DNA of 64,000 nt from Clostridiales bacterium (GTDB lineage Bacteria > Bacillota > Clostridia > Saccharofermentanales > Saccharofermentanaceae). Positions 1-64,000 of this stretch are shown one piece after another. The position numbers and the translations under genes are program-made. The stretch covers positions 62,001 through 126,000 of the forward strand of contig JAFZBN010000003.1 in NCBI GenBank assembly GCA_017561715.1, read 5' to 3'. Under the pieces are notes generated by a model. The model made no database searches, was not told where the DNA came from, and was given only the letters and a program-made list of their open reading frames with translations. Positions within the stretch are counted from its first letter, which is position 1; each line of letters begins with the position of its first letter.

Positions 1-1
1 T

Positions 2-1033
2 TCTGACGTGCATATTACCGTTGGTACCAATCTCGCTGTAAGACGATACGGAGTACTTCATATCCTCGATGAGTGCCCTACCGCAGAAGAATCTCTCGCA
101 ATGATTTATACGATCCTTTCCAATGAAGAGATCGCACGTGTAGAAGCCGGTGAAGATGTCGACCTGGGTCTCATGATCGACAATGAAATCAGAATTAGAG
201 CTAACGTATATCATCAGCGCAACAATCTTGCTTGCAGCATCCGCCTCCTCATGGCTCAGATCCCTGAATTCGAAGACCTCGGTCTTCCGGAAGTTATTAA
301 ATCCATGGCGACAGCCAAGAACGGTATCATCCTCGTAACCGGTCCTACGGGTTCCGGTAAGACAACGACGATGTCCGCTATCGTTGACTACATCAACAAG
401 AACGAAGCGAAGCACGTTATCACGATCGAAGACCCGATCGAGTACATCTATCCTCACAACCGTGCTATGATCCATCAGCGTGAGCTGCACCGCGATACAG
501 ATTCTTTCGCAAAAGCTCTTATGTCTTCGCTCCGTGAAGACCCGGATATCATCTACGTTGGTGAGATGCGTGACTTCGAGACTATCGCGGCTGCCATCAC
601 CGCTGCTGAGACAGGTCACCTCGTTCTTGCAACACTCCACACATGTGGTGCCGCACAGACCATCAACCGTATCATCGACGGTTCCCCGGCGGATAAGCAG
701 GCGATCATCCGCCAGCAGTTCGCGACCAACATCCGCGGCGTTATCTCCCAGCAGCTCCTGCCGATCAAGGATGGTACAGGCCGTATTCTCGCAACAGAGA
801 TCATGGTCGGTACAACAGCGATCAAGAACCTGATCCTTGAAGAAAAGATCCAGATGATCCACAGCACGATGCAGTCCAGCCGCGCGGCAGGCATGCACAC
901 TCTGAACGAAGACCTCATCCGTCTCTACAAGGAAGGCTTCCTCAGCTACCAGACCATCGTAGATGCTTCATACGATCTGCAGGATCTTGAAAAAGCGCTC
1001 GGACTCAACAAGCCGATCGGTGGAAACTTCTGA
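2..1033 (+). CDS. pilT: Type IV pilus twitching motility ATPase PilT, 5'-truncated by the window edge
   Basis: Hexameric secretion-superfamily ATPase expected to power pilus retraction at the inner face of the membrane. The first GTG at position 8 is not the true start: the reading frame is open to the edge and reads S-D-V-H-I-T-V-G, which matches the internal 'SDlHItvG' motif near the PilT N-terminus, so about 15-25 residues lie outside. Visible motifs are Walker A GPTGSGKTTT near residue 112 of the readable part, the Asp-box/Walker B region (EDPDIIYVGEMRD), the His-box (TGHLVLATLHT), and AIKNLI, the counterpart of the PilT AIRNLI retraction motif. A 14-bp terminator hairpin follows. It converges with a c-di-GMP signalling operon on the other strand, which may be functionally relevant because c-di-GMP controls pili in many bacteria (inference). 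PilT versus a PilB-like assembly ATPase is settled by length and AIKNLI. Confidence 0.93.
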   Translation, partial: SDVHITVGTNLAVRRYGVLHILDECPTAEESLAMIYTILSNEEIARVEAGEDVDLGLMIDNEIRIRANVYHQRNNLACSIRLLMAQIPEFEDLGLPEVIKSMATAKNGIILVTGPTGSGKTTTMSAIVDYINKNEAKHVITIEDPIEYIYPHNRAMIHQRELHRDTDSFAKALMSSLREDPDIIYVGEMRDFETIAAAITAAETGHLVLATLHTCGAAQTINRIIDGSPADKQAIIRQQFATNIRGVISQQLLPIKDGTGRILATEIMVGTTAIKNLILEEKIQMIHSTMQSSRAAGMHTLNEDLIRLYKEGFLSYQTIVDASYDLQDLEKALGLNKPIGGNF

Positions 1034-1061
1034 TCGATCCGTTCGTATCTTAAAGTTCACA

Positions 1062-1093
1062 AAAAGAGCTGCCTCATGAGAGGCAGCTCTTTT
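1062..1093. terminator. Bidirectional Rho-independent terminator
   Basis: A 14-bp perfect stem (AAAAGAGCTGCCTC / GAGGCAGCTCTTTT) with a 4-nt loop lies between the convergent pilT and kinase-DegV genes. T-runs at both ends allow use from either strand. Confidence 0.9.
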
Positions 1094-1159
1094 CATTTGT
1101 GATCATAAGAAACAGTCGAAGTGAAGCGCGATCTCTGCCTGATGCCGGACGGCATAAGG

Positions 1160-3910
1160 TCAGGCGTTTCTCCTATCGTCCTTATCCTTTTCGCGCAGAA
1201 GCAGTCCGAAGGTTCCCGGGCCGCAGTTTACGGCGATCGCCGGGGATGCCTGCTGGAAGTATACTTCTTCGAACTTGATGCGCTTTTCGATCTGCTCGCG
1301 GATCCAGTCCAGGTCACGCTTTCCGAGACCTACATAGGTAACGAACAGGATCTTCGTGTCGATCGGTCTTTCACTGGCAAGGCACTTGCCGATATACCTC
1401 TTCCAGGCTCTCTTTCTCGAACCGAAATAGAGTTTGCCAAGTCCCATCGTTCCCTTTTTCAGGACAAGGACCGGTCTTCCCATCAGGGAGTTTACCAGAT
1501 TGGCAACGCCTTTTCCGACCTGTTTTGCGCGGGACAGGAAGTCGAGGTTATCTACGATGAAGCTGGTATGTACCTTCTTCTTCAATCTTTCGATCCTGGC
1601 GATGATCTCCTCCGGGCTCTTTCCGTCTTCTGCCATGATGCAGGCCTCAACAGCCAGAAGTCCCTGGCCGCTCGAGAGATGTCCCGTATCGATAACGTAA
1701 ACGCTGTCGAAGGATTTGGACGCTTCGAGCGCGACACCATAACCGCTGTGCTGAACCTTACTCGAGATAGAGATATGAATGATGTTATTCGCGACAGAGA
1801 GCTGCTTGGCGAAGAACTCTTCGACTTCTTTTGTCTCCGGGACCATCGTGTTGATCTGGTGATCCGGATCCTCCATATACTTCAGGACGCCCTTGGTATC
1901 GATCTCGTTTCCGTCTTTGAAGATACCTTCGGCGGTCTGTACCTTATGCGGCAGAACGGCGATATCGTATCTGTTGATCAGCTCATGCGGAAGGTCGGCA
2001 ACACTTTCCGTCGTGATGACGACTCTCTTTCTCTTCTTGCTGCCGCTCATCCACGAGATCGACTCTTCCGCGATCTCGGTCCTGTTACCCGTAATATGCA
2101 CGATATCTCTCGGGAGGACCCTGTAAAGCTCGTTTTCCAGCTCCGAGCCGCTTACCGGTTTTACGAGATAACCGTCGAAGTTTTCCTTCTGGTAAAGCGC
2201 ACGGTTCTCTTCGTCGGCATTTGCCGTCAGGATGACGATACTCGTCTCACGGCAGCGTCCGCCCGTCTGGTCGATGATGCGGCGGCGGCATTCGATACCG
2301 TCCATCTCCGGCATGAGGTGATCCATGAAGATCGCGTCGTAATGGATGTTCAAAGTCTTTCTCAGGGCTTCCACTCCGCTTAAAGCCGTATCGACACGGA
2401 CTTTGGTCTCACGGAGAAGCTTACTTACGACCATAAGGTTTGCTTCGTTATCGTCAACAACAAGGATCCTTGCTTCCGGAGCTTCAAACTTCGGCACATA
2501 GTCTTCCTTGTGGCTGAGGCTTCCGGTCTTTTCGAAATTATACTGACCCATCTTCGACTTGTTCTCGCATACCTGCGGGATCTCGATGATGAATGTACTT
2601 CCTTTGGTGTAGACACTGTTTACGGTGACCTTACCGCCCATGAGGTCGACAAGCTGCTTTACGATCGAAAGGCCGAGTCCCGTTCCCTCGATGTGCTTAT
2701 TGGTATCCTCATCCACACGTTTAAAGGCCGAGAACAGATACGGGATATCCTCCGGCTTGATGCCGACACCGGTATCCGTAACGTTATAGATCATGTTGCA
2801 GGTCTTTTCGTCGACCATCTCGCACTGAACGGTAAGTGTAACGGAACCTTCCTTGGTGTACTTGATGGCGTTGTTCAAAACGTTGATCAGGATCTGCTTG
2901 ATACGGACATCGTCACCGATGAGTTCATGCGGGATCTCCGGAGATACATCGACGTGGAACTCCAGTTTCTTCTCTTTGGCGCGGATCCACATCATACCGA
3001 CGAGATCGGAAAGCATCTCACCTGTCTGATACGGCGCGGAAAGAAGCTGCATTCTGCCCGACTGGATCTTCGACATATCGAGGATATCATTAATAAGGTT
3101 AAGGAGAAGCTTACCTGCGGACTTGATGTTCGCGGCGTCTTCCAATACCTCTTCACTTACATCTTCACGAAGGATCATCTCATTCAGACCGATGATCGTG
3201 TTGATCGGTGTTCGGATCTCATGGCTCATGTTCGAGAAGAAGCTGTTCTGCGCTTTGTTCAACATCTCGATCTCCTGATGCTGACGGTTCGCCGTAACGA
3301 TCTCCTTTTGCAGACAGTATTTCGTATAGAGCATGACGATACCCATGACCATCTGGAACACGAGGAATACCAGGAAGTTTACAAACGACTCCTGGGAAGT
3401 GATTCCCTTCTGCGAATAAGCAACGTACACGAGAAGTCCCATGCCGACATCCGCGAAGGTGACCATGCAGATATACTCAAGCGGATTTAAATAGATACAG
3501 ATCGGGACCATCAGGGAGACGGCCAGGAAGATCGTCGTATCGATATAGTCGTTGAAGTGAACGTTTACAAAGGAAAGCGCGATACAGAGCGCGTACATCA
3601 TGACACCCAGGAACGGGCTTAAGAACTTCATGACCTTGTATCTCGTTTCAAAATCCTTGGAGGCGTAGCGCATCAGAATGATCCAGAAGCAGCCGGTCAT
3701 CAGGAACGACAAGTAAAGGAGCCTGTGAAGCGGCAGACTGTTATCAAATGCAGAAGGCTCGAGGAATGTCCAGATAAAGAACGCGAAGACGAATGCCATC
3801 GTGAACATGACCATCGCGTGAGTGGTTCTGGCCATTCCTTTGTAGATGGACTTTTCAACTTCCTTATCATGTGTCGAGGGTCTGAAAATGTAATCGATTA
3901 TACCTCTCAT
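1160..3910 (-). CDS. Hybrid sensor histidine kinase fused to a C-terminal DegV (fatty-acid-binding EDD) domain
   Basis: 916 aa. Six or so membrane helices (about 30-200) with no large external domain, then a dimerisation/phosphoacceptor domain (SHEIRTPINTIIG, His230), a HATPase domain (N-box NVLNNAIKYT, DTGVGI, GTGLGLSIV; about 330-445), a receiver (VVDDNEAN, phospho-Asp530 in FMDHLMPEMDG; about 480-600) and a complete DegV-like domain from about 629 to 905. DegV signs are TESVADLP, the ISSKVQHSGYGVALEA lipid-pocket segment, DTGHLSSGQG, and VDNLDFLSRAKQVGKG. DegV/FakB proteins bind fatty acids in family members with structures. The kinase lacks an Hpt, unlike its two operon siblings. The start follows a GGAGGG site and its ATG overlaps the upstream stop (ATGA). 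It is the last gene of the four-gene signalling operon. Fatty-acid sensing is inference; the domain fusion is direct. Confidence 0.9.
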   Translation of the reverse strand: MRGIIDYIFRPSTHDKEVEKSIYKGMARTTHAMVMFTMAFVFAFFIWTFLEPSAFDNSLPLHRLLYLSFLMTGCFWIILMRYASKDFETRYKVMKFLSPFLGVMMYALCIALSFVNVHFNDYIDTTIFLAVSLMVPICIYLNPLEYICMVTFADVGMGLLVYVAYSQKGITSQESFVNFLVFLVFQMVMGIVMLYTKYCLQKEIVTANRQHQEIEMLNKAQNSFFSNMSHEIRTPINTIIGLNEMILREDVSEEVLEDAANIKSAGKLLLNLINDILDMSKIQSGRMQLLSAPYQTGEMLSDLVGMMWIRAKEKKLEFHVDVSPEIPHELIGDDVRIKQILINVLNNAIKYTKEGSVTLTVQCEMVDEKTCNMIYNVTDTGVGIKPEDIPYLFSAFKRVDEDTNKHIEGTGLGLSIVKQLVDLMGGKVTVNSVYTKGSTFIIEIPQVCENKSKMGQYNFEKTGSLSHKEDYVPKFEAPEARILVVDDNEANLMVVSKLLRETKVRVDTALSGVEALRKTLNIHYDAIFMDHLMPEMDGIECRRRIIDQTGGRCRETSIVILTANADEENRALYQKENFDGYLVKPVSGSELENELYRVLPRDIVHITGNRTEIAEESISWMSGSKKRKRVVITTESVADLPHELINRYDIAVLPHKVQTAEGIFKDGNEIDTKGVLKYMEDPDHQINTMVPETKEVEEFFAKQLSVANNIIHISISSKVQHSGYGVALEASKSFDSVYVIDTGHLSSGQGLLAVEACIMAEDGKSPEEIIARIERLKKKVHTSFIVDNLDFLSRAKQVGKGVANLVNSLMGRPVLVLKKGTMGLGKLYFGSRKRAWKRYIGKCLASERPIDTKILFVTYVGLGKRDLDWIREQIEKRIKFEEVYFQQASPAIAVNCGPGTFGLLLREKDKDDRRNA

Positions 3911-6576
3911 TTTTCTGTCCCTCCTTCCTCTTCATCCGGAATGAACTCGAGGATCTCCTCGTCATTTCCTTTTTCTTCGGAAGCTTCTTCACCCGCGGAG
4001 AACTCCAGGATCTCATCGTCCTTCTGTTCGTCCTGCTTCGGTTCTTCTTCCTTCTTTTCTTCTTTTGACTCGCGGATCTCGTCAGCAAGGATCGTCGACA
4101 GGCCCTTATAGAGCGCTCCGTACTCATTCATCAGCGGATAGTGGTTTTCCTTGATGAATTCTTCCTTCTTCTCCTTCGCTGCCATCTCAAGCTGCTTCGC
4201 CTGATCGGAAAGCGCCGTCGCGCCGATCATCTTCGACGTACTCTTCAATGCGTGTACGAGGATCTCGTAATTCTTCCAGTCCGCCGACTCGTAGTATCTG
4301 TTGATCAGCGGGATCTTCTCGGCCGCCTCGGTCGCGAACTGAACCAGAAGCGACTTATAGAAATCGAAATCATTGAGGCAGTATTTCATGCCGGCGTCTG
4401 TTTCGACACTATAGGGTTTGAGCTGCTCTCGAAGCGAAAGCGCCGTGATCTTCTGGACTGGTTCTTTTCGCATCTCTTCATAGTCCGGCTCCGGCTCGGA
4501 AGCCTCATCGATTTCTTCGTAAGTGACCATGGACTTCGGAAGGACCTGACGCATGACACGCTCGAGCTCGTCCGTCTCGATCGGCTTACTGACGAATCCG
4601 TCAAAGCCTTCCGCGAGGAACATCTGCTTGGCGGAACTCATGGCATTCGCGGTGAGCGCGACGATCGGAGTTTCTCCGTTCTTGCCCGCGACATCCGAAC
4701 GGATCCTCTTCATGGCCTCGACACCGTCCATACCGCCCATCATGTGGTCCATGAAGACGATATCGAATACCTTTTCACGGCAGATATCGATCGATTCCTG
4801 TCCGGAAAGCACTGTCGTGACTTCCATGCCGTAGTTTCTGAAGATGCTCTTTCCAACGACGAGGTTCATCGGCTCGTCATCAACGACCAGAGCCTGAACG
4901 CCTCTGCAGAACATCTTAAATCCTGTGGACTGCTTGTCGTGGATGCTCGAATTGAGAACAGAAACGACAGGGAAGCAGTAGAAGGGCTTTTCCATGACTC
5001 TCGCGTTCGAACCCGAAATGAGCTTGAAGTCGTCGTTGGCAACGACGATAACGATCATGTCTTTGGCGTATTCTTCGATCAGGTCGACATTCGAAGCGTA
5101 CTCTTCTTCCGCGACGAACAGGTGCGTCATATGGATCGTGCTGTGAAGGAGTTTTAAGTCCTCCGGATTGTTTACACGGTGCATCTGAACGCCGAGGCCC
5201 TTAACGATATTGAGGACCATGGAGTTATAGTATTCACGGACCTGCGGATCCGGATACTTTTCGAAGTGCAGGTAAGCGCCGATGATGAGCTGGTCAGGAT
5301 GCGCGACGGACATGCAGGTCGTCGGATCGATGACTTTCATCGGAAGAGAAACATGTACGCTCGTTCCTTTTTCCGGCTTACTGCTGATCGTCATGAAACC
5401 GCCGAGCAGTGAGACGAAACCGGAAACGATCGCAAGTCCCAGGCCTAAGCCGCCGCCCATTCTCGCGCGTCCGGAGTCAGCCTGGTAGAAGCTGTCGTAG
5501 ACCTTCTCCAGTTCATATTCCGTCATACCAATACCGGTATCCGTTACTTCGATGCAGAGGTTTACGCCGTAGTCGTGCTTTTCGCACACGATACGGACAT
5601 AGACGCCGCCCTTCTTCGTATATTTCAATCCGTTGCCGATCAGGGCGCGCAGGATCTTTTTCAGTTTGGAAACGTCGGTGTTCATGACGGCGGGGATCGC
5701 CGGATCGACATCGATGATGAGTTCCACATCCTTGGGCTTGATCACGCGGATCTCGGTCACGAGGTCATGGAGTACGGAAGAAAGCATATAGTCTTCGCTG
5801 TTGTTGACGGCTTTCTTTCTGTCAAGCTCGGAATAGTCGAGGATGTCGCTGATCTGGTCGGCAACTCTTCGGCCGGCCTCTCTTACCGCGATCAGATCTC
5901 CGTAGATCTCACGATTCTGCGACTTGTCGATGCAGATGCTGGTCAGACCGATAACGGCATTGACCGGAGTTCTGATCTCGTGGGAAACGTTCGCGAGGAA
6001 GTCATTCAGTCTTTCTGTCGCTTCCGTCAGCTGTTCGATCTCGACCTTGGAATTGGAGATGACCTGTGTCCATCTGTCGATGATGATCCTCGCGAAAAGT
6101 CCGACAATGAAGATCAGAAAGAGATGAAGCGCGATCCTTGTGACCTGCAGGTTATCGAAGGTCTCACCGTTATAGACCATCACGGAAATGTTATATGCCA
6201 TGGTCAGGTAATAGGTGACCATGCAGATGGTGACAAGTCCCTTCATTCCCGTTGTCGTAAAGAGCACGATCAGCACGGCCATAACGATCGCAAGATCGAA
6301 GGTGCTTGTCGGATGGATGCCGTAGAAGAAAGCCGTACACATCATCAGGACCGCATAGATCCTCATGCGGAATACCGGTGTGCCGTCTTTTCTGAAATGG
6401 ATGACCCAGCAGATGATCACCGCCAGCGCGACAAGGGGAAGAATGAACTTCTCCCATCCGAGAAGGAATGATTCTCCGATAAGAAGGATCGTACTGACCG
6501 TGAATGTGATCAGCACCATCAGGTGCGACGAGGAAAACAAGTCGTTTTGTTCATTGGACAGATTCGAATTATACAT
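3907..6576 (-). CDS. Hybrid sensor histidine kinase with pseudo-receiver, receiver and Hpt domains
   Basis: 889 aa. About six hydrophobic helices (20-165), then HisKA (SHEIRTPVNAVIG, His199), HATPase (DTGIGM, GGGLGLGLAIV; about 300-412), a region at about 428-545 with receiver-like hydrophobic pattern but no phospho-Asp or DD pair, a true receiver (VVDDEPMN, Asp610 in FMDHMMGGMDG), and a C-terminal Hpt (HALKSTSKMIGA, His775). The tail after the Hpt is rich in Glu/Lys. A GGAGG site lies upstream of the ATG. It overlaps the GGDEF gene by 8 nt and the kinase-DegV gene by 4 nt, so translational coupling is likely. The domain set allows a full His-Asp-His relay inside one protein. With no periplasmic domain the signal is probably membrane-borne or intracellular (inference). 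Confidence 0.92.
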   Translation of the reverse strand: MYNSNLSNEQNDLFSSSHLMVLITFTVSTILLIGESFLLGWEKFILPLVALAVIICWVIHFRKDGTPVFRMRIYAVLMMCTAFFYGIHPTSTFDLAIVMAVLIVLFTTTGMKGLVTICMVTYYLTMAYNISVMVYNGETFDNLQVTRIALHLFLIFIVGLFARIIIDRWTQVISNSKVEIEQLTEATERLNDFLANVSHEIRTPVNAVIGLTSICIDKSQNREIYGDLIAVREAGRRVADQISDILDYSELDRKKAVNNSEDYMLSSVLHDLVTEIRVIKPKDVELIIDVDPAIPAVMNTDVSKLKKILRALIGNGLKYTKKGGVYVRIVCEKHDYGVNLCIEVTDTGIGMTEYELEKVYDSFYQADSGRARMGGGLGLGLAIVSGFVSLLGGFMTISSKPEKGTSVHVSLPMKVIDPTTCMSVAHPDQLIIGAYLHFEKYPDPQVREYYNSMVLNIVKGLGVQMHRVNNPEDLKLLHSTIHMTHLFVAEEEYASNVDLIEEYAKDMIVIVVANDDFKLISGSNARVMEKPFYCFPVVSVLNSSIHDKQSTGFKMFCRGVQALVVDDEPMNLVVGKSIFRNYGMEVTTVLSGQESIDICREKVFDIVFMDHMMGGMDGVEAMKRIRSDVAGKNGETPIVALTANAMSSAKQMFLAEGFDGFVSKPIETDELERVMRQVLPKSMVTYEEIDEASEPEPDYEEMRKEPVQKITALSLREQLKPYSVETDAGMKYCLNDFDFYKSLLVQFATEAAEKIPLINRYYESADWKNYEILVHALKSTSKMIGATALSDQAKQLEMAAKEKKEEFIKENHYPLMNEYGALYKGLSTILADEIRESKEEKKEEEPKQDEQKDDEILEFSAGEEASEEKGNDEEILEFIPDEEEGGTEK

Positions 6577-8950
6577 TACCGTCCTCCTTTTGCTTTCGTT
6601 CTTCGTCTTCTTTCATGATGGAGATCATGATGTCGGCAAACTTCGGGTCGAACTGTGTGCCCTTCCCTTTTGTAAGCTCGGCAATGATCTCCTCTTTTGA
6701 AAGACTCTTTCTGTAGCTTCGGTTACTGGACATGGCATCGTAGGAATCGGCCACGGCAATGATCCTGGCCGCTTCCGGAATGTCAAATCCAGACAGTCCG
6801 TCCGGATATCCCCTTCCGTCGAACCGTTCGTGATGGTAATGCGCCGCGATCGTGAGCTCCGGATCCTCTTTGATGTTCGAAAGGATCTTCGCACCCATGC
6901 CCGGATGCTCTTTGATCTTGGCAAACTCCTCATCCGTTAATGTACTCGGTTTGTTGATGATCTCATTCGGCACGCCGATCTTACCAACGTCATGGAGAAG
7001 ACCCATCATGTAGATCTCATCCTGACGGAATTCCGAATAGCCGGCGCGCGCCGCGATCTTCTTGGCGTACTCCGCCACACGTCCGGAATGACCTCTGGTA
7101 TAAAGGTCTTTGGTATCGATCGCCGCCGCCAGCGACTCGACGACGTGTACGAGAAGAAGTCTGTTTTCCTGTGTCTTCTTCTGCACTTCGAAATTGAGCT
7201 GGTTTTGAAGCGTAACAAGTTCGATCATATGCTTGACGCGAAGAAGCAGTACTTCCGGAACGAACGGCTTTCTGATAAAGTCCATCGCGCCGAGCGCTAA
7301 TCCCTTGCTTTCCGCGCCCTGGCTTTCGTCCGCGGTCAGGAACATGACCGGCGTATTGGCAGCGTCCGTACTGATCGTACGAAGCTTCTGCAAAGTCTCG
7401 TATCCGTCCATCTCCGGCATCTTCACATCCAGAAGGATCAGATCCGGACAGGCGTTTCCGTCCGTGATGTAATTGATCAGTGCCTTTCCCGACTTAAGCG
7501 CCGTCACGCGGATACCACCGGAAGATAAGATCTTGCCCGCGACCTGCAGGTTCATGGCGTCGTCATCGACGATAATGACAGTCCGGTCTTTCTTCCTGTT
7601 GTACTTCGACTCGTATTCGTTTCCGAGGAACTCACTTTCGAACTTGACGTTGAGACGGCGCCCCATGTGGCGCTCCCAACGCTCGATGATATGGTTGATG
7701 ACCTTGCCGGTACTGTCCTCACGGATATCCGTCAGGAATACAAAATACTGGTTCTTCCTGTTTCGCATCAGGATGTCGGTCTTTCGAAGCGACTGGCGGA
7801 TGTGGTTGCCGAACTCATCTAAAAGATCGACATATTCTTCGTTGGAAAGGTCGTCCGTCTTTTCCAGCGTGAAAAGCACCTTGCAGGCGGAGATCCTGTT
7901 TCGGATGATGTATCGGATGATATATCTGTATACAGGGGAGAACGAATCCTTATCGAGCTGCAGCGCGACGTCGGGAATAGTTCTTTCACCGAGGATGCCG
8001 GAGATCGCGGCGATATCCGGAATCGCGTCACCCGCATCGTCATCGTCGAAGGCTTCGACGGAGAAAAGGCTGTAGCCGTGCTTTCCGTTTTTCTTCACGT
8101 TATAGAGCGCCTTGTCGGCCTGCTTAAAGAGCGTATTGAAATCGTTGCCGTGACGCGGTACATGAATGGCACCGATCGAAGCGCCGAGCGGGATATCCAT
8201 ATCCTCGCCCATCAGGTCTTTAGCCATGGCGACAACTTCGCTGTTGAGTTTTTCGGTGATCTCGGCAATCGGACCTTCGGTCGTCACACCTTTGGCAAAA
8301 GCGATGAATTCGTCACCGCCCAAACGTCCGCATGTACTTCCGTCCGGGACCGCGTTTTTAATGATCTGGGCAAATCCGAGAAGGACCTTATCGCCCATGT
8401 CATGTCCGTAGATATCGTTGACGGGCTTAAAGGAGTCGAGGTCGATCATCATCAGGCAACCGGTACTGTTGGCGCAGATCTTGGTCATCATGGCTTCCGT
8501 GGCGCCCTTGTTGAGAAGTCCGGTGAGTTTGTCGATGGAAGCTTCACTTTTTAAGTTCTGCATCTCGGATCGGCTCGACATGACGTTGTCGATACGACGC
8601 ATCAGAACATCGGGGTTAAACGGTTTTCTTACGAAGTCCGAAACGCCCATCTCAAAGCCTCTGGTCTCGGTATTCGTATCTTCATCGGCCGTCAGAAAGA
8701 TAACGGGAGTCGCTTCGGCGTTTACCGACTTTTCGTAATCACGGAGAAGCTTCAGCGTCTCAAATCCGTCGATGCCCGGCATCTTGATATCCAGAAGGAT
8801 CAGATCCGGAAAGCCTTTCTCCGGGATATATTCCAGCAGCGCGTTACCCGACTTTAACGCCGTGACGCGCATGTTGTTTCTGCTCAGGATATGTCCTGCC
8901 ATCTTAAGGTTAGCGGTATCGTCATCGACAACCATTACCCACTTCGCCAT
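6569..8950 (-). CDS. REC-GGDEF-REC-HD-GYP bifunctional cyclic-di-GMP enzyme
   Basis: 793 aa, cytosolic. Order: receiver 1 (DDD at 9-11, phospho-Asp54, Lys109), an intact GGDEF domain (RLGGDEF at 209-215; D-LTGL-N motif near 140), a region at about 335-440 that looks like a worn GGDEF fold (RNRKNQYFVFL where RxGGDEF would be), receiver 2 (phospho-Asp508), and HD-GYP (HDVGKIG at 653-659, DGRGYP at 711-716). GGDEF domains make c-di-GMP from two GTP; HD-GYP domains hydrolyse it to GMP. The usual RxxD inhibitory site upstream of GGDEF is absent (PDGS there). The two receivers are the only evident targets of the Hpt domains encoded in the same operon, so synthesis and breakdown could each be tuned by phosphorylation. 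Start chosen at the ATG after a GGAGG site; 15 nt from the upstream gene. Confidence 0.94.
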   Translation of the reverse strand: MAKWVMVVDDDTANLKMAGHILSRNNMRVTALKSGNALLEYIPEKGFPDLILLDIKMPGIDGFETLKLLRDYEKSVNAEATPVIFLTADEDTNTETRGFEMGVSDFVRKPFNPDVLMRRIDNVMSSRSEMQNLKSEASIDKLTGLLNKGATEAMMTKICANSTGCLMMIDLDSFKPVNDIYGHDMGDKVLLGFAQIIKNAVPDGSTCGRLGGDEFIAFAKGVTTEGPIAEITEKLNSEVVAMAKDLMGEDMDIPLGASIGAIHVPRHGNDFNTLFKQADKALYNVKKNGKHGYSLFSVEAFDDDDAGDAIPDIAAISGILGERTIPDVALQLDKDSFSPVYRYIIRYIIRNRISACKVLFTLEKTDDLSNEEYVDLLDEFGNHIRQSLRKTDILMRNRKNQYFVFLTDIREDSTGKVINHIIERWERHMGRRLNVKFESEFLGNEYESKYNRKKDRTVIIVDDDAMNLQVAGKILSSGGIRVTALKSGKALINYITDGNACPDLILLDVKMPEMDGYETLQKLRTISTDAANTPVMFLTADESQGAESKGLALGAMDFIRKPFVPEVLLLRVKHMIELVTLQNQLNFEVQKKTQENRLLLVHVVESLAAAIDTKDLYTRGHSGRVAEYAKKIAARAGYSEFRQDEIYMMGLLHDVGKIGVPNEIINKPSTLTDEEFAKIKEHPGMGAKILSNIKEDPELTIAAHYHHERFDGRGYPDGLSGFDIPEAARIIAVADSYDAMSSNRSYRKSLSKEEIIAELTKGKGTQFDPKFADIMISIMKEDEERKQKEDGNV

Positions 8951-8965
8951 AAGAACCTCCTACCT

Positions 8966-11632
8966 CTAGTTATTATCCTCCGGGAGGAATTCGAACACCT
9001 CGTCTTCCTCCGCGATATCGTCTTCTTTCACTTCCATATTTTCCTCGATGACCTTCACGATCTTCTCATAAAGATCCATCGCCTTACCGTGCCCGTCCGA
9101 AAGCGCGAGCTCATCACCCCTGCCCGCCGCTTCTTCGAGATCGGCCGCGATCTCAAAAAGCTTCTTCGCGCCGATCGTCTTGCTCGTGCTCTTCAGCGAA
9201 TGGATGTAGATCTCATAGTTCTTCCAGTCGCGTTTCTCGTAGCAGCTCACAAGATTTACAAACTTACTCTTCTTCTCCGTGCAGTACTCGGAGAGGATCG
9301 ATTTATACATGTCCGTGTCGCCCTGACAGAAGTAAAGTCCCGTCTTCGGGTCCACCCCTGCCTTTGTCAGCGCCTCGAAAAGCACTGCCGTCTTTTCATC
9401 TTCCGAAGAAACCACTTCTTCGATCGGCTCTTCGACGATCTCGATCTTTTCCTTCGGCAGATGCGTAAGAAGCATCTTCTCGAGCTCATGGCCGTTGATC
9501 GGCTTGGTCAGATAGTCATCGAAGCCCTGCTCGATATATCTTTCCCTCGCGCCGCGGATAACGTCCGCGGTCAGGCAGATGATCGGCGTCTTCTCGTTGA
9601 GCTTGCTCTCGAGCTTTCTGATCTCGGCCATCGCTTCCGTTCCGTCCATGATCGGCATACGCTGATCCATAAGGATCATGTCGTAGCGGTTCTCGTCACA
9701 CAGACGGATCGCTTCTTTTCCGCTTAACGCCGTATTGATGCGCACTCCCGTTTTCTTCAGAAGATTGGCCGCGACGGCGATATTCATCTTCGTGTCGTCG
9801 ACGATCAGGATCAGGGCCGAAGGTGCGTGGAAGGACTCCCTGTAGACCTCCTCGTTTTCTTCTTCCGGCGCGTTTCCGATCTCGAAATCACCGATCGGTT
9901 CGTTGTTCTCGACCTTCTGCCAGATCTCGAACCAGAACCTGGAACCGACGCCGTATTCGCTTTCGACCTTGAGCTCACTGTCCATGAGTCCCAGAAGTTT
10001 CGTGCACACCGACATACCGAGTCCGGTTCCCTCGATATTCCTGTTTCTTTCGACATCCAGTCGTTCGAATGATTCGAAGAGACGTTTCATATCCTCTTCT
10101 TTAATGCCAATTCCCGTGTCTTTTACTTCCACATAAACAAGAATTTTTTCATCGGGGGCGGATTTTCTTTCTTTTTCTTTGACCGTCAGCGTGATCGTTC
10201 CTTTTTCCGTATACTTCACGGCATTGGTCAGAAGGTTCATGATGACCTCATTGATACGCGTATTATCACCGTAAAGCTCCGTCGGGATCTTCGGATCGAC
10301 ATCCGTCTGCACCTCTAAGTTTTTCGCTCTTGCTCTTTCCATGATCGAATTTAAAACATAGGAAAGCTGCGACTTCACGTTGTAAGGCGCGGACACGATC
10401 TCCATCTTGCCGTTTTCGATCTTGGAGAAATCGAGGATGCTGTTGACCAGGGAAAGAAGGTTCTGGCCGGACTGACGGATGTTTCTGGAGTATCCCATGA
10501 TCTCCCGGTTATCCGTCTCGCGGATGATCATCTCGTTCATGCCGAGGATCGCGTTGATCGGGGTACGGATCTCGTGCGACATATCCGCGAGGAAACGGCT
10601 CTTGGCTTCACTTGCCTCGTCGGCCGCCTGCTTTTCAAGGCGCAGCACTTTCTCTGCGTATTCCTGCTGCTGTGTTCTGTACTTATCGAGAACGAGTGCC
10701 AGTACGACGGCAAAAGTACCGCCGATGAGCGCCGCGACGACGGCCGCGATCAGAAAGCTCGTGACCAGTCCGTTAAGGCCCTTCTGCATCTCGGATTTAC
10801 TTGTCGCGATACCGACGTACCAGCCGCTGTTTTTCATCTTGGAAACTACGATACCTCTCGTGACACCGTCATAGTCCTCAACGTAGATGGTCTGATCGGA
10901 ATCTTTTCGCATATTGTTAACGACTTCGCCGTAGGGAGCGCCCGATACTTCAAGGATACCGACCGGATCGTCGACGAACTTATATGCTTCATTCGGGTGA
11001 ACGATGACACCCATGTTCTGGTCGACGAGGAAAGCGTAGCTGTCTTCCGCGACATCGGCTTCGTTGATGATGTTTACCAGAACGTCAACGAAGATATCCG
11101 CCGCGATGATGCCCTTGAGTTCACCATCCGCGCGTACGGCCTTCGAGATCGTGATGATCGGCACTTTCGTATCCGAATCCATGTAAGGAACAGAGTAGTA
11201 GATCTCGTTCGTTTCCGCCGCGACCGTGTACCAGTCACGTTCATGCGAGAAGTCGACGGTTCCGTCCGCGACGAAATCCGAGGCGCACGCCATCGTGTTA
11301 TCCGGGAAAGTGAAATAGATATCGTAGATATAGCCCTTCGTGTTCAGGCTGTCGTATACGGATTTTAAGTAATCATGGAAAAAGGCGCCGTCCTGATCAA
11401 AAAAACGGCTGTATTCGATATTCGCGGCCAGCGTGTCGACGATCGTGGCATTACCGTTGAGCCACGTAGTCAGTTCCTGCGCATATTTGTCTGCCGCCAC
11501 GCGATATTTTTCTTCCGCCTGGGAAAATACACTCTGCTTCGCTCTTCGATAGCTGATCATGGAAAGAAGACCGGTACTGGCCAGAATGACCAGTACGATC
11601 ATTGCCGTCATCTTAACACGGAAACTCCTCAT
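8966..11632 (-). CDS. dCache-type hybrid histidine kinase with receiver and Hpt
   Basis: 888 aa from the preferred start (MRSFRVKM). An in-frame ATG at 11716 would add 28 residues, but it has no ribosome site and lies almost at the predicted -10 element (11721-11726). Membrane helix about 8-30, an external double-Cache domain about 41-281, second helix about 292-315, HisKA (SHEIRTPINAILG, His353), HATPase (DTGIGI, GTGLGMSV), receiver (phospho-Asp656 in LMDQRMPIMDG) and Hpt (HSLKSTSKTIGA, His811). The sensor has R-D-W-Y (Arg132, Trp134, Tyr135) and an Asp 47 residues after that Arg (Asp179). This matches part of the amino-acid-binding signature of dCache_1 domains such as PctA; the Tyr expected five residues before the Arg is replaced. 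It heads the signalling operon and is the only member with a clear extracellular sensor. Confidence 0.9.
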   Translation of the reverse strand: MRSFRVKMTAMIVLVILASTGLLSMISYRRAKQSVFSQAEEKYRVAADKYAQELTTWLNGNATIVDTLAANIEYSRFFDQDGAFFHDYLKSVYDSLNTKGYIYDIYFTFPDNTMACASDFVADGTVDFSHERDWYTVAAETNEIYYSVPYMDSDTKVPIITISKAVRADGELKGIIAADIFVDVLVNIINEADVAEDSYAFLVDQNMGVIVHPNEAYKFVDDPVGILEVSGAPYGEVVNNMRKDSDQTIYVEDYDGVTRGIVVSKMKNSGWYVGIATSKSEMQKGLNGLVTSFLIAAVVAALIGGTFAVVLALVLDKYRTQQQEYAEKVLRLEKQAADEASEAKSRFLADMSHEIRTPINAILGMNEMIIRETDNREIMGYSRNIRQSGQNLLSLVNSILDFSKIENGKMEIVSAPYNVKSQLSYVLNSIMERARAKNLEVQTDVDPKIPTELYGDNTRINEVIMNLLTNAVKYTEKGTITLTVKEKERKSAPDEKILVYVEVKDTGIGIKEEDMKRLFESFERLDVERNRNIEGTGLGMSVCTKLLGLMDSELKVESEYGVGSRFWFEIWQKVENNEPIGDFEIGNAPEEENEEVYRESFHAPSALILIVDDTKMNIAVAANLLKKTGVRINTALSGKEAIRLCDENRYDMILMDQRMPIMDGTEAMAEIRKLESKLNEKTPIICLTADVIRGARERYIEQGFDDYLTKPINGHELEKMLLTHLPKEKIEIVEEPIEEVVSSEDEKTAVLFEALTKAGVDPKTGLYFCQGDTDMYKSILSEYCTEKKSKFVNLVSCYEKRDWKNYEIYIHSLKSTSKTIGAKKLFEIAADLEEAAGRGDELALSDGHGKAMDLYEKIVKVIEENMEVKEDDIAEEDEVFEFLPEDNN

Positions 11633-11720
11633 ACCTCTTAACCTGCGCAGGCATCGACACCCCGACCTGCTTTCCCCCCCTGTTTCCGCGGCCAAAAAGG
11701 CCGCAGGAAAATACATTTTT

Positions 11721-11749
11721 ATTTTATCAGTAAAGGGGTGCGGTTTCTA
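11721..11749 (-). promoter_or_regulatory. Predicted promoter of the signalling operon
   Basis: On the minus strand TAGAAA (11744-11749), a 17-nt spacer, and an extended -10, TGA-TAAAAT (hexamer 11721-11726). Transcription would start near 11714, giving a leader of about 80 nt that contains a GCGGCC-AAAAA-GGCCGC hairpin (11688-11704). This supports the 11632 start of the kinase. Confidence 0.45.
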
Positions 11750-11794
11750 TGCTTCTCCCTAATTCGTTACAGCAATTTCACATCAACTCCACAA

Positions 11795-13651
11795 TTACAC
11801 CAGATAGTTGTGGGCCTGTCTGTCAAACATCTCTCTGTAGCGTCCGTTAAGAGCCATAAGTTCATCATGAGTTCCCTGCTCGATGATCTTTCCGTGCTCG
11901 AAAAGATAGATGCGGTCCGCCATTCTTGTCGTCGACAGTCTGTGTGAGATAAAGATGACGGTATTCTCTCCCGCGTTTTCGATCAGGTTCTTATTGAGCT
12001 TGTACTCCGATACCGGGTCAAGTGCCGAGGAAGGTTCGTCGAGGATAGATACCGCTCGGTCGTCGTTTCGGAGGAACACACGGGAGATCGCGATCTTCTG
12101 TCCTTCACCTCCCGAAAGGTTCACGCCGTCGTCATCAAACTCACGAGTTAATGGCGTGTTGATCCCCAGCGGAAGTGAGTCGAGTTTTCTTCCGAAATCG
12201 GCTTTCTTCAGCGCATGAAGGACATCCTCTTCGTCTTCCTTCTTCACTTTTCGAAGGAGCACATTCTCCGCGATCGTCGCCGCGTAGATGTTATAGTCCT
12301 GGAAGACCGCGCTGATCTTCTTTCTGTATTCACGAGTATTGTACTCACGGATATCGTGAGATCCGTACGAGATACTTCCTCCGGTGACATCGTAAAGACG
12401 CATCAGGAGTTTTACGAACGTGGTCTTGCCCGCGCCGTTTTCACCTACGATCGCGATCTTCTCCCCCGGATGGATCTCGATCGAGATATCTTTCAGCGTG
12501 TCTTCATCGGTGTTCGGATAACGGAAAGAAACATGCGAAAGCACGAGCGGTTCCGATCCTTTTTCCGGTGTAAGGCCGTCGGCAACTTCGATGTTCGGTT
12601 CATATTCCAAAAGCTTGATGAGCTTGCTGCCGTAGCGTCCGATGACCTGAAAATCAACGAGGCAGTAGTTGATCTCGTTTAAGTTTCTTCTTACGTAGTT
12701 CGCCGCGTTATTGGCAGACGCGACTTCACCGAGCGCGATACTCTTTACGACCAGCGCGAGGTAGCCGAGGTACGCGGGGATCGCGAAGAATGAGAATATG
12801 GTAAATACGGAGATCCAGTTTACAAGGGATACCCATGTCAGCGGAGGTCCGTAGATCCTTCCTTCTTCCGCGGCTTCATCGAGCGCCTCGTCGAACTGAA
12901 GGCGCAAAGGTCCTCTTACATCCGTGAGCTTGCATTCTTTCGCGAACTCCGGCTGATAGAAAACGCGTTTGCTGTAGTCGGCTTTACGAAGCTTCTTTCT
13001 GTATTCGACCCACCATGTATAGTTGATCTTTTCGATCTTAAAACGAGTCGCGAGGTTAACGATGAAACCCGCGATCGGGAAGATCGCCAGGATCGGATCG
13101 ATGGTAAGGATCATGGCGGCGGCGACAAGGAGCGCGACGGTTCCGCCGATGATCTTACTGACGACCGTGACGGCTTCCGAAACGAGTTCATCCGCGCGCT
13201 GCGATACGACCGCGTAAGTGTCATAGGTCTCCGGATCGTCGTAGAAGATCAGGTCCTTCAGGCTGTTCTTTTCCGCGAGGTCTCTCTGGATACGGCCGGA
13301 AAGCGGGATCAGTTTCGCCTTCGCCCATTCGTTCAAAAGCTGGTGGATCCACTCGAGGATCACGACTAAAACAAGCGAGATCAAAAGGAGGATCATGATG
13401 TTCTTAAATGCCATGTCTCCGGTAAGACCGTTGATGATCAGCTTCAGGATAAAGGTGTCATTGGCCGCCATTCCCGAAAGAAGAAGGATGTTTAAGATCA
13501 TGATCTTCATGATCAGGGGCTTATCGTATTTGCTCGCGTACTTCAAAAGGTAAGTGACGTTTCCGATCATTTCGCGGATCGTGATCTTCTCTTCCTTCTG
13601 CTTATCTTTTCTTCTCGATATATCTTTTCTTTTCGACTTATCTTTACTCAT
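11795..13651 (-). CDS. ABC exporter half-transporter (membrane + ATPase), second of a pair
   Basis: 618 aa. A Lys/Arg-rich N-terminal tail (1-30), six-helix transmembrane domain about 35-320, and an ATP-binding domain about 360-600 with Walker A GENGAGKTT, signature LSGGEGQ, Walker B VSILDEPSSALDP and the H-loop ISHRLS. The first residues overlap the end of the upstream half-transporter by 8 nt, so the two are co-translated and probably form a heterodimer. The conserved 'CaLDP' type Walker B extension and the spacing fit the family of Clostridia exporters for peptides, lipids or drugs. The substrate cannot be read from sequence; no precursor peptide or modification enzyme was seen nearby. No clear terminator follows in the short gap to the next gene. 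Confidence 0.9.
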   Translation of the reverse strand: MSKDKSKRKDISRRKDKQKEEKITIREMIGNVTYLLKYASKYDKPLIMKIMILNILLLSGMAANDTFILKLIINGLTGDMAFKNIMILLLISLVLVVILEWIHQLLNEWAKAKLIPLSGRIQRDLAEKNSLKDLIFYDDPETYDTYAVVSQRADELVSEAVTVVSKIIGGTVALLVAAAMILTIDPILAIFPIAGFIVNLATRFKIEKINYTWWVEYRKKLRKADYSKRVFYQPEFAKECKLTDVRGPLRLQFDEALDEAAEEGRIYGPPLTWVSLVNWISVFTIFSFFAIPAYLGYLALVVKSIALGEVASANNAANYVRRNLNEINYCLVDFQVIGRYGSKLIKLLEYEPNIEVADGLTPEKGSEPLVLSHVSFRYPNTDEDTLKDISIEIHPGEKIAIVGENGAGKTTFVKLLMRLYDVTGGSISYGSHDIREYNTREYRKKISAVFQDYNIYAATIAENVLLRKVKKEDEEDVLHALKKADFGRKLDSLPLGINTPLTREFDDDGVNLSGGEGQKIAISRVFLRNDDRAVSILDEPSSALDPVSEYKLNKNLIENAGENTVIFISHRLSTTRMADRIYLFEHGKIIEQGTHDELMALNGRYREMFDRQAHNYLV

Positions 13652-15482
13652 AGAATGCCTCAGCTCCCTTCAGCATTTCTTCCGGCAGGCTGTCCTGATA
13701 GTTCTCGGCCTGCAGCATGAACATCTCGTGGTAGTGACCTTTACTTTCCATGAGCGCTTCATGCGTTCCGTGTTCGACGACGGATCCTTCCTTCATCATG
13801 TAGATCTTATCCGCCATCCTCGCCGACGAAAGACGGTGCGAGATAAAGACGACACCGCGGCCTTCCGAAAGGCGCATCATGTTGTTGTACATGTTGTATT
13901 CGGCCAATGGGTCGAGTGCCGAAGACGGCTCGTCGAGGATGACCATGTCCGGCTGCTGCGCGAAGACTCTCGCGATCGCGATCTTCTGTGCCTGACCGCC
14001 GGACGGGATAAATCCGCTCTCGTCAAACTCACGGCTGACGATCGTATCCAGGCCCTTTGTAAGTCCCGGATGCGAACAGTCAAACTGCGCATCGGTCAGT
14101 GCTTTTTCCGCGGCGGCATAATCTTCCTGACCATTCGGTCTTCTCATCAGGACGTTTTCGACAAGCGGCATCGCGAATACCTGAAGATCCTGGAATACGG
14201 TTCCGAATCTTTTTCTGTACGCGTCCCCGTCGATCTCGTTGATGTCCGTTCCGTTTACGAGGATCTTTCCTTCCGTGACCGGATAAAGGCCCATGATCAA
14301 CTTGATCATCGTGGTCTTGCCGGCACCGTTATAACCGACGATCGCGAGCTTCTCGCCCTTATTCCAGGTGAAGCTTACATCGTGGATCGAGCTCGTTTTC
14401 GCACCCGGATAAGTGAACGATACATTCTGAAGTTCGATGCTCTTGATCTCGCCGACATCGGGTTTTTTCTCTTTCGGTTTTCTGTCCGTCTCTAGAAATT
14501 CTTCAAGGTTCTTAAAGAGTCTGGACTCGTTGCTTAAGTAGATACGGTTCTCGACGGCGTGCTTGAGCTGGTCGGTCGAAAAAGCCATCGCCGTGATCAT
14601 GGCGACGTAACTGGAGATATCCGACACTTCGCCGTGCTTGATGCGAAAAGCAACGTAAAAGTACGCCGCGATCCCCGCTAAGACCGAGTAGCTTCCTTTC
14701 ATGAGGAAAGAGTAAAAAGCCGACTTCATCCTGTATTTCAAAGAGACCTCACCCATCCTCTCGACCGCTCTCTCCTGCTTGTCGAGCATGATCGAGTTGA
14801 TGTCGAAAAGACGGATCTCGGAAGCGTATTTCTTTTCGTAGTAAACGCGCTTGACGTAGTCCGCCGTACGCTTGTCACGGGTGATTGCCTTTTCCCTGTC
14901 GTAGTTGCATTTTCCGTTTTTATTTCCGTAGTAAAGACTTACGACCATAGGAACGATCATGAAGATCAGAAGGACAGGGTCGACCATAACGACGATGACA
15001 AGTGACATGATCGTCGCGCCGACATTACCGATATATACGCCTGTCTGGATCGAAAGGTCGATCGCCTGCTCGGCGCAACGGTCAAGTGCTCTTGCGTATC
15101 TGTCGTAAAACTCCGGTGATTCATAGTCCGAAAGCTCCAGCGTATCCGAGATATCCATCACGCGGTGGAAGATGTGCCTGTAGACTTCCGGCATCTTGAT
15201 CTTTCTGTAAGTCTCGTACCAACCGCAGATGAAGTGTACGCAAACGTGACCCAGGCACGCGAAGATCAGAAACCAGAACAGTTTACTGTACTCGATATTT
15301 CTCTCGATACAGTTGAAGATGTACTTCGTCAGATACACGAAGAAGAACACGTAGAAGATCTGCTCTATCGAGTTCTTGAAGAGCGTGAACGGCAGCAGAA
15401 GCCGGTCCGCGTCCCACACCTGTTTCAACGCGTATCGGAGCTGTTTGAATGTGTTATCTTTTTCCTTTTTGTGTTTCGCCAT
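13644..15482 (-). CDS. ABC exporter half-transporter (membrane + ATPase), first of a pair
   Basis: 612 aa. Six-helix exporter domain (about 25-310) and an ATPase domain with Walker A GYNGAGKTT, signature PSGGQAQ (Pro in place of the usual Leu), Walker B MVILDEPSSALDP and the H-loop ISHRLS. A canonical-looking Walker B Glu is present in both halves, so neither site is obviously dead; only the LSGGQ variant hints at asymmetry. A promoter with TTGTCG and TATAAA lies just upstream. It faces away from the 193-aa gene at 15625, and the two share a 142-nt divergent regulatory region. Function as an exporter is well supported; substrate unknown. Confidence 0.9.
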   Translation of the reverse strand: MAKHKKEKDNTFKQLRYALKQVWDADRLLLPFTLFKNSIEQIFYVFFFVYLTKYIFNCIERNIEYSKLFWFLIFACLGHVCVHFICGWYETYRKIKMPEVYRHIFHRVMDISDTLELSDYESPEFYDRYARALDRCAEQAIDLSIQTGVYIGNVGATIMSLVIVVMVDPVLLIFMIVPMVVSLYYGNKNGKCNYDREKAITRDKRTADYVKRVYYEKKYASEIRLFDINSIMLDKQERAVERMGEVSLKYRMKSAFYSFLMKGSYSVLAGIAAYFYVAFRIKHGEVSDISSYVAMITAMAFSTDQLKHAVENRIYLSNESRLFKNLEEFLETDRKPKEKKPDVGEIKSIELQNVSFTYPGAKTSSIHDVSFTWNKGEKLAIVGYNGAGKTTMIKLIMGLYPVTEGKILVNGTDINEIDGDAYRKRFGTVFQDLQVFAMPLVENVLMRRPNGQEDYAAAEKALTDAQFDCSHPGLTKGLDTIVSREFDESGFIPSGGQAQKIAIARVFAQQPDMVILDEPSSALDPLAEYNMYNNMMRLSEGRGVVFISHRLSSARMADKIYMMKEGSVVEHGTHEALMESKGHYHEMFMLQAENYQDSLPEEMLKGAEAFYE

Positions 15483-15514
15483 GTGAGAAAAACTTGCCCC
15501 CTTGCAACTTTCAA

Positions 15515-15542
15515 TTTATACTACCACGCTTTCCCTCGACAA
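15515..15542 (-). promoter_or_regulatory. Predicted promoter of the ABC exporter pair
   Basis: Minus strand TTGTCG (15537-15542), a 16-nt spacer and TATAAA (15515-15520), 33 nt before the start codon of the 612-aa gene. Confidence 0.55.
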
Positions 15543-15580
15543 ATGCAGTTTTTATACCGCGTGGATAATACATTTTTCCG

Positions 15581-15604
15581 TGTTATAATGTGTTCGGAAA
15601 CACA
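15581..15604 (+). promoter_or_regulatory. Extended -10 promoter with an overlapping inverted repeat
   Basis: TGT-TATAAT (hexamer 15584-15589) with no good -35. The expected start of transcription falls inside an inverted repeat, TGTGTT-4 nt-AACACA (15589-15604, first arm inside 15589-15594), a plausible operator for an unknown repressor. Confidence 0.5.
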
Positions 15605-15624
15605 TATAAGACAGGAGGGATACT

Positions 15625-16206
15625 GTGAAGAAATTTGAGATCACTGCCGTTTTGGAAGAAGCATGTCGTCAGACGCTTCTGTGCCGCATGTTTTTAAAAG
15701 CAGACCCGAACTGTTACAGCTGCTTCCCGATCAAAGCCGGAGAAGAACTGTTCCTTTACATGGATGAACAGGATTTCCGCCTGGACGGATATGTCGTACG
15801 CCGCCTGAAAGATATCGTCGAGATCAACTCGAAAGTCGACCTGACAAACGACATTCTCGAAAACGAAGGCGTTACTTCTTCCGTCAAAAAACTCGACATG
15901 GATATCACTTCCTGGGAGGGTGTTCTCTCCTACCTTTCACATAACCGTCTGAACGCGATCTTCGAATCGGAAGACAGAAACAGCGGCAACATCGATTATG
16001 TGATCGGACGGATCGAGAAAAGGGACGATCGCTATCTTTACGTTCGCGGTTTTGACACAGACGGAAAGTGGGATGAAAAAGCAACAAGGATCGCTTTTTC
16101 CGAGCTCGTCTCCGTCTCTTTCGGCACAAGATACGTGGAAGTCTTCAGTAAGTATCTTCCGCCCTGTCCGGTCGAGCGCGATATCTCGATCCTGCCGAAG
16201 ATCTGA
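15625..16206 (+). CDS. Conserved-type cytosolic protein of unknown function
   Basis: 193 aa, GTG start 6 nt after a strong AGGAGGG site (15613-15619). No signal peptide and no membrane segment. The N-terminal half carries a cluster of cysteines (CRQ, LCRM, CYSCF within residues 14-37). The middle (about 45-75) reads like a short beta-barrel (YMDEQDFRLDGYVVRRLKDI), and the pattern recurs near residues 125-165 (VIGRIEKRDDRYLYVRGFD). The two halves might therefore be a diverged repeat of an SH3- or Sm-like fold (inference from hydrophobic pattern only). It has its own extended -10 promoter and is followed after 26 nt by the TSCPD gene, with which it is probably co-transcribed. I do not recognise the family and assign no function. 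Confidence 0.75.
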   Translation: MKKFEITAVLEEACRQTLLCRMFLKADPNCYSCFPIKAGEELFLYMDEQDFRLDGYVVRRLKDIVEINSKVDLTNDILENEGVTSSVKKLDMDITSWEGVLSYLSHNRLNAIFESEDRNSGNIDYVIGRIEKRDDRYLYVRGFDTDGKWDEKATRIAFSELVSVSFGTRYVEVFSKYLPPCPVERDISILPKI

Positions 16207-16232
16207 AAAACATCACCCGGAGGAACAAAAAC

Positions 16233-16487
16233 ATGCATTATACTTATCGCACAAGCGGAGTCTGCTCATCTAAGATCGATTTTGAGATCAACGACGGTGT
16301 CATCACCGATGTCGTATTCACAAACGGCTGCAACGGAAACTTAAAGGCCATTGGTAAACTCGTAGACGGATGGAAGGCGGAAGACATCGCCGAGAAACTT
16401 GCCGGCAATACCTGCGGATTCAATTCGACATCCTGTGCAGACCAGCTGGCAAAGGCAGTTATGGAAGCAAAATCTGCCGAGAACTGA
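16233..16487 (+). CDS. TSCPD domain protein (TIGR03905 type)
   Basis: 84 aa. The whole protein is a single TSCPD domain: a GVCSSKI N-terminal segment, the NGCNGN loop, and the C-terminal TSCADQLA motif that gives the family its name. This domain is related to the C-terminal zinc-linked region of B12-dependent ribonucleotide reductases. The free-standing form is common in Clostridia and has no established role. The start follows a CGGAGG site 10 nt away. Conserved Cys residues (Cys11, Cys33, Cys56, Cys63) could bind a metal or Fe-S cluster (inference). Confidence 0.9.
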   Translation: MHYTYRTSGVCSSKIDFEINDGVITDVVFTNGCNGNLKAIGKLVDGWKAEDIAEKLAGNTCGFNSTSCADQLAKAVMEAKSAEN

Positions 16488-16518
16488 TCACCATATCCGC
16501 TCGGTAAACCGATCTCCT

Positions 16519-18888
16519 TTACACTTTCACTTCGTACAAGAGTCTGACCCTGAGTTTTCTATACCAGGGTTGCTTTCTTCGCAGTTTTCCCAGACCGATA
16601 CGAATGCTCTTTTTCAGTTCGTCAAGTTCTTCTTCCGTGATACCTTTTTCACTGAAGACGGCTTTCTGCGCCAGGAACTTCGTCTTGAAAAGCGGCTTTC
16701 CGCGCCACTTCTTTCCGATCCACATGAAGTAACGGTAGTATGCCCTCGCGCGAGCATTTACATTTTTCTGATGGAATGCCCTTATCCACATCAGCGTATA
16801 CACGCTCTTGATGATCACGACCAGAAGAATGACGGAAAGCGCGATCAAAAGTCCTGTACGGTGTTTTTTGAGCCACTTGAAAGCGGCATTCTCTTTCGCC
16901 GGTCCATTTGATCCGCCGGATCCCAAAGACGGATTTGTTCCGCCCGGACCGGTCTGCGCATTTCCTCCGCCGGCAGGAGTTACGGTCGGTTTCACGCCAC
17001 CTGCTCCGGGTGTCGGAGAAGTTCCCGGGTTCGGCGTACCTGTCGGTGTCGTTCCCGGTGCCGCAAGACCGTATTCCGTCATCAAGGCAGCAAGGCCGTA
17101 AGCATCTTCCGCCGCTTTGTTTCCCGGTGTCGGATCAGAAAGGATCCAGCCGTATTCGGGATCAAAGAATTCCAGCCATGCATGAGATTCTTTCGATGTT
17201 ACCGTGCAGCGTATTCCGTCTTCTACGTTCGAAAGCAGATAGCCCGTGGTATAACGGGTAGGCACGTCGAGCATGCGAAGAAGGATTGCCGAGGTAGACG
17301 CATAGTGCACACAGAAACCCGTTTCACTGTCTTTCATGAACCACGCGACGAAATCCTGATCCGTCGGCGGATATGTCGTGTTGACATCATACGGGTGGAT
17401 CTTTCTTACATAATCGGTGACCGCGATGACTTTTTCCATATCGGTCATCGTTGTCGTGCCGTTGTAAAGATCGATATACCAGCCCGGAAGCATCCCGCTG
17501 TCCAGGATCGCCTGACGCGTTTCATCCGGAACTACCAGTGCCGTTTCACGCACATAATCCAGATATTCCTGTGACCAGGACGAAGGATCCCTTCGGATCG
17601 GAACTTCGTCAGACGCATAGTCGATCGTCTGCATGAACGCGCCGTCCGCGACTGATCTTACGTTAAAATCGTTGCTGGTCGTGACTTTGTTCTCATACGT
17701 AGACGGAACCGTATATCCGTCCGTGTAATATGGCGCGAAATAGTAGCCGCCCAGTCCTATCGAATTGACTCTCGTAAAGAACGGCGCCATTTTCGAAGGG
17801 ATCGGATCTTCGGTTGCGTAAATATCTTCCGGATCAGGTTCATTTCCCGAGATCTTCCATTCATGTCCCGTGTAGGTATCACTTGAAGCCGTGCGGATAT
17901 ACATATTTCTCGCGCCGCTCTTCGTAGTATTGCCCGGATTTTTATTTCTTGTTACGTAGAAGACCGTATACTCGGGAGGATTGAAGTTTCCGACGAGGTT
18001 CAGGTCTTCATGGCCGGGGTCGATCTCAACGATCTGGTTGGCGATCGACTCCATGATGATGCTTCCCATATAGGTATCGCTGATCCGGTCGATGTGCGGA
18101 GCGATCGCCTCTCTGGCTTCGTTCGGAACAAGACCGATGAGTTTTCTGATCATGTTCAGCTGCTGAACGGCGACCTTCTGTTGATCATACCTGCTCATCG
18201 GGAAACAGGCGCCCAGGATCAGGATAATGGAAAGTGCGGGAACCATCAGCTTGATAAGTTTCTTGTCGCCCTGATTACGGTCGGCTTTTCGGAAATTCTG
18301 GTAAAGGCAGAGGATCATGGCCATGGCCAGGATGATCTCGCACCAGACCTGCGCGGGGAACATATAGTTCAGCGCGACAGATGAGATAAAGAGCGGAAGG
18401 TATAAGGGCACACACCAGAACGCGCTCTTTCTTCTGCTGATCGCCCATGTCGTCACAAGTGCCGGAAGCACGTTATACGCAACGAGCAGTCCGGTGATGT
18501 CCTTAGACGGCTGTTCTTCAAAGTCCACACTCGGCAGGGCCTTAAACGTAAACTGTCGAAGCACATACTGCAGGTAGTCGATCTGGCTTCGAAGAAAGTT
18601 ATGACGGATGATCAAGTAGAAGAAAAGGAAGATCGACGAGAAGATCACAACGAGCGACAGCCACTTCTTCTTTTCCGTTAAAAGATGGAAGAATGTCGCC
18701 GCGACGGAGAAAATAAGGATCGCCAGAACGACCGGGATCGCCTTGACCGTCAGTTCAGGTTTGTAGGTAGTCGTCAGCATGAACGAGAAGCTGATACCGA
18801 GGAGCACGGAAACAAGAACGGGGAAAACATAGTTCACCGTTTTTGCCGGAACGATCGGTGGTGTGATCTTTACGATATCACGTCTCAT
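16519..18888 (-). CDS. Membrane-anchored transglutaminase-like protease (TgpA family)
   Basis: 789 aa. Six or so N-terminal helices (15-230), an external region with a transglutaminase-like core holding the triad Cys526 (GFCVHYAS), His569 (ESHAWLE) and Asp585 (WILSDPTPG), a low-complexity Pro/Gly/Thr linker (about 605-680), one further helix (about 690-710) and a basic cytosolic tail resembling DUF4129. The external region of about 240-480 is of unknown fold. The start follows GGAGGAG, and the gene overlaps the DUF58 gene by 11 nt. The MoxR-DUF58-transglutaminase arrangement is widespread; members are thought to process or crosslink surface proteins, with MoxR as a chaperone. The natural substrate is unknown. 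Confidence 0.92.
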   Translation of the reverse strand: MRRDIVKITPPIVPAKTVNYVFPVLVSVLLGISFSFMLTTTYKPELTVKAIPVVLAILIFSVAATFFHLLTEKKKWLSLVVIFSSIFLFFYLIIRHNFLRSQIDYLQYVLRQFTFKALPSVDFEEQPSKDITGLLVAYNVLPALVTTWAISRRKSAFWCVPLYLPLFISSVALNYMFPAQVWCEIILAMAMILCLYQNFRKADRNQGDKKLIKLMVPALSIILILGACFPMSRYDQQKVAVQQLNMIRKLIGLVPNEAREAIAPHIDRISDTYMGSIIMESIANQIVEIDPGHEDLNLVGNFNPPEYTVFYVTRNKNPGNTTKSGARNMYIRTASSDTYTGHEWKISGNEPDPEDIYATEDPIPSKMAPFFTRVNSIGLGGYYFAPYYTDGYTVPSTYENKVTTSNDFNVRSVADGAFMQTIDYASDEVPIRRDPSSWSQEYLDYVRETALVVPDETRQAILDSGMLPGWYIDLYNGTTTMTDMEKVIAVTDYVRKIHPYDVNTTYPPTDQDFVAWFMKDSETGFCVHYASTSAILLRMLDVPTRYTTGYLLSNVEDGIRCTVTSKESHAWLEFFDPEYGWILSDPTPGNKAAEDAYGLAALMTEYGLAAPGTTPTGTPNPGTSPTPGAGGVKPTVTPAGGGNAQTGPGGTNPSLGSGGSNGPAKENAAFKWLKKHRTGLLIALSVILLVVIIKSVYTLMWIRAFHQKNVNARARAYYRYFMWIGKKWRGKPLFKTKFLAQKAVFSEKGITEEELDELKKSIRIGLGKLRRKQPWYRKLRVRLLYEVKV

Positions 18889-19780
18889 CGGTCTCCTCCT
18901 TCGGGATCTTCATGTTCAGGATGCGGATGACCGCTTTATCCAGGTCACGCTGTGACTGGATATCAAAAGCGATCTCTCGTCTCATCGGCGGGAGCACACG
19001 GATCTTATGCGGCAGTTCTTTTTTCAGAAAATAATCCGAAGTGAAAAGCAGCTCGCCCATGCGTCTGTCGAAAATATCCCTATCCTCGGAAAACTCCAGG
19101 AAGACCCTGGCATGGCCGAAACACTCTTCCTGCGGTTCTTTTACCATAAGCGCGTCTTTTTTGGCGGACGCTTTCCAGTGGATGTTCTTGATCGGATCGC
19201 CGATGACATAATCACGGACATCGTAGATCTCCGTGTACGGAGACTGCGATCTTCGAAGTGTCTTTGCCTTAAAGCCGTTAAGATCCGGGATCGCTTCCGG
19301 GATCCTTCTGATCGGCTGGATCAGGACTTCACAGGCGGTCTTGACGTTTTTCTTCGTACAGAAAAGACCGAAAAGATCGTATACTCTTACGCCCTGCACT
19401 TCCATGCGAAAAGCACCGCAATGGGCAGTGTCGATGGGGATCTGGACTTCCGTTTCGCCCTGGGCAAATACACGGTAGGTCTTTGTGTTTCCGGTCATCT
19501 TTTCGGTAACGAGGATGTCGACTCTCGAGATCGAAAGGATCGGAAGATACTTCTGCGTGACCTTCATCTTAAGGACCGCATTATCTCCCATCTTCACGTT
19601 TCTCGGGGCCGTCAGGGTAAGCATATACACACCCTTGCTGAAAAGGCACATGATCAGGGAAAGGACCGGCATGAGAAGTAAAATGCCCAGGCAGAACCAG
19701 GCCAGCCATTGCTGGTAGAAAAGAAAGAATGCTATCGTGCCGAGCAGCGCGACAATGTACAAAAGCCGGTTCTTGAACAT
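18878..19780 (-). CDS. DUF58 domain membrane protein
   Basis: 300 aa. Two N-terminal helices (about 6-50), then a beta-rich stretch and the DUF58 core with YDVRDYVIGDPIKNIHWKAS (about 185-205) and MVKEPQEE, the family's diagnostic block, followed by a von Willebrand factor A-like fold. Middle gene of the MoxR operon: 15 nt after moxR and overlapping the transglutaminase gene, so stoichiometric co-expression is likely. The family is generally taken as a partner of MoxR ATPases; the biochemical role is not established. Confidence 0.93.
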   Translation of the reverse strand: MFKNRLLYIVALLGTIAFFLFYQQWLAWFCLGILLLMPVLSLIMCLFSKGVYMLTLTAPRNVKMGDNAVLKMKVTQKYLPILSISRVDILVTEKMTGNTKTYRVFAQGETEVQIPIDTAHCGAFRMEVQGVRVYDLFGLFCTKKNVKTACEVLIQPIRRIPEAIPDLNGFKAKTLRRSQSPYTEIYDVRDYVIGDPIKNIHWKASAKKDALMVKEPQEECFGHARVFLEFSEDRDIFDRRMGELLFTSDYFLKKELPHKIRVLPPMRREIAFDIQSQRDLDKAVIRILNMKIPKEETDET

Positions 19781-19795
19781 GTGAAGAAAACCTCG

Positions 19796-20728
19796 TCAGA
19801 TCTTCGGGGCAGGTACGGACTTCAGGATCGCCTTGGCGATCTCATCGATCTTGAGTTCGTTGACTTCCGCTTCCGGTGTCAGAAGCAGACGGTGGCACAT
19901 AACAGGTCCGAATACGGCCTGTACGTCACCCGGAACGACGTAGTTCCTGTGGAAGATATATGCATAGGATCTGGCCATGGATGTAAGGGCGAGTGTCGCA
20001 CGCGGGCTGGCACCTCTTTCCAGGTCCTTATGTGTTCTTGTTTTTCCGACCAGAGCGATGATGTAGTCGAGCATCTCATCACTTACGAAAACGCGGCTGA
20101 CTTCATCCTGCATGATCGAAAGCTCCATCGCGCTGCACAGGCGGCGTACGGCAGAGATCGGGTTGAAGCCTTCCTTTCTGGTCTCGAGCATTGCTTTTTC
20201 ATCGGAAGCGGACGGATACCCCATCGAGATACGGATGGCAAAACGGTCCATCTGCGAGTCCGGAAGAAGCGATGTACCGGAAGCGCCCGACGGGTTCTGT
20301 GTCGCGAATACCGTGAACGGCTTCGGAAGCGCGTAAGTGTTGCCGTCGACCGTGACCTGTCCTTCTTCCATGGCTTCCAGAAGCGCGGACTGCGTACGGG
20401 AAGAAGCACGGTTCAGCTCGTCGGCGAGGAAGAGGTTATGGAAGATCGAGCCCGGCTGATACTGCATGGACTGAGTTCTTTTATCGAAGACCGAAAAGCC
20501 TGTGATATCCGAAGGAAGAACGTCAGGGGTAAACTGGACACGTCCGTAGTCCAGTCCCATCGCTCTTGAAAAAGCAACGGCCATCGTCGTTTTTCCGACG
20601 CCCGGAACGTCCTCGATCAGGACATGTCCTCCGGAGAGGATGCCTGCCAGCGCCAGCAGGATGACGTAGTCTTTTCCGCAGATGACTTTTTTGATCTCGG
20701 TAATGATATCATTCGTTTTATCGCTCAT
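19796..20728 (-). CDS. MoxR-family AAA+ ATPase
   Basis: 310 aa. Walker A DVPGVGKTTMA (about residue 40), Walker B LFLADELNRAS with the MoxR-specific continuation TQSALLEAMEEGQV, sensor 1 FATQNPSG, and a C-terminal lid domain with GASPRATLAL. MoxR proteins act as chaperone-like ATPases for the neighbouring DUF58/vWA proteins. First gene of the operon; the start is preceded by GGGGAAG. Nothing in the sequence is unusual for the family. Confidence 0.95.
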   Translation of the reverse strand: MSDKTNDIITEIKKVICGKDYVILLALAGILSGGHVLIEDVPGVGKTTMAVAFSRAMGLDYGRVQFTPDVLPSDITGFSVFDKRTQSMQYQPGSIFHNLFLADELNRASSRTQSALLEAMEEGQVTVDGNTYALPKPFTVFATQNPSGASGTSLLPDSQMDRFAIRISMGYPSASDEKAMLETRKEGFNPISAVRRLCSAMELSIMQDEVSRVFVSDEMLDYIIALVGKTRTHKDLERGASPRATLALTSMARSYAYIFHRNYVVPGDVQAVFGPVMCHRLLLTPEAEVNELKIDEIAKAILKSVPAPKI

Positions 20729-20779
20729 GTTTACTTCCCCGTTTGTTTGTTTTTTCGGTGCTTTTCGAAAAGAAAGATC

Positions 20780-22636
20780 TTATCCCCTGATCGAGAAATA
20801 GGCCTTTCCTTCTTCCATCTTCACACCCTTATATTCCGCCAGTTCGTCGATCGTCACGAGCGTAAATCCCGCGTCGATCAGGGCCGGAACGATGGTCTCG
20901 ACTGCTGTCGCTGTTGTCTCGTAAAGATCGTGCATGAGAACGATGTCGCCGTCACGCACATTGTTCAGTACTTCGTTGATGACATGATCGCTGTCCTTAT
21001 ATTTCCAGTCATTTGTATCGATCGACCAAATGATCATGGGCATACCTACGTTTGCGGACACTGTGGAGTTATAAGAACCTCCGACAGGACGCATGACGAC
21101 CGGACGGATACCGGTCAGGTTGTAAACTGCATCTGCGCAGTCATTGATCTGTGTACTTACCGCATCACCGGAGATCCTGGTCAGCGTCGTGTGATTCCAT
21201 GTGTGGTCACCGATCTGGCATCCCAGATTCACCGCGCGGATGATGCAGTCTCTGTAATTGTTGACGCGGTTACCGACAACAAAGAATGTCGCGTGTGCGC
21301 CATACGGCTCGAGCGCGTCGAGGATACGCATCGTAACATCTGTGTACGGACCGTCGTCAAAGGTAAGCGCGACGACCTTTTCCGGCACTTTCTTTTCGAC
21401 CTGGGTATCGATCCCGTATTCGCTCATCTTCGCGTCGAACGCAGGATCACTTAAGATCGATTCGAGGACTCTTTCTCTGGAAACACCGTTCTTCAGACCG
21501 ATCTTATACGCTTCGATCTTTTCGGGTGCGGCGGATTGTCCGTAGCACACATCAAATACGGCGTTCAGGTATTCGTCATCCGTCGCGAAAAGCGCCATGT
21601 TATCCGGGTTAGAGAGCATCTCAACGATCGCGTCTCTCGTTTTGCCGGAATCTTCGACCGTCTCTGCGACATAGGAATTAAGATCCTCCGCGCTCGGACG
21701 GTTTCCCGTGAATTGCGTATACAGGCGTGTCAGGAAAGAAGTCAGTTCCGGATTCTTATCTCTTGCTTCCGTGATCGTCACGGTGCCGGGCTGGATCCCG
21801 ACGCTGCTGCAGTTGGAAATATAATTCGGATCCGAAGCGATCTGCGATGCGACATAGGTCATCGACATACCGCTGTCGAGCATGCCGAGGTAGCTTTCTT
21901 TTTCAGTCGGATCTGCGGTCCTTCCGAGCATGACGGACGAAAGCACATCGATCGTCGCCTCATCGGACAGGCATCTGGAAGTGAACTCATTGGACTTCAC
22001 GATATCCATAAGCGTCGGGGCCAGTTCTTTTCCATCGGTAAAATACTGGCACCAGATGTTATACTCTTCCGTCACCGGCGTTCTTCCGTACATCTCCTCG
22101 AAAAGCACTTTGACGAAGTTCGTCATCTCGGGATTCTTGTCGCGGCTGTCGAGGTCCGTGATCGTACCGGGCTCGATCTGGTACTGCGCGCAGATCTGCG
22201 CGAACTCGGGAGTTCCCGCCATGTCGGCAATGTAGCGGCGGATCGAGATGCCGCAGTTCAAATAGTAGACGTACGTCTGCTTGGTGGCTTCGTCAGCCGG
22301 TTTTCCGGTCATCGTCTGAGACAGCACGTCGATCGTCTGCTCAGGCGTATAGTTTTTGCGATAGAAATCGTAGCTTTGGGTAAGCATGTCGATCAGACCG
22401 ACAGCTGTGGTGTAACCGTCCTTAAGGTTCCAGTACCAGTAGCCGAAACGCTCGCTGTCAGCTTCTTTGTTGAGGATGGTTTCGTAAGCATAGTCGACGA
22501 AATCCGCAGTGAGGTCTTCTTTTGCGCGCTCGTTCGACGGAACCAGACAGGTGCCGGCAAAAACCGCGATCGTCAGGATCATACAGATGAATCGAAGAAC
22601 GAATCTGACCCCATTAGCAAAAGCTTTCATATACAT
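20780..22636 (-). CDS. Cell-surface polysaccharide deacetylase with N-terminal DUF4214 repeats
   Basis: 618 aa. An N-terminal hydrophobic segment (8-30) acts as signal or anchor. Residues about 45-400 contain at least three DUF4214-like units of about 110 aa, marked by recurring Y-x-x-x-x-x-R-x-P/A-x-x-x-E and D-x-V/I-L-S-x-x-M-x-G patterns. Two of them are separated by near-identical linkers (DSRDKNPEMT / EARDKNPELT). The catalytic NodB domain runs from about 420 to 600: TFDDGP (Asp427, Asp428), HTWNH (His478, His482), RPVGGSYN, WSIDTNDW and VLMHD. All metal ligands and the catalytic base appear intact. NodB enzymes remove N-acetyl (or O-acetyl) groups from peptidoglycan, chitin-like or exopolysaccharides. 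DUF4214 is often found in S-layer-type surface proteins, so the repeats probably position the enzyme in the envelope (inference). Confidence 0.93.
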   Translation of the reverse strand: MYMKAFANGVRFVLRFICMILTIAVFAGTCLVPSNERAKEDLTADFVDYAYETILNKEADSERFGYWYWNLKDGYTTAVGLIDMLTQSYDFYRKNYTPEQTIDVLSQTMTGKPADEATKQTYVYYLNCGISIRRYIADMAGTPEFAQICAQYQIEPGTITDLDSRDKNPEMTNFVKVLFEEMYGRTPVTEEYNIWCQYFTDGKELAPTLMDIVKSNEFTSRCLSDEATIDVLSSVMLGRTADPTEKESYLGMLDSGMSMTYVASQIASDPNYISNCSSVGIQPGTVTITEARDKNPELTSFLTRLYTQFTGNRPSAEDLNSYVAETVEDSGKTRDAIVEMLSNPDNMALFATDDEYLNAVFDVCYGQSAAPEKIEAYKIGLKNGVSRERVLESILSDPAFDAKMSEYGIDTQVEKKVPEKVVALTFDDGPYTDVTMRILDALEPYGAHATFFVVGNRVNNYRDCIIRAVNLGCQIGDHTWNHTTLTRISGDAVSTQINDCADAVYNLTGIRPVVMRPVGGSYNSTVSANVGMPMIIWSIDTNDWKYKDSDHVINEVLNNVRDGDIVLMHDLYETTATAVETIVPALIDAGFTLVTIDELAEYKGVKMEEGKAYFSIRG

Positions 22637-22762
22637 ACCTCTTTACATAAAACTCCACTTAATCAGTATATACTACGCGCATAACAATTAAATGACATAT
22701 ATGCAATTTTCAGGTTACTGATTTTCGCGAAAGATTGTTATAGTTTCAGGAACGATACTTGT

Positions 22763-22791
22763 TTGAAAGCACTAGGGTATGGGGATATATT
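22763..22791 (+). promoter_or_regulatory. Predicted promoter of the small RNA candidate
   Basis: TTGAAA (22763-22768), a 17-nt spacer and TATATT (22786-22791). The start of transcription is expected near 22798. Confidence 0.5.
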
Positions 22792-22797
22792 ATAGAT

Positions 22798-22898
22798 GAA
22801 TAGGTTAACGAGCGAAATGGATTGTTATATTATCCCCAAAAGGAGAACGCTCACATCGGCAGGAGTTGGTTTATGTGTTTCCCAGCTCCTGCTTTTTT
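22798..22898 (+). ncRNA. Candidate small RNA of about 100 nt
   Basis: The unit has its own promoter (TTGAAA-17-TATATT) and ends in a strong terminator. Between them, GAGCG (near 22810) and CGCTC (near 22848) could close a loop holding a purine-rich AAAAGGAGAA segment, which looks like an exposed ribosome-site mimic. No known RNA family (SRP, 6S, tmRNA, RNase P, common riboswitches) was recognised. No downstream plus-strand gene exists before opposing genes, so a riboswitch role is unlikely. The ATG in the unit opens a frame with no ribosome site and protein-like composition is absent. Confidence 0.4.
22859..22898 (+). terminator. Rho-independent terminator of the small RNA candidate
   Basis: An 11-bp stem GCAGGAGTTGG / CCAGCTCCTGC (one G-T pair) with a 12-nt loop, directly followed by six T residues. 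Confidence 0.85.
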
Positions 22899-22915
22899 AT
22901 TTCTTTCAGCAGAGC

Positions 22916-22985
22916 GAAAAAGAAGATCTTCGGCGCGCTTCGCTTCGGACTTCGTCCTCAGAGGCGCACCTCCGATTTCTTTTTC
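22916..22985 (-). repeat. Intergenic hairpin repeat, copy C
   Basis: Outer stem GAAAAAGAA / TTCTTTTTC, middle stem GGcGCGC / GCGCaCC, and inner 4-bp stem GGAC / GTCC closing a 3-nt loop. Read on the minus strand, the asymmetric internal loop is CTCTGA (5' side) and GAAGCGAA (3' side), identical to copies D and E. It lies beyond the alaS-hinT terminator. Confidence 0.75.
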
Positions 22986-23004
22986 TGATCCGTAAGAAAA
23001 CAAA

Positions 23005-23029
23005 AAAGCCGGGAGATCATCCCGGCTTT
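23005..23029 (-). terminator. Terminator of the alaS-hinT operon
   Basis: Perfect 10-bp stem AAAGCCGGGA / TCCCGGCTTT with a 5-nt loop, followed by a T-run on the minus strand, 26 nt after the HIT gene stop. Confidence 0.9.
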
Positions 23030-23054
23030 CTTATTCTTTATTTTCGATCCTTGA

Positions 23055-23396
23055 TCAGATCATCTTCTCGGAAAGCTTCACGCCGCCGAGGATGTGGAAG
23101 TGTACGTGCTTAACTGTCTGACCGCCGAACTCACGGCAGTTGTTGATGACTCTGAATCCTTCGTCGATGCCGGTTGCCTTAACCACTTCCGGGATCGCGT
23201 CGAGGACGTCACCGAGTGCCTCTTTACCCTCTGCGGAAGAGGACATATCGAGGATGTCATCAAAGTGCTTTTTCGGAACGATCAAGACATGTACCGGAGT
23301 TGCCGGGTTGATGTCCTTAAAAGCCAGGACCTTGTCGTTCTCAAATACTTTGGTGGAAGGGATCTTGCCTTCTACGATATCACAGAATAAACACAT
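23055..23396 (-). CDS. hinT: HIT-family nucleotide-binding protein (HinT-like)
   Basis: 113 aa. Start placed at the ATG of MCLFCDIV, 4 nt after a perfect AAGGAGG; a further-upstream in-frame ATG at 23432 would overlap alaS and has no ribosome site. The protein is a full HIT domain: N-terminal CLFCDIVEGKIP, central INPATPVHVLIVPKKH, and the catalytic histidine triad HVHFHILGG near the C-terminus. HinT proteins hydrolyse nucleoside phosphoramidates, including adenylates made by aminoacyl-tRNA synthetases, which makes its place 13 nt after alaS meaningful. The two Cys residues at 2 and 5 with downstream His could bind zinc as in several bacterial HinTs. Likely co-transcribed with alaS. Confidence 0.95.
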   Translation of the reverse strand: MCLFCDIVEGKIPSTKVFENDKVLAFKDINPATPVHVLIVPKKHFDDILDMSSSAEGKEALGDVLDAIPEVVKATGIDEGFRVINNCREFGGQTVKHVHFHILGGVKLSEKMI

Positions 23397-23409
23397 ACGT
23401 TTTTCCTCC

Positions 23410-26100
23410 TTACAACATCTTTTCAAGTTCAACTTTTACAGCTGCCAGAGCATCGTCGATGCCAGCCGGGTTCTTGCCGCCGGCCTGAGCCATGTTCGGA
23501 CGTCCGCCGCCGCCACCGCCTACGATCGGAGCGATCGCCTTGATGAGGTTACCGGCATGAGCACCGGCCTTAACAGCGGAATCTGTCGCCATGATGACGA
23601 TATTGGCCTTGCCGTCGCAGGAAGAAAGGAGAGCGACTACGCCGTCACCGATCTTGTCCTTGAGCTGGTCACCGAGATCACGGAGAGCACCCATCTCGAC
23701 GTTGTCGAGTTTCGCAGCGAGGAGCTTAACGCCCTTTACATCTTCTGTCTGCTCGAGAGAATTTCCGAGCGCTTCCTTAGCTGCCTTGGACTTCAGGGAC
23801 TCAACTTCAGCGTTGGCAGCCTTGAGGTCTTTCTGCAGGTGATCGATCTTGGTTACGATCTCAGACGGATTTGCCTTCAGGAGCTTCGCAGCTTCGTTGA
23901 GAAGATCCTCGAGTTCCTTATAGTAAGCGAGCACGCCGTCACCGGTCAGCGCTTCGATTCTTCTTACGCCTGCGGCAACACCGGACTCGGAAAGGATCTT
24001 GATGGATCTGATCTGAGATGTGTTGCTTACGTGAGTACCACCGCAGAGCTCAACGGAGAATGCATCCTTGAAGTCTGCTTCGTTGTTTCCGGATGTACCC
24101 TTGCCCATGCTGACGACACGAACGACATCGCCGTACTTCTCACCGAAAAGCGCCATGGCGCCGGTGGATACAGCTTCCTGCTGGCTCATCTCATCTGTGC
24201 GGACAGCAAGAGATGCAGCGATCTCTTTATTGACGATCGCCTCAACCTTAGCGATCTGCTCGGCAGACATTGCCGCGTCATGAGAGAAGTCGAAACGCAG
24301 ACGATCCGGAGTTACCAGGGAACCCTTCTGTTCAACGTGATCTCCCAAAACGATCTTCAGGGCCTTCTGCAGAAGGTGTGTCGCGGAGTGGTTCTTACAT
24401 GTGTTGCTACGGTTTGCTTCGTCAACGGAAAGTGCAGCAACGCTGTCCTTTTTGATCGAACCCTTGGAAACATAACCTGTGTGACCGACACGGCCGTTCG
24501 CGAGGTGGATCGCTTCAGTAACAGTGAACTCACCGTCAGCGGTCTTGATGATACCCTTATCGCCGACCTGACCACCCATGGTGCCGTAGAAGGAAGTTAC
24601 GTCTGTTACGATCGTACCCTTTTCGTTCTCGGACAGGGAATCCTTCAGGGAAGCTTCGTCAGCGATCGCGACGATCTTACCTTCCGTATTCAGTCCGTCA
24701 TATCCTACGAACTTTGTCGTGATGCTTTCATCAAGAGCATCGAAGATACCTGCGGAAGAACTGAGCTTCGCAGAGAAGTTCTGGCTGTCACGAGCCTTCT
24801 GCTTCTGCTCTTCCATGGAGACCTTAAAGCCTTCTTCGTCGACCGAAAGGCCCTCTTCCTCAGCAAGCTCTGTGGTGAGTTCGAGCGGGAAGCCGAATGT
24901 ATCGTAAAGATAGAAAGCGTCTTTACCTTCGATCTCTTTCTTGCCTTCGGAACGAGCTGTATCGAGGATCTTCTTGAACTCCTTCATGCCGTTCTCGAGA
25001 GTGCTCTCGAAACGCTCGATCTCCTTTGTCAGTTCGTTGAGGATGAACTCACGGTTAGAGGTCAAGAGCGGATAGCTGTTCTTGTAGATCTCATCGATGA
25101 AGATGGTGGCGATCTTGAGAATGTCATCCTTCTTGAGGTTCAGTGTACGGGCGTGTCTTACCGCACGGCGGATCAGACGACGGAGTACGTAGCCTGCGCC
25201 TGCGTTTGCAGGAACGAGCTTCGCAGCGTCACCGATGAGCATGACGGATGTACGTGTATGGTCAGCGAGGATACGCATGGAGCGTGTCATCTTCTCGTCC
25301 GCGTTGTACTTCTGTCCGGAGACTTTCTCGATATAAGCGATGACCGGTGCGAACAGGTCGATCTGGTATACGTCACGGGAACCGTTGAGGAAAGCGAGGA
25401 TTCTCTCTAAGCCCCAGCCGGTATCTACGTTTTTCTGCTTCAGAGGAGTAAGTGTGCCGTCCTTGTGCTTTTCGTACTGCATGAATACGTCGTTACCAAG
25501 CTCGGTGTACTTACCGCAGGAGCAGCCCGGGCCGCAGTCCGGACCGCAATCCGGGCGATCGGCGATGTAGAACATCTCAGAGTCCGGGCCGCAAGGACCG
25601 TACTCGAGGCCCCACCAGTTATCGTCGGCACCTAAGTAGTAGATGTTTTCTTTCTTAAAGCCGGAAGCGATACGGAACTCTGCGCCTTCCTCGTCACGAG
25701 GTGCATTCTCGTCACCTGCGAAAACAGTAGCAGCGAGGTGATCGGCGTCGAAGCCGAAGACCTGTGTCAGAAGCTCGAAGCTCCACTGGCATCTTTCTTT
25801 CTTGAAGTAATCGCCGAGCGACCAGGAACCCATCATCTCGAAGAAGGTAACGTGGCTCTTGTCACCGACGGAGTCGATATCGTTTGTACGGACACAGCCC
25901 TGTACGTTGCAAAGTCTTGTGCCGAGCGGGTGCTTCTGGCCGAGAAGATAAGGCATCAGAGGCTGCATGCCGGCGACGTTGAACATAACGCCCGTGGATC
26001 CGTCAGACACCAGGGATACGGCGCCGACATCCACATGACCGCGGTCGATATAGAACTGCTTCCATGTATTTCTCAATTCATCTGAGGTAAACTGTCTCAT
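23410..26100 (-). CDS. alaS: Alanyl-tRNA synthetase
   Basis: 896 aa. Class II catalytic core at the N-terminus (FTSDELRNTWKQFYIDRGH, then the motif 2 region FFEMMGSWSLGDYFKKE), tRNA-recognition domain, editing domain with HSATHLLQKAL and the zinc-binding CGGTHV, and C-Ala domain ending in GGGGGGRPNMAQAGG. It charges tRNA-Ala and clears mis-charged Ser/Gly. A Cys-rich insert in the catalytic domain (DCGPDCGPGCSCGKY, about residue 187) is not in the E. coli type but occurs in one clade of bacterial AlaRS. It might bind a metal. The start codon is preceded by AAGGAG. A hairpin with a T-run lies 20 nt before the start, between this gene and the upstream WYL gene. Confidence 0.98.
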   Translation of the reverse strand: MRQFTSDELRNTWKQFYIDRGHVDVGAVSLVSDGSTGVMFNVAGMQPLMPYLLGQKHPLGTRLCNVQGCVRTNDIDSVGDKSHVTFFEMMGSWSLGDYFKKERCQWSFELLTQVFGFDADHLAATVFAGDENAPRDEEGAEFRIASGFKKENIYYLGADDNWWGLEYGPCGPDSEMFYIADRPDCGPDCGPGCSCGKYTELGNDVFMQYEKHKDGTLTPLKQKNVDTGWGLERILAFLNGSRDVYQIDLFAPVIAYIEKVSGQKYNADEKMTRSMRILADHTRTSVMLIGDAAKLVPANAGAGYVLRRLIRRAVRHARTLNLKKDDILKIATIFIDEIYKNSYPLLTSNREFILNELTKEIERFESTLENGMKEFKKILDTARSEGKKEIEGKDAFYLYDTFGFPLELTTELAEEEGLSVDEEGFKVSMEEQKQKARDSQNFSAKLSSSAGIFDALDESITTKFVGYDGLNTEGKIVAIADEASLKDSLSENEKGTIVTDVTSFYGTMGGQVGDKGIIKTADGEFTVTEAIHLANGRVGHTGYVSKGSIKKDSVAALSVDEANRSNTCKNHSATHLLQKALKIVLGDHVEQKGSLVTPDRLRFDFSHDAAMSAEQIAKVEAIVNKEIAASLAVRTDEMSQQEAVSTGAMALFGEKYGDVVRVVSMGKGTSGNNEADFKDAFSVELCGGTHVSNTSQIRSIKILSESGVAAGVRRIEALTGDGVLAYYKELEDLLNEAAKLLKANPSEIVTKIDHLQKDLKAANAEVESLKSKAAKEALGNSLEQTEDVKGVKLLAAKLDNVEMGALRDLGDQLKDKIGDGVVALLSSCDGKANIVIMATDSAVKAGAHAGNLIKAIAPIVGGGGGGRPNMAQAGGKNPAGIDDALAAVKVELEKML

Positions 26101-26120
26101 TCGTTTTCGTCTCCTTACGT

Positions 26121-26155
26121 AAAAAGCGAGGCACGCGCCCTAGATTTCGCGTGCC
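26121..26155 (-). terminator. Terminator hairpin between the WYL gene and alaS
   Basis: 8-bp stem GGCACGCG / CGCGTGCC with a 10-nt loop, followed on the minus strand by TCGCTTTTT. It most simply ends the WYL transcript. But it sits only about 20 nt before the alaS start codon, so an alaS transcript starting further upstream would have to read through it. Confidence 0.8.
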
Positions 26156-26200
26156 CCGATATTTTACACGATTTAAGTCAGAAAATCTATACTTATATAC

Positions 26201-27223
26201 CTATAGTTGAGCGTCGAGTGCCTTTCGGACATGCGCTTCGTATTTTTCCTTGACGCTTTTCGGTCCGATGATGGAAAAACCGCCTTCGTATTGGGATACC
26301 CAGGAGAAGAATGTCGGACTGACACTTACGGAAACATTTGCCTGAAGATAGTCTTTGTCCTTCGGATCGGAGAAGATCGGAAGTTCTCTTTCGAAGCGGT
26401 CGTAGAACTGTGTCAGAAGGTTCTTTCGGAAACGCAGCGTGACCTGCTGCGGATCGTCGCCGTACATACCGAACGTGGTCTGGGCGTGCTTGGCAACGCT
26501 GAATCCCTTCGGTGTTTTGGCAAGTTTCGTATCCGTCTTCGCCTTGACTTCTTTCATGCGGTCGATACGGAAATGGTAGATCTCCTCTGTTTTATCGCTC
26601 TTGCTCTGTTCCGGACGAATGCCGAGGCAGTAGTAAAAACCGTTTTCCCAGACAAGTGCCAACGGGTGAAGTATGTAGAGCATCCCGTCATGGCGGAAGG
26701 ATTCTTTTCCGATCTTTTCATTCGGGTCAAATGTGTACTCGATATACTTAAACGTCACCGGATGCTTCTCGGAGATCGCGCGGCGGATCGTGTTTACCGT
26801 GTAGATAAAGTCGTTATTCGAAGAGTGATGGCGGCCGATGTACTGGATCTGCTCGCTTAATTCCGATGCGATCGGCGAAGACGTCAGACCTTTCAGCTTC
26901 TTGATCAGGGAAGCCTTCTTCTTTTCCGTCATGAAGCCCGCGGATTCGATGGCATCGATCAGGATCACGATCTCTTCGACTTCGAAATCTCTGTCCTCGA
27001 TGTAGTATTTCGGAACTTTTCCGCCGGATTTTTCGACCGGGATCGAGGAGTCCTCGAGTGCGTGGATATCGTCATAAAGAGTCTTTCGATTTACCGGAAA
27101 ACCGGCTTCGTCGAGCTTGGTGATCAGATCCTGCGTCGAAAGGCCGTGTGCCGCGTCCGTTTCTTTCTGAAGGATCTCAAGAAGACAAAGAAGTCTTCCT
27201 CTTCCGTTTTCGCGATTCGCCAT
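26201..27223 (-). CDS. WYL-domain transcriptional regulator
   Basis: 340 aa. Start at MANRENGRG, preceded by GGAGGTGGG; a longer frame to 27367 would run across the promoter. N-terminal winged helix-turn-helix (residues about 5-70; RKTLYDDIHALE looks like the recognition region), then a WYL domain at about 150-225 (HPLALVWENGFYYCLGI; FYY replaces the WYL tripeptide, and basic residues follow in YHFRIDRMKEV) and a WCX-like C-terminal extension (about 250-335). WYL domains bind nucleic acid or small ligands and regulate varied processes, including defence and DNA damage. Divergent from the DUF1015 gene with 269 nt between the start codons, so DUF1015 is a candidate target. No defence genes are adjacent. 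Confidence 0.9.
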   Translation of the reverse strand: MANRENGRGRLLCLLEILQKETDAAHGLSTQDLITKLDEAGFPVNRKTLYDDIHALEDSSIPVEKSGGKVPKYYIEDRDFEVEEIVILIDAIESAGFMTEKKKASLIKKLKGLTSSPIASELSEQIQYIGRHHSSNNDFIYTVNTIRRAISEKHPVTFKYIEYTFDPNEKIGKESFRHDGMLYILHPLALVWENGFYYCLGIRPEQSKSDKTEEIYHFRIDRMKEVKAKTDTKLAKTPKGFSVAKHAQTTFGMYGDDPQQVTLRFRKNLLTQFYDRFERELPIFSDPKDKDYLQANVSVSVSPTFFSWVSQYEGGFSIIGPKSVKEKYEAHVRKALDAQL

Positions 27224-27254
27224 GATCCCACCTCCGATCAAATCCCTTTCTTTT

Positions 27255-27263
27255 ACTATAACA
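27255..27263 (-). promoter_or_regulatory. Extended -10 promoter of the WYL gene
   Basis: Minus strand TGT-TATAGT (hexamer 27255-27260), 31 nt before the start codon. No good -35. Confidence 0.5.
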
Positions 27264-27312
27264 CTAACTGATGAAAATGCTTTATATCGGCGGGAAGAAA
27301 AATCACGCTCAT

Positions 27313-27388
27313 CGCGAAGAAGAAAGACTTCGAAGTGCCTCTGAGAACGAAGTTCGAAGCGAAGCACGAGAAGCTTGTCTTCTTCGCG
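27313..27388 (+). repeat. Intergenic hairpin repeat, copy E
   Basis: Outer stem CGCGAAGAAGA / TCTTCTTCGCG, then CTT / AAG, middle stem GTGC / GCAC, inner stem GAAC-gaa-GTTC. Internal loop CTCTGA (27339-27344) and GAAGCGAA (27356-27363). It sits between two divergent promoters, upstream of both. Confidence 0.8.
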
Positions 27389-27417
27389 TGAAACACGAGA
27401 AGCTTGTCTTCTTCGCG
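27365..27417 (+). repeat. 24-bp direct repeat: duplicated 3' arm of hairpin E
   Basis: The sequence from CACGAG to TTCGCG at 27365-27388 is repeated without change at 27394-27417, with a 29-nt period. This is a partial tandem duplication of one hairpin arm. Confidence 0.9.
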
Positions 27418-27446
27418 CATTATGGGAAGATTTTTCTTTCCCCGCG

Positions 27447-27455
27447 TGCTATAAT
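27447..27455 (+). promoter_or_regulatory. Extended -10 promoter of the DUF1015 gene
   Basis: TGC-TATAAT (hexamer 27450-27455), 38 nt before the start codon. No convincing -35 was seen. Confidence 0.55.
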
Positions 27456-27492
27456 GTTAGGGCTATTTTTGCATTTCATCGGGAGGGTATCC

Positions 27493-28794
27493 ATGAATTC
27501 TATTTACAAAGACATCGCCGTTGCAGCGCCGAAGATCCTTCTGCCGAAGAAGGGCACGGACCTTTCGAAATGGGCCGTTATCGCGTGCGACCAGTTTACA
27601 TCCGAGCCGAAATACTGGGAGGATGTTGAAAATACCGTAGGAAAAGCACCGTCCACGCTTCGTATGTTCCTGCCGGAAGTTTACCTCGAAAAAGAAACAC
27701 CTGAAAGAATCAACGAGCGTCTTTCCAATATCACTTCTTCGATCAACAGCTACATCGACGAAGGCACCCTGACAGAACTTGATCCGGGCTTCATTCTTCT
27801 CAATCGTAAGACCAAGGTCAACGAGTCCAGAAAAGGCCTGATGCTCGCACTCGACCTTGAGCAGTATGACTTTACTCCGGGAAACAAGAGCCGCATCCGT
27901 GCGACCGAAGGCACCGTCCTTTCCCGTATTCCGCCCCGCGTTCGTATCCGCGAGCGCGCGCCGATCGAGATGCCGCACATCATGGTACTGATCAACGACC
28001 CGAAAAGAACCGTGATCGAGCCTGCATTTGACGCGGTTTCCAAAGACGCAGCAAACCTCGTTTACGACACCGACCTCATGATGGACGGCGGTCATATCAA
28101 GGGCTATTTCACACCGGCAGATTCTTCCGTAGCCGAAGGCATCATCTCCGCACTGCGCGGACTTCTTGCTGCTTCCGAAGACGGCTTTCTCTTTGCCGTC
28201 GGCGATGGTAACCACTCCCTCGCAACCGCGAAGAAGCACTGGGAAAACGTAAGAGAGACTCTTCCGGAATCCGAAAGAGAGAGCCATCCGGCACGCTACT
28301 GCCTCGTTGAGATCGTGAACATCCACGACAACGGTCTGCAGTTTGAGCCGATCCACCGTGTTACCTTCGGTCTGACAAAAGAAAAGCTCGTCGAAGCGGC
28401 AAACACATACTTTGCTTCCCAGGACATCAAGTTCACTGAGGCGGGTGCTTTTGCCAAGGAAGGAACCGCGGACGGATCCCAGACGATCCTCGTCACGACA
28501 GGCAAAGAGGACTTCACGATGGTCATCGGAAAGCCTGCTCACACGCTCGCAGTCGGTTCCCTTCAGGGCTTCCTGGATTCCATCGAATCCGACTCGATCC
28601 ACACCGACTACATCCACGGCGAAGATTCCGTAAGATCCCTCGCCGAGGAAGACAAGCTCGGCTTCCTGCTGCCGGACGTTTCGAAGAATTCGTTCTTTGA
28701 GACCATCAGCAAAGAAGGCGTTTTCCCGAGAAAGACCTTCTCCATGGGAGAAGCGATCGAGAAGCGCTACTACCTGGAAGCAAAGAAGATCTGA
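27493..28794 (+). CDS. DUF1015 family protein
   Basis: 433 aa. Start at MNSIYKDI after GGGAGGG; the longer open frame from 27271 crosses a hairpin repeat and the promoter and is not coding. Full-length DUF1015: the N-terminal block KWAVIACDQFTSEPKYW, PEVYLE, the central FAVGDGNHSLATAKKHW (nucleotide- or metal-site-like, about 235-251) and the ARYCLVEIVNIHD segment. No signal peptide. The family is widespread in Clostridia and has been predicted, but not proven, to have kinase- or phosphatase-like activity, sometimes beside SerA/SerC. Here serA is 16 kb away. It begins a probable plus-strand operon with the FAD oxidoreductase and DUF2298 gene (20-nt gap). Confidence 0.9.
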   Translation: MNSIYKDIAVAAPKILLPKKGTDLSKWAVIACDQFTSEPKYWEDVENTVGKAPSTLRMFLPEVYLEKETPERINERLSNITSSINSYIDEGTLTELDPGFILLNRKTKVNESRKGLMLALDLEQYDFTPGNKSRIRATEGTVLSRIPPRVRIRERAPIEMPHIMVLINDPKRTVIEPAFDAVSKDAANLVYDTDLMMDGGHIKGYFTPADSSVAEGIISALRGLLAASEDGFLFAVGDGNHSLATAKKHWENVRETLPESERESHPARYCLVEIVNIHDNGLQFEPIHRVTFGLTKEKLVEAANTYFASQDIKFTEAGAFAKEGTADGSQTILVTTGKEDFTMVIGKPAHTLAVGSLQGFLDSIESDSIHTDYIHGEDSVRSLAEEDKLGFLLPDVSKNSFFETISKEGVFPRKTFSMGEAIEKRYYLEAKKI

Positions 28795-28814
28795 CTTAGT
28801 TAACGGAGGAAGAA

Positions 28815-29885
28815 ATGGAAGGCAAAACTTCGATCTGTGTCATCGGTGCCGGTCTTTCCGGTCTGGTCTGTGCGTATAAGCTGGCGCAGGCCGGTTTCCG
28901 CGTGCAGGTCGTTGAGCAGCAGTCCACTCCGGGCGGCATGCTCGCTTGCTCGCGCCTTGGTTCCGAATACATCGAACTTCTTCCCCACCACATCCGAAAA
29001 TCTGACCGTGCCCTGATCTCGCTTCTTAAAGACCTCGGTCTTTCCGACGAGCTTCAGTGGTACGATTCCCTCTGGTACGGAAAGGCAAGTAAGAAGAAGC
29101 TGGGTTATCTCGATAACGGCTTCCATTCTCTTCTGGCCGCACTCGTACAGGAGATCACCGACCGTGGCGGCATCATCCAGTACGGATATACCGTTTCCGA
29201 CATTTCCAAGAGCGAAGACCCGACACGCCCGAGATACCGCGTTCAGTGCGTTCTGGCCGACTCGTCCTCGATCTTTCTGGAATGCGACACGATCCTTTAT
29301 ACCGGTTCCTGCCGAAACCTCGTGCACATCACGCACGCGCTCAATATGCCGACCGACTTCCGTGACTCTCTCATGGACGTAACGTACCAGGCCAATATGT
29401 GCCTGTTGCTTCTCATGAAGTCGCCGTTTACGGAGTGCTACTCGCGTATGCTCCCTGTCGACGAACCTTTCCAGAGACTGATCCAGCACACGAGCATGGT
29501 CGGCGAACGCCGCTACGGCGGACACGTTTTGTATCTTTCCGGAAGTTTCCTTACTTCCGCTCCGCTTTGGACCGCATCTGACGCGGACGTTTTCAAAGCC
29601 TTTTTCAAGAGACTTCAGTACATGAATCCGAGCGTTACGAGAAGCTCGGTACGTACCTGGCGTCTGACGCGTACGCGTTACGCCAAGCCGCTCAACCACC
29701 CGCTCGATGAGTTCATCCAGCCGGTCGAGGGCCTCTATGTATGCAGTCTCGCCATGACGCCGAGCCCGGTCGAAGATTCGAAATTCCGTATGGATGCCTG
29801 CGTTTCCCAGGCCAACGCGACCGTCGCTAAGATCAAGGAGGATTTTTCGCGTGAAAAAGAACTCGTCGAAGTCGAACCGCAATAA
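28815..29885 (+). CDS. FAD-dependent protoporphyrinogen-oxidase/amine-oxidase-like flavoprotein
   Basis: 356 aa. Rossmann FAD-binding motif ICVIGAGLSGLVCAYKLAQAG at the N-terminus (broken here as GAGLSG plus Glu at the end of strand 2: VVEQQS), followed by GGML, the GD-type loop near residue 120, and a C-terminal FAD contact (PVEGLYVCSLAMTPSPVEDSKF). It is shorter than typical amine oxidases (430-550 aa). The closest pattern is the group of NAD(P)/FAD proteins linked to polysaccharide or lipid biosynthesis. It directly precedes and overlaps the DUF2298 membrane glycosyltransferase-like gene, which suggests a joint role on a surface glycan or lipid (inference). Start preceded by CGGAGG. Substrate not predictable. 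Confidence 0.85.
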   Translation: MEGKTSICVIGAGLSGLVCAYKLAQAGFRVQVVEQQSTPGGMLACSRLGSEYIELLPHHIRKSDRALISLLKDLGLSDELQWYDSLWYGKASKKKLGYLDNGFHSLLAALVQEITDRGGIIQYGYTVSDISKSEDPTRPRYRVQCVLADSSSIFLECDTILYTGSCRNLVHITHALNMPTDFRDSLMDVTYQANMCLLLLMKSPFTECYSRMLPVDEPFQRLIQHTSMVGERRYGGHVLYLSGSFLTSAPLWTASDADVFKAFFKRLQYMNPSVTRSSVRTWRLTRTRYAKPLNHPLDEFIQPVEGLYVCSLAMTPSPVEDSKFRMDACVSQANATVAKIKEDFSREKELVEVEPQ

Positions 29886-32800
29886 TTCCGGCAAGAACCG
29901 GGTACGCACCACCGATGTCAGAAATACGGGAGCAGATCTTATCGATGATATTTCCGATTCTGATTTCAGGAGTTCTTTCCGTGAAAGAATGTTTGAAGAT
30001 GTCGAATGGAAGTCTGTCATCCCGAGAATCCTTCTGTTACTCGCTCCTGCCCTCATCGCGTTTCTCGCGGGATATTTCTTAAAGCAGGATCACGCAGATT
30101 TCTTCTCCTGGTGGGGACTTCTTTACATTTACGGCTGGGCCGCTTTCCCGCTCACCGCATACTTCTTCCGCGGTTTCGTTTCCGCAGGATACGGTTTTTC
30201 CAAGACCTTCGGCATCCTTCTTACCACCGCGAGCGTCTGGCTTATTGCCTATCTAGGCATCTTTAATGCCTTCAGCCGCCCGGTATGCTGGCTTGCGTTC
30301 TTCATGCTCGCCATCTTCTCCTGGTGCACGCCGAAAACCAGGAAAGCCGCTTTTACCGCTCTTTCGGATAACTCCAACATTGCGCATATCCTCTGGGAGG
30401 AAATGCTCTTCATCGCGATCCTGACGGTCCTTTGCTTCTGCAAGGGCGTCTTCCCGATCATCAACGGCGAAGAGAAATTCATGAACTACGCCTTCATGAA
30501 CTCCATGAACAGATTTGACGGCCTTCCGGCAAAAGACCCGTGGCTCGCCGGAGAGTCCATTAACTACTATTACTACGGACAGTACATGTTCACTTATCTC
30601 GTGAAGATGCTCGGCATGAACACCGAGGTCGGCTACAACATCTCGATGTGTACCGCCATCGCGTTCCCGTTCATCTCCGCGTATGCGCTCGGACAGCTCT
30701 TTATCGACGCGCTCCGTCAGAAAAAGGACTGCCAGGTATCGAAGCATTACCTGCCGTTCGCGGGCCTTCTCGCCGGCTGCTGCACCATGATCTTCGGTAA
30801 CTCCCACTCCTTCTTCTACGATGAGCAGAGCTTCGGCAACAAGATGCTTTTCTGGAAGATCTGGAGCAAGCTCGGCATCGACGTCGGCGAGACCGGAAAC
30901 TTCTTCTATCCGAACTCCACGCGTTTTATCGGACACAACCCTGACCCGTATCTTCAGCACATTAAGGAGACCGCCGACTGGACCATCCACGAGTTCCCGT
31001 TCTATTCCTATCTGATCGGTGACCTGCACGCTCACGTCGTCAGCCTTACGGTCGTACTTCTCATCATCGCGTTTATCTTCGTCGCCGTCTATCGCGCCGA
31101 ATATCCAAAAAAAGCACTGGCCTCGATGCGCCGTTTTCGTGACCTTTCGAAGAATCTCGCTTCGGAGATGGAACACATCTTCCGTCCGGAATTTTTCGTC
31201 TGCGCGTTCTTCCTCGGTATCTCCCAGATGTGCAACTACTGGGACTTCCTGATCTACTTCATCTTCTGTGCCATGGGACTTCTGGTCTATCACGGAAGAT
31301 CTTCCACGTATCTCATCTCGTTTTCCAGCTTCATGGTATTCCTCTTCGACCTCGCTGCAGTCCTCGGCGTCTACCTGAAGTTCGGCGAGAACATCTTCGT
31401 GCATCTGTGCCTGCAGATCGTGATCTTCATGATCGCTTATCTGCTTTCGACGATCTTCCCTTCCGCCTTCTCGAGAACGGGAACGAACATGGCATTTATG
31501 TTTGCGTTCTCCAGCATGATCGCGCTGACCTTCAACTACAACTTCGACATGATCTCCAACTCGATCAAACTGGTCGACAGACACACATCCTTGTTCCAGT
31601 TCATGATCGTCTGGCTCATCCATGTTCTTATTCCGCTCGCGCTCATCGCGCTTGTCGTCTTCACGAAGCGCCAGGCATTTAAGAGAAACAAACTTCCTGT
31701 AACTCCGGCGCCGCTTTCCTTGAAGCGCCCGCTTACCTACGCACAGCTTACCGGTAAGGAAAAGGTTTCCAAAAACAAAGACAATCCCGTCAGAAAAGTC
31801 GAATATGACTTCTCCGACGACCCGGATATCATGGATCCGGACTTTGCCGCCGAAGAGATCCTGAATACTCCGGAAAAAGCACTCGAGAAGGCCACTTCCG
31901 AGGAGATCATCGAGCCTACCGAAGAAGAAAGAAAAGAAGCTTCGAAGATGCCGAAATTCATCCTAGCCATCATCTGCTTCATCCGAATGCTGGACTATCA
32001 CTTCGCGAAGTTCGGCGATACCGCGCTTTGCAAGTTCTTCCGAAAGAGATCCATTATCGACATCTTTATGGTCGGCATGACCGTTGTCGGTATGATGATG
32101 CTGATCGCGCCTGAGATCATCTACGTTCCGGACATCTACGGCGCGAATAACCAGCGCGCCAACACCATGTTCAAATTCACCTTCGCGGGATTTGTCATTC
32201 TTTCCCTTGTCGTCGCCTATACGGTCTTCCGTTTCATGGCGCACGTCACCAAAGACGGCAATCTTTCGAACTGGGGACTTGGCGTTTCTATCGTGATGCT
32301 CGTGCTCATCATCTTCATCCCGGGACACTATACGCTCAGAGCTCTCGATCAGAGATCCGGCGACATCAAGTGGTCCACGTATCAGGGCTTAAACGGTACC
32401 GATTACCTGTCCACATGCGTGCCGCATGAAAAGACCTATTACGATCTGTCCCGCCGTGTTGCCGGCGCGTATATCCCTTACGAGGAAGCGATCGACTGGC
32501 TCAACGAAAACGTGAAGGGTTCGGTCAATATCTGCGAGTCCTACGGCATCAGCTACACCGAAGACTGCCTCGTCTCGGCATATACCGGACTTCCGACCAT
32601 CGTCGGCTGGGAGACGCACGAACGTCTGTGGCATTTCCACGGCTGGACCAACCCCGAGACCGGTGAATTCGAAAACGATCCGGAGCAGGATGTATTCAAG
32701 CTTTACCTGTGGCCGCGCCAGAACGCCGTCGCGACGATCTACACTTCGACGGATGTATTTGAGGTCGCAAGGATCATCCACGAGTACGATCTGCGCTATA

Positions 32801-33003
32801 TCATCTGCGGTTCCATGGAGCTCGACCAGTTCGGCATGATCTACTATCCGTGCATCGAAAGCCTCTGCGGCCAGCCGGTATTCACCTCATCCGACGGATC
32901 CCTGCGCATCTACAAGGTCCAGACCACCGAAGACATCAAGACCGTTGAGACCGTCCCTGTAGCCGCGCCCGAGACCGTCCCCTCCGTCCAGGAAGAAGCC
33001 TGA
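29851..33003 (+). CDS. DUF2298 polytopic membrane protein (YYY family)
   Basis: 1050 aa from the GTG at 29851, which follows AAGGAGG by 9 nt and overlaps the previous gene by 35 nt; an ATG at 29794 lacks a site. At least 14 predicted helices from residue about 60. The hallmark is in the first external loop: NGEEKFMNYAFMNSM, then DPWLAGESINYYYYGQY (the YYY motif) near 235-275. A hydrophilic, Glu-rich insert (about 610-690 in this numbering) interrupts the membrane domain. The C-terminal 200 residues lie outside and include WETHERLWHFHGW and an Asp/Glu-rich stretch. This architecture resembles PMT/GT-C glycosyltransferases acting on lipid-linked sugars. No biochemical function is established. 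The 3' end faces nagB, with hairpin repeat A between them. Confidence 0.88.
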   Translation: MKKNSSKSNRNNSGKNRVRTTDVRNTGADLIDDISDSDFRSSFRERMFEDVEWKSVIPRILLLLAPALIAFLAGYFLKQDHADFFSWWGLLYIYGWAAFPLTAYFFRGFVSAGYGFSKTFGILLTTASVWLIAYLGIFNAFSRPVCWLAFFMLAIFSWCTPKTRKAAFTALSDNSNIAHILWEEMLFIAILTVLCFCKGVFPIINGEEKFMNYAFMNSMNRFDGLPAKDPWLAGESINYYYYGQYMFTYLVKMLGMNTEVGYNISMCTAIAFPFISAYALGQLFIDALRQKKDCQVSKHYLPFAGLLAGCCTMIFGNSHSFFYDEQSFGNKMLFWKIWSKLGIDVGETGNFFYPNSTRFIGHNPDPYLQHIKETADWTIHEFPFYSYLIGDLHAHVVSLTVVLLIIAFIFVAVYRAEYPKKALASMRRFRDLSKNLASEMEHIFRPEFFVCAFFLGISQMCNYWDFLIYFIFCAMGLLVYHGRSSTYLISFSSFMVFLFDLAAVLGVYLKFGENIFVHLCLQIVIFMIAYLLSTIFPSAFSRTGTNMAFMFAFSSMIALTFNYNFDMISNSIKLVDRHTSLFQFMIVWLIHVLIPLALIALVVFTKRQAFKRNKLPVTPAPLSLKRPLTYAQLTGKEKVSKNKDNPVRKVEYDFSDDPDIMDPDFAAEEILNTPEKALEKATSEEIIEPTEEERKEASKMPKFILAIICFIRMLDYHFAKFGDTALCKFFRKRSIIDIFMVGMTVVGMMMLIAPEIIYVPDIYGANNQRANTMFKFTFAGFVILSLVVAYTVFRFMAHVTKDGNLSNWGLGVSIVMLVLIIFIPGHYTLRALDQRSGDIKWSTYQGLNGTDYLSTCVPHEKTYYDLSRRVAGAYIPYEEAIDWLNENVKGSVNICESYGISYTEDCLVSAYTGLPTIVGWETHERLWHFHGWTNPETGEFENDPEQDVFKLYLWPRQNAVATIYTSTDVFEVARIIHEYDLRYIICGSMELDQFGMIYYPCIESLCGQPVFTSSDGSLRIYKVQTTEDIKTVETVPVAAPETVPSVQEEA

Positions 33004-33081
33004 TCCCTAAGCGATAAAACAGCAAAGAAAATCCCCCGGAACGCCACGTATCGGCGCCCTTTGAGGAGCAATCAACAAAAG

Positions 33082-33157
33082 AGCGTAAAAAAATACCTTC
33101 CGTGCCTCCGCAGTCCAAAGGACGAGGACCAGCACGAGAAGGTATTTGTTTTACGCT
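33082..33157 (+). repeat. Intergenic hairpin repeat, copy A (also a likely terminator)
   Basis: Outer stem of about 18 bp (AGCGTAAAAA..ATACCTT / AAGGTAT..TTTTACGCT, one bulge), middle stem CGTGC / GCACG, inner stem GTCC-aaa-GGAC. Internal loop CTCCGCA (33106-33112) and GAGGACCA (33124-33131). It sits between the convergent DUF2298 and nagB genes. Confidence 0.85.
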
Positions 33158-33170
33158 TTGATAGGAACGA

Positions 33171-33905
33171 TTACTCCTTAATGTAGCCGATCTCCAGAGC
33201 GAGCTTCTTCTCAAGTACTACTGTAGCATCTCTGTGAAGTCTCATGAATGTAGCCGGGCACATCGGATCGATCGTGTCGTTCATCAGGAGCTTGGTAGCA
33301 GCGTCTACCTTGTTGCCGTTGATGATCATCAGGAGTGCCTTCGCACGCATGATGTTGCCCATACCCATGGTTACTGCGTAACGCGGAACTTCGTCACGGG
33401 AAGCGAAGAAACGGGCATTTGCGTCGATCGTTGTTTCGTCAAGGATCTCTTTATGAGCACCATCGAAAAGAACCGGACCCGGCTCGTTGAAACCGAGGTG
33501 ACCGTCAGGACCAACACCGAGAACCTGAATCTCGATATCTGCCTTATCCAGTACTTCGTTAAATTCCTTGAGGTTCTCGTCTACATCGCCGATTCCCTTT
33601 GCAACGTATGTGTTTGCCTTATCGATGTTGATGTGGTCAAACAGGTTGCTGTCCATGAAATAACGATAGCTCTGGTTGTGAGTCGGCTCAAGACCTACAT
33701 ACTCGTCGAGGTTTACGGAGTGGATCTGAGAAAAGTCGAGACCCTCTTCCTTGCAACGACGGGACAGTTCCTGATACATGCCAACCGGGCTACTACCTGT
33801 AGCAAGACCGATGGTGCATGTCGGCTTTTCACGGATGATCTTCTCCATGATGTCTGCCGCCTTCTTGCTGGCATCCTGATAATTCTCTGCGATAATAACT
33901 TTCAT
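33171..33905 (-). CDS. nagB: Glucosamine-6-phosphate deaminase
   Basis: 244 aa, the usual length of the shorter Gram-positive NagB. Converts glucosamine-6-phosphate to fructose-6-phosphate and ammonia. Motifs: LATGSSPVGMYQEL near the N-terminus (phosphate binding), NLDEYVGL (catalytic Asp), GVGPDGHLGFNEPG (active-site His and lid), and ATFMRLHRDAT. The start has a strong AAGGAGGT site. It follows the glmM/beta-helix gene pair but is separated from them by a terminator (33956-33986), so it may be expressed partly on its own. In this block GlmM points carbon toward UDP-GlcNAc while NagB returns amino sugar to glycolysis. Confidence 0.97.
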   Translation of the reverse strand: MKVIIAENYQDASKKAADIMEKIIREKPTCTIGLATGSSPVGMYQELSRRCKEEGLDFSQIHSVNLDEYVGLEPTHNQSYRYFMDSNLFDHINIDKANTYVAKGIGDVDENLKEFNEVLDKADIEIQVLGVGPDGHLGFNEPGPVLFDGAHKEILDETTIDANARFFASRDEVPRYAVTMGMGNIMRAKALLMIINGNKVDAATKLLMNDTIDPMCPATFMRLHRDATVVLEKKLALEIGYIKE

Positions 33906-33946
33906 AAATGTACCTCCTTGTACCTGAGTTTTTGCGCAGTTGTTTT

Positions 33947-33986
33947 TATAAAAAAGCCGCGCGATGTCAGCATAAACACGCGCGGC
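33947..33986 (-). terminator. Terminator after the glmM operon
   Basis: 8-bp G/C stem GCCGCGCG / CGCGCGGC (33956-33986) with a 15-nt loop, followed on the minus strand by TTTTTTATAA. Between the beta-helix gene and nagB. Confidence 0.88.
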
Positions 33987-33992
33987 CCTTTA

Positions 33993-34661
33993 TTACTTTC
34001 TCTTGATCACGATATTGCCCTGATCTTTGTAAATGCTGTTCTCCGGAATGACTCCGCGGACGCATGATGTCGGATAAACGTTACTGTTTCTTCCGATCAC
34101 CGTACCCGGATTCAAAACGCTGTTACAGCCGACCTCAACGTAGTCGCCCAGCATCGCGCCGACCTTTTTACGTCCGGTCTCAACCTTCTCATCACCGTTC
34201 TTGATAACGACCGGAAGCTTATCGCTCTTGACGTTACTTGTGATGGAACCTGCACCCATGTGGGACTTATATCCGAGGATGGAGTCGCCGACATAGTTGT
34301 AATGCGGAACCTGTACGCTGTTGAAAAGGATAACGTTCTTAAGTTCTGTGGAGTTTCCGACTACGCAGCCTTCGCCGACGAGAGCGGAGCCACGTACGAA
34401 AGCGCACTGACGGACTTCCGTCTTGTGACCGATAATGCAAGGTCCGCCGATGTAAGCTGTAGCGAATACCTTTGCGTCTTTTGCGATCCAAACATCCTCT
34501 GCCGGATGATCGAACTCGTCTTCCGGAAGTGTCTTACCGATCTCGAGGATCAGGTCTGTGATTCCGGCGAGTGCTTCCCAAGGATAAGTGAACTTGGAAA
34601 GATAATCTTTTACCTGAGGATATGTCTGTGTCAGATCATAAAGGTCATTAATCGTATACAT
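33993..34661 (-). CDS. Left-handed beta-helix acyltransferase-like protein (GlmU C-terminal type)
   Basis: 222 aa. Residues about 60-200 are made of hexapeptide repeats (IAKDAKVFATAYIGGPCIIG, VGEGCVVGNSTELKN, LGDYVEVGCNSVLNPGTVIG), as in the acetyltransferase half of GlmU. The N-terminal 55 residues are helical and carry no nucleotidyltransferase signature (no GTRM-type loop). The GlmU-like features SHMGAGSITSN and DGD/EKVETGRKKVGAMLGD are present, so acetyl-CoA-dependent N-acetylation of glucosamine-1-phosphate is plausible. A uridylyltransferase would then have to be supplied elsewhere. Its ATG overlaps the glmM stop by one base (TAATG). Confidence 0.88.
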   Translation of the reverse strand: MYTINDLYDLTQTYPQVKDYLSKFTYPWEALAGITDLILEIGKTLPEDEFDHPAEDVWIAKDAKVFATAYIGGPCIIGHKTEVRQCAFVRGSALVGEGCVVGNSTELKNVILFNSVQVPHYNYVGDSILGYKSHMGAGSITSNVKSDKLPVVIKNGDEKVETGRKKVGAMLGDYVEVGCNSVLNPGTVIGRNSNVYPTSCVRGVIPENSIYKDQGNIVIKRK

Positions 34662-36037
34662 TATTTCTTTACCTCCACAAGATGGCCGCTCTTTTCCATA
34701 GCAGCGATGATGGAATCTACCTGCTTTTCACACTCTTCGATCGTGCCTGCCTCGGACATAACACGGAGAACCGGCTCTGTACCGCTCTTTCTGAGAAGAA
34801 CACGACCGTCGTCACCGAGTTCCTTGGTGCAAGCTTCAACCTGAGCCTGAACTGCCGGATCAGCAAGTGTGCCGTCCTTATCGTCAACGACTACGTTCTT
34901 AAGTACCTGCGGGTACATTTCGCAGCCCTTAGCGAGGAGGGAAAGCGGAAGGTTCGTATCGATAAGAACACCCATCAGCATAACCGCGGTAAGAACGCCG
35001 TCACCTGTGTGAGCATGCTTTCTGAAGATAACGTGACCGGACTGCTCGCCGCCGATCATGTGGCCGTTCTCCTTCATGTTCTCGTAAACGTAACGGTCAC
35101 CTACTGCTGTCTTCTCGTAAGCAATACCTGCCTCGTCGAGCGCCTTGTAAAGACCGAAGTTACTCATGATGGTGGTAACGACTGTGTTGTTGTCGAGCTC
35201 ACCCTTTTCCTTCATGTACTTCGCACAGATGTACATGATCTTGTCGCCGTTAACGACATTACCGTTCTCGTCAACTGCGAGGCAGCGGTCAGCGTCTCCG
35301 TCGAATGCGAATCCGAGGTCGAGCTTATTCTCAACAACGTACTTCTGCAGACCCTCGATGTGTGTGGAACCGCAGTTTGTGTTGATGTTTACACCGTCCG
35401 GTGTGTTGTTGATGACGAATGTCTTCGCGCCGAGAGCATCGAATACGGCACGACCGATCATCCAGGAGCTGCCGTTGGCGCAGTCCAGACCCACCTTGTG
35501 CTTTTCGAAAGACTGTGTAGCCAGGCTTACGAGGTAACCGATGTAGCGGTTTCTGCCGGAATAGTAGTCAATGGTCTTACCGATCTTATCTTCGGAAGCG
35601 TAAGGAAGCTCTTCGAGCTCGCCGTCGATGTACTTCTCGATTTCGTCCTGGAGATCATCGTCCATCTTCTCGCCTTCGAAGTTCATCAGCTTGATACCGT
35701 TATCGTAGTACGGGTTATGGCTTGCAGAGATCATCGCGCCGCAGTCAAACTCTTCCGTTCTTGTGATGTAGCTGACGCACGGTGTAGTTGTTACGTGCAA
35801 TAAATAAGCATCTGCGCCCGAAGACACGATGCCAGCTGCCAATGCGTTCTCATACATGTAAGAAGAACGACGAGTATCCTTACCGATTACGATCTTTGCA
35901 CAATCCGAATTACCGGATTCCTGATGTTTCTTAGTGTAGTACCAGCCGAGGAAACGGCCTGTCTTAAAGGCGTGTTCTGCTGTAAGGACAACACCTGCCT
36001 TACCACGGAAACCGTCTGTACCGAAATATTTACCCAT
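34661..36037 (-). CDS. glmM: Phosphoglucosamine mutase
   Basis: 458 aa. Interconverts glucosamine-6-phosphate and glucosamine-1-phosphate on the way to UDP-GlcNAc. Alpha-D-phosphohexomutase domains in order: YFGTDGFRG at the N-terminus, the phospho-serine loop ISASHNPYYDNG (about 100-110), Mg-binding DGDADR (about 245), the sugar-specificity GEQSGH (about 325) and the C-terminal phosphate loop RKSGTEPVLRVM. All catalytic elements are intact. First gene of a two-gene operon with the beta-helix acyltransferase. An inverted repeat, TTCAAGT-4 nt-ACTTGAA, lies 43 nt upstream. Confidence 0.97.
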   Translation of the reverse strand: MGKYFGTDGFRGKAGVVLTAEHAFKTGRFLGWYYTKKHQESGNSDCAKIVIGKDTRRSSYMYENALAAGIVSSGADAYLLHVTTTPCVSYITRTEEFDCGAMISASHNPYYDNGIKLMNFEGEKMDDDLQDEIEKYIDGELEELPYASEDKIGKTIDYYSGRNRYIGYLVSLATQSFEKHKVGLDCANGSSWMIGRAVFDALGAKTFVINNTPDGVNINTNCGSTHIEGLQKYVVENKLDLGFAFDGDADRCLAVDENGNVVNGDKIMYICAKYMKEKGELDNNTVVTTIMSNFGLYKALDEAGIAYEKTAVGDRYVYENMKENGHMIGGEQSGHVIFRKHAHTGDGVLTAVMLMGVLIDTNLPLSLLAKGCEMYPQVLKNVVVDDKDGTLADPAVQAQVEACTKELGDDGRVLLRKSGTEPVLRVMSEAGTIEECEKQVDSIIAAMEKSGHLVEVKK

Positions 36038-36079
36038 AGAAAAACTCCTCCAGTTTGTATTTCTGTAAAAATTTTACAC

Positions 36080-36097
36080 TTCAAGTCCCAACTTGAA
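36080..36097. promoter_or_regulatory. Inverted repeat upstream of glmM (possible operator)
   Basis: TTCAAGT (36080-36086), CCCA spacer, ACTTGAA (36091-36097): a perfect 7-bp dyad in an A/T-rich region 43 nt before glmM. It could be an operator or a small hairpin; no regulator can be named. Confidence 0.35.
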
Positions 36098-36169
36098 AAT
36101 ACTTTTTGGAGGATTTTTTCCTAATGAAAATCACTTTTTTTCGGCGCTACTGTCGATATGGATATTTAG

Positions 36170-36688
36170 TCAGGACTTTCGGCCGGATTTCTGTGCAATT
36201 CGCGGCATCCCCGGACGGTGATGCGCAGAACCGCAATCGGTTTTGATCCCGCGGATAAGATCGCGCTCGAAAGCCTTGATCTGACGACCGCAGCTGCAAC
36301 GGCAGAACCACTGCAGGTTCTTTCCGCTCTTGATACCGGTCATCTTCTCGGCAGTCAGTTCACCGAATGTCTGTCCCGTGATGTCTTCCATCGCGGAGGC
36401 GCAGCGACGTGTCTCTCCGGAGAAGTCCTCTTCCTTCAGTACTTTTCGTGTCGTATCGCGATACGGACAGTTCTCGTCAAAGCAGTTACTGATCTCTGTG
36501 TGCAGAAGTCGGTGCGATGTGATCTTGATGACGTTACCGCAGTCACAGCGGCACAGCCAGATCACCTTGCCGTTAAAGCGCTCCGGTGTCTCTTCGATCG
36601 CAACCAGATGACCAAATCTCTCGTCCTTGATGTCCTTCACTTTACGGCCACGGTTCTCAATTTTCTTGTCTCTGATAATCGTTGGCAT
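36170..36688 (-). CDS. Tandem zinc-ribbon protein, phage-type DNA-binding module
   Basis: 172 aa. Two copies of the same module: residues about 20-75 (ERFGHLVAIEETPERFNGK, WLCRCDCGN, then Cys69/Cys74) and about 105-160 (QTFGELTAEKMTGIKSGK, WFCRCSCGR, then one Cys plus His pairs). Each carries a C-x-C-x-C-G knuckle followed by a distal Cys/His pair, as in the N-terminal zinc finger of many phage AP2/HNH-type proteins (FGRLTV...W.CRCDCGN...). No nuclease or AP2 motif follows either copy. The N- and C-terminal tails are basic. DNA binding is inferred. It stands alone between glmM and the ABC exporter. It might be a domesticated fragment of a mobile homing element, or a small regulator. Confidence 0.8.
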   Translation of the reverse strand: MPTIIRDKKIENRGRKVKDIKDERFGHLVAIEETPERFNGKVIWLCRCDCGNVIKITSHRLLHTEISNCFDENCPYRDTTRKVLKEEDFSGETRRCASAMEDITGQTFGELTAEKMTGIKSGKNLQWFCRCSCGRQIKAFERDLIRGIKTDCGSAHHRPGMPRIAQKSGRKS

Positions 36689-36883
36689 ATCTTTTCAAAC
36701 AACCCCTTGTCTTGTTGAAAAAATCGGGTAGTTTCACCCAATATAAAAATATTGTAGCATTACGTTTGAGAATATCAAGACAAAAATTAATGAGGTATTT
36801 GAAGATGCCTGATTTTCAAGCCTTTCAAACAAAAAGGCCCACCTTCACAGGCATCAATTCCCAACCGTTTCAGGGGACTAAAA

Positions 36884-36968
36884 AACCGCGCATACCGGAA
36901 AACCTGAAGGCACCTCTGAGGACATAAGTCCGAAGCGAAGGGCCGGAAGGTTTTCCGATTGCGCGGTT
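36884..36968 (+). repeat. Intergenic hairpin repeat, copy D (also a likely terminator of the ABC operon)
   Basis: Outer stems AACCGCGC / GCGCGGTT and GGAAAACCT / AGGTTTTCC, middle stem GGCaC / GgGCC, inner stem GGAC-ataa-GTCC. Internal loop CTCTGA (36914-36919) and GAAGCGAA (36932-36939). It follows the ABC exporter stop by 14 nt, and five T residues follow on the minus strand. Confidence 0.85.
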
Positions 36969-36981
36969 CCTAATTCACTGA

Positions 36982-38961
36982 TTACTCGAGTTCGAATGCA
37001 CCTGTGTAGAGCTGATAGTACTTACCCTTGTCGGCGATGAGGGACTGGTGGTCACCACGCTCGATGATGTGGCCGTTTTCGAGTACCATGATCGCCTTAC
37101 TGTTCTGTACTGTGGACAGACGGTGCGCGATAACGAATACGGTACGGTTCTCCATCAGGGCGTCCATACCACGCTGTACGATCGCCTCGGTACGGGTATC
37201 GATCGAAGATGTCGCTTCGTCGAGGATCATGACCGGCGGATCGGCAACCGCCGCACGTGCGATCGCGATCAGCTGACGCTGGCCCTGAGAAAGCTCTGCG
37301 CCGTTGGCGGTCAGCTCGGTGTCATAGCCCTGCGGGAGCTTACTGATGAAGTCGTGCGCGTTGGCAAGTTTTGCCGCGGCGATACATTCCTCATCGGTCG
37401 CCTTGAGGTTACCGTAACGGATGTTTTCCATAACAGAACCCGTAAAGAGGTTCGTGTCCTGAAGAACGATGCCCAGAGAGTGACGCAGATCGCTCTTCTT
37501 GATCTTGTTGATGTTGATATCGTCGTAGCGGATCTTACCGTCAGCGATATCGTAGAAGCGGTTGATCAGGTTCGTGATCGTGGTCTTACCTGCACCGGTC
37601 GCACCAACGAAAGCGATCTTCTGACCCGGCTTTGCATAAAGCGAGATATCGTAGAGGACCTGCTTCTTGCCGTCGTAGCTGAAGTCGACATCGAAGAGAC
37701 GAACGTCGCCCTTAACTTCGGCATAAGTCAGTGTGCCGTCCTGATGCGGATGCTTCCAAGCCCATACGTAGGAGGTTCCCTCGAAAGAGTCTTTTCCGTT
37801 ATGCGCACGCTTGAAAGAAAGTGCTTCTTCTTCCGATACTTCGGTGAGACTGTCGCCTTCCTTCTTGCAGTGAACGAGCGTAACGTATCCGTTGTCTTCC
37901 TCCGGCTTTTCGTCGAGGAGTTTGAAGATACGGTCCGCACCGGCCATCGCCATGATGATCGAGTTCATCTGCTGGGATACCTGAGATACCGGCATGATGA
38001 AGGACTTTGTCAGCTGCAGGAAAGATCCGATAACACCGATGGTGATGACATCGGAAAGACCGCATTCGATCGCAAGGAATCCGCCGATGAAAGCAACGAG
38101 AACGTAAAGGACGTTTCCGATGTTGCCCATGATCGGCATCAGGATATTCGCGAAGATGTTCGCGGATGTCGCGTTCTGGCAGAGCTCTTCGTTCTTCTTG
38201 TCGAAGACGTTTTTCGCGCGGTCTTCGTAAGTAAATACCTTAACGACTTTCTGACCGTTGACCATCTCTTCGATGTAACCGTTTACATCACCGAGGGAGG
38301 CCTGCTGCTTCATGAAGAAGGTGGCGCTCTTTCCGCCGATCTTACCCATAAGGAAGATCATGGTGAACGTACCGAAAAGCACTACGATGGTCAGGTGCCA
38401 GGAGGTGTAGATCATGGCGGCGAGTGTCGCGACGATCGTGATGCCCGAAGAGATCATCTGCGGGAAGCTCTGGGAGATCATCTGACGGAGTGTGTCAACG
38501 TCGTTGGTGTAATGGCTCATGACATCACCGTGCGAGTGCGTGTCGAAGTAAGAGATCGGCAGCGTCTGCATGTGCTTGAACATATCACCACGGACATTTC
38601 TCAGCACGTTGTTGGCGATGATGAGCATGACCTGGCCCTGAACGAGGTTGGCGATAACACCGAATCCGAACAGGATCGCTACCATGCGGATCCATTTCAG
38701 AAGACCGGAGAAATCGGCCGCTCCCGTTTCCGTCTTTGTTTTCAGGATCGGAACGATATAATCGTCGATCAGGTTCTTGATGAACATGTTGCCCAGAACA
38801 GACGTGACAGATGCCACGATGATGCAGATGACGACGATGCCCAGTAATGCCCTGTATTTACCTGTTACATAATGCATCAGTTTCTTGATGAGGTCTTTGG
38901 AGATCGGGTTTTTCTTAAAGTCCTCCCGATTCATCGGACGTGCTCCTCTCGGCGGCGGCAT
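36982..38961 (-). CDS. Heterodimeric multidrug-type ABC exporter, subunit 2
   Basis: 659 aa. N-terminal cytosolic tail, six helices (about 35-330), then an ATPase domain with Walker A GATGAGKTT, Q-loop VLQDTNLF, signature LSQGQRQ (LSGGQ variant), Walker B VMILDEATSSIDTRTE and H-loop IAHRLS. An insert of about 55 residues (between about 365 and 420, GYVTLVHCKKEGDS) precedes the ATPase core; this is larger than usual. Starts TAATG with the upstream gene, so it is coupled. Such MarR-linked pairs form BmrCD/LmrCD-type exporters of drugs or lipids. The Glu after Walker B is present, so this is the likely catalytic site if the partner is degenerate. Confidence 0.93.
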   Translation of the reverse strand: MPPPRGARPMNREDFKKNPISKDLIKKLMHYVTGKYRALLGIVVICIIVASVTSVLGNMFIKNLIDDYIVPILKTKTETGAADFSGLLKWIRMVAILFGFGVIANLVQGQVMLIIANNVLRNVRGDMFKHMQTLPISYFDTHSHGDVMSHYTNDVDTLRQMISQSFPQMISSGITIVATLAAMIYTSWHLTIVVLFGTFTMIFLMGKIGGKSATFFMKQQASLGDVNGYIEEMVNGQKVVKVFTYEDRAKNVFDKKNEELCQNATSANIFANILMPIMGNIGNVLYVLVAFIGGFLAIECGLSDVITIGVIGSFLQLTKSFIMPVSQVSQQMNSIIMAMAGADRIFKLLDEKPEEDNGYVTLVHCKKEGDSLTEVSEEEALSFKRAHNGKDSFEGTSYVWAWKHPHQDGTLTYAEVKGDVRLFDVDFSYDGKKQVLYDISLYAKPGQKIAFVGATGAGKTTITNLINRFYDIADGKIRYDDININKIKKSDLRHSLGIVLQDTNLFTGSVMENIRYGNLKATDEECIAAAKLANAHDFISKLPQGYDTELTANGAELSQGQRQLIAIARAAVADPPVMILDEATSSIDTRTEAIVQRGMDALMENRTVFVIAHRLSTVQNSKAIMVLENGHIIERGDHQSLIADKGKYYQLYTGAFELE

Positions 38962-40688
38962 TACTGATCACCTCCCTTCTTCTGTGATTCATAGACTTCT
39001 CTATAGATCTCGTTATTTTTCAGAAGCTCTTCGTGCGTTCCGACGGCGTTGATCTTGCCGTTATCGATAACGATGATCCTGTCCGCGTTCTCAACGGACG
39101 AGATACGCTGCGCGATGATCAGCTTGGTCGTTCCCGGGATGTACTCGGCAAAGCCCTTCTGGATCTGCGCGTCGGTCGCTGTATCGACAGCGCTTGTGGA
39201 GTCGTCGAGGATCAGGATCTTCGGCTTCTTAAGAAGCGCTCTGGCGATACAGAGTCTCTGCTTCTGTCCGCCCGATACGTTCGATCCGCCCTGCTCGATA
39301 TATGTGTCATATCCATCGGGGAAAGCACTGATAAACGAATCTGCCTGCGCGATCTTACATGCCTGGATCATCTCTTCGTCGGTCGCGTTCGGATTACCCC
39401 AGCGGAGGTTCTCCTTGATGGTACCGGAGAAGAGAACGTTCTTCTGAAGTACCATCGCGACGTTATCACGGATGACGTCGAGGTCATAGTCTTTTACGTC
39501 GACACCGCCGACTTTGATGTCACCATCGGTAACATCATAAAGACGCGGGATCAGCTGTACGAAGGAAGACTTACCGGAACCTGTACCACCGATGATACCG
39601 ATGGTCTCACCGGACTTGATGTGAAGATCGAAGTCCATCAGGCAGCTCTTGTCTTTGTTCTTGGAGTAGCTGAAGTATACATGATCGAAATCGATGGATC
39701 CGTCTTTCACTTCCATGACCGGATTTTCCGGATTCGTGATATCTGCGGTCTCGTCAAGGAGCTCGGAGATACGCTCTGCGGAAGTCTTGGAGATAACGAG
39801 CATTACGATGATCATGGAAACCATCATCAGGCTCATCAGGATCTGCATCGTGTAGGAGAACATACTGGTGAGCTGGCCTGTGGTCATCTCATCGTTAACG
39901 ACGAGCTTTGCGCCGACCCAGGAGATCAGGAGCATCGCCGAGTAAACGCTGAGCATCATGAGCGGCGCGTTGAAGTTGATCGCTCGCTCGGCTTTTACCG
40001 CGTCATTTCGGATGCTGTTGTTAACGTCCATAAACTTTTCGATCTCGTGATCTTCTCTTACGAAGGACTTAACGACACGGATGCCGCGTACGTTTTCCTG
40101 AATGACGTTGTTCATGAGGTCGAACTTCTTGAACATACGGACGAAGATCGGATGCGCGTAACGGAACACGATGATCAAGCCGAGCATCAGGACCGGCGCG
40201 ATACCTAAAAGGATCAGGGCGACTTTCGCGTTGACATAGAAGCTCGCGCACATCGCGAAGATCAGCATGATCGGCGCTCTAACCGCGATACGGATGACCA
40301 TCTGATACGCGTTCTGAACATTCGTTACGTCCGTCGTCAGTCTCGTGATGATACTGCTGGTCTTGAACTTGTCGATGTTCGAAAAGGAGAACGTCTGCAG
40401 GTTGTGGAACATATCGTGACGTAAGTTCTTCGCAAAACCTGCGCTCGCCTTTGCCGCTTCTCGTCCGGACAACGCGCCGAATGCCATGGAAATGAACATG
40501 CACACCAGAAGAAGCGATCCCATGATCCATACATAGTTCATGTCGCTCTTTTCGATACCGTTGTCGATCAGCTTACTCATCAGAAGAGGCATCAGGACCT
40601 CCATGACGACTTCGCAGGAGACAAGGACCGGAGCAAGGATCGAGGGCTTTCTGTACTCTCGTACTGATTTAAGTAGTCTTCTAATCAT
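38961..40688 (-). CDS. Heterodimeric multidrug-type ABC exporter, subunit 1
   Basis: 575 aa. Six-helix exporter domain (about 15-310) and ATPase domain with Walker A GGTGSGKSS, Q-loop VLQKNVLF, signature VSGGQKQR, Walker B ILILDDSTSAVDT and H-loop IAQRIS. The residue after the Walker B Asp is Asp rather than Glu (LDDSTSA), and the H-loop His is replaced by Gln. This is the non-catalytic site pattern of heterodimeric exporters such as BmrC/TM287. It overlaps the MarR gene by 4 nt and is followed directly by the second subunit. Confidence 0.94.
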   Translation of the reverse strand: MIRRLLKSVREYRKPSILAPVLVSCEVVMEVLMPLLMSKLIDNGIEKSDMNYVWIMGSLLLVCMFISMAFGALSGREAAKASAGFAKNLRHDMFHNLQTFSFSNIDKFKTSSIITRLTTDVTNVQNAYQMVIRIAVRAPIMLIFAMCASFYVNAKVALILLGIAPVLMLGLIIVFRYAHPIFVRMFKKFDLMNNVIQENVRGIRVVKSFVREDHEIEKFMDVNNSIRNDAVKAERAINFNAPLMMLSVYSAMLLISWVGAKLVVNDEMTTGQLTSMFSYTMQILMSLMMVSMIIVMLVISKTSAERISELLDETADITNPENPVMEVKDGSIDFDHVYFSYSKNKDKSCLMDFDLHIKSGETIGIIGGTGSGKSSFVQLIPRLYDVTDGDIKVGGVDVKDYDLDVIRDNVAMVLQKNVLFSGTIKENLRWGNPNATDEEMIQACKIAQADSFISAFPDGYDTYIEQGGSNVSGGQKQRLCIARALLKKPKILILDDSTSAVDTATDAQIQKGFAEYIPGTTKLIIAQRISSVENADRIIVIDNGKINAVGTHEELLKNNEIYREVYESQKKGGDQ

Positions 40689-41173
40689 TTTTCCAAATTC
40701 CTTCTCATTCTTTCTGTCAGTTCTATATATGTATTGATTTCTTCTTTAGTAAGGCCTTTGACCAGACGCTTCTCGACACCTTCGATCGTGTTGTCGACAC
40801 GCTTCTTCGTCTGTCTGGCTTTTTCCGTGACCGTGATCCTCTTTAATCGGGCATCCTTTTCTTCGCTTTCGCGACGGATCGAGCCGCGCTGCTCTAAAAG
40901 CTTTAAGATTCCGGTCGCCGTACTTCTCTGGATGTGGAAGACCTGTTCGATGTCTTTCTGGTAGACCACGTTTCCGAGCTCGTGCTGCATGTTGAGATAT
41001 CCCATCACGTGCGCCTGCACCGACGTAAGTCTCGTTTCGCCGGCCGCGGAAAACTCCTGATCCAGCGCCTCATCGATCGAAAGACGGATCGACTTAGAAA
41101 GGTGCCGGACATAGGGTCCGATATGGGTGTCATTCCCGGGACTGCTGCCGGGAAGTGCTTTTGGATCATTCAT
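40685..41173 (-). CDS. MarR-family transcriptional regulator of the ABC exporter operon
   Basis: 162 aa. Typical MarR winged helix: dimerisation helices at both ends, DNA-recognition region about 70-110 (VVYQKDIEQVFHIQRSTATGILKLLEQRGSIRRE is split here as VYQKDIEQVFHIQRSTA), and wing with DARLKRITVTEKA. MarR proteins repress by binding a palindrome and release it on ligand binding. A matching perfect 9-bp palindrome overlaps the promoter of this operon (41257-41278). The stop overlaps the ABC gene start by 4 nt, so regulator and exporter are one transcript with autoregulation predicted. Confidence 0.95.
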   Translation of the reverse strand: MNDPKALPGSSPGNDTHIGPYVRHLSKSIRLSIDEALDQEFSAAGETRLTSVQAHVMGYLNMQHELGNVVYQKDIEQVFHIQRSTATGILKLLEQRGSIRRESEEKDARLKRITVTEKARQTKKRVDNTIEGVEKRLVKGLTKEEINTYIELTERMRRNLEK

Positions 41174-41256
41174 AGGATCGGTTAACTCCCCCCTGACCCG
41201 TGATTCTCCACCACTTTCTCACAGGCCAATACATAAAAAGTGCCCGAACAAAATTA

Positions 41257-41278
41257 AATTGTTAGGACGCTAACAATT
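41257..41278. promoter_or_regulatory. MarR operator
   Basis: Perfect inverted repeat: AATTGTTAG (41257-41265), GACG spacer, CTAACAATT (41270-41278). It matches the TTAG-4 nt-CTAA core of many MarR/SlyA sites and overlaps the promoter of the MarR gene. Confidence 0.85.
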
Positions 41279-41304
41279 ATATCGATATGCAATTTATTAG
41301 TCAA
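41276..41304 (-). promoter_or_regulatory. Promoter of the MarR-ABC operon
   Basis: Minus strand TTGACT (41299-41304), a 17-nt spacer and a consensus TATAAT (41276-41281). The operator overlaps the -10 by three bases and covers the start of transcription, the geometry expected for repression. Confidence 0.85.
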
Positions 41305-41418
41305 CACATTCGGCACGAAGAAAAGTCAACTTTTCTTTACTAAAAACACCTGACGTGTTACTCTGTCTTTGGGAAAAACCCGATCACGGAAACACATGGA
41401 AGATATTCGGAGGTAGTT

Positions 41419-43107
41419 ATGAAACGCGCAATCTCGCTTTTGCTGACTTCAGCCATGATCCTTTCCCTCGTCGGCTGCTCGAAGACCGAAGAGACGAAAA
41501 AGAAAAAGAAGAAAACTAAGAAAACGACTTCAACAGAGATCACGGAAACCGAGGACCCGGAGACAGAAACTGATGTTCCTACGGATACGGATGAGACCGA
41601 TCCGACGCAAGGACCTAAGATCCCGGCTGACCTTACGCTCCACCACGATCTTGAGGTACTGGAGTTCAACCACATTATCGTCAGAAACGACTATGCGGAG
41701 ATGACGGACAAATTCCCGAACGAATTATTCTGGGTATGCTCACATTGCGATCAGTATCAGATCGCAACCCCGGGATATGACGCTCTTTCCGCATTTCTCG
41801 ATGATCTCACGGAAGAAATGACGGACGACTCGGATGAGCATTACTCGTCGTACTTAAGTCAGTTCGACGGCTACATCGCGACCGCGACGGAAGACGATGT
41901 CTGGCTTTATACCGACCACTATCGCCACAACCAGCTCAGCATCCTGCGCGCCGACGAGAAGGTCCTGTCCTTCTATCGGACCATCACCACTCGCGACACC
42001 GGATACTTTTCCGACCATGAGCATTACGTCCTCGATTCGAAGACAGGAAAGCTCCTCGAACTGGGTGACATCATTACCGACTTTAACGCCTTTGCGGACG
42101 CTGTAGAAGCATACGAAAGCAATCACTTCTACGCATATACACCGTCGGGACTCTTTTCGACCATGGCCGATCATCTCCGAAAGGGAGAGCTGGATCAGCT
42201 CGAGTTCTGCGTCAATCAGAACTGCATTCTCATCTTTATGGATTACGAAGATTTCGATGGAGAAACTTCCGAATATGTCTGCTATGTTTCCGCTTTGGCG
42301 CACACAGACTGCATCGATCCGGAATACTTCATCAATACGCCAGAGAACTACACGCTGACACCTGACTCCGCGAACGAGATCTACTGGGATTTCGATGAGG
42401 ACGGCAACATCGACAAGTTCGTGATCGATTACGACGAGAACTACACCACAGGATATGTCACCGATTACAACATCGAGATCTCCATTAATGGCGAAGCTTA
42501 TGCTGTCGGCGACTATCACGAAGACAGCGAGGGCTGCTACGAACTCGGAGACATTTTCCTGATGTCCGTTAACGGTGAGTATCGCCTCTATATCGAAGGT
42601 TATGTCGACGATCCGACAAATCCCTACTTCCTTTTCAATATGAACGGCAAGTCTTTCGATTACATCGGCTACTTAGATCAGATCGACTGGTATCCTTACG
42701 ATCCGGGCAATGTCGGCATCCAGATCCGCGGCGAGATCCTCGGAACGGGTTCTTATACCAAGCCGTCGACACTTTGCACCGACAACGGTCTTCCGCTCAC
42801 GACCGATTCCTTCTTCTATAAGACAGGCGTCGGCATCACCACAAAGAAGATGCAGCTGGGTCTCTTTACCGAGGATGGCCAGCCGACAGGCGAAAGCATC
42901 ACGGTCCCGGCCGGAACTCCCGTCCGTCTCGAAGGTATCGATACGGACAAAGGACTCGCCTACTTCACGACGCTGCATCGTGACGCGTCCCAGAATGAAT
43001 CCTTCCAGATGGTCCTGACAGTTGATCCGGATTACGAGTACTACGATGTCAAATTTGACGGCGAAGGAAACTTCGAACTGTTTACCGGCTCGCATTACTA
43101 CGACTGA
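41419..43107 (+). CDS. Secreted lipoprotein of unknown function
   Basis: 562 aa. Signal peptide with lipobox (LSLVGC, Cys at 20), a Lys-rich then Thr/Glu/Asp-rich flexible linker (about 24-70), and a folded external part. Residues about 70-300 resemble DUF3298/RsiV-like repeats in hydrophobic pattern (DTGYFSDHEHYVLDSKTGKL, LGDIITD), which are often found on cell-wall-associated lipoproteins. Later comes a calcium-loop-like DFDEDGNIDKF (about 329-339, with DYDENYTTGY following) that resembles a dockerin/EF-hand-like repeat in FG-GAP proteins. Start preceded by CGGAGG. It has its own terminator (43180-43217). Ligand and partner unknown. Confidence 0.8.
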   Translation: MKRAISLLLTSAMILSLVGCSKTEETKKKKKKTKKTTSTEITETEDPETETDVPTDTDETDPTQGPKIPADLTLHHDLEVLEFNHIIVRNDYAEMTDKFPNELFWVCSHCDQYQIATPGYDALSAFLDDLTEEMTDDSDEHYSSYLSQFDGYIATATEDDVWLYTDHYRHNQLSILRADEKVLSFYRTITTRDTGYFSDHEHYVLDSKTGKLLELGDIITDFNAFADAVEAYESNHFYAYTPSGLFSTMADHLRKGELDQLEFCVNQNCILIFMDYEDFDGETSEYVCYVSALAHTDCIDPEYFINTPENYTLTPDSANEIYWDFDEDGNIDKFVIDYDENYTTGYVTDYNIEISINGEAYAVGDYHEDSEGCYELGDIFLMSVNGEYRLYIEGYVDDPTNPYFLFNMNGKSFDYIGYLDQIDWYPYDPGNVGIQIRGEILGTGSYTKPSTLCTDNGLPLTTDSFFYKTGVGITTKKMQLGLFTEDGQPTGESITVPAGTPVRLEGIDTDKGLAYFTTLHRDASQNESFQMVLTVDPDYEYYDVKFDGEGNFELFTGSHYYD

Positions 43108-43179
43108 CAGGTGCTTTTCGAGAGGAATGGCGGAAGCGGCAATTTCCTTCCGTTATTTCTGACCTAAACTGCAAATGCG

Positions 43180-43217
43180 AAACGCCAATACACCGATTTC
43201 GGGATATTGGCGTTTTT
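43180..43217 (+). terminator. Terminator of the lipoprotein gene
   Basis: AAACGCCAATA (43180-43190) pairs with TATTGGCGTTT (43205-43215), 14-nt loop, T-run. The 3' arm overlaps the -35 region of the next promoter. Confidence 0.88.
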
Positions 43218-43224
43218 CGCGCTA

Positions 43225-43233
43225 TGCTATAAT
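43225..43233 (+). promoter_or_regulatory. Extended -10 promoter of the SPFH gene
   Basis: TGC-TATAAT (hexamer 43228-43233), with a TATTGG element 17 nt upstream (43205-43210) that lies inside the preceding terminator stem. Confidence 0.55.
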
Positions 43234-43282
43234 TTATCTCGAGCCGAGAAGAACGTTCTTCGGTTCAAAGGAGGAAAAGAAA

Positions 43283-44332
43283 ATGTTAAATGTAATATTC
43301 CGTATGTTGGGACTCATCCTTGTGATCGCGGCCGTTGCGATCGTCGCGAGAAAGTCGTTTCATTCGGGAACGAATCTTCAGGGAGTGAAGAAGGTTCCGC
43401 TGAATAAAAAGGCCGTGGTCATTCTGGCCGCAGCAGGTATCCTCTGCGTACTCTTCTCATTCTCATTTACGATCATCCCGACAGGTTACACCGGCGTTCG
43501 CGTGACATTCGGTCAGGTCGAGGAGCAGACACTGAATAACGGCTTCAACTTCCAGATCCCGTTCGTTCAGGAGATCGTTCTTGTCAACAACAAGCAGCAG
43601 GACATCAAGTTCTACGACAATCCGATCTCGTCCGAGACTTCCGAGCGTAACACCGTAAACTTCCAGGGCATCACGGTCACCTACCAGATCAACCCGCAGA
43701 AGTCCGCGTGGATCTTCGCGAACGTAACGAACTACGAAGCAGGTCTCGTCAGTGAATCGCTCGTCGCTTCCGCGATCAAGACCACTTCCAAGACGCTGTC
43801 TCCGAACGACTGTACGAACCGTTCGATCATTGAGCCGAAGGCGAAGGAAAACATCCAGAAGTCTCTCGATGAGAAGTACGGTGCCGAGGTCGTATACGTC
43901 AATAAGGTCGTTATCAATGACGCATCTTTCGATAGCGAGTACGATGAGAAGATCGCCAAGAAGCAGCAGGCACAGATCGATTACGAGACACAGCAGATCG
44001 AGAACAAGAAAAACATCGAAAAGGCCGAGGCTGACGCTGCCGTCACAAAGACAAACGCTCAGGCAAAGGCTGACGCGAAGGTCATTGAGGCTCAGGCGGA
44101 GGCAGATGCCAACAAGCTCATCTCCGACTCCATCGATGACAACGTTCTCCGCAACAGATACTACGACAAGTGGGACGGCAAGCTCCCGACCACGATCGTA
44201 GGTTCCGACGCTTCCGCTTCTCTTCTGATCACACCGGACGCCATGGAAAACGCAAAGTCTTCTGCCGCCGCATCTTCGAATAACACATCGAATGATACGA
44301 CCACAGACACAGGTGCTGATGCTGAGAACTAA
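43283..44332 (+). CDS. SPFH/prohibitin-family membrane protein
   Basis: 349 aa. Start at MLNVIFRM after AAAGGAGG; the earlier in-frame ATG at 43175 lies in the terminator. Two N-terminal helices (about 4-22 and 43-63), then the SPFH/band-7 domain (IPTGYTGVRVTFGQV, FQGITVTYQINPQKS), a long helical Ala/Glu/Lys-rich coiled coil (about 225-285, EKAEADAAVTKTNAQAKAD pattern), and a disordered Ser/Thr/Asn C-terminus. SPFH proteins form large ring-shaped oligomers that organise membrane domains and associate with proteases. No NfeD or FtsH gene is adjacent. Its own promoter and a strong terminator make it monocistronic. Confidence 0.93.
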   Translation: MLNVIFRMLGLILVIAAVAIVARKSFHSGTNLQGVKKVPLNKKAVVILAAAGILCVLFSFSFTIIPTGYTGVRVTFGQVEEQTLNNGFNFQIPFVQEIVLVNNKQQDIKFYDNPISSETSERNTVNFQGITVTYQINPQKSAWIFANVTNYEAGLVSESLVASAIKTTSKTLSPNDCTNRSIIEPKAKENIQKSLDEKYGAEVVYVNKVVINDASFDSEYDEKIAKKQQAQIDYETQQIENKKNIEKAEADAAVTKTNAQAKADAKVIEAQAEADANKLISDSIDDNVLRNRYYDKWDGKLPTTIVGSDASASLLITPDAMENAKSSAAASSNNTSNDTTTDTGADAEN

Positions 44333-44373
44333 CAGGTTCTGACCGCATCTTCCATCAAAGGAACAGATAAACA

Positions 44374-44413
44374 AAAAGAAGAGGCTGCCTCCCACGAGGC
44401 AGCCTCTTCTTTT
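44374..44413. terminator. Bidirectional terminator
   Basis: Perfect 18-bp stem (AAAAGAAGAGGCTGCCTC and complement) with a 4-nt loop. It serves the SPFH gene and, on the other strand, the zinc-ribbon gene. Confidence 0.92.
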
Positions 44414-44490
44414 CTTACGTTCAGTTTTGTGTTCTACGTTTTGTTCTACAAATTTCCTTTTTGTAGAACATTTTGTTGAACATCAGCTGA

Positions 44491-45126
44491 TCAGCGCTGT
44501 ACCTGACTGCGCCACCAGTTCTCGATCGTGCTCTCGACATCGGGCTTTGCCTTGATGTCCAGAAGCTTTCCGTCGGTCAGTTCGATTTGAAGAAGCTGGC
44601 CGCCGAGGGCCTTTTGATAAGACATGTTACGGATCTGATCCGGTGTAAACGTCAGCGACGGTTTCCTCGAGCAAAGCGCATTCGTCGCGATAGCGCCCAG
44701 AGCGCCGAACATCATGGATGCCACACCGCCCTTTCGCGAAAAGATCAGAAGATTATTCGTGATCTCGACATACCACATCGCGGCTGTCTCGAGCTTGATG
44801 CGTTCTTTGTTCGCGTTCTTCGGATTGAGCACGCTGACACATACAGGTTCCAGGCTGACAACCGGAGCTGCTGCAGCCTGCATCGGAACACCCGCTGCCT
44901 GAGGCGCCGCCTGCATCGGGACTGCCTGAGGAACTGTCTGCTGCTGAGGCATCACTTGCTGTACTGCCGGTTGCGGAACCGCCTGCTGCGGAACCGGCTG
45001 AACCGGCATCTGCTGCATCGCCGGCTGAGGAACTGCGGCCTGCGGTGCAGCCGTTACCGGACATCCGCAAAACGGACAATTCGCTACCTGATCCTGAATC
45101 TGATTTCCACAATTACCACAAAACAT
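44491..45126 (-). CDS. Zinc-ribbon protein with Pro/Gln linker and PH-like C-terminal domain
   Basis: 211 aa from the ATG of MFCGNCGN, 5 nt after GGAGG; an ATG 12 nt further upstream is possible. N-terminal zinc ribbon CGNCG...CPFCGC (3-20), then about 80 residues of Pro/Gln/Ala/Val low complexity (PQAAVPQPAMQQMPVQ style), and a compact domain about 105-211 (ERIKLETAAMWYVEITNNLL, IELTDGKLLDIKA) with the strand pattern of bacterial PH-like domains, ending in a Trp-rich tail (ENWWRSQVQR). This build (zinc_ribbon plus variable C-terminal) is common in Clostridia, with unknown function. It could be a membrane- or protein-docking adaptor. Confidence 0.82.
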   Translation of the reverse strand: MFCGNCGNQIQDQVANCPFCGCPVTAAPQAAVPQPAMQQMPVQPVPQQAVPQPAVQQVMPQQQTVPQAVPMQAAPQAAGVPMQAAAAPVVSLEPVCVSVLNPKNANKERIKLETAAMWYVEITNNLLIFSRKGGVASMMFGALGAIATNALCSRKPSLTFTPDQIRNMSYQKALGGQLLQIELTDGKLLDIKAKPDVESTIENWWRSQVQR

Positions 45127-45225
45127 AAAAGCCTCCATTTTCCCTACTCACTTTTTCCCCATTATACCAAACAACCCCACAAAAAGCCTGTTCTTCTGAG
45201 ACGCTCGCGAGAATGAAATGAACGA

Positions 45226-45293
45226 AAAATAAATCCCTTCCGCGCCTCCGCAGGGCAAAGCCCGAGGACCAGTGCGAGAAGGGATTCTATTTT
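45226..45293 (+). repeat. Intergenic hairpin repeat, copy B (also a likely terminator of serA)
   Basis: Outer stem AAAATA + AATCCCTT / AAGGGATT + c + TATTTT (single bulge in the same place as copy A), middle stem CGCGC / GTGCG, inner stem GGGC-aaa-GCCC. Internal loop CTCCGCA (45246-45252) and GAGGACCA (45264-45271), identical to copy A. Confidence 0.85.
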
Positions 45294-45314
45294 CTTTTAG
45301 TTTATGGCCGCGTC

Positions 45315-46919
45315 TCAGAAGAACAGCTGTGTGACTCTGAGAACACCATCGATCGCGCGGAGCTCAGAAAGGATATCCTCGCTGAGTTCTTCGCTGACAC
45401 CGAGGAAGGACTGAGCCTTTGTGGAACCCGGCTTAACACCCCAGTGCATGCTGTTGATGTTGATGTTGTGATCACCGATCTTAGTTGCGATCTTACCGAT
45501 GATGCCCGGCTTGTCTTCGTTCTGCATGGCGATCACGATCGGAGCCAGAGCGAAGTCTGCCTGATAGCCGAAGAAGCTTACGAGAACTTCAGTGTCATCA
45601 CCGACGATCGTACCGGAAACGGAAAGCTCACGGCCTTCTTCTGTTACGAAGTTTACAACGATCATGCTGGTGTAACGCTCGCACTGTGCGCTCTTGCTCT
45701 CGACCACTTCGATGCCGTGAGCCTCAACACCCTGACGAACATTTACGAAGCTTACGCGTCCGTCGGAATGCGCGGAGAGGAAGCCCTTCAGAACAGAGAG
45801 TGTCAGGATGCCTGTCTCCTGCTCAGCGAGAGCGCCTCTGAATTCAACCTCGATCTTCTTGACCGGTGTCTCTTCCGCCTGATAGTAGATCTTACCGAGC
45901 TTCTCAGCGAGGTCAGCGTACGGACGGATGGCCGCCATATCGCCGCTGAAAGAAGGCATGTTGATCGCTGCAACGAGTTCGCCGCGAAGTGCTTTTGCAA
46001 CGAGAGAAGTAACTGCGGAACCTACGTTGTGGTTTGCTTCCTGTGTGGATGCACCGAGGTGAGGTGTAACTACGCAGTTCGGAAGAGTAAGGAGCGGGTT
46101 CTGGTACTGCTGCTCGCCCGGTGCTTTATCATAGGAAGGCTCCTTATCGAATACGTCGATCGCAGCAGCGGCAACCTGACCGGACTTCAGTGCTTCGTAG
46201 AGAGCCGCCTCATTTACGAGACCACCACGAGCGGCGTTAACGATACGAACGCCCTTCTTGCACTTAGCAAGCTCATCCGCGCCGACCATGCCGACGGTTT
46301 CCTTGTTCTTCGGTGTGTGGAATGTGATGAGGTCAGCAACAGCAAGGAGATCCTCGAGCTTCGCGCAGCGCTTAACACCTACCGTGTCGAATTTCTCCTG
46401 TGTGATGTACGGGTCGTAAGCAACGACTGTCATACCGATACCCTTGAGCTTTCTGGCTACGATGGAACCGATACGGCCGAGACCGATGATACCTGCGGTC
46501 TTGCCCTCGAGCTCGTTACCGATCATCTGTGCACGACGGAAATCGTCGTTATGAGCTGCCTCGTTCGCGTGGCAGAGATTTCTGAAAATGGAGAATGCAT
46601 GAGCAACTGCAAGCTCACCGGCAGCCATGATGTTTGCTTCCGGAGTATTTACGGCAATGATGCCTTTCTCTGTGCAGGCAGCAACGTCGATGTTGTCGAT
46701 ACCGTTACCTGCGCGGCCTACGACCTTGAGGTTCTTGGCATTTGCGAGGAGGTCCTTGTTGACCTGTGTTACGGAACGTACGATGAGCGCATCGTAATCA
46801 CCGATGAAACCCTTGATCTCGTCCTGGGAGCAACCTAATCTCTCGTCTACTTCAAAACCTTCGTCCTTCAGATACTGGATTGCATCTGCCGCGATCTTTT
46901 CTGCAACTAAAATCTTCAT
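45315..46919 (-). CDS. serA: D-3-phosphoglycerate dehydrogenase
   Basis: 534 aa, the long Bacillus-type form. First step of serine synthesis: 3-phosphoglycerate to 3-phosphohydroxypyruvate with NAD. Motifs: GRAGNGIDNIDVAA, NAD fold GLGRIG (about 150), catalytic Arg in NAARGGLVNE, Glu in AIDVFDKEP, His in TPHLGAST. An allosteric substrate-binding domain (about 315-450) and a C-terminal ACT domain (about 455-530, AMQNEDKPGIIGKIATKIGDH) follow; ACT domains bind serine for feedback control. It starts 21 nt after the aminotransferase gene, so the two form an operon. Confidence 0.97.
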   Translation of the reverse strand: MKILVAEKIAADAIQYLKDEGFEVDERLGCSQDEIKGFIGDYDALIVRSVTQVNKDLLANAKNLKVVGRAGNGIDNIDVAACTEKGIIAVNTPEANIMAAGELAVAHAFSIFRNLCHANEAAHNDDFRRAQMIGNELEGKTAGIIGLGRIGSIVARKLKGIGMTVVAYDPYITQEKFDTVGVKRCAKLEDLLAVADLITFHTPKNKETVGMVGADELAKCKKGVRIVNAARGGLVNEAALYEALKSGQVAAAAIDVFDKEPSYDKAPGEQQYQNPLLTLPNCVVTPHLGASTQEANHNVGSAVTSLVAKALRGELVAAINMPSFSGDMAAIRPYADLAEKLGKIYYQAEETPVKKIEVEFRGALAEQETGILTLSVLKGFLSAHSDGRVSFVNVRQGVEAHGIEVVESKSAQCERYTSMIVVNFVTEEGRELSVSGTIVGDDTEVLVSFFGYQADFALAPIVIAMQNEDKPGIIGKIATKIGDHNININSMHWGVKPGSTKAQSFLGVSEELSEDILSELRAIDGVLRVTQLFF

Positions 46920-46940
46920 GTTCGTGTTCCTCCCAAAATC

Positions 46941-48038
46941 TTATGCGTTCTGAGCCTTGAGCTCAGCAATAACTTCGTCGAGATCCTTGAGCATTGCCTT
47001 GATCTCATCAATGGTCGTATCTGCCATGTGCGCGATACGGAATGTGGTTTCCTTCAGAGCACCGTAACCGCCGGAGAGGAGATATCCTCTTTCGCCCATC
47101 TTCTTGTTGATCTCCGGGAACGGGATGCCCAGTGTGTTCTTGATACATGTGACTGTTACGGACAGGTTATCCGGATCGGAGTAAAGTTCCGCATTCTTTC
47201 TTGCCCAGTCACGAACGAGCTCTGCCATCTCGCAGTGTCTCTTATAACGGTTCTCAACGCCCTCAGCGAGGATGCAGTCGAGCTGGTAATCCAGTGCGAA
47301 CATGTGCGCCTCAGACGGTGTGGACGGATACTGGAACGGCTTCTCGTGTACGAACTTGGCAAGCTCGACATAGTCGAAGTAAAGTCCACGGTTCGGGATC
47401 GTCTTTGCCTTCTCGAGCGCACGGTCGGAAACCGAAGCGATCGCCATTCCCGGAGGAAGTCCGAGACACTTCTGTGTAGAAGTGATGCAGACGTCGATGC
47501 CCCACTCGTCTACCGGAATGAAGTCACCGCCCATGGAACTTACTGTATCCACGCAGAGGATGACATCCGGATACTTCGCCTTAAGAACCTCGGAGATCTT
47601 TCCGACAGGATTGTGGATACCTGTGGATGTCTCGTTGTGTGTGATGGTGATCATGTCGTACTCGCCTGTGGAGAGTGCCTCGTCAACCATCTCAGGTGTT
47701 GTGATCTGTCCTAATTCGGAACGGAAAATATCTGCCGGAACACCATTGGATGTCGCCATCTTATACCAGCGTTCACCAAATGCTCCGATGGAGAAGATCG
47801 CTGCTTTTTTCGCAGTGAAACATCGTACGGCGCCTTCCATCAGACCGCTTCCTGATGAAGTTGAAAGAATGATAGTGTTCTTCGTACCCATGACCTTCTG
47901 CAGTTTTTCGGAAATTCCCTGCTGCAGAGCAGAAGCATCTTTGGTACGGTGGCCGATCATCGGCGTAGCCATCTTTTCCAGAACTTCAGCACGAACTTCA
48001 GTCGGGCCCGGAATGAAAAGCTTCTTGTGCGTACTCAT
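46941..48038 (-). CDS. Class V PLP-dependent aminotransferase, likely phosphoserine/serine-pyruvate type
   Basis: 365 aa from the ATG after GGAGGG (48038); an upstream ATG at 48062 overlaps the ribosome site. Serine-pyruvate/alanine-glyoxylate fold: FIPGPTEVRAEVL, SSGSGLMEG (cofactor phosphate), HNETSTGI, VDTVSSMGGD, and the PLP lysine in STQKCLGLPPG (about residue 191). No serC is seen nearby. Given its operon with serA, transamination of 3-phosphohydroxypyruvate to phosphoserine is the best guess; class V enzymes do this in some archaea and thermophiles. The neighbourhood supports this more than residue-level evidence does. Confidence 0.9.
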   Translation of the reverse strand: MSTHKKLFIPGPTEVRAEVLEKMATPMIGHRTKDASALQQGISEKLQKVMGTKNTIILSTSSGSGLMEGAVRCFTAKKAAIFSIGAFGERWYKMATSNGVPADIFRSELGQITTPEMVDEALSTGEYDMITITHNETSTGIHNPVGKISEVLKAKYPDVILCVDTVSSMGGDFIPVDEWGIDVCITSTQKCLGLPPGMAIASVSDRALEKAKTIPNRGLYFDYVELAKFVHEKPFQYPSTPSEAHMFALDYQLDCILAEGVENRYKRHCEMAELVRDWARKNAELYSDPDNLSVTVTCIKNTLGIPFPEINKKMGERGYLLSGGYGALKETTFRIAHMADTTIDEIKAMLKDLDEVIAELKAQNA

Positions 48039-48126
48039 GATAATCCCTCCATGTAAATCCAATATTACATAATTACATACCGTACTATTGTAGTCGCAAT
48101 TAATCGATTTTTCTAGTCAAAAAGCG

Positions 48127-48197
48127 CTGTCATTTGCATTTTCGGCAAATTATCAAAAAAAGCTCTTTTCGACGGCTCTTTGCACACAAAATGACAG
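48127..48197. promoter_or_regulatory. Distant inverted repeat in the serine operon upstream region
   Basis: CTGTCATTT (48127-48135) and AAATGACAG (48189-48197) form perfect 9-bp arms 53 nt apart in the 250 nt between the aminotransferase and the pseudophosphatase gene. The spacing is compatible with two half-sites joined by DNA looping or with a leader-RNA stem. A minus-strand TTGACT near 48117 suggests a promoter in this area. Confidence 0.35.
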
Positions 48198-48225
48198 TTA
48201 GAAGCCCCAAATGATTTTTATTCGG

Positions 48226-48256
48226 CAAAAAAGGAGCCGCTTCCCGAAGGAGCGGC
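48226..48256 (-). terminator. Terminator of the pseudophosphatase gene
   Basis: Stem GCCGCTTC / GGAGCGGC (48236-48256, one wobble), followed on the minus strand by TTTTTTGCC. 33 nt after the stop codon. Confidence 0.85.
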
Positions 48257-48288
48257 CCCTGTCGAAACAATTTAATTTCTCGGATCTC

Positions 48289-51252
48289 TTACGTTGCCGG
48301 AGCTGCCGTGGTCTCAGCCGGAGCAGCCGCCGTAGTTTCTGCCGGAGCAGCAGATGAATTCAGCAATGCCGCCGGCGGGAGCTTGATCTGGGCGCCTTCT
48401 GTCGGTACGAAGGAAGCATCCAGACCGTTGTATGTAAGGATCGTTGTGACGACCGGATCGGACTCGGACTCGATATTCATGCCGTATACACTGTGGAAGA
48501 GATCCCACCATGTGCGGCAGCCGGTCTTCGCGGAGAATGTATAAACACCGATCGGATCGTTCTCGGAACCCGGCGTAGATTCCGGAACTACCGGAGTGGT
48601 TTCGCTCGGGGTCGAATCGGAGATCTGGCCGGAAATATCCGTGATCGCCGTATCGGATACGGAAGTATCTACCGTTGAGCTCTTGCTGCTTCCACAGGAC
48701 TTCGCGATCAGCACGATGATGATGATCAGGCAGATCAGGGAAACGCCCGCGAGTACGAACGGCAGATAGCTGGAACCGAAGCCCTCATCGCCACTGTCGA
48801 AGCCGTCATCGATCGTATCCGGTCTTCTTCTTGCAGGCTGTGTGTTCGGACGGTTGCCCGGACGCTGCGGCTGCTGCGGACGCTTCACTCCCGGAACGGA
48901 ACCCGGACGAACTGCCTCACCCTGCTGCATATAAGCAGGAATGGAGGAAGCAACCGGTTCTGCCGCGGAAGGTGCGCCTGTCGGAGCCATATCGAAAAGA
49001 TCTGCCACGGACGGCGGCGGATTATCAAAGTCATACTGCGGAGCTGCGGCCGAAGCTGCGTACGGATCGTAATCTGCTTCAGTTACTGCCGGGATCTCCT
49101 GTGTCGGCTCGTCGTAGTAAGCGCTTCCCGCATCAGCGAACTGAGGCTGATCGAGGTTAACGAACGGGGAAGCCGGAGCCGGTGCCGGATTCACGAACTG
49201 CGACGGAGCAGCTTCGTCTTCGTCTACTGTGTAGGAACCACGTGCGTAAACGCCTGTATCCTCATATCCTACCGGTGTATCGCTGTTTGTCGGATACGTC
49301 GGCGGTACATATGACGGAGCTTCGTAAAGCGGCATTTCCGGAACATCGTTTGCGGAAGCGGTCGCGTTATTTGTCGCATCGCCCGAAGCAAACGGGATCA
49401 CGAACTCGCCGGCGCCCGGAACTTCTTCAGAAGGAGCCATGCCCTCAGCATAGTCGGACGGGTAACCTTCGTGTGTCTCATATTGATCTTCAGCGGATGA
49501 TTCTGCGTCACCGAAGAAAAGTGGTGTTTCATCGAACTCTTTTGGATCGTTGGAATACTCGGGTTCATCGTTCATAGGCTTCTTCACCTCATCTTCCGCT
49601 TCGAAAACGAGAGGAGCATCCTCTTCTGTTTCCGCAACAAACGCCGGAGCAGCACCTCCGGAGATCTGTTCAGTTCCTGCCACGTTCTGTTTGTCGACGA
49701 CCTCCTCGGAAGGCTTTCCGGTGAAGAGTTCATCGCCTATATAGAGCGGAGCACCGGTGTCGGCTTCTGCGGCCGGGCTTTCTCCGCCTACTTCAAAAGA
49801 TGCTTCGTCGGCTGCTTCTTTTACGACTGCTTCCGACTCATTCTGTGCCTTCACGGCAGCCTTGAAGAACGGGTTATCCTCGTTCTTTACGGCTACGAAA
49901 GGCTCATCCTTCTTGATTTCTTCGGTCTTCTGAGGAAGTACGAACGGACTTGCGGATTCTGCCGCTGTTTCCGCTGTCTTGGCCTCGAGCTCGGCAGCTG
50001 CCTTATCAAAGCTGTTCACGAACGGAACGACCTTCGTTACTTCATCATTCTCCGTTGCCGGAGCTTCTTTTGCCTTTTCGGGAACCGGTGTCACGCCGGT
50101 GTTGTCCTTCATCAGATCGGAGATGTCACCGAACGAAAGCGGCGGTTCCGGGATCGGTGTATTGATCGCGTCGTCGACCGCGGATCCTGCCACGGCACCT
50201 GCTGTCGCGGAAGCCGCTGCTTTGGAAGCTGTCTCGGCACCAAGGGATGCAATGGCATCAGCCGCTGTACCGACCGGCGGGATCACAGCTGTTGTCTCGA
50301 TGGCCTTTGCCTCAGGTGTCTTTTCCTTCTCGTCGCCGAAAAGCATCGCGTCCGGAGCCGGCTCTGCTTCTTCCTTCTTCGGGGACTCAAGCGGTACCGG
50401 CGGAGCTACGTTGTACTCATCGTCGAGATCTTCCTGCTGGGCAGCCTTCTTCTTCTTTCTTCCGAATCCGAACAGTCCGCCTCTTTCACTGGAAGTGATG
50501 TCTTCAACGAAGGAGATCATGAACTGCAGCGGAACGCCCGGAAGCTTCGCGGCTGCTTCGGTGATAACTACGCTTGCCGCATCGCTCTGGTCTTCCGCGT
50601 CGTAGAGGATGCGGAGGAGTTCCTGCTGACCCAAAGCCTCATAGACTTCACGGTTACAGAGGATGATGCAGTCATCAAGCTTCAGCTGGGCGATGTTGGA
50701 GCACAGCGCCGGAGCTGTCTTTGTCGCACAGAAATTATAGAAATTGTCGACCTTCTGACGGGCGGTGTTGATCGCGTCGATACGGATATCGGTCGCCGTC
50801 ATCGGGTAGAGTGTGTCGTCACGATAAAGGAACGCGAGTCCCTTGCCGATCGTAGAAGCAAATGCCTCACCATCTTTGACCATAACGCCGGCAAAAAACG
50901 GAGCACGGCTGTTGTCCTGCTGGATCTTCATCTTACCGGTAATGGAAACGGCGGTATTGACCATCTCGCCGATCGAATCGTCAAGAGATCTTCTTCCGGC
51001 CTTCAGTTCTGTACCGAGGCGGCGGAGGAACGGCTCATACGGCGGAAGAGCGTTCGGATCCTGATCCGCGATCGTCTGGTGAGAGAATACGGAGAAGAAA
51101 AAGCCTCTGTCCTCTTTATCGTTCGTCAGATCGGCCGAACGGGCAACGGTCTTGCTGGTCACACGACCATCCATATAAAATGCGTCAGTCAGTTCTGCTG
51201 TAGGAAAATATCTTGCTGTAAGCGTCGTCGCAAGACGAGTCTGCTTTGCCAT
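48289..51252 (-). CDS. PP2C-like pseudophosphatase with transmembrane anchor and external LysM-like domain
   Basis: 987 aa; start at MAKQTRLA after TTGGAGG. Residues about 1-260 follow the strand pattern of PP2C/Stp1 phosphatases: a GFFFSVFSHQ segment where SVSDGMGG would be, FAGVMVKDGEAF for the GDSR strand, LYPMTATD for the LT-DH loop, DDCIILCNREVYEAL for the SDG-x-x-D helix, and AKLPGVPLQFMISFV for DNITVIVV. The Asp residues that bind the two metals are lost, so it is probably inactive. A very long acidic, Ala/Pro-rich disordered linker (about 275-800) leads to one transmembrane helix (829-851), an external Ser/Thr linker and a C-terminal LysM-like fold (about 902-960, ends IKLP). It likely binds phospho-ligands inside and glycan outside. 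Own promoter and terminator: monocistronic. Confidence 0.85.
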   Translation of the reverse strand: MAKQTRLATTLTARYFPTAELTDAFYMDGRVTSKTVARSADLTNDKEDRGFFFSVFSHQTIADQDPNALPPYEPFLRRLGTELKAGRRSLDDSIGEMVNTAVSITGKMKIQQDNSRAPFFAGVMVKDGEAFASTIGKGLAFLYRDDTLYPMTATDIRIDAINTARQKVDNFYNFCATKTAPALCSNIAQLKLDDCIILCNREVYEALGQQELLRILYDAEDQSDAASVVITEAAAKLPGVPLQFMISFVEDITSSERGGLFGFGRKKKKAAQQEDLDDEYNVAPPVPLESPKKEEAEPAPDAMLFGDEKEKTPEAKAIETTAVIPPVGTAADAIASLGAETASKAAASATAGAVAGSAVDDAINTPIPEPPLSFGDISDLMKDNTGVTPVPEKAKEAPATENDEVTKVVPFVNSFDKAAAELEAKTAETAAESASPFVLPQKTEEIKKDEPFVAVKNEDNPFFKAAVKAQNESEAVVKEAADEASFEVGGESPAAEADTGAPLYIGDELFTGKPSEEVVDKQNVAGTEQISGGAAPAFVAETEEDAPLVFEAEDEVKKPMNDEPEYSNDPKEFDETPLFFGDAESSAEDQYETHEGYPSDYAEGMAPSEEVPGAGEFVIPFASGDATNNATASANDVPEMPLYEAPSYVPPTYPTNSDTPVGYEDTGVYARGSYTVDEDEAAPSQFVNPAPAPASPFVNLDQPQFADAGSAYYDEPTQEIPAVTEADYDPYAASAAAPQYDFDNPPPSVADLFDMAPTGAPSAAEPVASSIPAYMQQGEAVRPGSVPGVKRPQQPQRPGNRPNTQPARRRPDTIDDGFDSGDEGFGSSYLPFVLAGVSLICLIIIIVLIAKSCGSSKSSTVDTSVSDTAITDISGQISDSTPSETTPVVPESTPGSENDPIGVYTFSAKTGCRTWWDLFHSVYGMNIESESDPVVTTILTYNGLDASFVPTEGAQIKLPPAALLNSSAAPAETTAAAPAETTAAPAT

Positions 51253-51297
51253 ATCTAGAAGCCTCCAAATAGTGGGATCACCCATTTCTTCCTGTTA

Positions 51298-51306
51298 ATT
51301 ATAACA
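51298..51306 (-). promoter_or_regulatory. Extended -10 promoter of the pseudophosphatase gene
   Basis: Minus strand TGT-TATAAT (hexamer 51298-51303), 45 nt before the start codon. The -35 region is weak (ACTTGT). Confidence 0.6.
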
Positions 51307-51469
51307 TAATGTCTTTTCATACAAGTATTTGAAGAAGACTTTTTGCTACAATTTCGTGACAATTTCAGGTCGATGGCGTTGCGAGAGAAAAAAAGAGACG
51401 ATATCAGGCACTTTTTAGACTTTTTCGAAACAACGAAACTATTGCACTGTGATTACGCGGGAGAATCCG

Positions 51470-53320
51470 TCAAGATTTCTTGCTCTCGACGAATTTTTCC
51501 ATGTCTTCCTTAAGGATCGGGAACGGCGCGCAGCCCAGATCGAGGTAGGCTTTCATGACCTCTTCCTTCGTACAGATGCCGTCGAGTTCTTTCACGGCGC
51601 TGTCGATGATCTCCGACGTGAAGATAAAACCGAACGCGTATTCTACGGCGAAGCACTGCTCTGCCGTAAGGCTCGACCAGTATTCATCCATGACAAACGA
51701 ATCCACGCCGTAGTGATTAAGATAAGTCTCGCAGTCCTCATAGGTCCAACCTTCGTACTCGATGCCGATGCTCATTCTCGCGGCAATCAGGATGCTGTAA
51801 AGGAGCGATGCCGTCCAGGCGCTTTCCGCCAGCTGCGGGTCAAAAGGCGCATAGTGGATCATGGTCCATTCGGAATACTTTGCCCAGCCCTCCGCGTAAG
51901 CTTTCGAGGTCGCGAACACCTGGTATCTGCTTTCGAGGTTTTCCGCCTGGTACTGATGCTGATAAAGATGACCGGGGTACATCTCGTGGCTGATCAGGGT
52001 AAACATATTGTACTCGGGGTTTTCGACAAGTCCCGTATTGACCCAGACCGTGTGTTTTGTGAAGTTATCGATCGGCGCGGAATAGTAGGTCGCCGGCTGG
52101 ACCGACTCACTGAACTTCTCGGGAACGTTAAAGATCGAGACTTCGTTTGCCGAGATCTGCGGAAAATGCTCAAAAGTAAAGCGTTCGCACCACTTTCTTG
52201 CGTCGTCGAACGACAGATCTCCGTATCCGAAATACGTGCCGTTCTTCTGCCACAGAGGCAGGTATGTGTCGTAGACCTCCGAGATCTTCGCCTGCAAAAG
52301 CTCCGTGCATTCTTCGACAGACATATCCGTTCCCGTCGTCAGATGGAAAAGCGCCTCGTAATAAGCTTTTCCGTCCGCCGTGGATGCCAGGTACGGTGTG
52401 TCGTTGCACATGCCTTTGAGCTCCGGGAGCTTTTCGATCAGCATCTCAAAGGCCGGATAGTAAGATGTGGCAAGGAGCTCATCGTTTCTTCGGATCAGTT
52501 CTTTGGTCTCCTGGTCCGAAAGATGAAGCGCGCCGACACGGCTTTCGAAGGTGGTCTTCATGAAGTTGGTGTCTCGGTCTTCCTGCATCTTCACACAGTC
52601 TTCGATGATGCGGTCGATGCATTCATCGCTCCAGCCGATGCCCATCTCAGATCTCTTCTTCTCTGCCTCAAAGACCTGCGTAAAGAAGTGTAAATAGTCC
52701 TCCAGGATGACGAAATAACGCATTACATCGTCTTTCGAATTGAACTGGATCAGAGAGGTCAGAAGCGGGTAAAGGATCTGCTTTCCGCCCATCGGATTCA
52801 GATGCGGAACATACTGGTAATACTTGTATTCCTGAGACATGTAAAGGAAGTCATAGCACATGTCCTTGATCGCGCGGTTCTGCCCTTCCGTCAGTTCATC
52901 CTGATCAAGGTTCGCCAGTTCCTGCGCAAAACTCGCGTAGCTTTCCGATGCCGAGGTATATTCGTCCTCCGTCGGGAAATGAAGGCCGACCGTCGGCCAG
53001 TCACTGTAGTAATTCTTCGGATCATCAAAAGAATAGTACGCCGTCAGAAGATCCGACGAACCGACGAAGACACCCATGTCGTAGTAGCGGAAAAGCGCCG
53101 ATGCCTCGCTCTCGTCATCGGCTCCGTGGCCGACACTTAACCATTTCTGGTCATCGTCGGGAAGCAGATCGCCGTTCGCGTCCGTCGCCGTTGTTGCCGC
53201 TCTGGGCTTGGCGATCTTATCCGGATCGACCTTTTTTGAGCACGCGCCAAGCGGTGCGATAAGGATCGCGCCGCAGGTAAGCAGTGCTATTGATTTAAAT
53301 GTCCGGTTGTATTTTTTCAT
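51470..53320 (-). CDS. DUF885 lipoprotein, HExxPGH-type zinc peptidase (copy 2)
   Basis: 616 aa. Signal peptide and lipobox (APLGAC, Cys about 27). DUF885 fold with the zinc motif LISHEMYPGHLYQHQY (about 455-470) and the downstream metal/catalytic block AYAEGWAKYSEW; the third region (LYSILIAARMSIGIEYEGWT) is also conserved. Members are carboxypeptidase-like zinc enzymes of uncertain substrate. It lies 12 nt downstream of a paralogous gene, and both keep the same N-terminal layout (short charged linker, then WPTVGLHF / WPTVGIEPY). The pair is a probable tandem duplication in one operon. Confidence 0.9.
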   Translation of the reverse strand: MKKYNRTFKSIALLTCGAILIAPLGACSKKVDPDKIAKPRAATTATDANGDLLPDDDQKWLSVGHGADDESEASALFRYYDMGVFVGSSDLLTAYYSFDDPKNYYSDWPTVGLHFPTEDEYTSASESYASFAQELANLDQDELTEGQNRAIKDMCYDFLYMSQEYKYYQYVPHLNPMGGKQILYPLLTSLIQFNSKDDVMRYFVILEDYLHFFTQVFEAEKKRSEMGIGWSDECIDRIIEDCVKMQEDRDTNFMKTTFESRVGALHLSDQETKELIRRNDELLATSYYPAFEMLIEKLPELKGMCNDTPYLASTADGKAYYEALFHLTTGTDMSVEECTELLQAKISEVYDTYLPLWQKNGTYFGYGDLSFDDARKWCERFTFEHFPQISANEVSIFNVPEKFSESVQPATYYSAPIDNFTKHTVWVNTGLVENPEYNMFTLISHEMYPGHLYQHQYQAENLESRYQVFATSKAYAEGWAKYSEWTMIHYAPFDPQLAESAWTASLLYSILIAARMSIGIEYEGWTYEDCETYLNHYGVDSFVMDEYWSSLTAEQCFAVEYAFGFIFTSEIIDSAVKELDGICTKEEVMKAYLDLGCAPFPILKEDMEKFVESKKS

Positions 53321-53332
53321 GCAGTATTCCGA

Positions 53333-55276
53333 TCAGTGCTGTTTTTCTACGTAAAGCGGCATGTATTTCTCGAGGATGTCGAAGGAGCTCGCGCCCATGT
53401 CGAGATACGCGGCATGGATCTCCTTCATCGAGTACTCGTTGCCGTACTGTGCGACTGCGTCATTGATGATCTTACTGCAGTAGTAGTTACCGAAGCAGTA
53501 AGGTGTGACATAGCACGGGATCTCGACCGTCGTATCCCACATCTCATCTGCGATCCCGGAGCCTATACCCGGGAAGTACTGGTTGAAATAGTCGGCTACA
53601 TCGTCCTTCGTCCATCCGTCGTAGTGCACGCCGATATCGACATATGCCCACATGTGGTAGTTCAGAAGGTCAACGTAAAGATCGTAAGTATCATACACGA
53701 CCTGATCGTAGTCGGTCAGCGTAACGATGTAGTCTTCCGAATAGGTGGACCAGCCTTCTTTGTACGCTGTCGTTCCGCCCTTCTGGTAGTAGTTGTTCAT
53801 GTAGATCATGTGGTAGACTGCTTCGTACATATGGCCCGGCAGCGCCTCGTGCGCGACCGTTGTGAGCATTTCGCCCAGTCCGTCACTCTTGTCATTGATC
53901 ATCAGGACATTTTTCGTGATGTCATCGTACGGTGTGGACATATAGGCCGCGGGAGAAAAATATTTCGACATCTCTTCCGGAATGTGATAGACCGAATACT
54001 TGATCTCGCCGAGATCCGGAAAGTCGGATTTGATGGCATCTCTACAGAATTCGACATCCGATTCAAAAGAACCGGTCGTGTAGTTGAAGTCACCGGAGAC
54101 GACCTGCCGGTACTGGTCACTGTTCAGCTGCGAAAGAGCCGTATAGAAATCCGCAAATTCCTGTTGGATCAGGCCTTCCAGAATTGCCTTTGCCTCATCG
54201 ATCGTAAGGTTGGTTCCGGAACGATACTGGAAATACTTCTCGTAGAACTCTTTTCCTCCGGGCATGTCGCAGACGTTACCGTTTGTCATCGCCGTGCCGT
54301 AAAGAGTCTTCATATTCTCCGCGAGTCTCTCATAGCCCGGGAAGAAAGAAGTATCGAGGATCTCTTTGTTTCTCGCGATCAGGTCCTGCTTCGTGGAAGC
54401 GTCGAGATCCATCGCGTTGATGCGGTCTTCAAAAGTAGTGTACATGTAGTTGCCGTCGTGATCTTTATAGACAGCCTCGAGAGATTCAATGACCTTCTTA
54501 AGGATCTCGTCCGGGTAGGATCTTCCGAGCTCGGCACGTTTCTTCTCGTATTCGAACATCGAATCGTAGTACGGTCCGACGTCGTTTAACATCGTCAGGT
54601 AACGCTCGACGTCTGCCTGATCATCAAAGTTCATCGTCGCGAAAATGATCGGCAGCTCTACGTTCGTGCCGGTCAGATCGTTGACCGAACTTAAGTAGAA
54701 ATCCATGCCGTACATATCCAGTGAAAGCTCATAGTCGCCCTTGATGGTCTCATAAAGGATCTGATCTTCCAGTTCCAGGGAATCAAAATCGATCTCATCG
54801 AGTGTATCCAGTACATGTACGGAGAACTCATAGTTTTCGACCTCGGCGTCCATAGTGTATGGCTCGATACCGACCGTCGGCCATTCCAAACCGAGCTTTT
54901 CGGGATCTTCTACGTCATAAACGAGGGAAATGATATCCGTTTTCCCCTCTTTGAAGATCTCTTCGTCAAGTTCATGGAGTTTATTTGTCGCGTCAGCGCC
55001 GAAATAGATCGTATCTTTCGGATCGCGCGCGGTCGTCGGAGGATACAGCGTCGGATCCGGCATGGTATCCGTAGGGGCAGTATCCGTAGGTATCGTATCC
55101 GTCGGATCAGTAGATTCAGAAGGTTCGTCTGTAGTCTCTGTCGGCTCTTGTGTCGTCTTTCTTTTCTTTTTCTTCTTTGTTGTCGTTTCTTCGGGTCTGC
55201 ATGCCGCGAGAATGATCGATGCCGAAAGAACAAGGCATCCCAATACGCGCAGCTTGTTTCTGATCGTCTTATTCAT
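53333..55276 (-). CDS. DUF885 lipoprotein, HExxPGH-type zinc peptidase (copy 1)
   Basis: 647 aa. Signal peptide, lipobox (ILAAC, Cys about 26), a Lys-rich stretch and a Thr/Asp/Pro linker (about 34-95), then the DUF885 domain with TVAHEALPGHMYEAVYH (zinc motif HEALPGH) and YKEGWSTYSEDY. Both metal motifs are intact. Extracellular and membrane-anchored. First of the tandem pair. The start is preceded by GAAGGAG. The two copies are clearly diverged, since the zinc motifs differ around the core (HEMYPGH versus HEALPGH), so different substrates are likely (inference). Confidence 0.9.
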   Translation of the reverse strand: MNKTIRNKLRVLGCLVLSASIILAACRPEETTTKKKKKRKTTQEPTETTDEPSESTDPTDTIPTDTAPTDTMPDPTLYPPTTARDPKDTIYFGADATNKLHELDEEIFKEGKTDIISLVYDVEDPEKLGLEWPTVGIEPYTMDAEVENYEFSVHVLDTLDEIDFDSLELEDQILYETIKGDYELSLDMYGMDFYLSSVNDLTGTNVELPIIFATMNFDDQADVERYLTMLNDVGPYYDSMFEYEKKRAELGRSYPDEILKKVIESLEAVYKDHDGNYMYTTFEDRINAMDLDASTKQDLIARNKEILDTSFFPGYERLAENMKTLYGTAMTNGNVCDMPGGKEFYEKYFQYRSGTNLTIDEAKAILEGLIQQEFADFYTALSQLNSDQYRQVVSGDFNYTTGSFESDVEFCRDAIKSDFPDLGEIKYSVYHIPEEMSKYFSPAAYMSTPYDDITKNVLMINDKSDGLGEMLTTVAHEALPGHMYEAVYHMIYMNNYYQKGGTTAYKEGWSTYSEDYIVTLTDYDQVVYDTYDLYVDLLNYHMWAYVDIGVHYDGWTKDDVADYFNQYFPGIGSGIADEMWDTTVEIPCYVTPYCFGNYYCSKIINDAVAQYGNEYSMKEIHAAYLDMGASSFDILEKYMPLYVEKQH

Positions 55277-55404
55277 ATTCGTTTCTCCTTCTCTCTTTCA
55301 TGTGTATTTAATCACAAAAGAGGGGCAAAGTAAAACCGAGGAAATAAAGGAATACACCCGAAGAACAGTGCTTTTCAAGCGGGAAAAGCACCGTGGCGGG
55401 ACAT

Positions 55405-56538
55405 TTAAGTTCTCACCTTTTCGCTTTTATAAGAAGCGAGCGTCAGGATCAGAACGCCGACGGCAAGGACAAGAAGCGAGATCGCGACCATTGCCATATT
55501 CTCCATCTTCGCCCTCGCGTTCAGAAGGTCCTGGAAGATCAGGCAGATGTTGTATACGGGGATGAGATAGTGCGACGAGGGCGATGTGCCGAAGCGGAAC
55601 ATCGACATCATGGAGGCCAGCGTGCAGACCAGAGTGACCGGGATCTGCGCCGTCTGTGCCTGGTTGGCGTCTTTACAGAACAGGGAGATCAGAACGCCGA
55701 GATTGGAGAACAGATAGCAAAGGAGCACCGCGTAAAGGAGGATCAGAAGGATCTCCCCGACTGATACCGAAACGCCGGCGAACCCGAAGACGTCCTTGAC
55801 ATTCGCCGCTTCGCATATCTTACTGCCGAGCACGTCTATGCCTATGTAGACGCCGCTGCTGACCAGACTGATCAGGCTGACCGAAAAGATCTTGCCCATG
55901 ATGAGGGATAGTGGCGGCACGGGGGAAAGCATGACCTGATAGAATGTTCCCCTCGCCTTATCACCCGCGATGGTGTCGCTCGCGAAATTGGCGATGTTTG
56001 CCGTAAGCGGAAGGATCAGCATGTAAGGAAGCAGCATGGCGATCATGCGGTTGGTGGTGTCCTTTTCGTTGATGTCCGTGAGCTCGACACTGCGGAAAGA
56101 CGCGCCGGATGACTGTCCCCGGAAAGCCATGTCAAAGGTCTCACGGACAAAAGCTTCCGCGCTCATCTTGAGGTAACTTGAGATCGTATTGCTCCCGTAG
56201 TAGTAGATCGTGACTTTTTCGATATTCGAAAGATCGACAAGGACATCGCTGTGATGGAACTCATCCGACGTTACGAAATCCGCGGGGGCCGCATCGATCT
56301 TCTTGATCCAGATCTGCTTGTCGTCCAAAGATCCGATGTTATAGGAAGTGATATCGAGTCCGTAAAAGAACATGCTGTATGTCTCCACGTTCTCGCCTGT
56401 CGATTTCGGCTGGAGCATGGAGATACCGACCGTGACAAAAAGCGTCAGGACGGGAAGGAGGATAAAGCCGAAAAGAAGGCTCTTCTCCTTCACTATCTTT
56501 TTCATTTCATGGTGGAATATCTTTCCGACTCCGCGCAT
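55405..56538 (-). CDS. ABC-2 type transporter permease (NatB/YhaP-like)
   Basis: 377 aa. First helix about 20-42 (LFGFILLPVLTLFVTVGISML), an extracytoplasmic domain about 45-165, and five more helices between about 170 and 370. The diagnostic ABC-2 segment is SDTIAGDKARGTFYQVMLSPV, which resembles the 'E-R..GT.e.l..tP' coupling helix. Last of the three exporter genes; the ATPase ends 46 nt upstream. Works with the ATPase and the paralogous permease, probably as a heterodimer. A hairpin GTGCTTTTC / GAAAAGCAC (near 55371) lies 30 nt after the stop but lacks a T-run. Confidence 0.9.
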   Translation of the reverse strand: MRGVGKIFHHEMKKIVKEKSLLFGFILLPVLTLFVTVGISMLQPKSTGENVETYSMFFYGLDITSYNIGSLDDKQIWIKKIDAAPADFVTSDEFHHSDVLVDLSNIEKVTIYYYGSNTISSYLKMSAEAFVRETFDMAFRGQSSGASFRSVELTDINEKDTTNRMIAMLLPYMLILPLTANIANFASDTIAGDKARGTFYQVMLSPVPPLSLIMGKIFSVSLISLVSSGVYIGIDVLGSKICEAANVKDVFGFAGVSVSVGEILLILLYAVLLCYLFSNLGVLISLFCKDANQAQTAQIPVTLVCTLASMMSMFRFGTSPSSHYLIPVYNICLIFQDLLNARAKMENMAMVAISLLVLAVGVLILTLASYKSEKVRT

Positions 56539-56584
56539 GTTCTTCTCCTGTATCTACTCTTTCTTCGTTTCGTTATTTTTCCAT

Positions 56585-57349
56585 TCAGCCGTTTCCGTGT
56601 CGGCCGACGATCGCCTTTTCTTCGTGGTTTTCCTTATAGAGCTTGATGAACGCCTGATCGATCGTTTCCACGCCCTGGCTTCCCGGAAGCTCCGCGACCG
56701 TTCCGCAGAAAACGCTCTTACCGTCGACGATGATGCCGACACGGTCCGCCATTCTTGCGACCAGATCAAGGATGTGCGTCGAAAGGATGATGCATTTTCC
56801 CTGTTCTTTCAGTTTCAGAAGATATGCCTCGATCAGCTGCTGCGTGAGGATATCCAGTCCGTTCGTCGGCTCGTCGAAGATGATCGTATCAGGGTCATGA
56901 AGAAGGCAGATCGCAAGCGACGTCTTCTGCTTCATGCCGGTCGAAAACGTATCATATCTCCTGTTTCTGAATTCACTGATGCCGAAATAATCGAAAAGCT
57001 CATCCTTTCTGCTGTTGATCTTTTCGTTCGGCATTTCGTAAAGGCCGCCGTAGTAATCCGCCAGCTCGTCGGGCGTGAACTGGCCGTCCAGACGGATCTC
57101 ATTTGTGAGGAAAGTGATCCTGGAGCGGATCTGCTCATCATTCGGTTTCAGTTCTTTTCCATCGAAAAAGATCTTGCCCGAGGTCGGAAGAAGAAGCGTG
57201 CTGAGCATCCTCATCGTCGTTGTCTTTCCGGCACCGTTCGGTCCCAGGAGCGCGAAGATCTCTCCGTCACGGATCTCCAGGGAAACGTCCTTGACGGCTT
57301 CGACTTTGTTCTTTTTAAATGTCTTTTTCAGATGTTCGATCGTGATCAT
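56585..57349 (-). CDS. ABC transporter ATPase of the ABC-2 exporter
   Basis: 254 aa. Start at MITIEHLKK, whose ATG overlaps the previous stop as ATGA; the upstream ATG at 57367 is less likely. Walker A GPNGAGKTTT (about 38-47), Q-loop TFLTNEIRLD, signature FSTGMKQK, Walker B TIIFDEPTNGLD and H-loop LSTHILD. The FSTGMKQK signature is the NatA/CcmA-like form seen in ABC-2 exporters. It lies between its two permeases. The exported substrate is unknown. Confidence 0.95.
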   Translation of the reverse strand: MITIEHLKKTFKKNKVEAVKDVSLEIRDGEIFALLGPNGAGKTTTMRMLSTLLLPTSGKIFFDGKELKPNDEQIRSRITFLTNEIRLDGQFTPDELADYYGGLYEMPNEKINSRKDELFDYFGISEFRNRRYDTFSTGMKQKTSLAICLLHDPDTIIFDEPTNGLDILTQQLIEAYLLKLKEQGKCIILSTHILDLVARMADRVGIIVDGKSVFCGTVAELPGSQGVETIDQAFIKLYKENHEEKAIVGRHGNG

Positions 57350-58476
57350 TCGGAAGTCCTTTCCCATAATCCGGAAGACAGGATCATGCTTAGGCCAAAC
57401 AGCAGCAGGCTGATGGCAAGTGCAGTAAAGATCGGTGTATAAGTAAACTCATCTTTGCAGATGCTCTTTAATATCGGTGTCCAGTCGGAAAGCGGAAAAT
57501 ACTTGACGATCCCGGTGTCGATAAAGGAAGGCAGTATCGCGGATATGGAGACGAGCACCATACCGCAGGAAGAAAAGAGCGATGTCTTTTTTGTCTGGGC
57601 AAAAGCACTGCCGATGACGCTGAAGATCGCCGTGATGACAAGCGCGGCCGCAAAGATCAGAAGAACGATCACGAAAAACCAGCCGGCCACTTCCGCTCCG
57701 TTTTCGGTGACCGCGTCAAACTCCTTCGGGCTCCAGATCGCCATGCCTCCGATCGCCGCGATGGATCCGATGATCCCCGAAAGGAAGATCTCGGCGAGCA
57801 TGACAAGTTCTTTTCCCAGAAGGATCTTCGAAAGATCCGCCGGGCACAAAACCAGAGTATCGAAAGTCTGGCGCTCTTTTTCTCCGGTGATCGTACGGGC
57901 CGAAAGCGTCATCGCGTTACTGGCCATCATGAGGAAGATGATCATGCCGACCACACCTCCGACGCGGTCGATATAGCCGATCACCCGGTCCGCAGAAGAA
58001 CTCATATCGATGTTTTCTATCTCCGGGTAAAGATCGTAGGCATCGCTGTAGTACTTTTCCCCCTCGAGAAGATAGGAAAGATCGATACCCAGGTCCTTCG
58101 CGTCTTTCAGGGCCTGTGAAGATGTCAGTATCGATGAATCATAAAGGATGCGAATGGTCTTATCCTCGACGACCAGCGCGCAGTCGGCCTTGCCGTTACT
58201 GACACGTGTTGTGGCTTCCTCGAGCGTACCGTTTCGGAAACTGAAATCCGGATAAGACTCCGAAAGCTCCTCTTTCATCTCTTCGGCAGAGAAGTCTTCG
58301 GGGAAATACACGGTACCGCTGTACCTGTCTACGAGGGTCACTACATAGCTCAGGCACCAAGACAGAAAAAGCACGCTTATCATCGGCACAAGAAGCATCG
58401 TCACCAGCTGGACCGGTGTCTTCCTGGTCTTCTTCCATTCACTTTTTATGACATGAAGTACGTGATTTCTCCGCAT
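57346..58476 (-). CDS. ABC-2 type transporter permease
   Basis: 376 aa. Same layout as the downstream permease: one N-terminal helix, an external domain of about 130 residues and five C-terminal helices. The coupling segment is ARTITGEKERQTFDTLVLCPADLSK. A charged tail is short. It follows the acyl-CoA-synthetase-like gene after 19 nt and overlaps the ATPase start by 4 nt. Together the three genes make a complete exporter. Confidence 0.92.
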   Translation of the reverse strand: MRRNHVLHVIKSEWKKTRKTPVQLVTMLLVPMISVLFLSWCLSYVVTLVDRYSGTVYFPEDFSAEEMKEELSESYPDFSFRNGTLEEATTRVSNGKADCALVVEDKTIRILYDSSILTSSQALKDAKDLGIDLSYLLEGEKYYSDAYDLYPEIENIDMSSSADRVIGYIDRVGGVVGMIIFLMMASNAMTLSARTITGEKERQTFDTLVLCPADLSKILLGKELVMLAEIFLSGIIGSIAAIGGMAIWSPKEFDAVTENGAEVAGWFFVIVLLIFAAALVITAIFSVIGSAFAQTKKTSLFSSCGMVLVSISAILPSFIDTGIVKYFPLSDWTPILKSICKDEFTYTPIFTALAISLLLFGLSMILSSGLWERTSE

Positions 58477-58495
58477 CCGTCGCTTCCCCTGATGT

Positions 58496-60334
58496 CTACT
58501 TCTGTTCTTCTTTTTCCTGCGGTTTCTCTTCTTTAAGTCCCTGCGCTTCTTTTTCCAGCGCGCGGAAATCGATCTTTCCGATCCTTGTCATCGGAAATTC
58601 GTCCTTGAATTCATATTCCACCGGGCAGGCATACGGGATCAGGTTCTTCTTGCAGTTCTCCGCGATCTGCTTTTTGATCTCTTCCTTCGTATTTTCATCC
58701 GCCGCGCGGTCCTTAAGTACAAGATACGCTTTTACGACATGAAGACGATACGGGTGCGGGATCGCGACCGCACAGGCCGCTTCGAGCGCTTCGTTTTCGA
58801 GGATGACCTTTTCGATCTGTGTGGGGAATACCGGAACGCCGGATACCTTGATGATCCTCTTGATGCGCTGATCGAAATAGAAGAAGCCTTCTTCGTCTCT
58901 GTGTCCCAGGTCTCCGCTGTGGATCCATCTTTTTCCGTCTTCGTGAATATGAATAGCCAGATCCGTCGCCTCGGGATCATTGAGATATCCGAGCATGACC
59001 GTCGGGCCGCTGATGCAGATCTCACCCTTTTCCCCGACCGGGACCTCTTCGTCCGTTCCCGTTTTCACGATCTTCATGTCGATCCCCGGAAGCGGAAGTC
59101 CGACGGAACCGCTCTTACAGTTCTTTTCGGGATTAACGGCGCACACCGTAAGTGTCTCGGTCAGACCGTACCCTTCGCGGAGCGAGATGTTCGCGCCGTG
59201 GGCATGGATATACTCTTCGAAACGCTTCTTGAGATCCATCGGGAGTGTGTCTCCTCCACTGAAGCAAGCTCTCAGGAAGTCGAGGTTCATGGTCTTTAAT
59301 TTATCGCTCTTGAGCATTCCCTCGTAAAGCGTCGGTACCGCCGCGATGAGCTGCGGTCTTTCTTTCTTGATGATCTTCGCCAGCTCGTCCGGCTTAAAGA
59401 TCGGCACCAGAAGCATGTTGATGCCGCAGGAGATCATGCAGTGCATGCACATGCAGATACCAAAACCGTGGAACAACGGAAGGATCGCGACCATCGTCAG
59501 ATCCGGGAAGTTCTCGGGATCATCAAACGGATCCGATACGCGGATGATCTGCGGGCCGAGCATCGCCGGCACATTCATATTCGTTGAAGAGATCACGGCG
59601 ATCTTCGGGGAACCCGTCGTACCGCCACTGTGAAGATAGATCGCCGGATCGTCAGGTCCGATCGGGCGGACATATTCTGCTTTTTCTTTTTTCTTAAATT
59701 CACCGAGATCCGTGAACGGATACTCCCAGTCGTAGTCGCCGCTGAACTTGCCCTTTCGCAGCATGTCGCCGTGGCGGATCAGTTCGCTGTAGGAGATATA
59801 GAACGAATCCTTAGGGAATTTCGGGATCTTTCTGCCCTTGCTGACATAAAACCCGAGTGCTTTTCCAAAGGAAAGATAGTCACCGATCTTACAGACGACG
59901 ACAAGACCCGGCTTTTGTTCTTCGATCATATCCAGCGCTTTCGGAAGGAAAGCATCGAGGATCATCAGGCACTCGCTGCCCGTTTCCTTCATGCAGGAGC
60001 AAAGCTCGGGAGCCGGTGTCTTCGGATGGACCATGTTCGCGATGGCGCCGAGTTTATTGAGCGCGTAGATCGCGACGACCGCCTGCGGGATGTTCGGAAG
60101 GCATACGGTAACGACCGTGCCGACGCCGATGTTGCAGTCAGCAAACGCTTCCGCCAGCGAATCGACTTCGGTAAGAAGCTCCTCGTATGTGATGCGTGTG
60201 CCCTCGAAGGTCACGCCTCTTTTTTTCGGGAAAGTCTTCGCCGAACGAAGAAGGATCTCATATAAAGTGAGATCCGGGATCTCCGGAAGTCCGCTCATTT
60301 CCTCATCATAGTATGCTGTCCAGGATCGGTCCAT
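58496..60334 (-). CDS. AMP-forming acyl-CoA synthetase-like enzyme
   Basis: 612 aa. ANL superfamily: P-loop YLHSGGTTGSPK (about 230-241), ATPLPL-type motif REGYGLTETL (about 385), HSGDLGHRDEEGFFYFDQRIKRIIKVSG (hinge and C-terminal domain; about 475-503, key residues Asp478 and Arg491) and the C-terminal catalytic Lys in MTRIGKIDFRALE. Adenylates a carboxylic acid and normally transfers it to CoA. N-terminal residues about 20-110 contain the usual dimer/substrate domain; a segment of about 40 residues near 165-210 is larger than in short-chain enzymes. It heads the operon with the ABC-2 exporter, which suggests activation of an acyl group that is then moved or used at the membrane (inference). 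Confidence 0.92.
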   Translation of the reverse strand: MDRSWTAYYDEEMSGLPEIPDLTLYEILLRSAKTFPKKRGVTFEGTRITYEELLTEVDSLAEAFADCNIGVGTVVTVCLPNIPQAVVAIYALNKLGAIANMVHPKTPAPELCSCMKETGSECLMILDAFLPKALDMIEEQKPGLVVVCKIGDYLSFGKALGFYVSKGRKIPKFPKDSFYISYSELIRHGDMLRKGKFSGDYDWEYPFTDLGEFKKKEKAEYVRPIGPDDPAIYLHSGGTTGSPKIAVISSTNMNVPAMLGPQIIRVSDPFDDPENFPDLTMVAILPLFHGFGICMCMHCMISCGINMLLVPIFKPDELAKIIKKERPQLIAAVPTLYEGMLKSDKLKTMNLDFLRACFSGGDTLPMDLKKRFEEYIHAHGANISLREGYGLTETLTVCAVNPEKNCKSGSVGLPLPGIDMKIVKTGTDEEVPVGEKGEICISGPTVMLGYLNDPEATDLAIHIHEDGKRWIHSGDLGHRDEEGFFYFDQRIKRIIKVSGVPVFPTQIEKVILENEALEAACAVAIPHPYRLHVVKAYLVLKDRAADENTKEEIKKQIAENCKKNLIPYACPVEYEFKDEFPMTRIGKIDFRALEKEAQGLKEEKPQEKEEQK

Positions 60335-60392
60335 GGTAATTTCTTACTTCCTTACATGCCATAACAATCTTATGTATTTTACTCAATTTCTC

Positions 60393-60421
60393 TTAAAAAA
60401 GAAATAGCGAGGTGGTATGAT
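60393..60421 (+). promoter_or_regulatory. Predicted radA-ispD promoter
   Basis: TTAAAA (60393-60398), a 17-nt spacer and an extended -10, TGG-TATGAT (hexamer 60416-60421), 47 nt before the radA start. Confidence 0.45.
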
Positions 60422-60468
60422 TAGGTGGATAAGGCGCATGTCGCGCCCCTTTTGAAAAAGGAGATACC

Positions 60469-61845
60469 ATGGCTAAGAAAAAAGCGCAATTCGTCTGCCG
60501 CAACTGCGGTTACGAGACTTCCGGATGGATGGGAAAATGCCCGTCGTGCCAGGAATACAACACATTCGATGAGGTCGTTGAAGTAAAGTCGGCCCCAAGT
60601 GACGCCAAGCCTGCCCTTCGTGCCGGCTGGATCGCCGAGCGCGGTGTCTCCAAACTCTCTGAAGTCGCCAAAGAAAACGAGCCGCGTTTTTCTTCCGGCA
60701 TTGCCGAACTCGACCGGATCCTCGGCGGCGGTTTTGTCGAAGGTTCCATGACGCTTGTCGGCGGCGACCCGGGTATCGGTAAATCCACACTGCTCATGCA
60801 GGTCAGCGGCGCCGTAAAGACCAAGGGCGAGATCCTCTACGTTTCCGGCGAGGAATCCAAGTCCCAGATCAAGATGCGCGCCGACCGTCTCGGTATCTCC
60901 CGTGACAGCATCGTTCTGTGCTCGCAGACATCCTTTGAACATATTTCAGAGCTCATTTCCGAGCGAAAGCCCGGCCTTTGCGTGATCGACTCGATCCAGA
61001 CGCTCTACAGCGAAGATATCTCTTCCGCGCCGGGCTCTGTTTCCCAGACGCGTGAGGTCACCGCCGGTCTTCTTCGTATCGCGAAATCACTGAATGTCCC
61101 GATCGTACTCGTCGGTCACGTCACAAAAGACGGCGCGATCGCGGGACCTCGCATCATCGAGCACATGGTAGACACCGTCCTTTATTTCGAAGGCGACGGC
61201 TCCTCTGCCCTTCGTATGCTCCGCGCCACGAAGAACCGTTTCGGTTCTACCGGTGAGATGGCCTTTTTCGAGATGACACAGAAAGGTCTCGTCGGCGTCG
61301 AAAACGCGTCCGCGCTCCTTCTTTCCGGCCGTCCGCATATGGCTCCCGGCTCCGTGATCACCTCGGTCGTCGAGGGTTCCCGTGCCGTTCTTCTGGAGAT
61401 CCAGGCGCTGATGTCGCCTTCCGCTTACGCAAATCCGCAGCGCATGACGCAGGGACTCGATAAGGGCCGTGTGTCCATGCTTCTGGCCGTTCTGGAAAGT
61501 AAATGCAAGGTCGGCATTTCGAATATGGATGCCTACATCAATGTCGTCGGCGGCATGCGCATCGATGAGACCGCGTGCGATCTGGCCGTCATCTGTGCCG
61601 TTTTCTCTTCCGTCTCTGGAAAAGCACTCGCCGAAAATACCATGGTGATCGGCGAAGTCGGTCTGACCGGCGAGCTCCGTCCCGTCAGCGATCTCGAGAA
61701 ACGCCTCGCGGACGCTTCCCGACTCGGCTTCTCTGCCTGTGTCCTTCCGGGAGCGAGCAAGAGCGCGGCCGAAAGGCTCCCCGTAAAAATGGAATTCATC
61801 TACGTCGATAAGCTTTCCGAAGCGATCGATGTGCTTTTCTCATAA
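60469..61845 (+). CDS. radA: DNA repair protein RadA
   Basis: 458 aa. N-terminal zinc finger (Cys10, Cys13, Cys24, Cys27), RecA-like ATPase with Walker A GGDPGIGKST (98-107), the RadA-specific motif KNRFGSTGEM (about 254) and a Lon-like C-terminal domain without protease activity (VGGMRIDETACDLAVICAV). RadA promotes branch migration of recombination intermediates. Start chosen at the ATG after AAAAGGAG. It overlaps nothing; ispD begins 10 nt after its stop. The gene pair radA-ispD is frequent in Clostridia. Confidence 0.97.
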   Translation: MAKKKAQFVCRNCGYETSGWMGKCPSCQEYNTFDEVVEVKSAPSDAKPALRAGWIAERGVSKLSEVAKENEPRFSSGIAELDRILGGGFVEGSMTLVGGDPGIGKSTLLMQVSGAVKTKGEILYVSGEESKSQIKMRADRLGISRDSIVLCSQTSFEHISELISERKPGLCVIDSIQTLYSEDISSAPGSVSQTREVTAGLLRIAKSLNVPIVLVGHVTKDGAIAGPRIIEHMVDTVLYFEGDGSSALRMLRATKNRFGSTGEMAFFEMTQKGLVGVENASALLLSGRPHMAPGSVITSVVEGSRAVLLEIQALMSPSAYANPQRMTQGLDKGRVSMLLAVLESKCKVGISNMDAYINVVGGMRIDETACDLAVICAVFSSVSGKALAENTMVIGEVGLTGELRPVSDLEKRLADASRLGFSACVLPGASKSAAERLPVKMEFIYVDKLSEAIDVLFS

Positions 61846-61855
61846 GGAGGCAACC

Positions 61856-62638
61856 ATGCAGATCCCAAAGATCACTCTTCCTTCTTCGTTTGAACTTCGC
61901 CGCCCTCTGTACCTGATCGTTCCGGCGGCAGGTCTCGGCACGAGAATGGGGATCTCCGACAGTAAACAGTTCTTTAAGATCAACGGCGTTCCGGTCCTCG
62001 CCAGAACCCTTCTCGCTTTTTCCGAATACAAGGAAAAGACAGGTATCTCGATCCATGCCGTGATCGTGACCACAGAAGATAACATCTCCCGCGTACAGGA
62101 GCTCGTTGACGAGTACAATATCTCCTTTGTTGAAAAGATCGTCAAAGGCGGTGAGACGCGTCAGGATTCAGTCGCCTGCGGTATCGCGGCGCTTTCCGAG
62201 CTGGAAACGCCTCCGGGAGATCCGGATCCCGTATTTATTCACGATGGCGCCAGATGCATGGTCGACCAGGACACGATCGCTTCCTGCTACGCCGGCGGAC
62301 ACATCTACGATGTCAGCGTCGCCGCGACCCCCTGCAAAAACACCATTAAGAGGGCAGCCGCGCCGAAAGAAGGCGCAAAAGAAAAGCATCCGCTTGTCGA
62401 TAAAACGCTTGACCGCGACACGCTCTACGAAGTGCAGACGCCGCAGGTCTTTCAGTACAAGGTGCTTCTGGATGTAAGTAAAAGAGCAAAGGAAATGGGC
62501 ATCACTGCCACGGATGACACGGCGCTCGCCGAAGCGCTCGGCATCGACGTGCACCTGATTCCGTGCTCCTACGGAAACATAAAGATAACGACGCCCGAAG
62601 ACGCCGCCATTGCAGAATATATGTTGAGCCGCAAGTAA
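61856..62638 (+). CDS. ispD: 2-C-methyl-D-erythritol 4-phosphate cytidylyltransferase
   Basis: 260 aa. Start at MQIPKITL, 5 nt after AAGGAGG; the longer frame from 61829 overlaps radA. Third DXP-pathway step: MEP plus CTP to CDP-ME. Nucleotidyltransferase fold with VPAAGLGTRMG (CTP loop), DSKQFFKI (Lys), GGETRQDSV (a near-perfect IspD signature), HDGARCMV, and TPQVFQY. An N-terminal extension of about 22 residues precedes the fold. A terminator overlaps the 3' end, with the stop codon in its loop. Confidence 0.95.
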   Translation: MQIPKITLPSSFELRRPLYLIVPAAGLGTRMGISDSKQFFKINGVPVLARTLLAFSEYKEKTGISIHAVIVTTEDNISRVQELVDEYNISFVEKIVKGGETRQDSVACGIAALSELETPPGDPDPVFIHDGARCMVDQDTIASCYAGGHIYDVSVAATPCKNTIKRAAAPKEGAKEKHPLVDKTLDRDTLYEVQTPQVFQYKVLLDVSKRAKEMGITATDDTALAEALGIDVHLIPCSYGNIKITTPEDAAIAEYMLSRK

Positions 62639-62653
62639 GCGGCTCATTTTTTT
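62626..62653 (+). terminator. Terminator overlapping the ispD stop codon
   Basis: 7-bp stem GAGCCGC (62626-62632) / GCGGCTC (62639-62645) with a 6-nt loop holding most of the last codons and the TAA (62636-62638), then a 7-T run. Confidence 0.9.
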
Positions 62654-62655
62654 GC

Positions 62656-63219
62656 TTATTCAGATAATCCCGGCTGTTCCGGTCGGCTCGAAAGATCGAC
62701 TTCTTCTCTTCGCATCGTCACGCTGCAGAATACCATGATGCCTTCGCCCTCGCCGAATCTCGTGAGGTTCTCACCGGTCGTCGCGGTGATGCCGATCCTT
62801 TCCGGAGCGAGATTGCAAAGTTCTCCGATACGGATCTTCATGGGGCCGATCATCGGCGTGAACTTCGGTCTTTTGCCTTCAATGCTGATGGAGATATGTG
62901 TCAGTTCCCAGCCCTGATCCACGGCAAAGGAAAGTCCTTTTTTCAGATATTCGGCGCTGTCGGTGATGCCGGACTGGCACATCTGATCCGCAATCGGTCC
63001 TAAGATGTTGACGCCGGTCACTCCGGAGATCGCGTTGGTCAAAGCATGCAGTACCGCGTCCCCGTCACTGTTGGCCACGAGCGGCGTCTCTCCCGGGAAT
63101 TCCACGCCCGCGAGGATCAGTTTCTTCGGCCATTTGTCCGCGCTCTTAAGCTGCGCTTCACAAGGCTGCATGAAACGATGACTGTCCTGTCCGATCCCGT
63201 TTGCGTATTCGTACTGCAT
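62656..63219 (-). CDS. ispF: Divergent 2-C-methyl-D-erythritol 2,4-cyclodiphosphate synthase
   Basis: 187 aa. Start at MQYEYAN; the in-frame ATG at 63255 lies in the -10 box. IspF fold: GQDSHRF (Asp12 and His14, counterparts of the zinc ligands Asp8 and His10) and ANSDGDAVLHALTNAI, keeping the third ligand His but with Asn for the usual His34-equivalent and for the Asp before the Ala. The typical FPDTDP-x-x-KGADS loop is replaced by a shortened IADQMCQSGITDS, while the C-terminal TATTGENLTRFGEGEG is close to the ATT-TE-L-F-G-GEG block. The fold and metal site are kept, so cyclisation of CDP-ME-2P is plausible, but active-site lid chemistry may differ. It belongs to a 'GQDSHRF' clade rather than the canonical one. 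Confidence 0.85.
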   Translation of the reverse strand: MQYEYANGIGQDSHRFMQPCEAQLKSADKWPKKLILAGVEFPGETPLVANSDGDAVLHALTNAISGVTGVNILGPIADQMCQSGITDSAEYLKKGLSFAVDQGWELTHISISIEGKRPKFTPMIGPMKIRIGELCNLAPERIGITATTGENLTRFGEGEGIMVFCSVTMRREEVDLSSRPEQPGLSE

Positions 63220-63253
63220 AATTATTTCCGCCTTTTCTAATCGATCTTTTACC

Positions 63254-63262
63254 ATTATAACA
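63254..63262 (-). promoter_or_regulatory. Extended -10 promoter of ispF
   Basis: Minus strand TGT-TATAAT (hexamer 63254-63259), 34 nt before the ispF start codon. Its ATG-like end is the false upstream start. Confidence 0.55.
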
Positions 63263-63303
63263 CGAGCGGAAGCGCCAAATTCAGCGCGTCCGCCCGGAAG
63301 GTC

Positions 63304-63855
63304 TTATTTCTGTATTTCAGTCACGATCCAGTTTGCCAGATCCTGCGCGGTCCATTCGCCCCGGTCCTGACCTTTGAAACGCGCCTTCTGCATATTTTCC
63401 TTGATGACGATCGCCTCCGGAAGTGCCTCGATCTCATACGCCTCCGTGAGTTCTTTTTCCGCCAGCGCGTCGATCGGAACGATCAGGACTTTATCGTGAT
63501 ATTCCTCCGCGACCTGTTCCATACAGGCGAAAAGCCCGTAGATATCCGCGTGCATGCCCGAATAGAAGAAAAAGACAACGGGGATCGGACATGTTTTCGT
63601 CAGCGCGTCAAGGTCGGTCACCTGGCGGTAAAGAACGCCCGGTTCCTCTTCCCCGTCCGGGATCTCGAAGACCATCGCGCTGATCGAACAGTCGTAGTAA
63701 TAATCACCCAGGTACTTATGGTAGTCGCCGAGGTCGGAGTTACCTGCCTTGCTGCCTTTCTTGCACGCGCAAAAAAATCCCGGCATGCAGACGACAAGCA
63801 TCAGACATGCCAGGACCTTGACCAGTACTTTTTTATTTGAAAAGCACCGATCCAT
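63304..63855 (-). CDS. Thioredoxin-fold lipoprotein without redox cysteines
   Basis: 183 aa. Hydrophobic signal segment (9-28) and lipobox (GFFCAC, acylated Cys about 29-31). The rest is a thioredoxin-like fold: PIPVVFFFYSGMHADIYGLF where a CxxC enzyme would have its active site, followed by KVLIVPIDALAEKELTEAY, the cis-Pro segment IEALPEAIVI, and a final helix (WTAQDLANWIV). Because both active-site cysteines are missing (SGMH in place of CxxC), it should not be a disulfide reductase but could act as a chaperone or binding protein. It starts directly after the stop of the Mrp/NBP35-type gene (1 nt between them), so the two are likely co-translated. Confidence 0.78.
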   Translation of the reverse strand: MDRCFSNKKVLVKVLACLMLVVCMPGFFCACKKGSKAGNSDLGDYHKYLGDYYYDCSISAMVFEIPDGEEEPGVLYRQVTDLDALTKTCPIPVVFFFYSGMHADIYGLFACMEQVAEEYHDKVLIVPIDALAEKELTEAYEIEALPEAIVIKENMQKARFKGQDRGEWTAQDLANWIVTEIQK

Positions 63856-63856
63856 C

Positions 63857-64000
63857 TTACTTCTTTTCTTCGATCATCTTCTCGACGAACTCAACAGCGC
63901 CGGAAAGGATCTCGTTCGGAACTCTCTCGATGTGACCTTCGTCAACAAGAGCCGTGATATCCGGATCGAGCGGGAGCTTATCGAAAAGCGGAACGCCCAT
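63857..64000 (-). CDS. C-terminus of an Mrp/NBP35-type P-loop ATPase (truncated by the window edge)
   Basis: 48 codons including TAA at 63857-63859, open to the window end. The readable part GVPLFDKLPLDPDITALVDEG...IERV is the C-terminal segment of Mrp/NBP35/ApbC ATPases (FLGxIPLDPxI), followed by a helix ending EEKK. The Walker A and the CxxC of the family lie outside. These proteins carry and transfer Fe-S clusters. It ends directly before the thioredoxin-fold lipoprotein. Confidence 0.8.
   Translation of the reverse strand: MGVPLFDKLPLDPDITALVDEGHIERVPNEILSGAVEFVEKMIEEKK

Follow-up and report, generated by a model that had tools for sequence, protein, structure and literature searches.

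A putative receptor-like pseudophosphatase with a PP2C fold inside and a LysM-like domain outside is conserved in the Saccharofermentanales

What can a membrane protein do whose inner domain has a phosphatase fold bereft of most metal ligands and whose outer domain resembles LysM? The question is raised by a 987-aa protein encoded in the window, i.e. the whole 64,000-nucleotide stretch of contig JAFZBN010000003.1 (assembly GCA_017561715.1) that was analysed here. The original prediction of a receptor-like PP2C pseudophosphatase, joined through a long acidic linker to one membrane helix and an external LysM-like domain, was supported overall, with predicted structures resembling PP2C at one end and LysM at the other and with no alternative alignment restoring the metal ligands. 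The gene lies on the minus strand, a point on which the original prediction was silent, and its start codon is supported by a GGAGG close upstream and by relatives that begin at the same Met (Table 1); a promoter scan was uninformative. Searches of the whole protein yielded 0 families in Pfam, with kinase domain and PASTA repeats both absent, and one noise match only in NCBIfam.

Residues 1–260 are predicted, to a degree that we consider settled, to adopt the PP2C fold, which was assigned through a sister-family profile bridge and structure prediction despite the lack of a Pfam match of the protein's own. The Pfam PP2C match of the domain fell below cut-off (E 0.24), the order-wide profile alone returned noise and no PP2C among solved structures, and the domain model was of moderate confidence (mean pLDDT only 63.6), as might be seen if the domain were not PP2C and the match reflected merely a general shared shape; the genus-level alignment profile gave noise only against solved structures as well. 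Such a reading is very improbable, since the order profile matched the sister-family profile over its full length (hhalign probability 99.0, E 3e-18, 255 columns), and the latter itself matched solved PP2Cs (PppA 6jkv, E 1.1e-10; also tPphA and PstP). It is also opposed by Foldseek, which found 127 matches to the predicted domain at E up to 0.001, the best 50 of the 127 being all of PP2C/PPM type and 2pk0 ranking first (E 9.1e-9). Structural comparison with solved PP2Cs reached a Z of 15.1 (rmsd 3.8, 197 residues), and the TAB1 structure 2pop was among the structural matches (Z 11.0). The PP2C strand order originally read from the sequence was thus borne out by structure prediction.

The same domain has lost most of its catalytic residues. 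In the order-wide alignment, the Asp residues of motifs 2, 8 and 11 were each found in 0/39 rows, while that of motif 1 (D23 here) was kept in 36/39, so the claimed absence of metal-binding Asp holds for three of the four classical positions but not for the first. As had been proposed, SHQ aligns with DGM and CNR with SDG, according to profile–profile alignment and the canonical relative L179; the columns of motifs 1 and 2 were placed by the order-versus-sister profile–profile alignment and L179, not by a PrpC-containing multiple alignment. The motif-4 Thr position is occupied by Tyr (33), Phe (5, including F119 here) or Trp (1) in the 39 order rows, and the positions of R201 and E202 showed 0/39 Asp and 0/39 Gly. 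In 20 of 23 sister proteins the phosphate site carries an Arg; it was not seen at that place among the 35 of the 39 order rows listed, an argument against the former active site binding phosphoproteins. Judged by these residues, the domain is most probably catalytically dead.

A search for the family found it in 176/188 genomes (101/106 of the good ones) and 30/30 genera of the order, more than expected by chance, and the order members formed one clade (support 100/100). The PP2C-like domain was the most constrained part of the protein, with a dN/dS of 0.005–0.048 in 11 pairs, while that of the linker was 0.088–0.223 where computable. Its conserved residues include D23, D28, G29, R30, D41, D45, R144, S185, N186, N200, D221, Q222 and Q243. 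Were the protein just the eroding remnant of an earlier receptor phosphatase, the lost catalytic Asp residues, which are partially lost in sister proteins as well, would be explained, but this explanation is practically ruled out by so low a dN/dS in the dead domain and by the presence in 101/106 good genomes. Low dN/dS and near-universal presence instead argue that the domain is a working pseudophosphatase, namely a PP2C fold that lost its ligands and is held by purifying selection.

The layout itself is shared more widely, and the 987-aa protein fits a clostridial membrane PP2C-LysM family with a homologous PP2C-like domain, one transmembrane helix and an external LysM. Other clostridial PP2C-LysM proteins (the P0002 family and part of L171–L205) have the same part order and a homologous PP2C-like domain; several of them keep the catalytic Asp, unlike the 987-aa protein, and the P0002 family linker is basic and of 33–51 residues, versus the much longer acidic one here. 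Within the sister family, whose architecture is the same (PP2C-like, membrane helix, LysM), all four Asp are present in 9/23 proteins, and L179, of another clostridial family, is a fully canonical PP2C with membrane helix and LysM repeats, making a receptor-like phosphatase ancestor plausible. By sequence, the 987-aa protein is no isolated oddity: it belongs to a receptor-like PP2C-LysM family that spans several clostridial families, as a branch in which decay is complete. These relatives constitute a natural series on one layout, i.e. canonical (L179), nearly intact (9/23 sisters) and fully dead (the whole order), which lets the role of a phosphatase fold after loss of catalysis be tested by comparing relatives.

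At the opposite end, the C-terminal domain was modelled in a β-α-α-β order (pLDDT 76.7), and it is LysM by homology: Pfam LysM (PF01476) scored above cut-off in 8 of the 10 order relatives scanned, although the 987-aa protein itself gave no match, and in P0002 it matched with an E of 5.6e-11. The LysM-like fold of the original prediction is therefore retained. Matches of the model to solved structures were weak (best Foldseek E 0.13; Z at most 5.5), including LysM 4uz3 (Z 4.9, rmsd 1.9, 47 residues), and the C-terminal profile against solved structures gave noise only. The LysM of the order clade has also lost the usual GDT and gained one residue (GCRTWWD), so that, considering as well the weak structural matches and the missing Pfam match of its own, glycan binding by this clade's LysM could be altered.

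Between the two ends, a single stretch with a mean Kyte-Doolittle value >1.9 agrees with the one membrane helix that was proposed. The linker is indeed long and acidic, with ~560 residues against the ~525 claimed, 19.5% Asp+Glu, a net charge of −71 and no Trp or Cys; disorder is suggested by its composition and divergence, but it is not featureless, as PLxFGD and SPFV motifs are repeated along it. These patterns were picked after viewing the sequences, and their counts across sequences are not independent because the linkers are homologous; an unguided 3-mer count ranked FGD first and PFV third. The motifs were absent from families f2, f3, f4 and f10, save for a weak FG[DE] excess in f2 (14 versus 4.35), and so cannot belong to an order-wide mechanism.

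Table 1. Positions of the gene and its parts within the window
Feature	Coordinates	Strand	Basis
Whole gene, 987 aa	48289..51252	-	ATG 51252 to stop 48289; GGAGG upstream, relatives' common start
Cytoplasmic PP2C-like domain, residues 1–260, dead by sequence	50473..51252	-	Model, homology, ligand residues
D23, motif-1 Asp kept (36/39 order rows)	51184..51186	-	Alignment
S57, replacing motif-2 metal Asp (DGMGG); Asp 0/39 order rows	51082..51084	-	Alignment
R201, replacing motif-8 metal Asp (SDG); Asp 0/39 order rows	50650..50652	-	Alignment
V240, replacing motif-11 metal Asp (DN); Asp 0/39 order rows	50533..50535	-	Alignment
Acidic linker, ~residues 264–825, repeated PLxFGD/FGD and SPFV/PFV motifs	48778..50463	-	Composition, motif count
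Single transmembrane helix, residues 832–850	48703..48759	-	Hydropathy
Ser/Thr/Glu/Pro-rich external stalk, residues 851–898	48559..48702	-	Composition; fastest-evolving part
LysM-like domain, residues 899–968	48349..48558	-	Relatives' Pfam matches, model, structural comparison

No partner kinase lies in the window, as had been stated, and the genome's 3 Pkinase matches are all on other contigs; the usual pair exists elsewhere in the genome, however, where an intact PrpC adjoins a PASTA kinase, and PP2C_2 and PASTA were each found in 41/41 relatives. The search of neighbours revealed no conserved partner gene, the surrounding genes differing between families f1, f2, f3, f4 and f10. By our reading of the sequences rather than database assignment, SerC/SerA-like genes lie downstream in f1, f3 and f4 and RadA/IspD-like genes upstream in f2, while a CCA-like gene and a large membrane protein neighbour the gene in f4, and AMP-ligase and apgM-like genes in f10.

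The PASTA receptor kinases of Gram-positive bacteria (PrkC/PknB/Stk1) are likewise single-pass proteins with a cytoplasmic signalling domain and an external wall-type domain, but combine a kinase with PASTA instead of a dead phosphatase fold with LysM. The PrpC/Stp1/PstP phosphatases have the fold of the N-terminal domain, but keep the metal Asp and are encoded beside the PASTA kinase, as exemplified by the intact PrpC of this genome. Plant LysM receptor kinases (CERK1/LYK) also place LysM outside and a signalling domain inside, although they are kinases of another kingdom with a convergent layout. In animals, pseudokinases and pseudophosphatases have established regulatory roles, and descriptions of bacterial pseudokinases are beginning to appear; the open-licence papers searched yielded neither a bacterial PP2C-LysM protein nor a bacterial transmembrane pseudophosphatase. 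The eukaryotic TAB1 and PHLPP1/2 are presented as PP2C folds that lost catalytic residues in a once-active lineage and have a proposed scaffold role (PMC12002173); PHLPP2 and TAB1 are reported to retain a single metal at the M2 site. All of them resemble the 987-aa protein in fold and in lost catalytic residues, a likeness without shown recent common descent, but the 987-aa protein differs in its transmembrane helix and LysM and, from PHLPP2 and TAB1 with their single M2 metal, in that the motif 2, 8 and 11 Asp are all gone.

The protein is probably a non-enzymatic relay or anchor that links the wall with the inside of the cell. From sequence and model together, we lean slightly towards a single-pass, wall-linked, receptor-like pseudophosphatase scaffold that would place or gate a signalling complex according to the state of the wall. 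The LysM domain outside would hold peptidoglycan, the PP2C fold inside would bind a cytoplasmic protein without dephosphorylating it, and the repeated short motifs of the long flexible linker may recruit further partners; the likeliest clients, at a guess, would be proteins from the Ser/Thr phosphorylation pathway of PrkC and PrpC, also present in the cell.

Such a scaffold would presumably sense the wall, whereas a passive tether would only anchor a cytoplasmic protein or complex at the wall–membrane interface. A tether would suit the lack of a partner gene nearby, the growth of the linker to about 560–680 residues in the order family and the fast evolution of the stalk, as of a spacer, and the repeated linker motifs would serve multivalent recruitment; yet it would not need a receptor-like layout common to sisters that still look catalytic, and a domain sequence that hardly changes points to an interaction that is specific and regulated, making this reading rather unlikely. 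Still less probable, in our estimation, is that the PP2C-like fold gained another activity or ligand site, e.g. a metal or nucleotide site newly formed by D23, D28, D41, D45, R30, N186, N200 and Q243. Each of these is held in 36 to 39 of the 39 order rows, beyond the apparent need of a plain scaffold, and PHLPP2 sets a precedent, being a PP2C that is catalytically dead and whose metal site is altered (PMC12002173); but the arrangement resembles no known site.

Extending the wall-linked scaffold to relatives, we propose tentatively, and with somewhat less than even confidence, a class of bacterial receptor pseudophosphatases with a wall-binding LysM outside and PP2C inside. Several clostridial lineages would have given up catalysis in this class but preserved its receptor architecture, and in the Saccharofermentanales it may have become a fixed core non-catalytic transducer controlling the Ser/Thr phosphorylation pathway by binding alone. 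The family would offer a second wall-to-cytoplasm channel beside the PASTA kinases in Clostridia. The order occurs in gut and environment and is common in rumen and gut, and nearly every genome in it carries the gene.

Judged from its sequence and structural models, the window protein appears to be a receptor-like pseudophosphatase linked to the cell wall and belonging to the core gene set of its order; its function is inferred. The main points of the original prediction were upheld, and the phenomenon proved real and broader than could be known from the window. The gene is present as a single copy in its source genome (2.47 Mb, 92.4% complete). A GGAGG lies immediately 5′ of ATG 51252 and the Met start is shared with the relatives, so the gene limits first proposed are correct, and a longer ORF of 998 aa is unnecessary.

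Coordinates of the genes and regions discussed
Feature	Location	Strand	Description
Window	G000 contig 4, 62001-126000		
Target gene	window, ATG 51252 to stop 48289	minus	987-aa ORF
Tandem lipoproteins	window, 51470-55276		two related genes, DUF885-like by eye, directly upstream of target
Signalling island (L165, L166)	own genome contig 2, ~28.9-32.5 kb		second Ser/Thr signalling island
Pkinase match in island	C2:28948-29604		kinase without PASTA
f27 protein L198	1-5501		degraded PP2C-like domain split by long acidic insert, then membrane helix and LysM
f27 protein L199	1-3716		same layout as L198

The AlphaFold2 model of the N-terminal domain was of moderate quality (mean pLDDT 63.6, pTM 0.69). 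Foldseek with this model returned 127 matches at E ≤ 0.001, the best being 2pk0 (9.1e-9), and every one of the 50 matches listed was a PP2C/PPM or SpoIIE-type phosphatase. By VIA-align the model was superimposed on 2pk0 with Z 15.1 and rmsd 3.8 over 197 residues, on PppA, Stp1 and tPphA with Z of at least 14, and on the pseudophosphatase TAB1 (2pop) with Z 11.0. On sequence, Pfam PP2C stayed below its cut-off (E 0.24), and the order-wide profile A4 (39 rows) found no PP2C chain among the PDB sequences. A4 aligned along its length with A3, the 23-row profile of a sister family (probability 99.0, E 3e-18), and A3 in turn found solved PP2Cs directly (PppA, 1.1e-10; tPphA, ~4e-8; and PstP), which closes the sequence chain from the target to PP2C through an intermediate family. 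Thus, prediction and homology both assign the N-terminal domain to the PP2C fold.

Catalytic positions were mapped by the A4-A3 alignment and the canonical clostridial relative L179, and counted over the 39 order rows. The motif 2 Asp is replaced by Ala (27), Ser (5, as S57 in the target), Gly (5) or Thr (2); Asp is found in no row at motif 8 (R201, mainly Arg or Lys) or motif 11 (V240), nor is Gly at the position adjoining the motif 8 Asp (E202), and the motif 4 Thr is Tyr, Phe or Trp in all 39. The substitutions originally read as a loss of the metal-binding Asp residues were therefore correct, but the loss is incomplete, since the motif 1 Asp (D23) is retained in 36 of 39 rows. G136, matching the Gly of GDSR, is likewise kept in 36 rows, with motifs 5 and 6 not separable in placement. 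The Arg preceding motif 1 was seen in 20/23 sister rows and was absent from the residues printed for 35/39 order rows.

Only a single stretch of the protein has sufficient hydrophobicity for a transmembrane span, in agreement with the one transmembrane helix predicted; no N-terminal signal was found and Lys/Arg clusters precede the helix, from which an N-inside, C-outside topology is deduced. Over its measured stretch the linker comprises 558 residues with 19.5% Asp plus Glu, a net charge of -71 and neither Trp nor Cys. Linkers reach 579-677 residues in four proteins of genus 5 of the window's family (f1) and measure 161-263, 45-324 and 72-142 residues in f2, f3 and f4, respectively, other families of the order; those of the sister family are basic and 33-51 residues long. 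Among 26 f1 linkers, FGD was the most over-represented 3-mer (67 occurrences, ~28-fold) and PFV the third (66, ~15-fold), and the window linker alone holds PL.[FYI]G[DE] three times and PFV four times, versus 0.0 and 0.17 in shuffles. These motifs were absent from the linkers of f2, f3, f4 and f10, save a weak FG[DE] excess in f2. The f2 linkers (e.g. L087, L118, L119, L093, L094) carry a recurrent TQR motif of their own (ARTQRY or similar; eight times in nine linkers, 25-fold over expectation), which might be phosphorylated or serve in docking.

At the C-terminus, residues 895-972 (78 residues) were predicted as beta-alpha-alpha-beta (pLDDT 76.7, pTM 0.60). Foldseek with this model gave nothing under 1e-3, its weak list mixing the LysM proteins Ecp6, CEBiP, SleL and LYK3 with phage or injection-system baseplates and unrelated chains, and VIA-align Z did not exceed 5.5 (LysM of 4uz3: Z 4.9, rmsd 1.9, 47 residues). 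Firm evidence for the external LysM-like domain of the original prediction comes from sequence homology, namely a 52-row alignment (A5) joining C-termini of the order with those of the sister family, and Pfam LysM above cut-off in eight of ten order members scanned. In the window's family a conserved GCRTWWD, GYRTWWD or GFRTWWD, one residue longer, takes the place of the LysM GDT and may change what the domain binds.

For 11 pairs of the window protein with congeners, dN/dS was 0.005 to 0.048 in the dead domain; it was 0.088 to 0.223 in the linker and 0.245 to 0.567 in the stalk (where computable), and 0.087 to 0.443 in LysM (excluding one pair with just six aligned codons). Residues 1-260 were identical or almost so to those of the three nearest genomes, with 0.28-0.43 synonymous changes per site. 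Thus, the dead domain is the most constrained part.

Of the 115 genomes of the family, 107 have a relative of the whole protein. Profile A1, built from 23 rows of the N-terminal domain, matched 176/188 genomes of the order (101/106 good genomes, 30/30 genera), almost always in one copy. The named relatives are mainly rumen and gut Clostridiales assemblies and include Candidatus Scatonaster (NCBI: Saccharofermentanales). In a class-wide draw of 391 genomes A1 matched 16, all but one of which (G354, family f10) belong to the order. The protein of G354, P0002, is 484 aa long if 38 residues ahead of the probable start are counted. It repeats the target's order of parts, with a PP2C-like domain followed by a membrane helix, a stalk rich in Thr and Pro, and an unambiguous LysM (PF01476, E 5.6e-11); sister-type genes matching most of it occur in 28/32 f10 genomes, one of them (L135) broken into two frames. 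In a phylum-wide draw at 1e-15, A3 matched 3/398 genomes, namely the window's own and two with ORFs of 232 and 244 aa, short enough for plain PP2C.

Within the sister family, Asp stands at all four places in 9/23 rows; one further row differs by Glu at the fourth place, and the remaining 13 have lost one or more. Class-wide, A3 matched 154/391 genomes at 1e-6, many of them with ordinary soluble PP2C; a simple pattern placed a LysM-like C-terminus in 17 of 35 further clostridial loci hand-picked from these matches. L179 has the full canonical set (NNED, CDGMGG, SDG, DN) together with LysM repeats and a membrane helix. L173 and the f28 proteins are near-intact, and degradation is seen in L175, L181 and three f42 proteins (L185, L186 and L192). 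In a tree of 47 domains, arbitrarily rooted and with many inner forks open, the order and the sister family each formed a group of their own (support 100/100 and 100/99, respectively), and the stem of the order, at 1.95 changes per column, was the longest inner branch. The long stem is consistent with a single burst of change that preceded the radiation of the order and gave way to near stasis, and several separate losses of catalysis within Clostridia are likely. By sequence, L188, L189, L200, L201 and L204 represent another kind of membrane pseudo-PP2C, with a degraded domain, a helix and long Thr/Pro-rich outside repeats without LysM. In f27 an acidic pseudophosphatase receptor may have been reached independently.

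The predicted absence of a partner kinase from the window held, as no Pkinase was found on its contig and the three matches of the genome are all on others. Contig 18 carries a standard prpC-prkC pair, in which an intact PP2C (NNED, ADGMGG, CSDG, PDN) adjoins a 720-aa PASTA kinase, and both PASTA and PP2C_2 were above cut-off in 41 of 41 relatives. Thus, the kinase of the cell retains a phosphatase that looks active, and the target would be an additional, non-catalytic one. PASTA kinases, known wall-to-cytoplasm receptors (PMC6213207), have the same topology as the target. Animal precedents for a dead PP2C with a retained binding role are PHLPP2 and the related pseudophosphatase TAB1 (PMC12002173). 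PHLPP2 is without activity in vitro, its active site reportedly disappeared in the ancestor of metazoans, and a role as membrane scaffold has been proposed for it. No description of bacterial pseudophosphatases or of PP2C with LysM was found in full-text, open-licence literature, nor does either appear in the available parts of PMC8262956 and PMC12599244. By our model, LysM would hold peptidoglycan, the PP2C fold would act as a binding module and, in f1, the linker would recruit partners; as a guess, clients could come from the PrkC/PrpC pathway.

Comparison of gene neighbourhoods found no constant neighbour of the target, kinase or otherwise. The upstream lipoprotein pair stays together in most loci of the genus (cluster 1, with 36 copies among the g1 loci). 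In ten genus groups of the order a very large multi-membrane protein (by eye DUF2298/YYY-like) is encoded close to the target in the opposite direction (cluster 7; e.g. L083, L087, L085, L111, L104), and an RCC1-repeat-like secreted protein is a close neighbour in four f4 genera (cluster 14; the L085 region and other f4 loci). Besides its kinase, the contig 2 island encodes two PP2C proteins, one of which begins with a membrane helix, together with an FHA-like protein and a trypsin-like protease that carries an apparent FHA domain at its C-terminus (domains named by eye).
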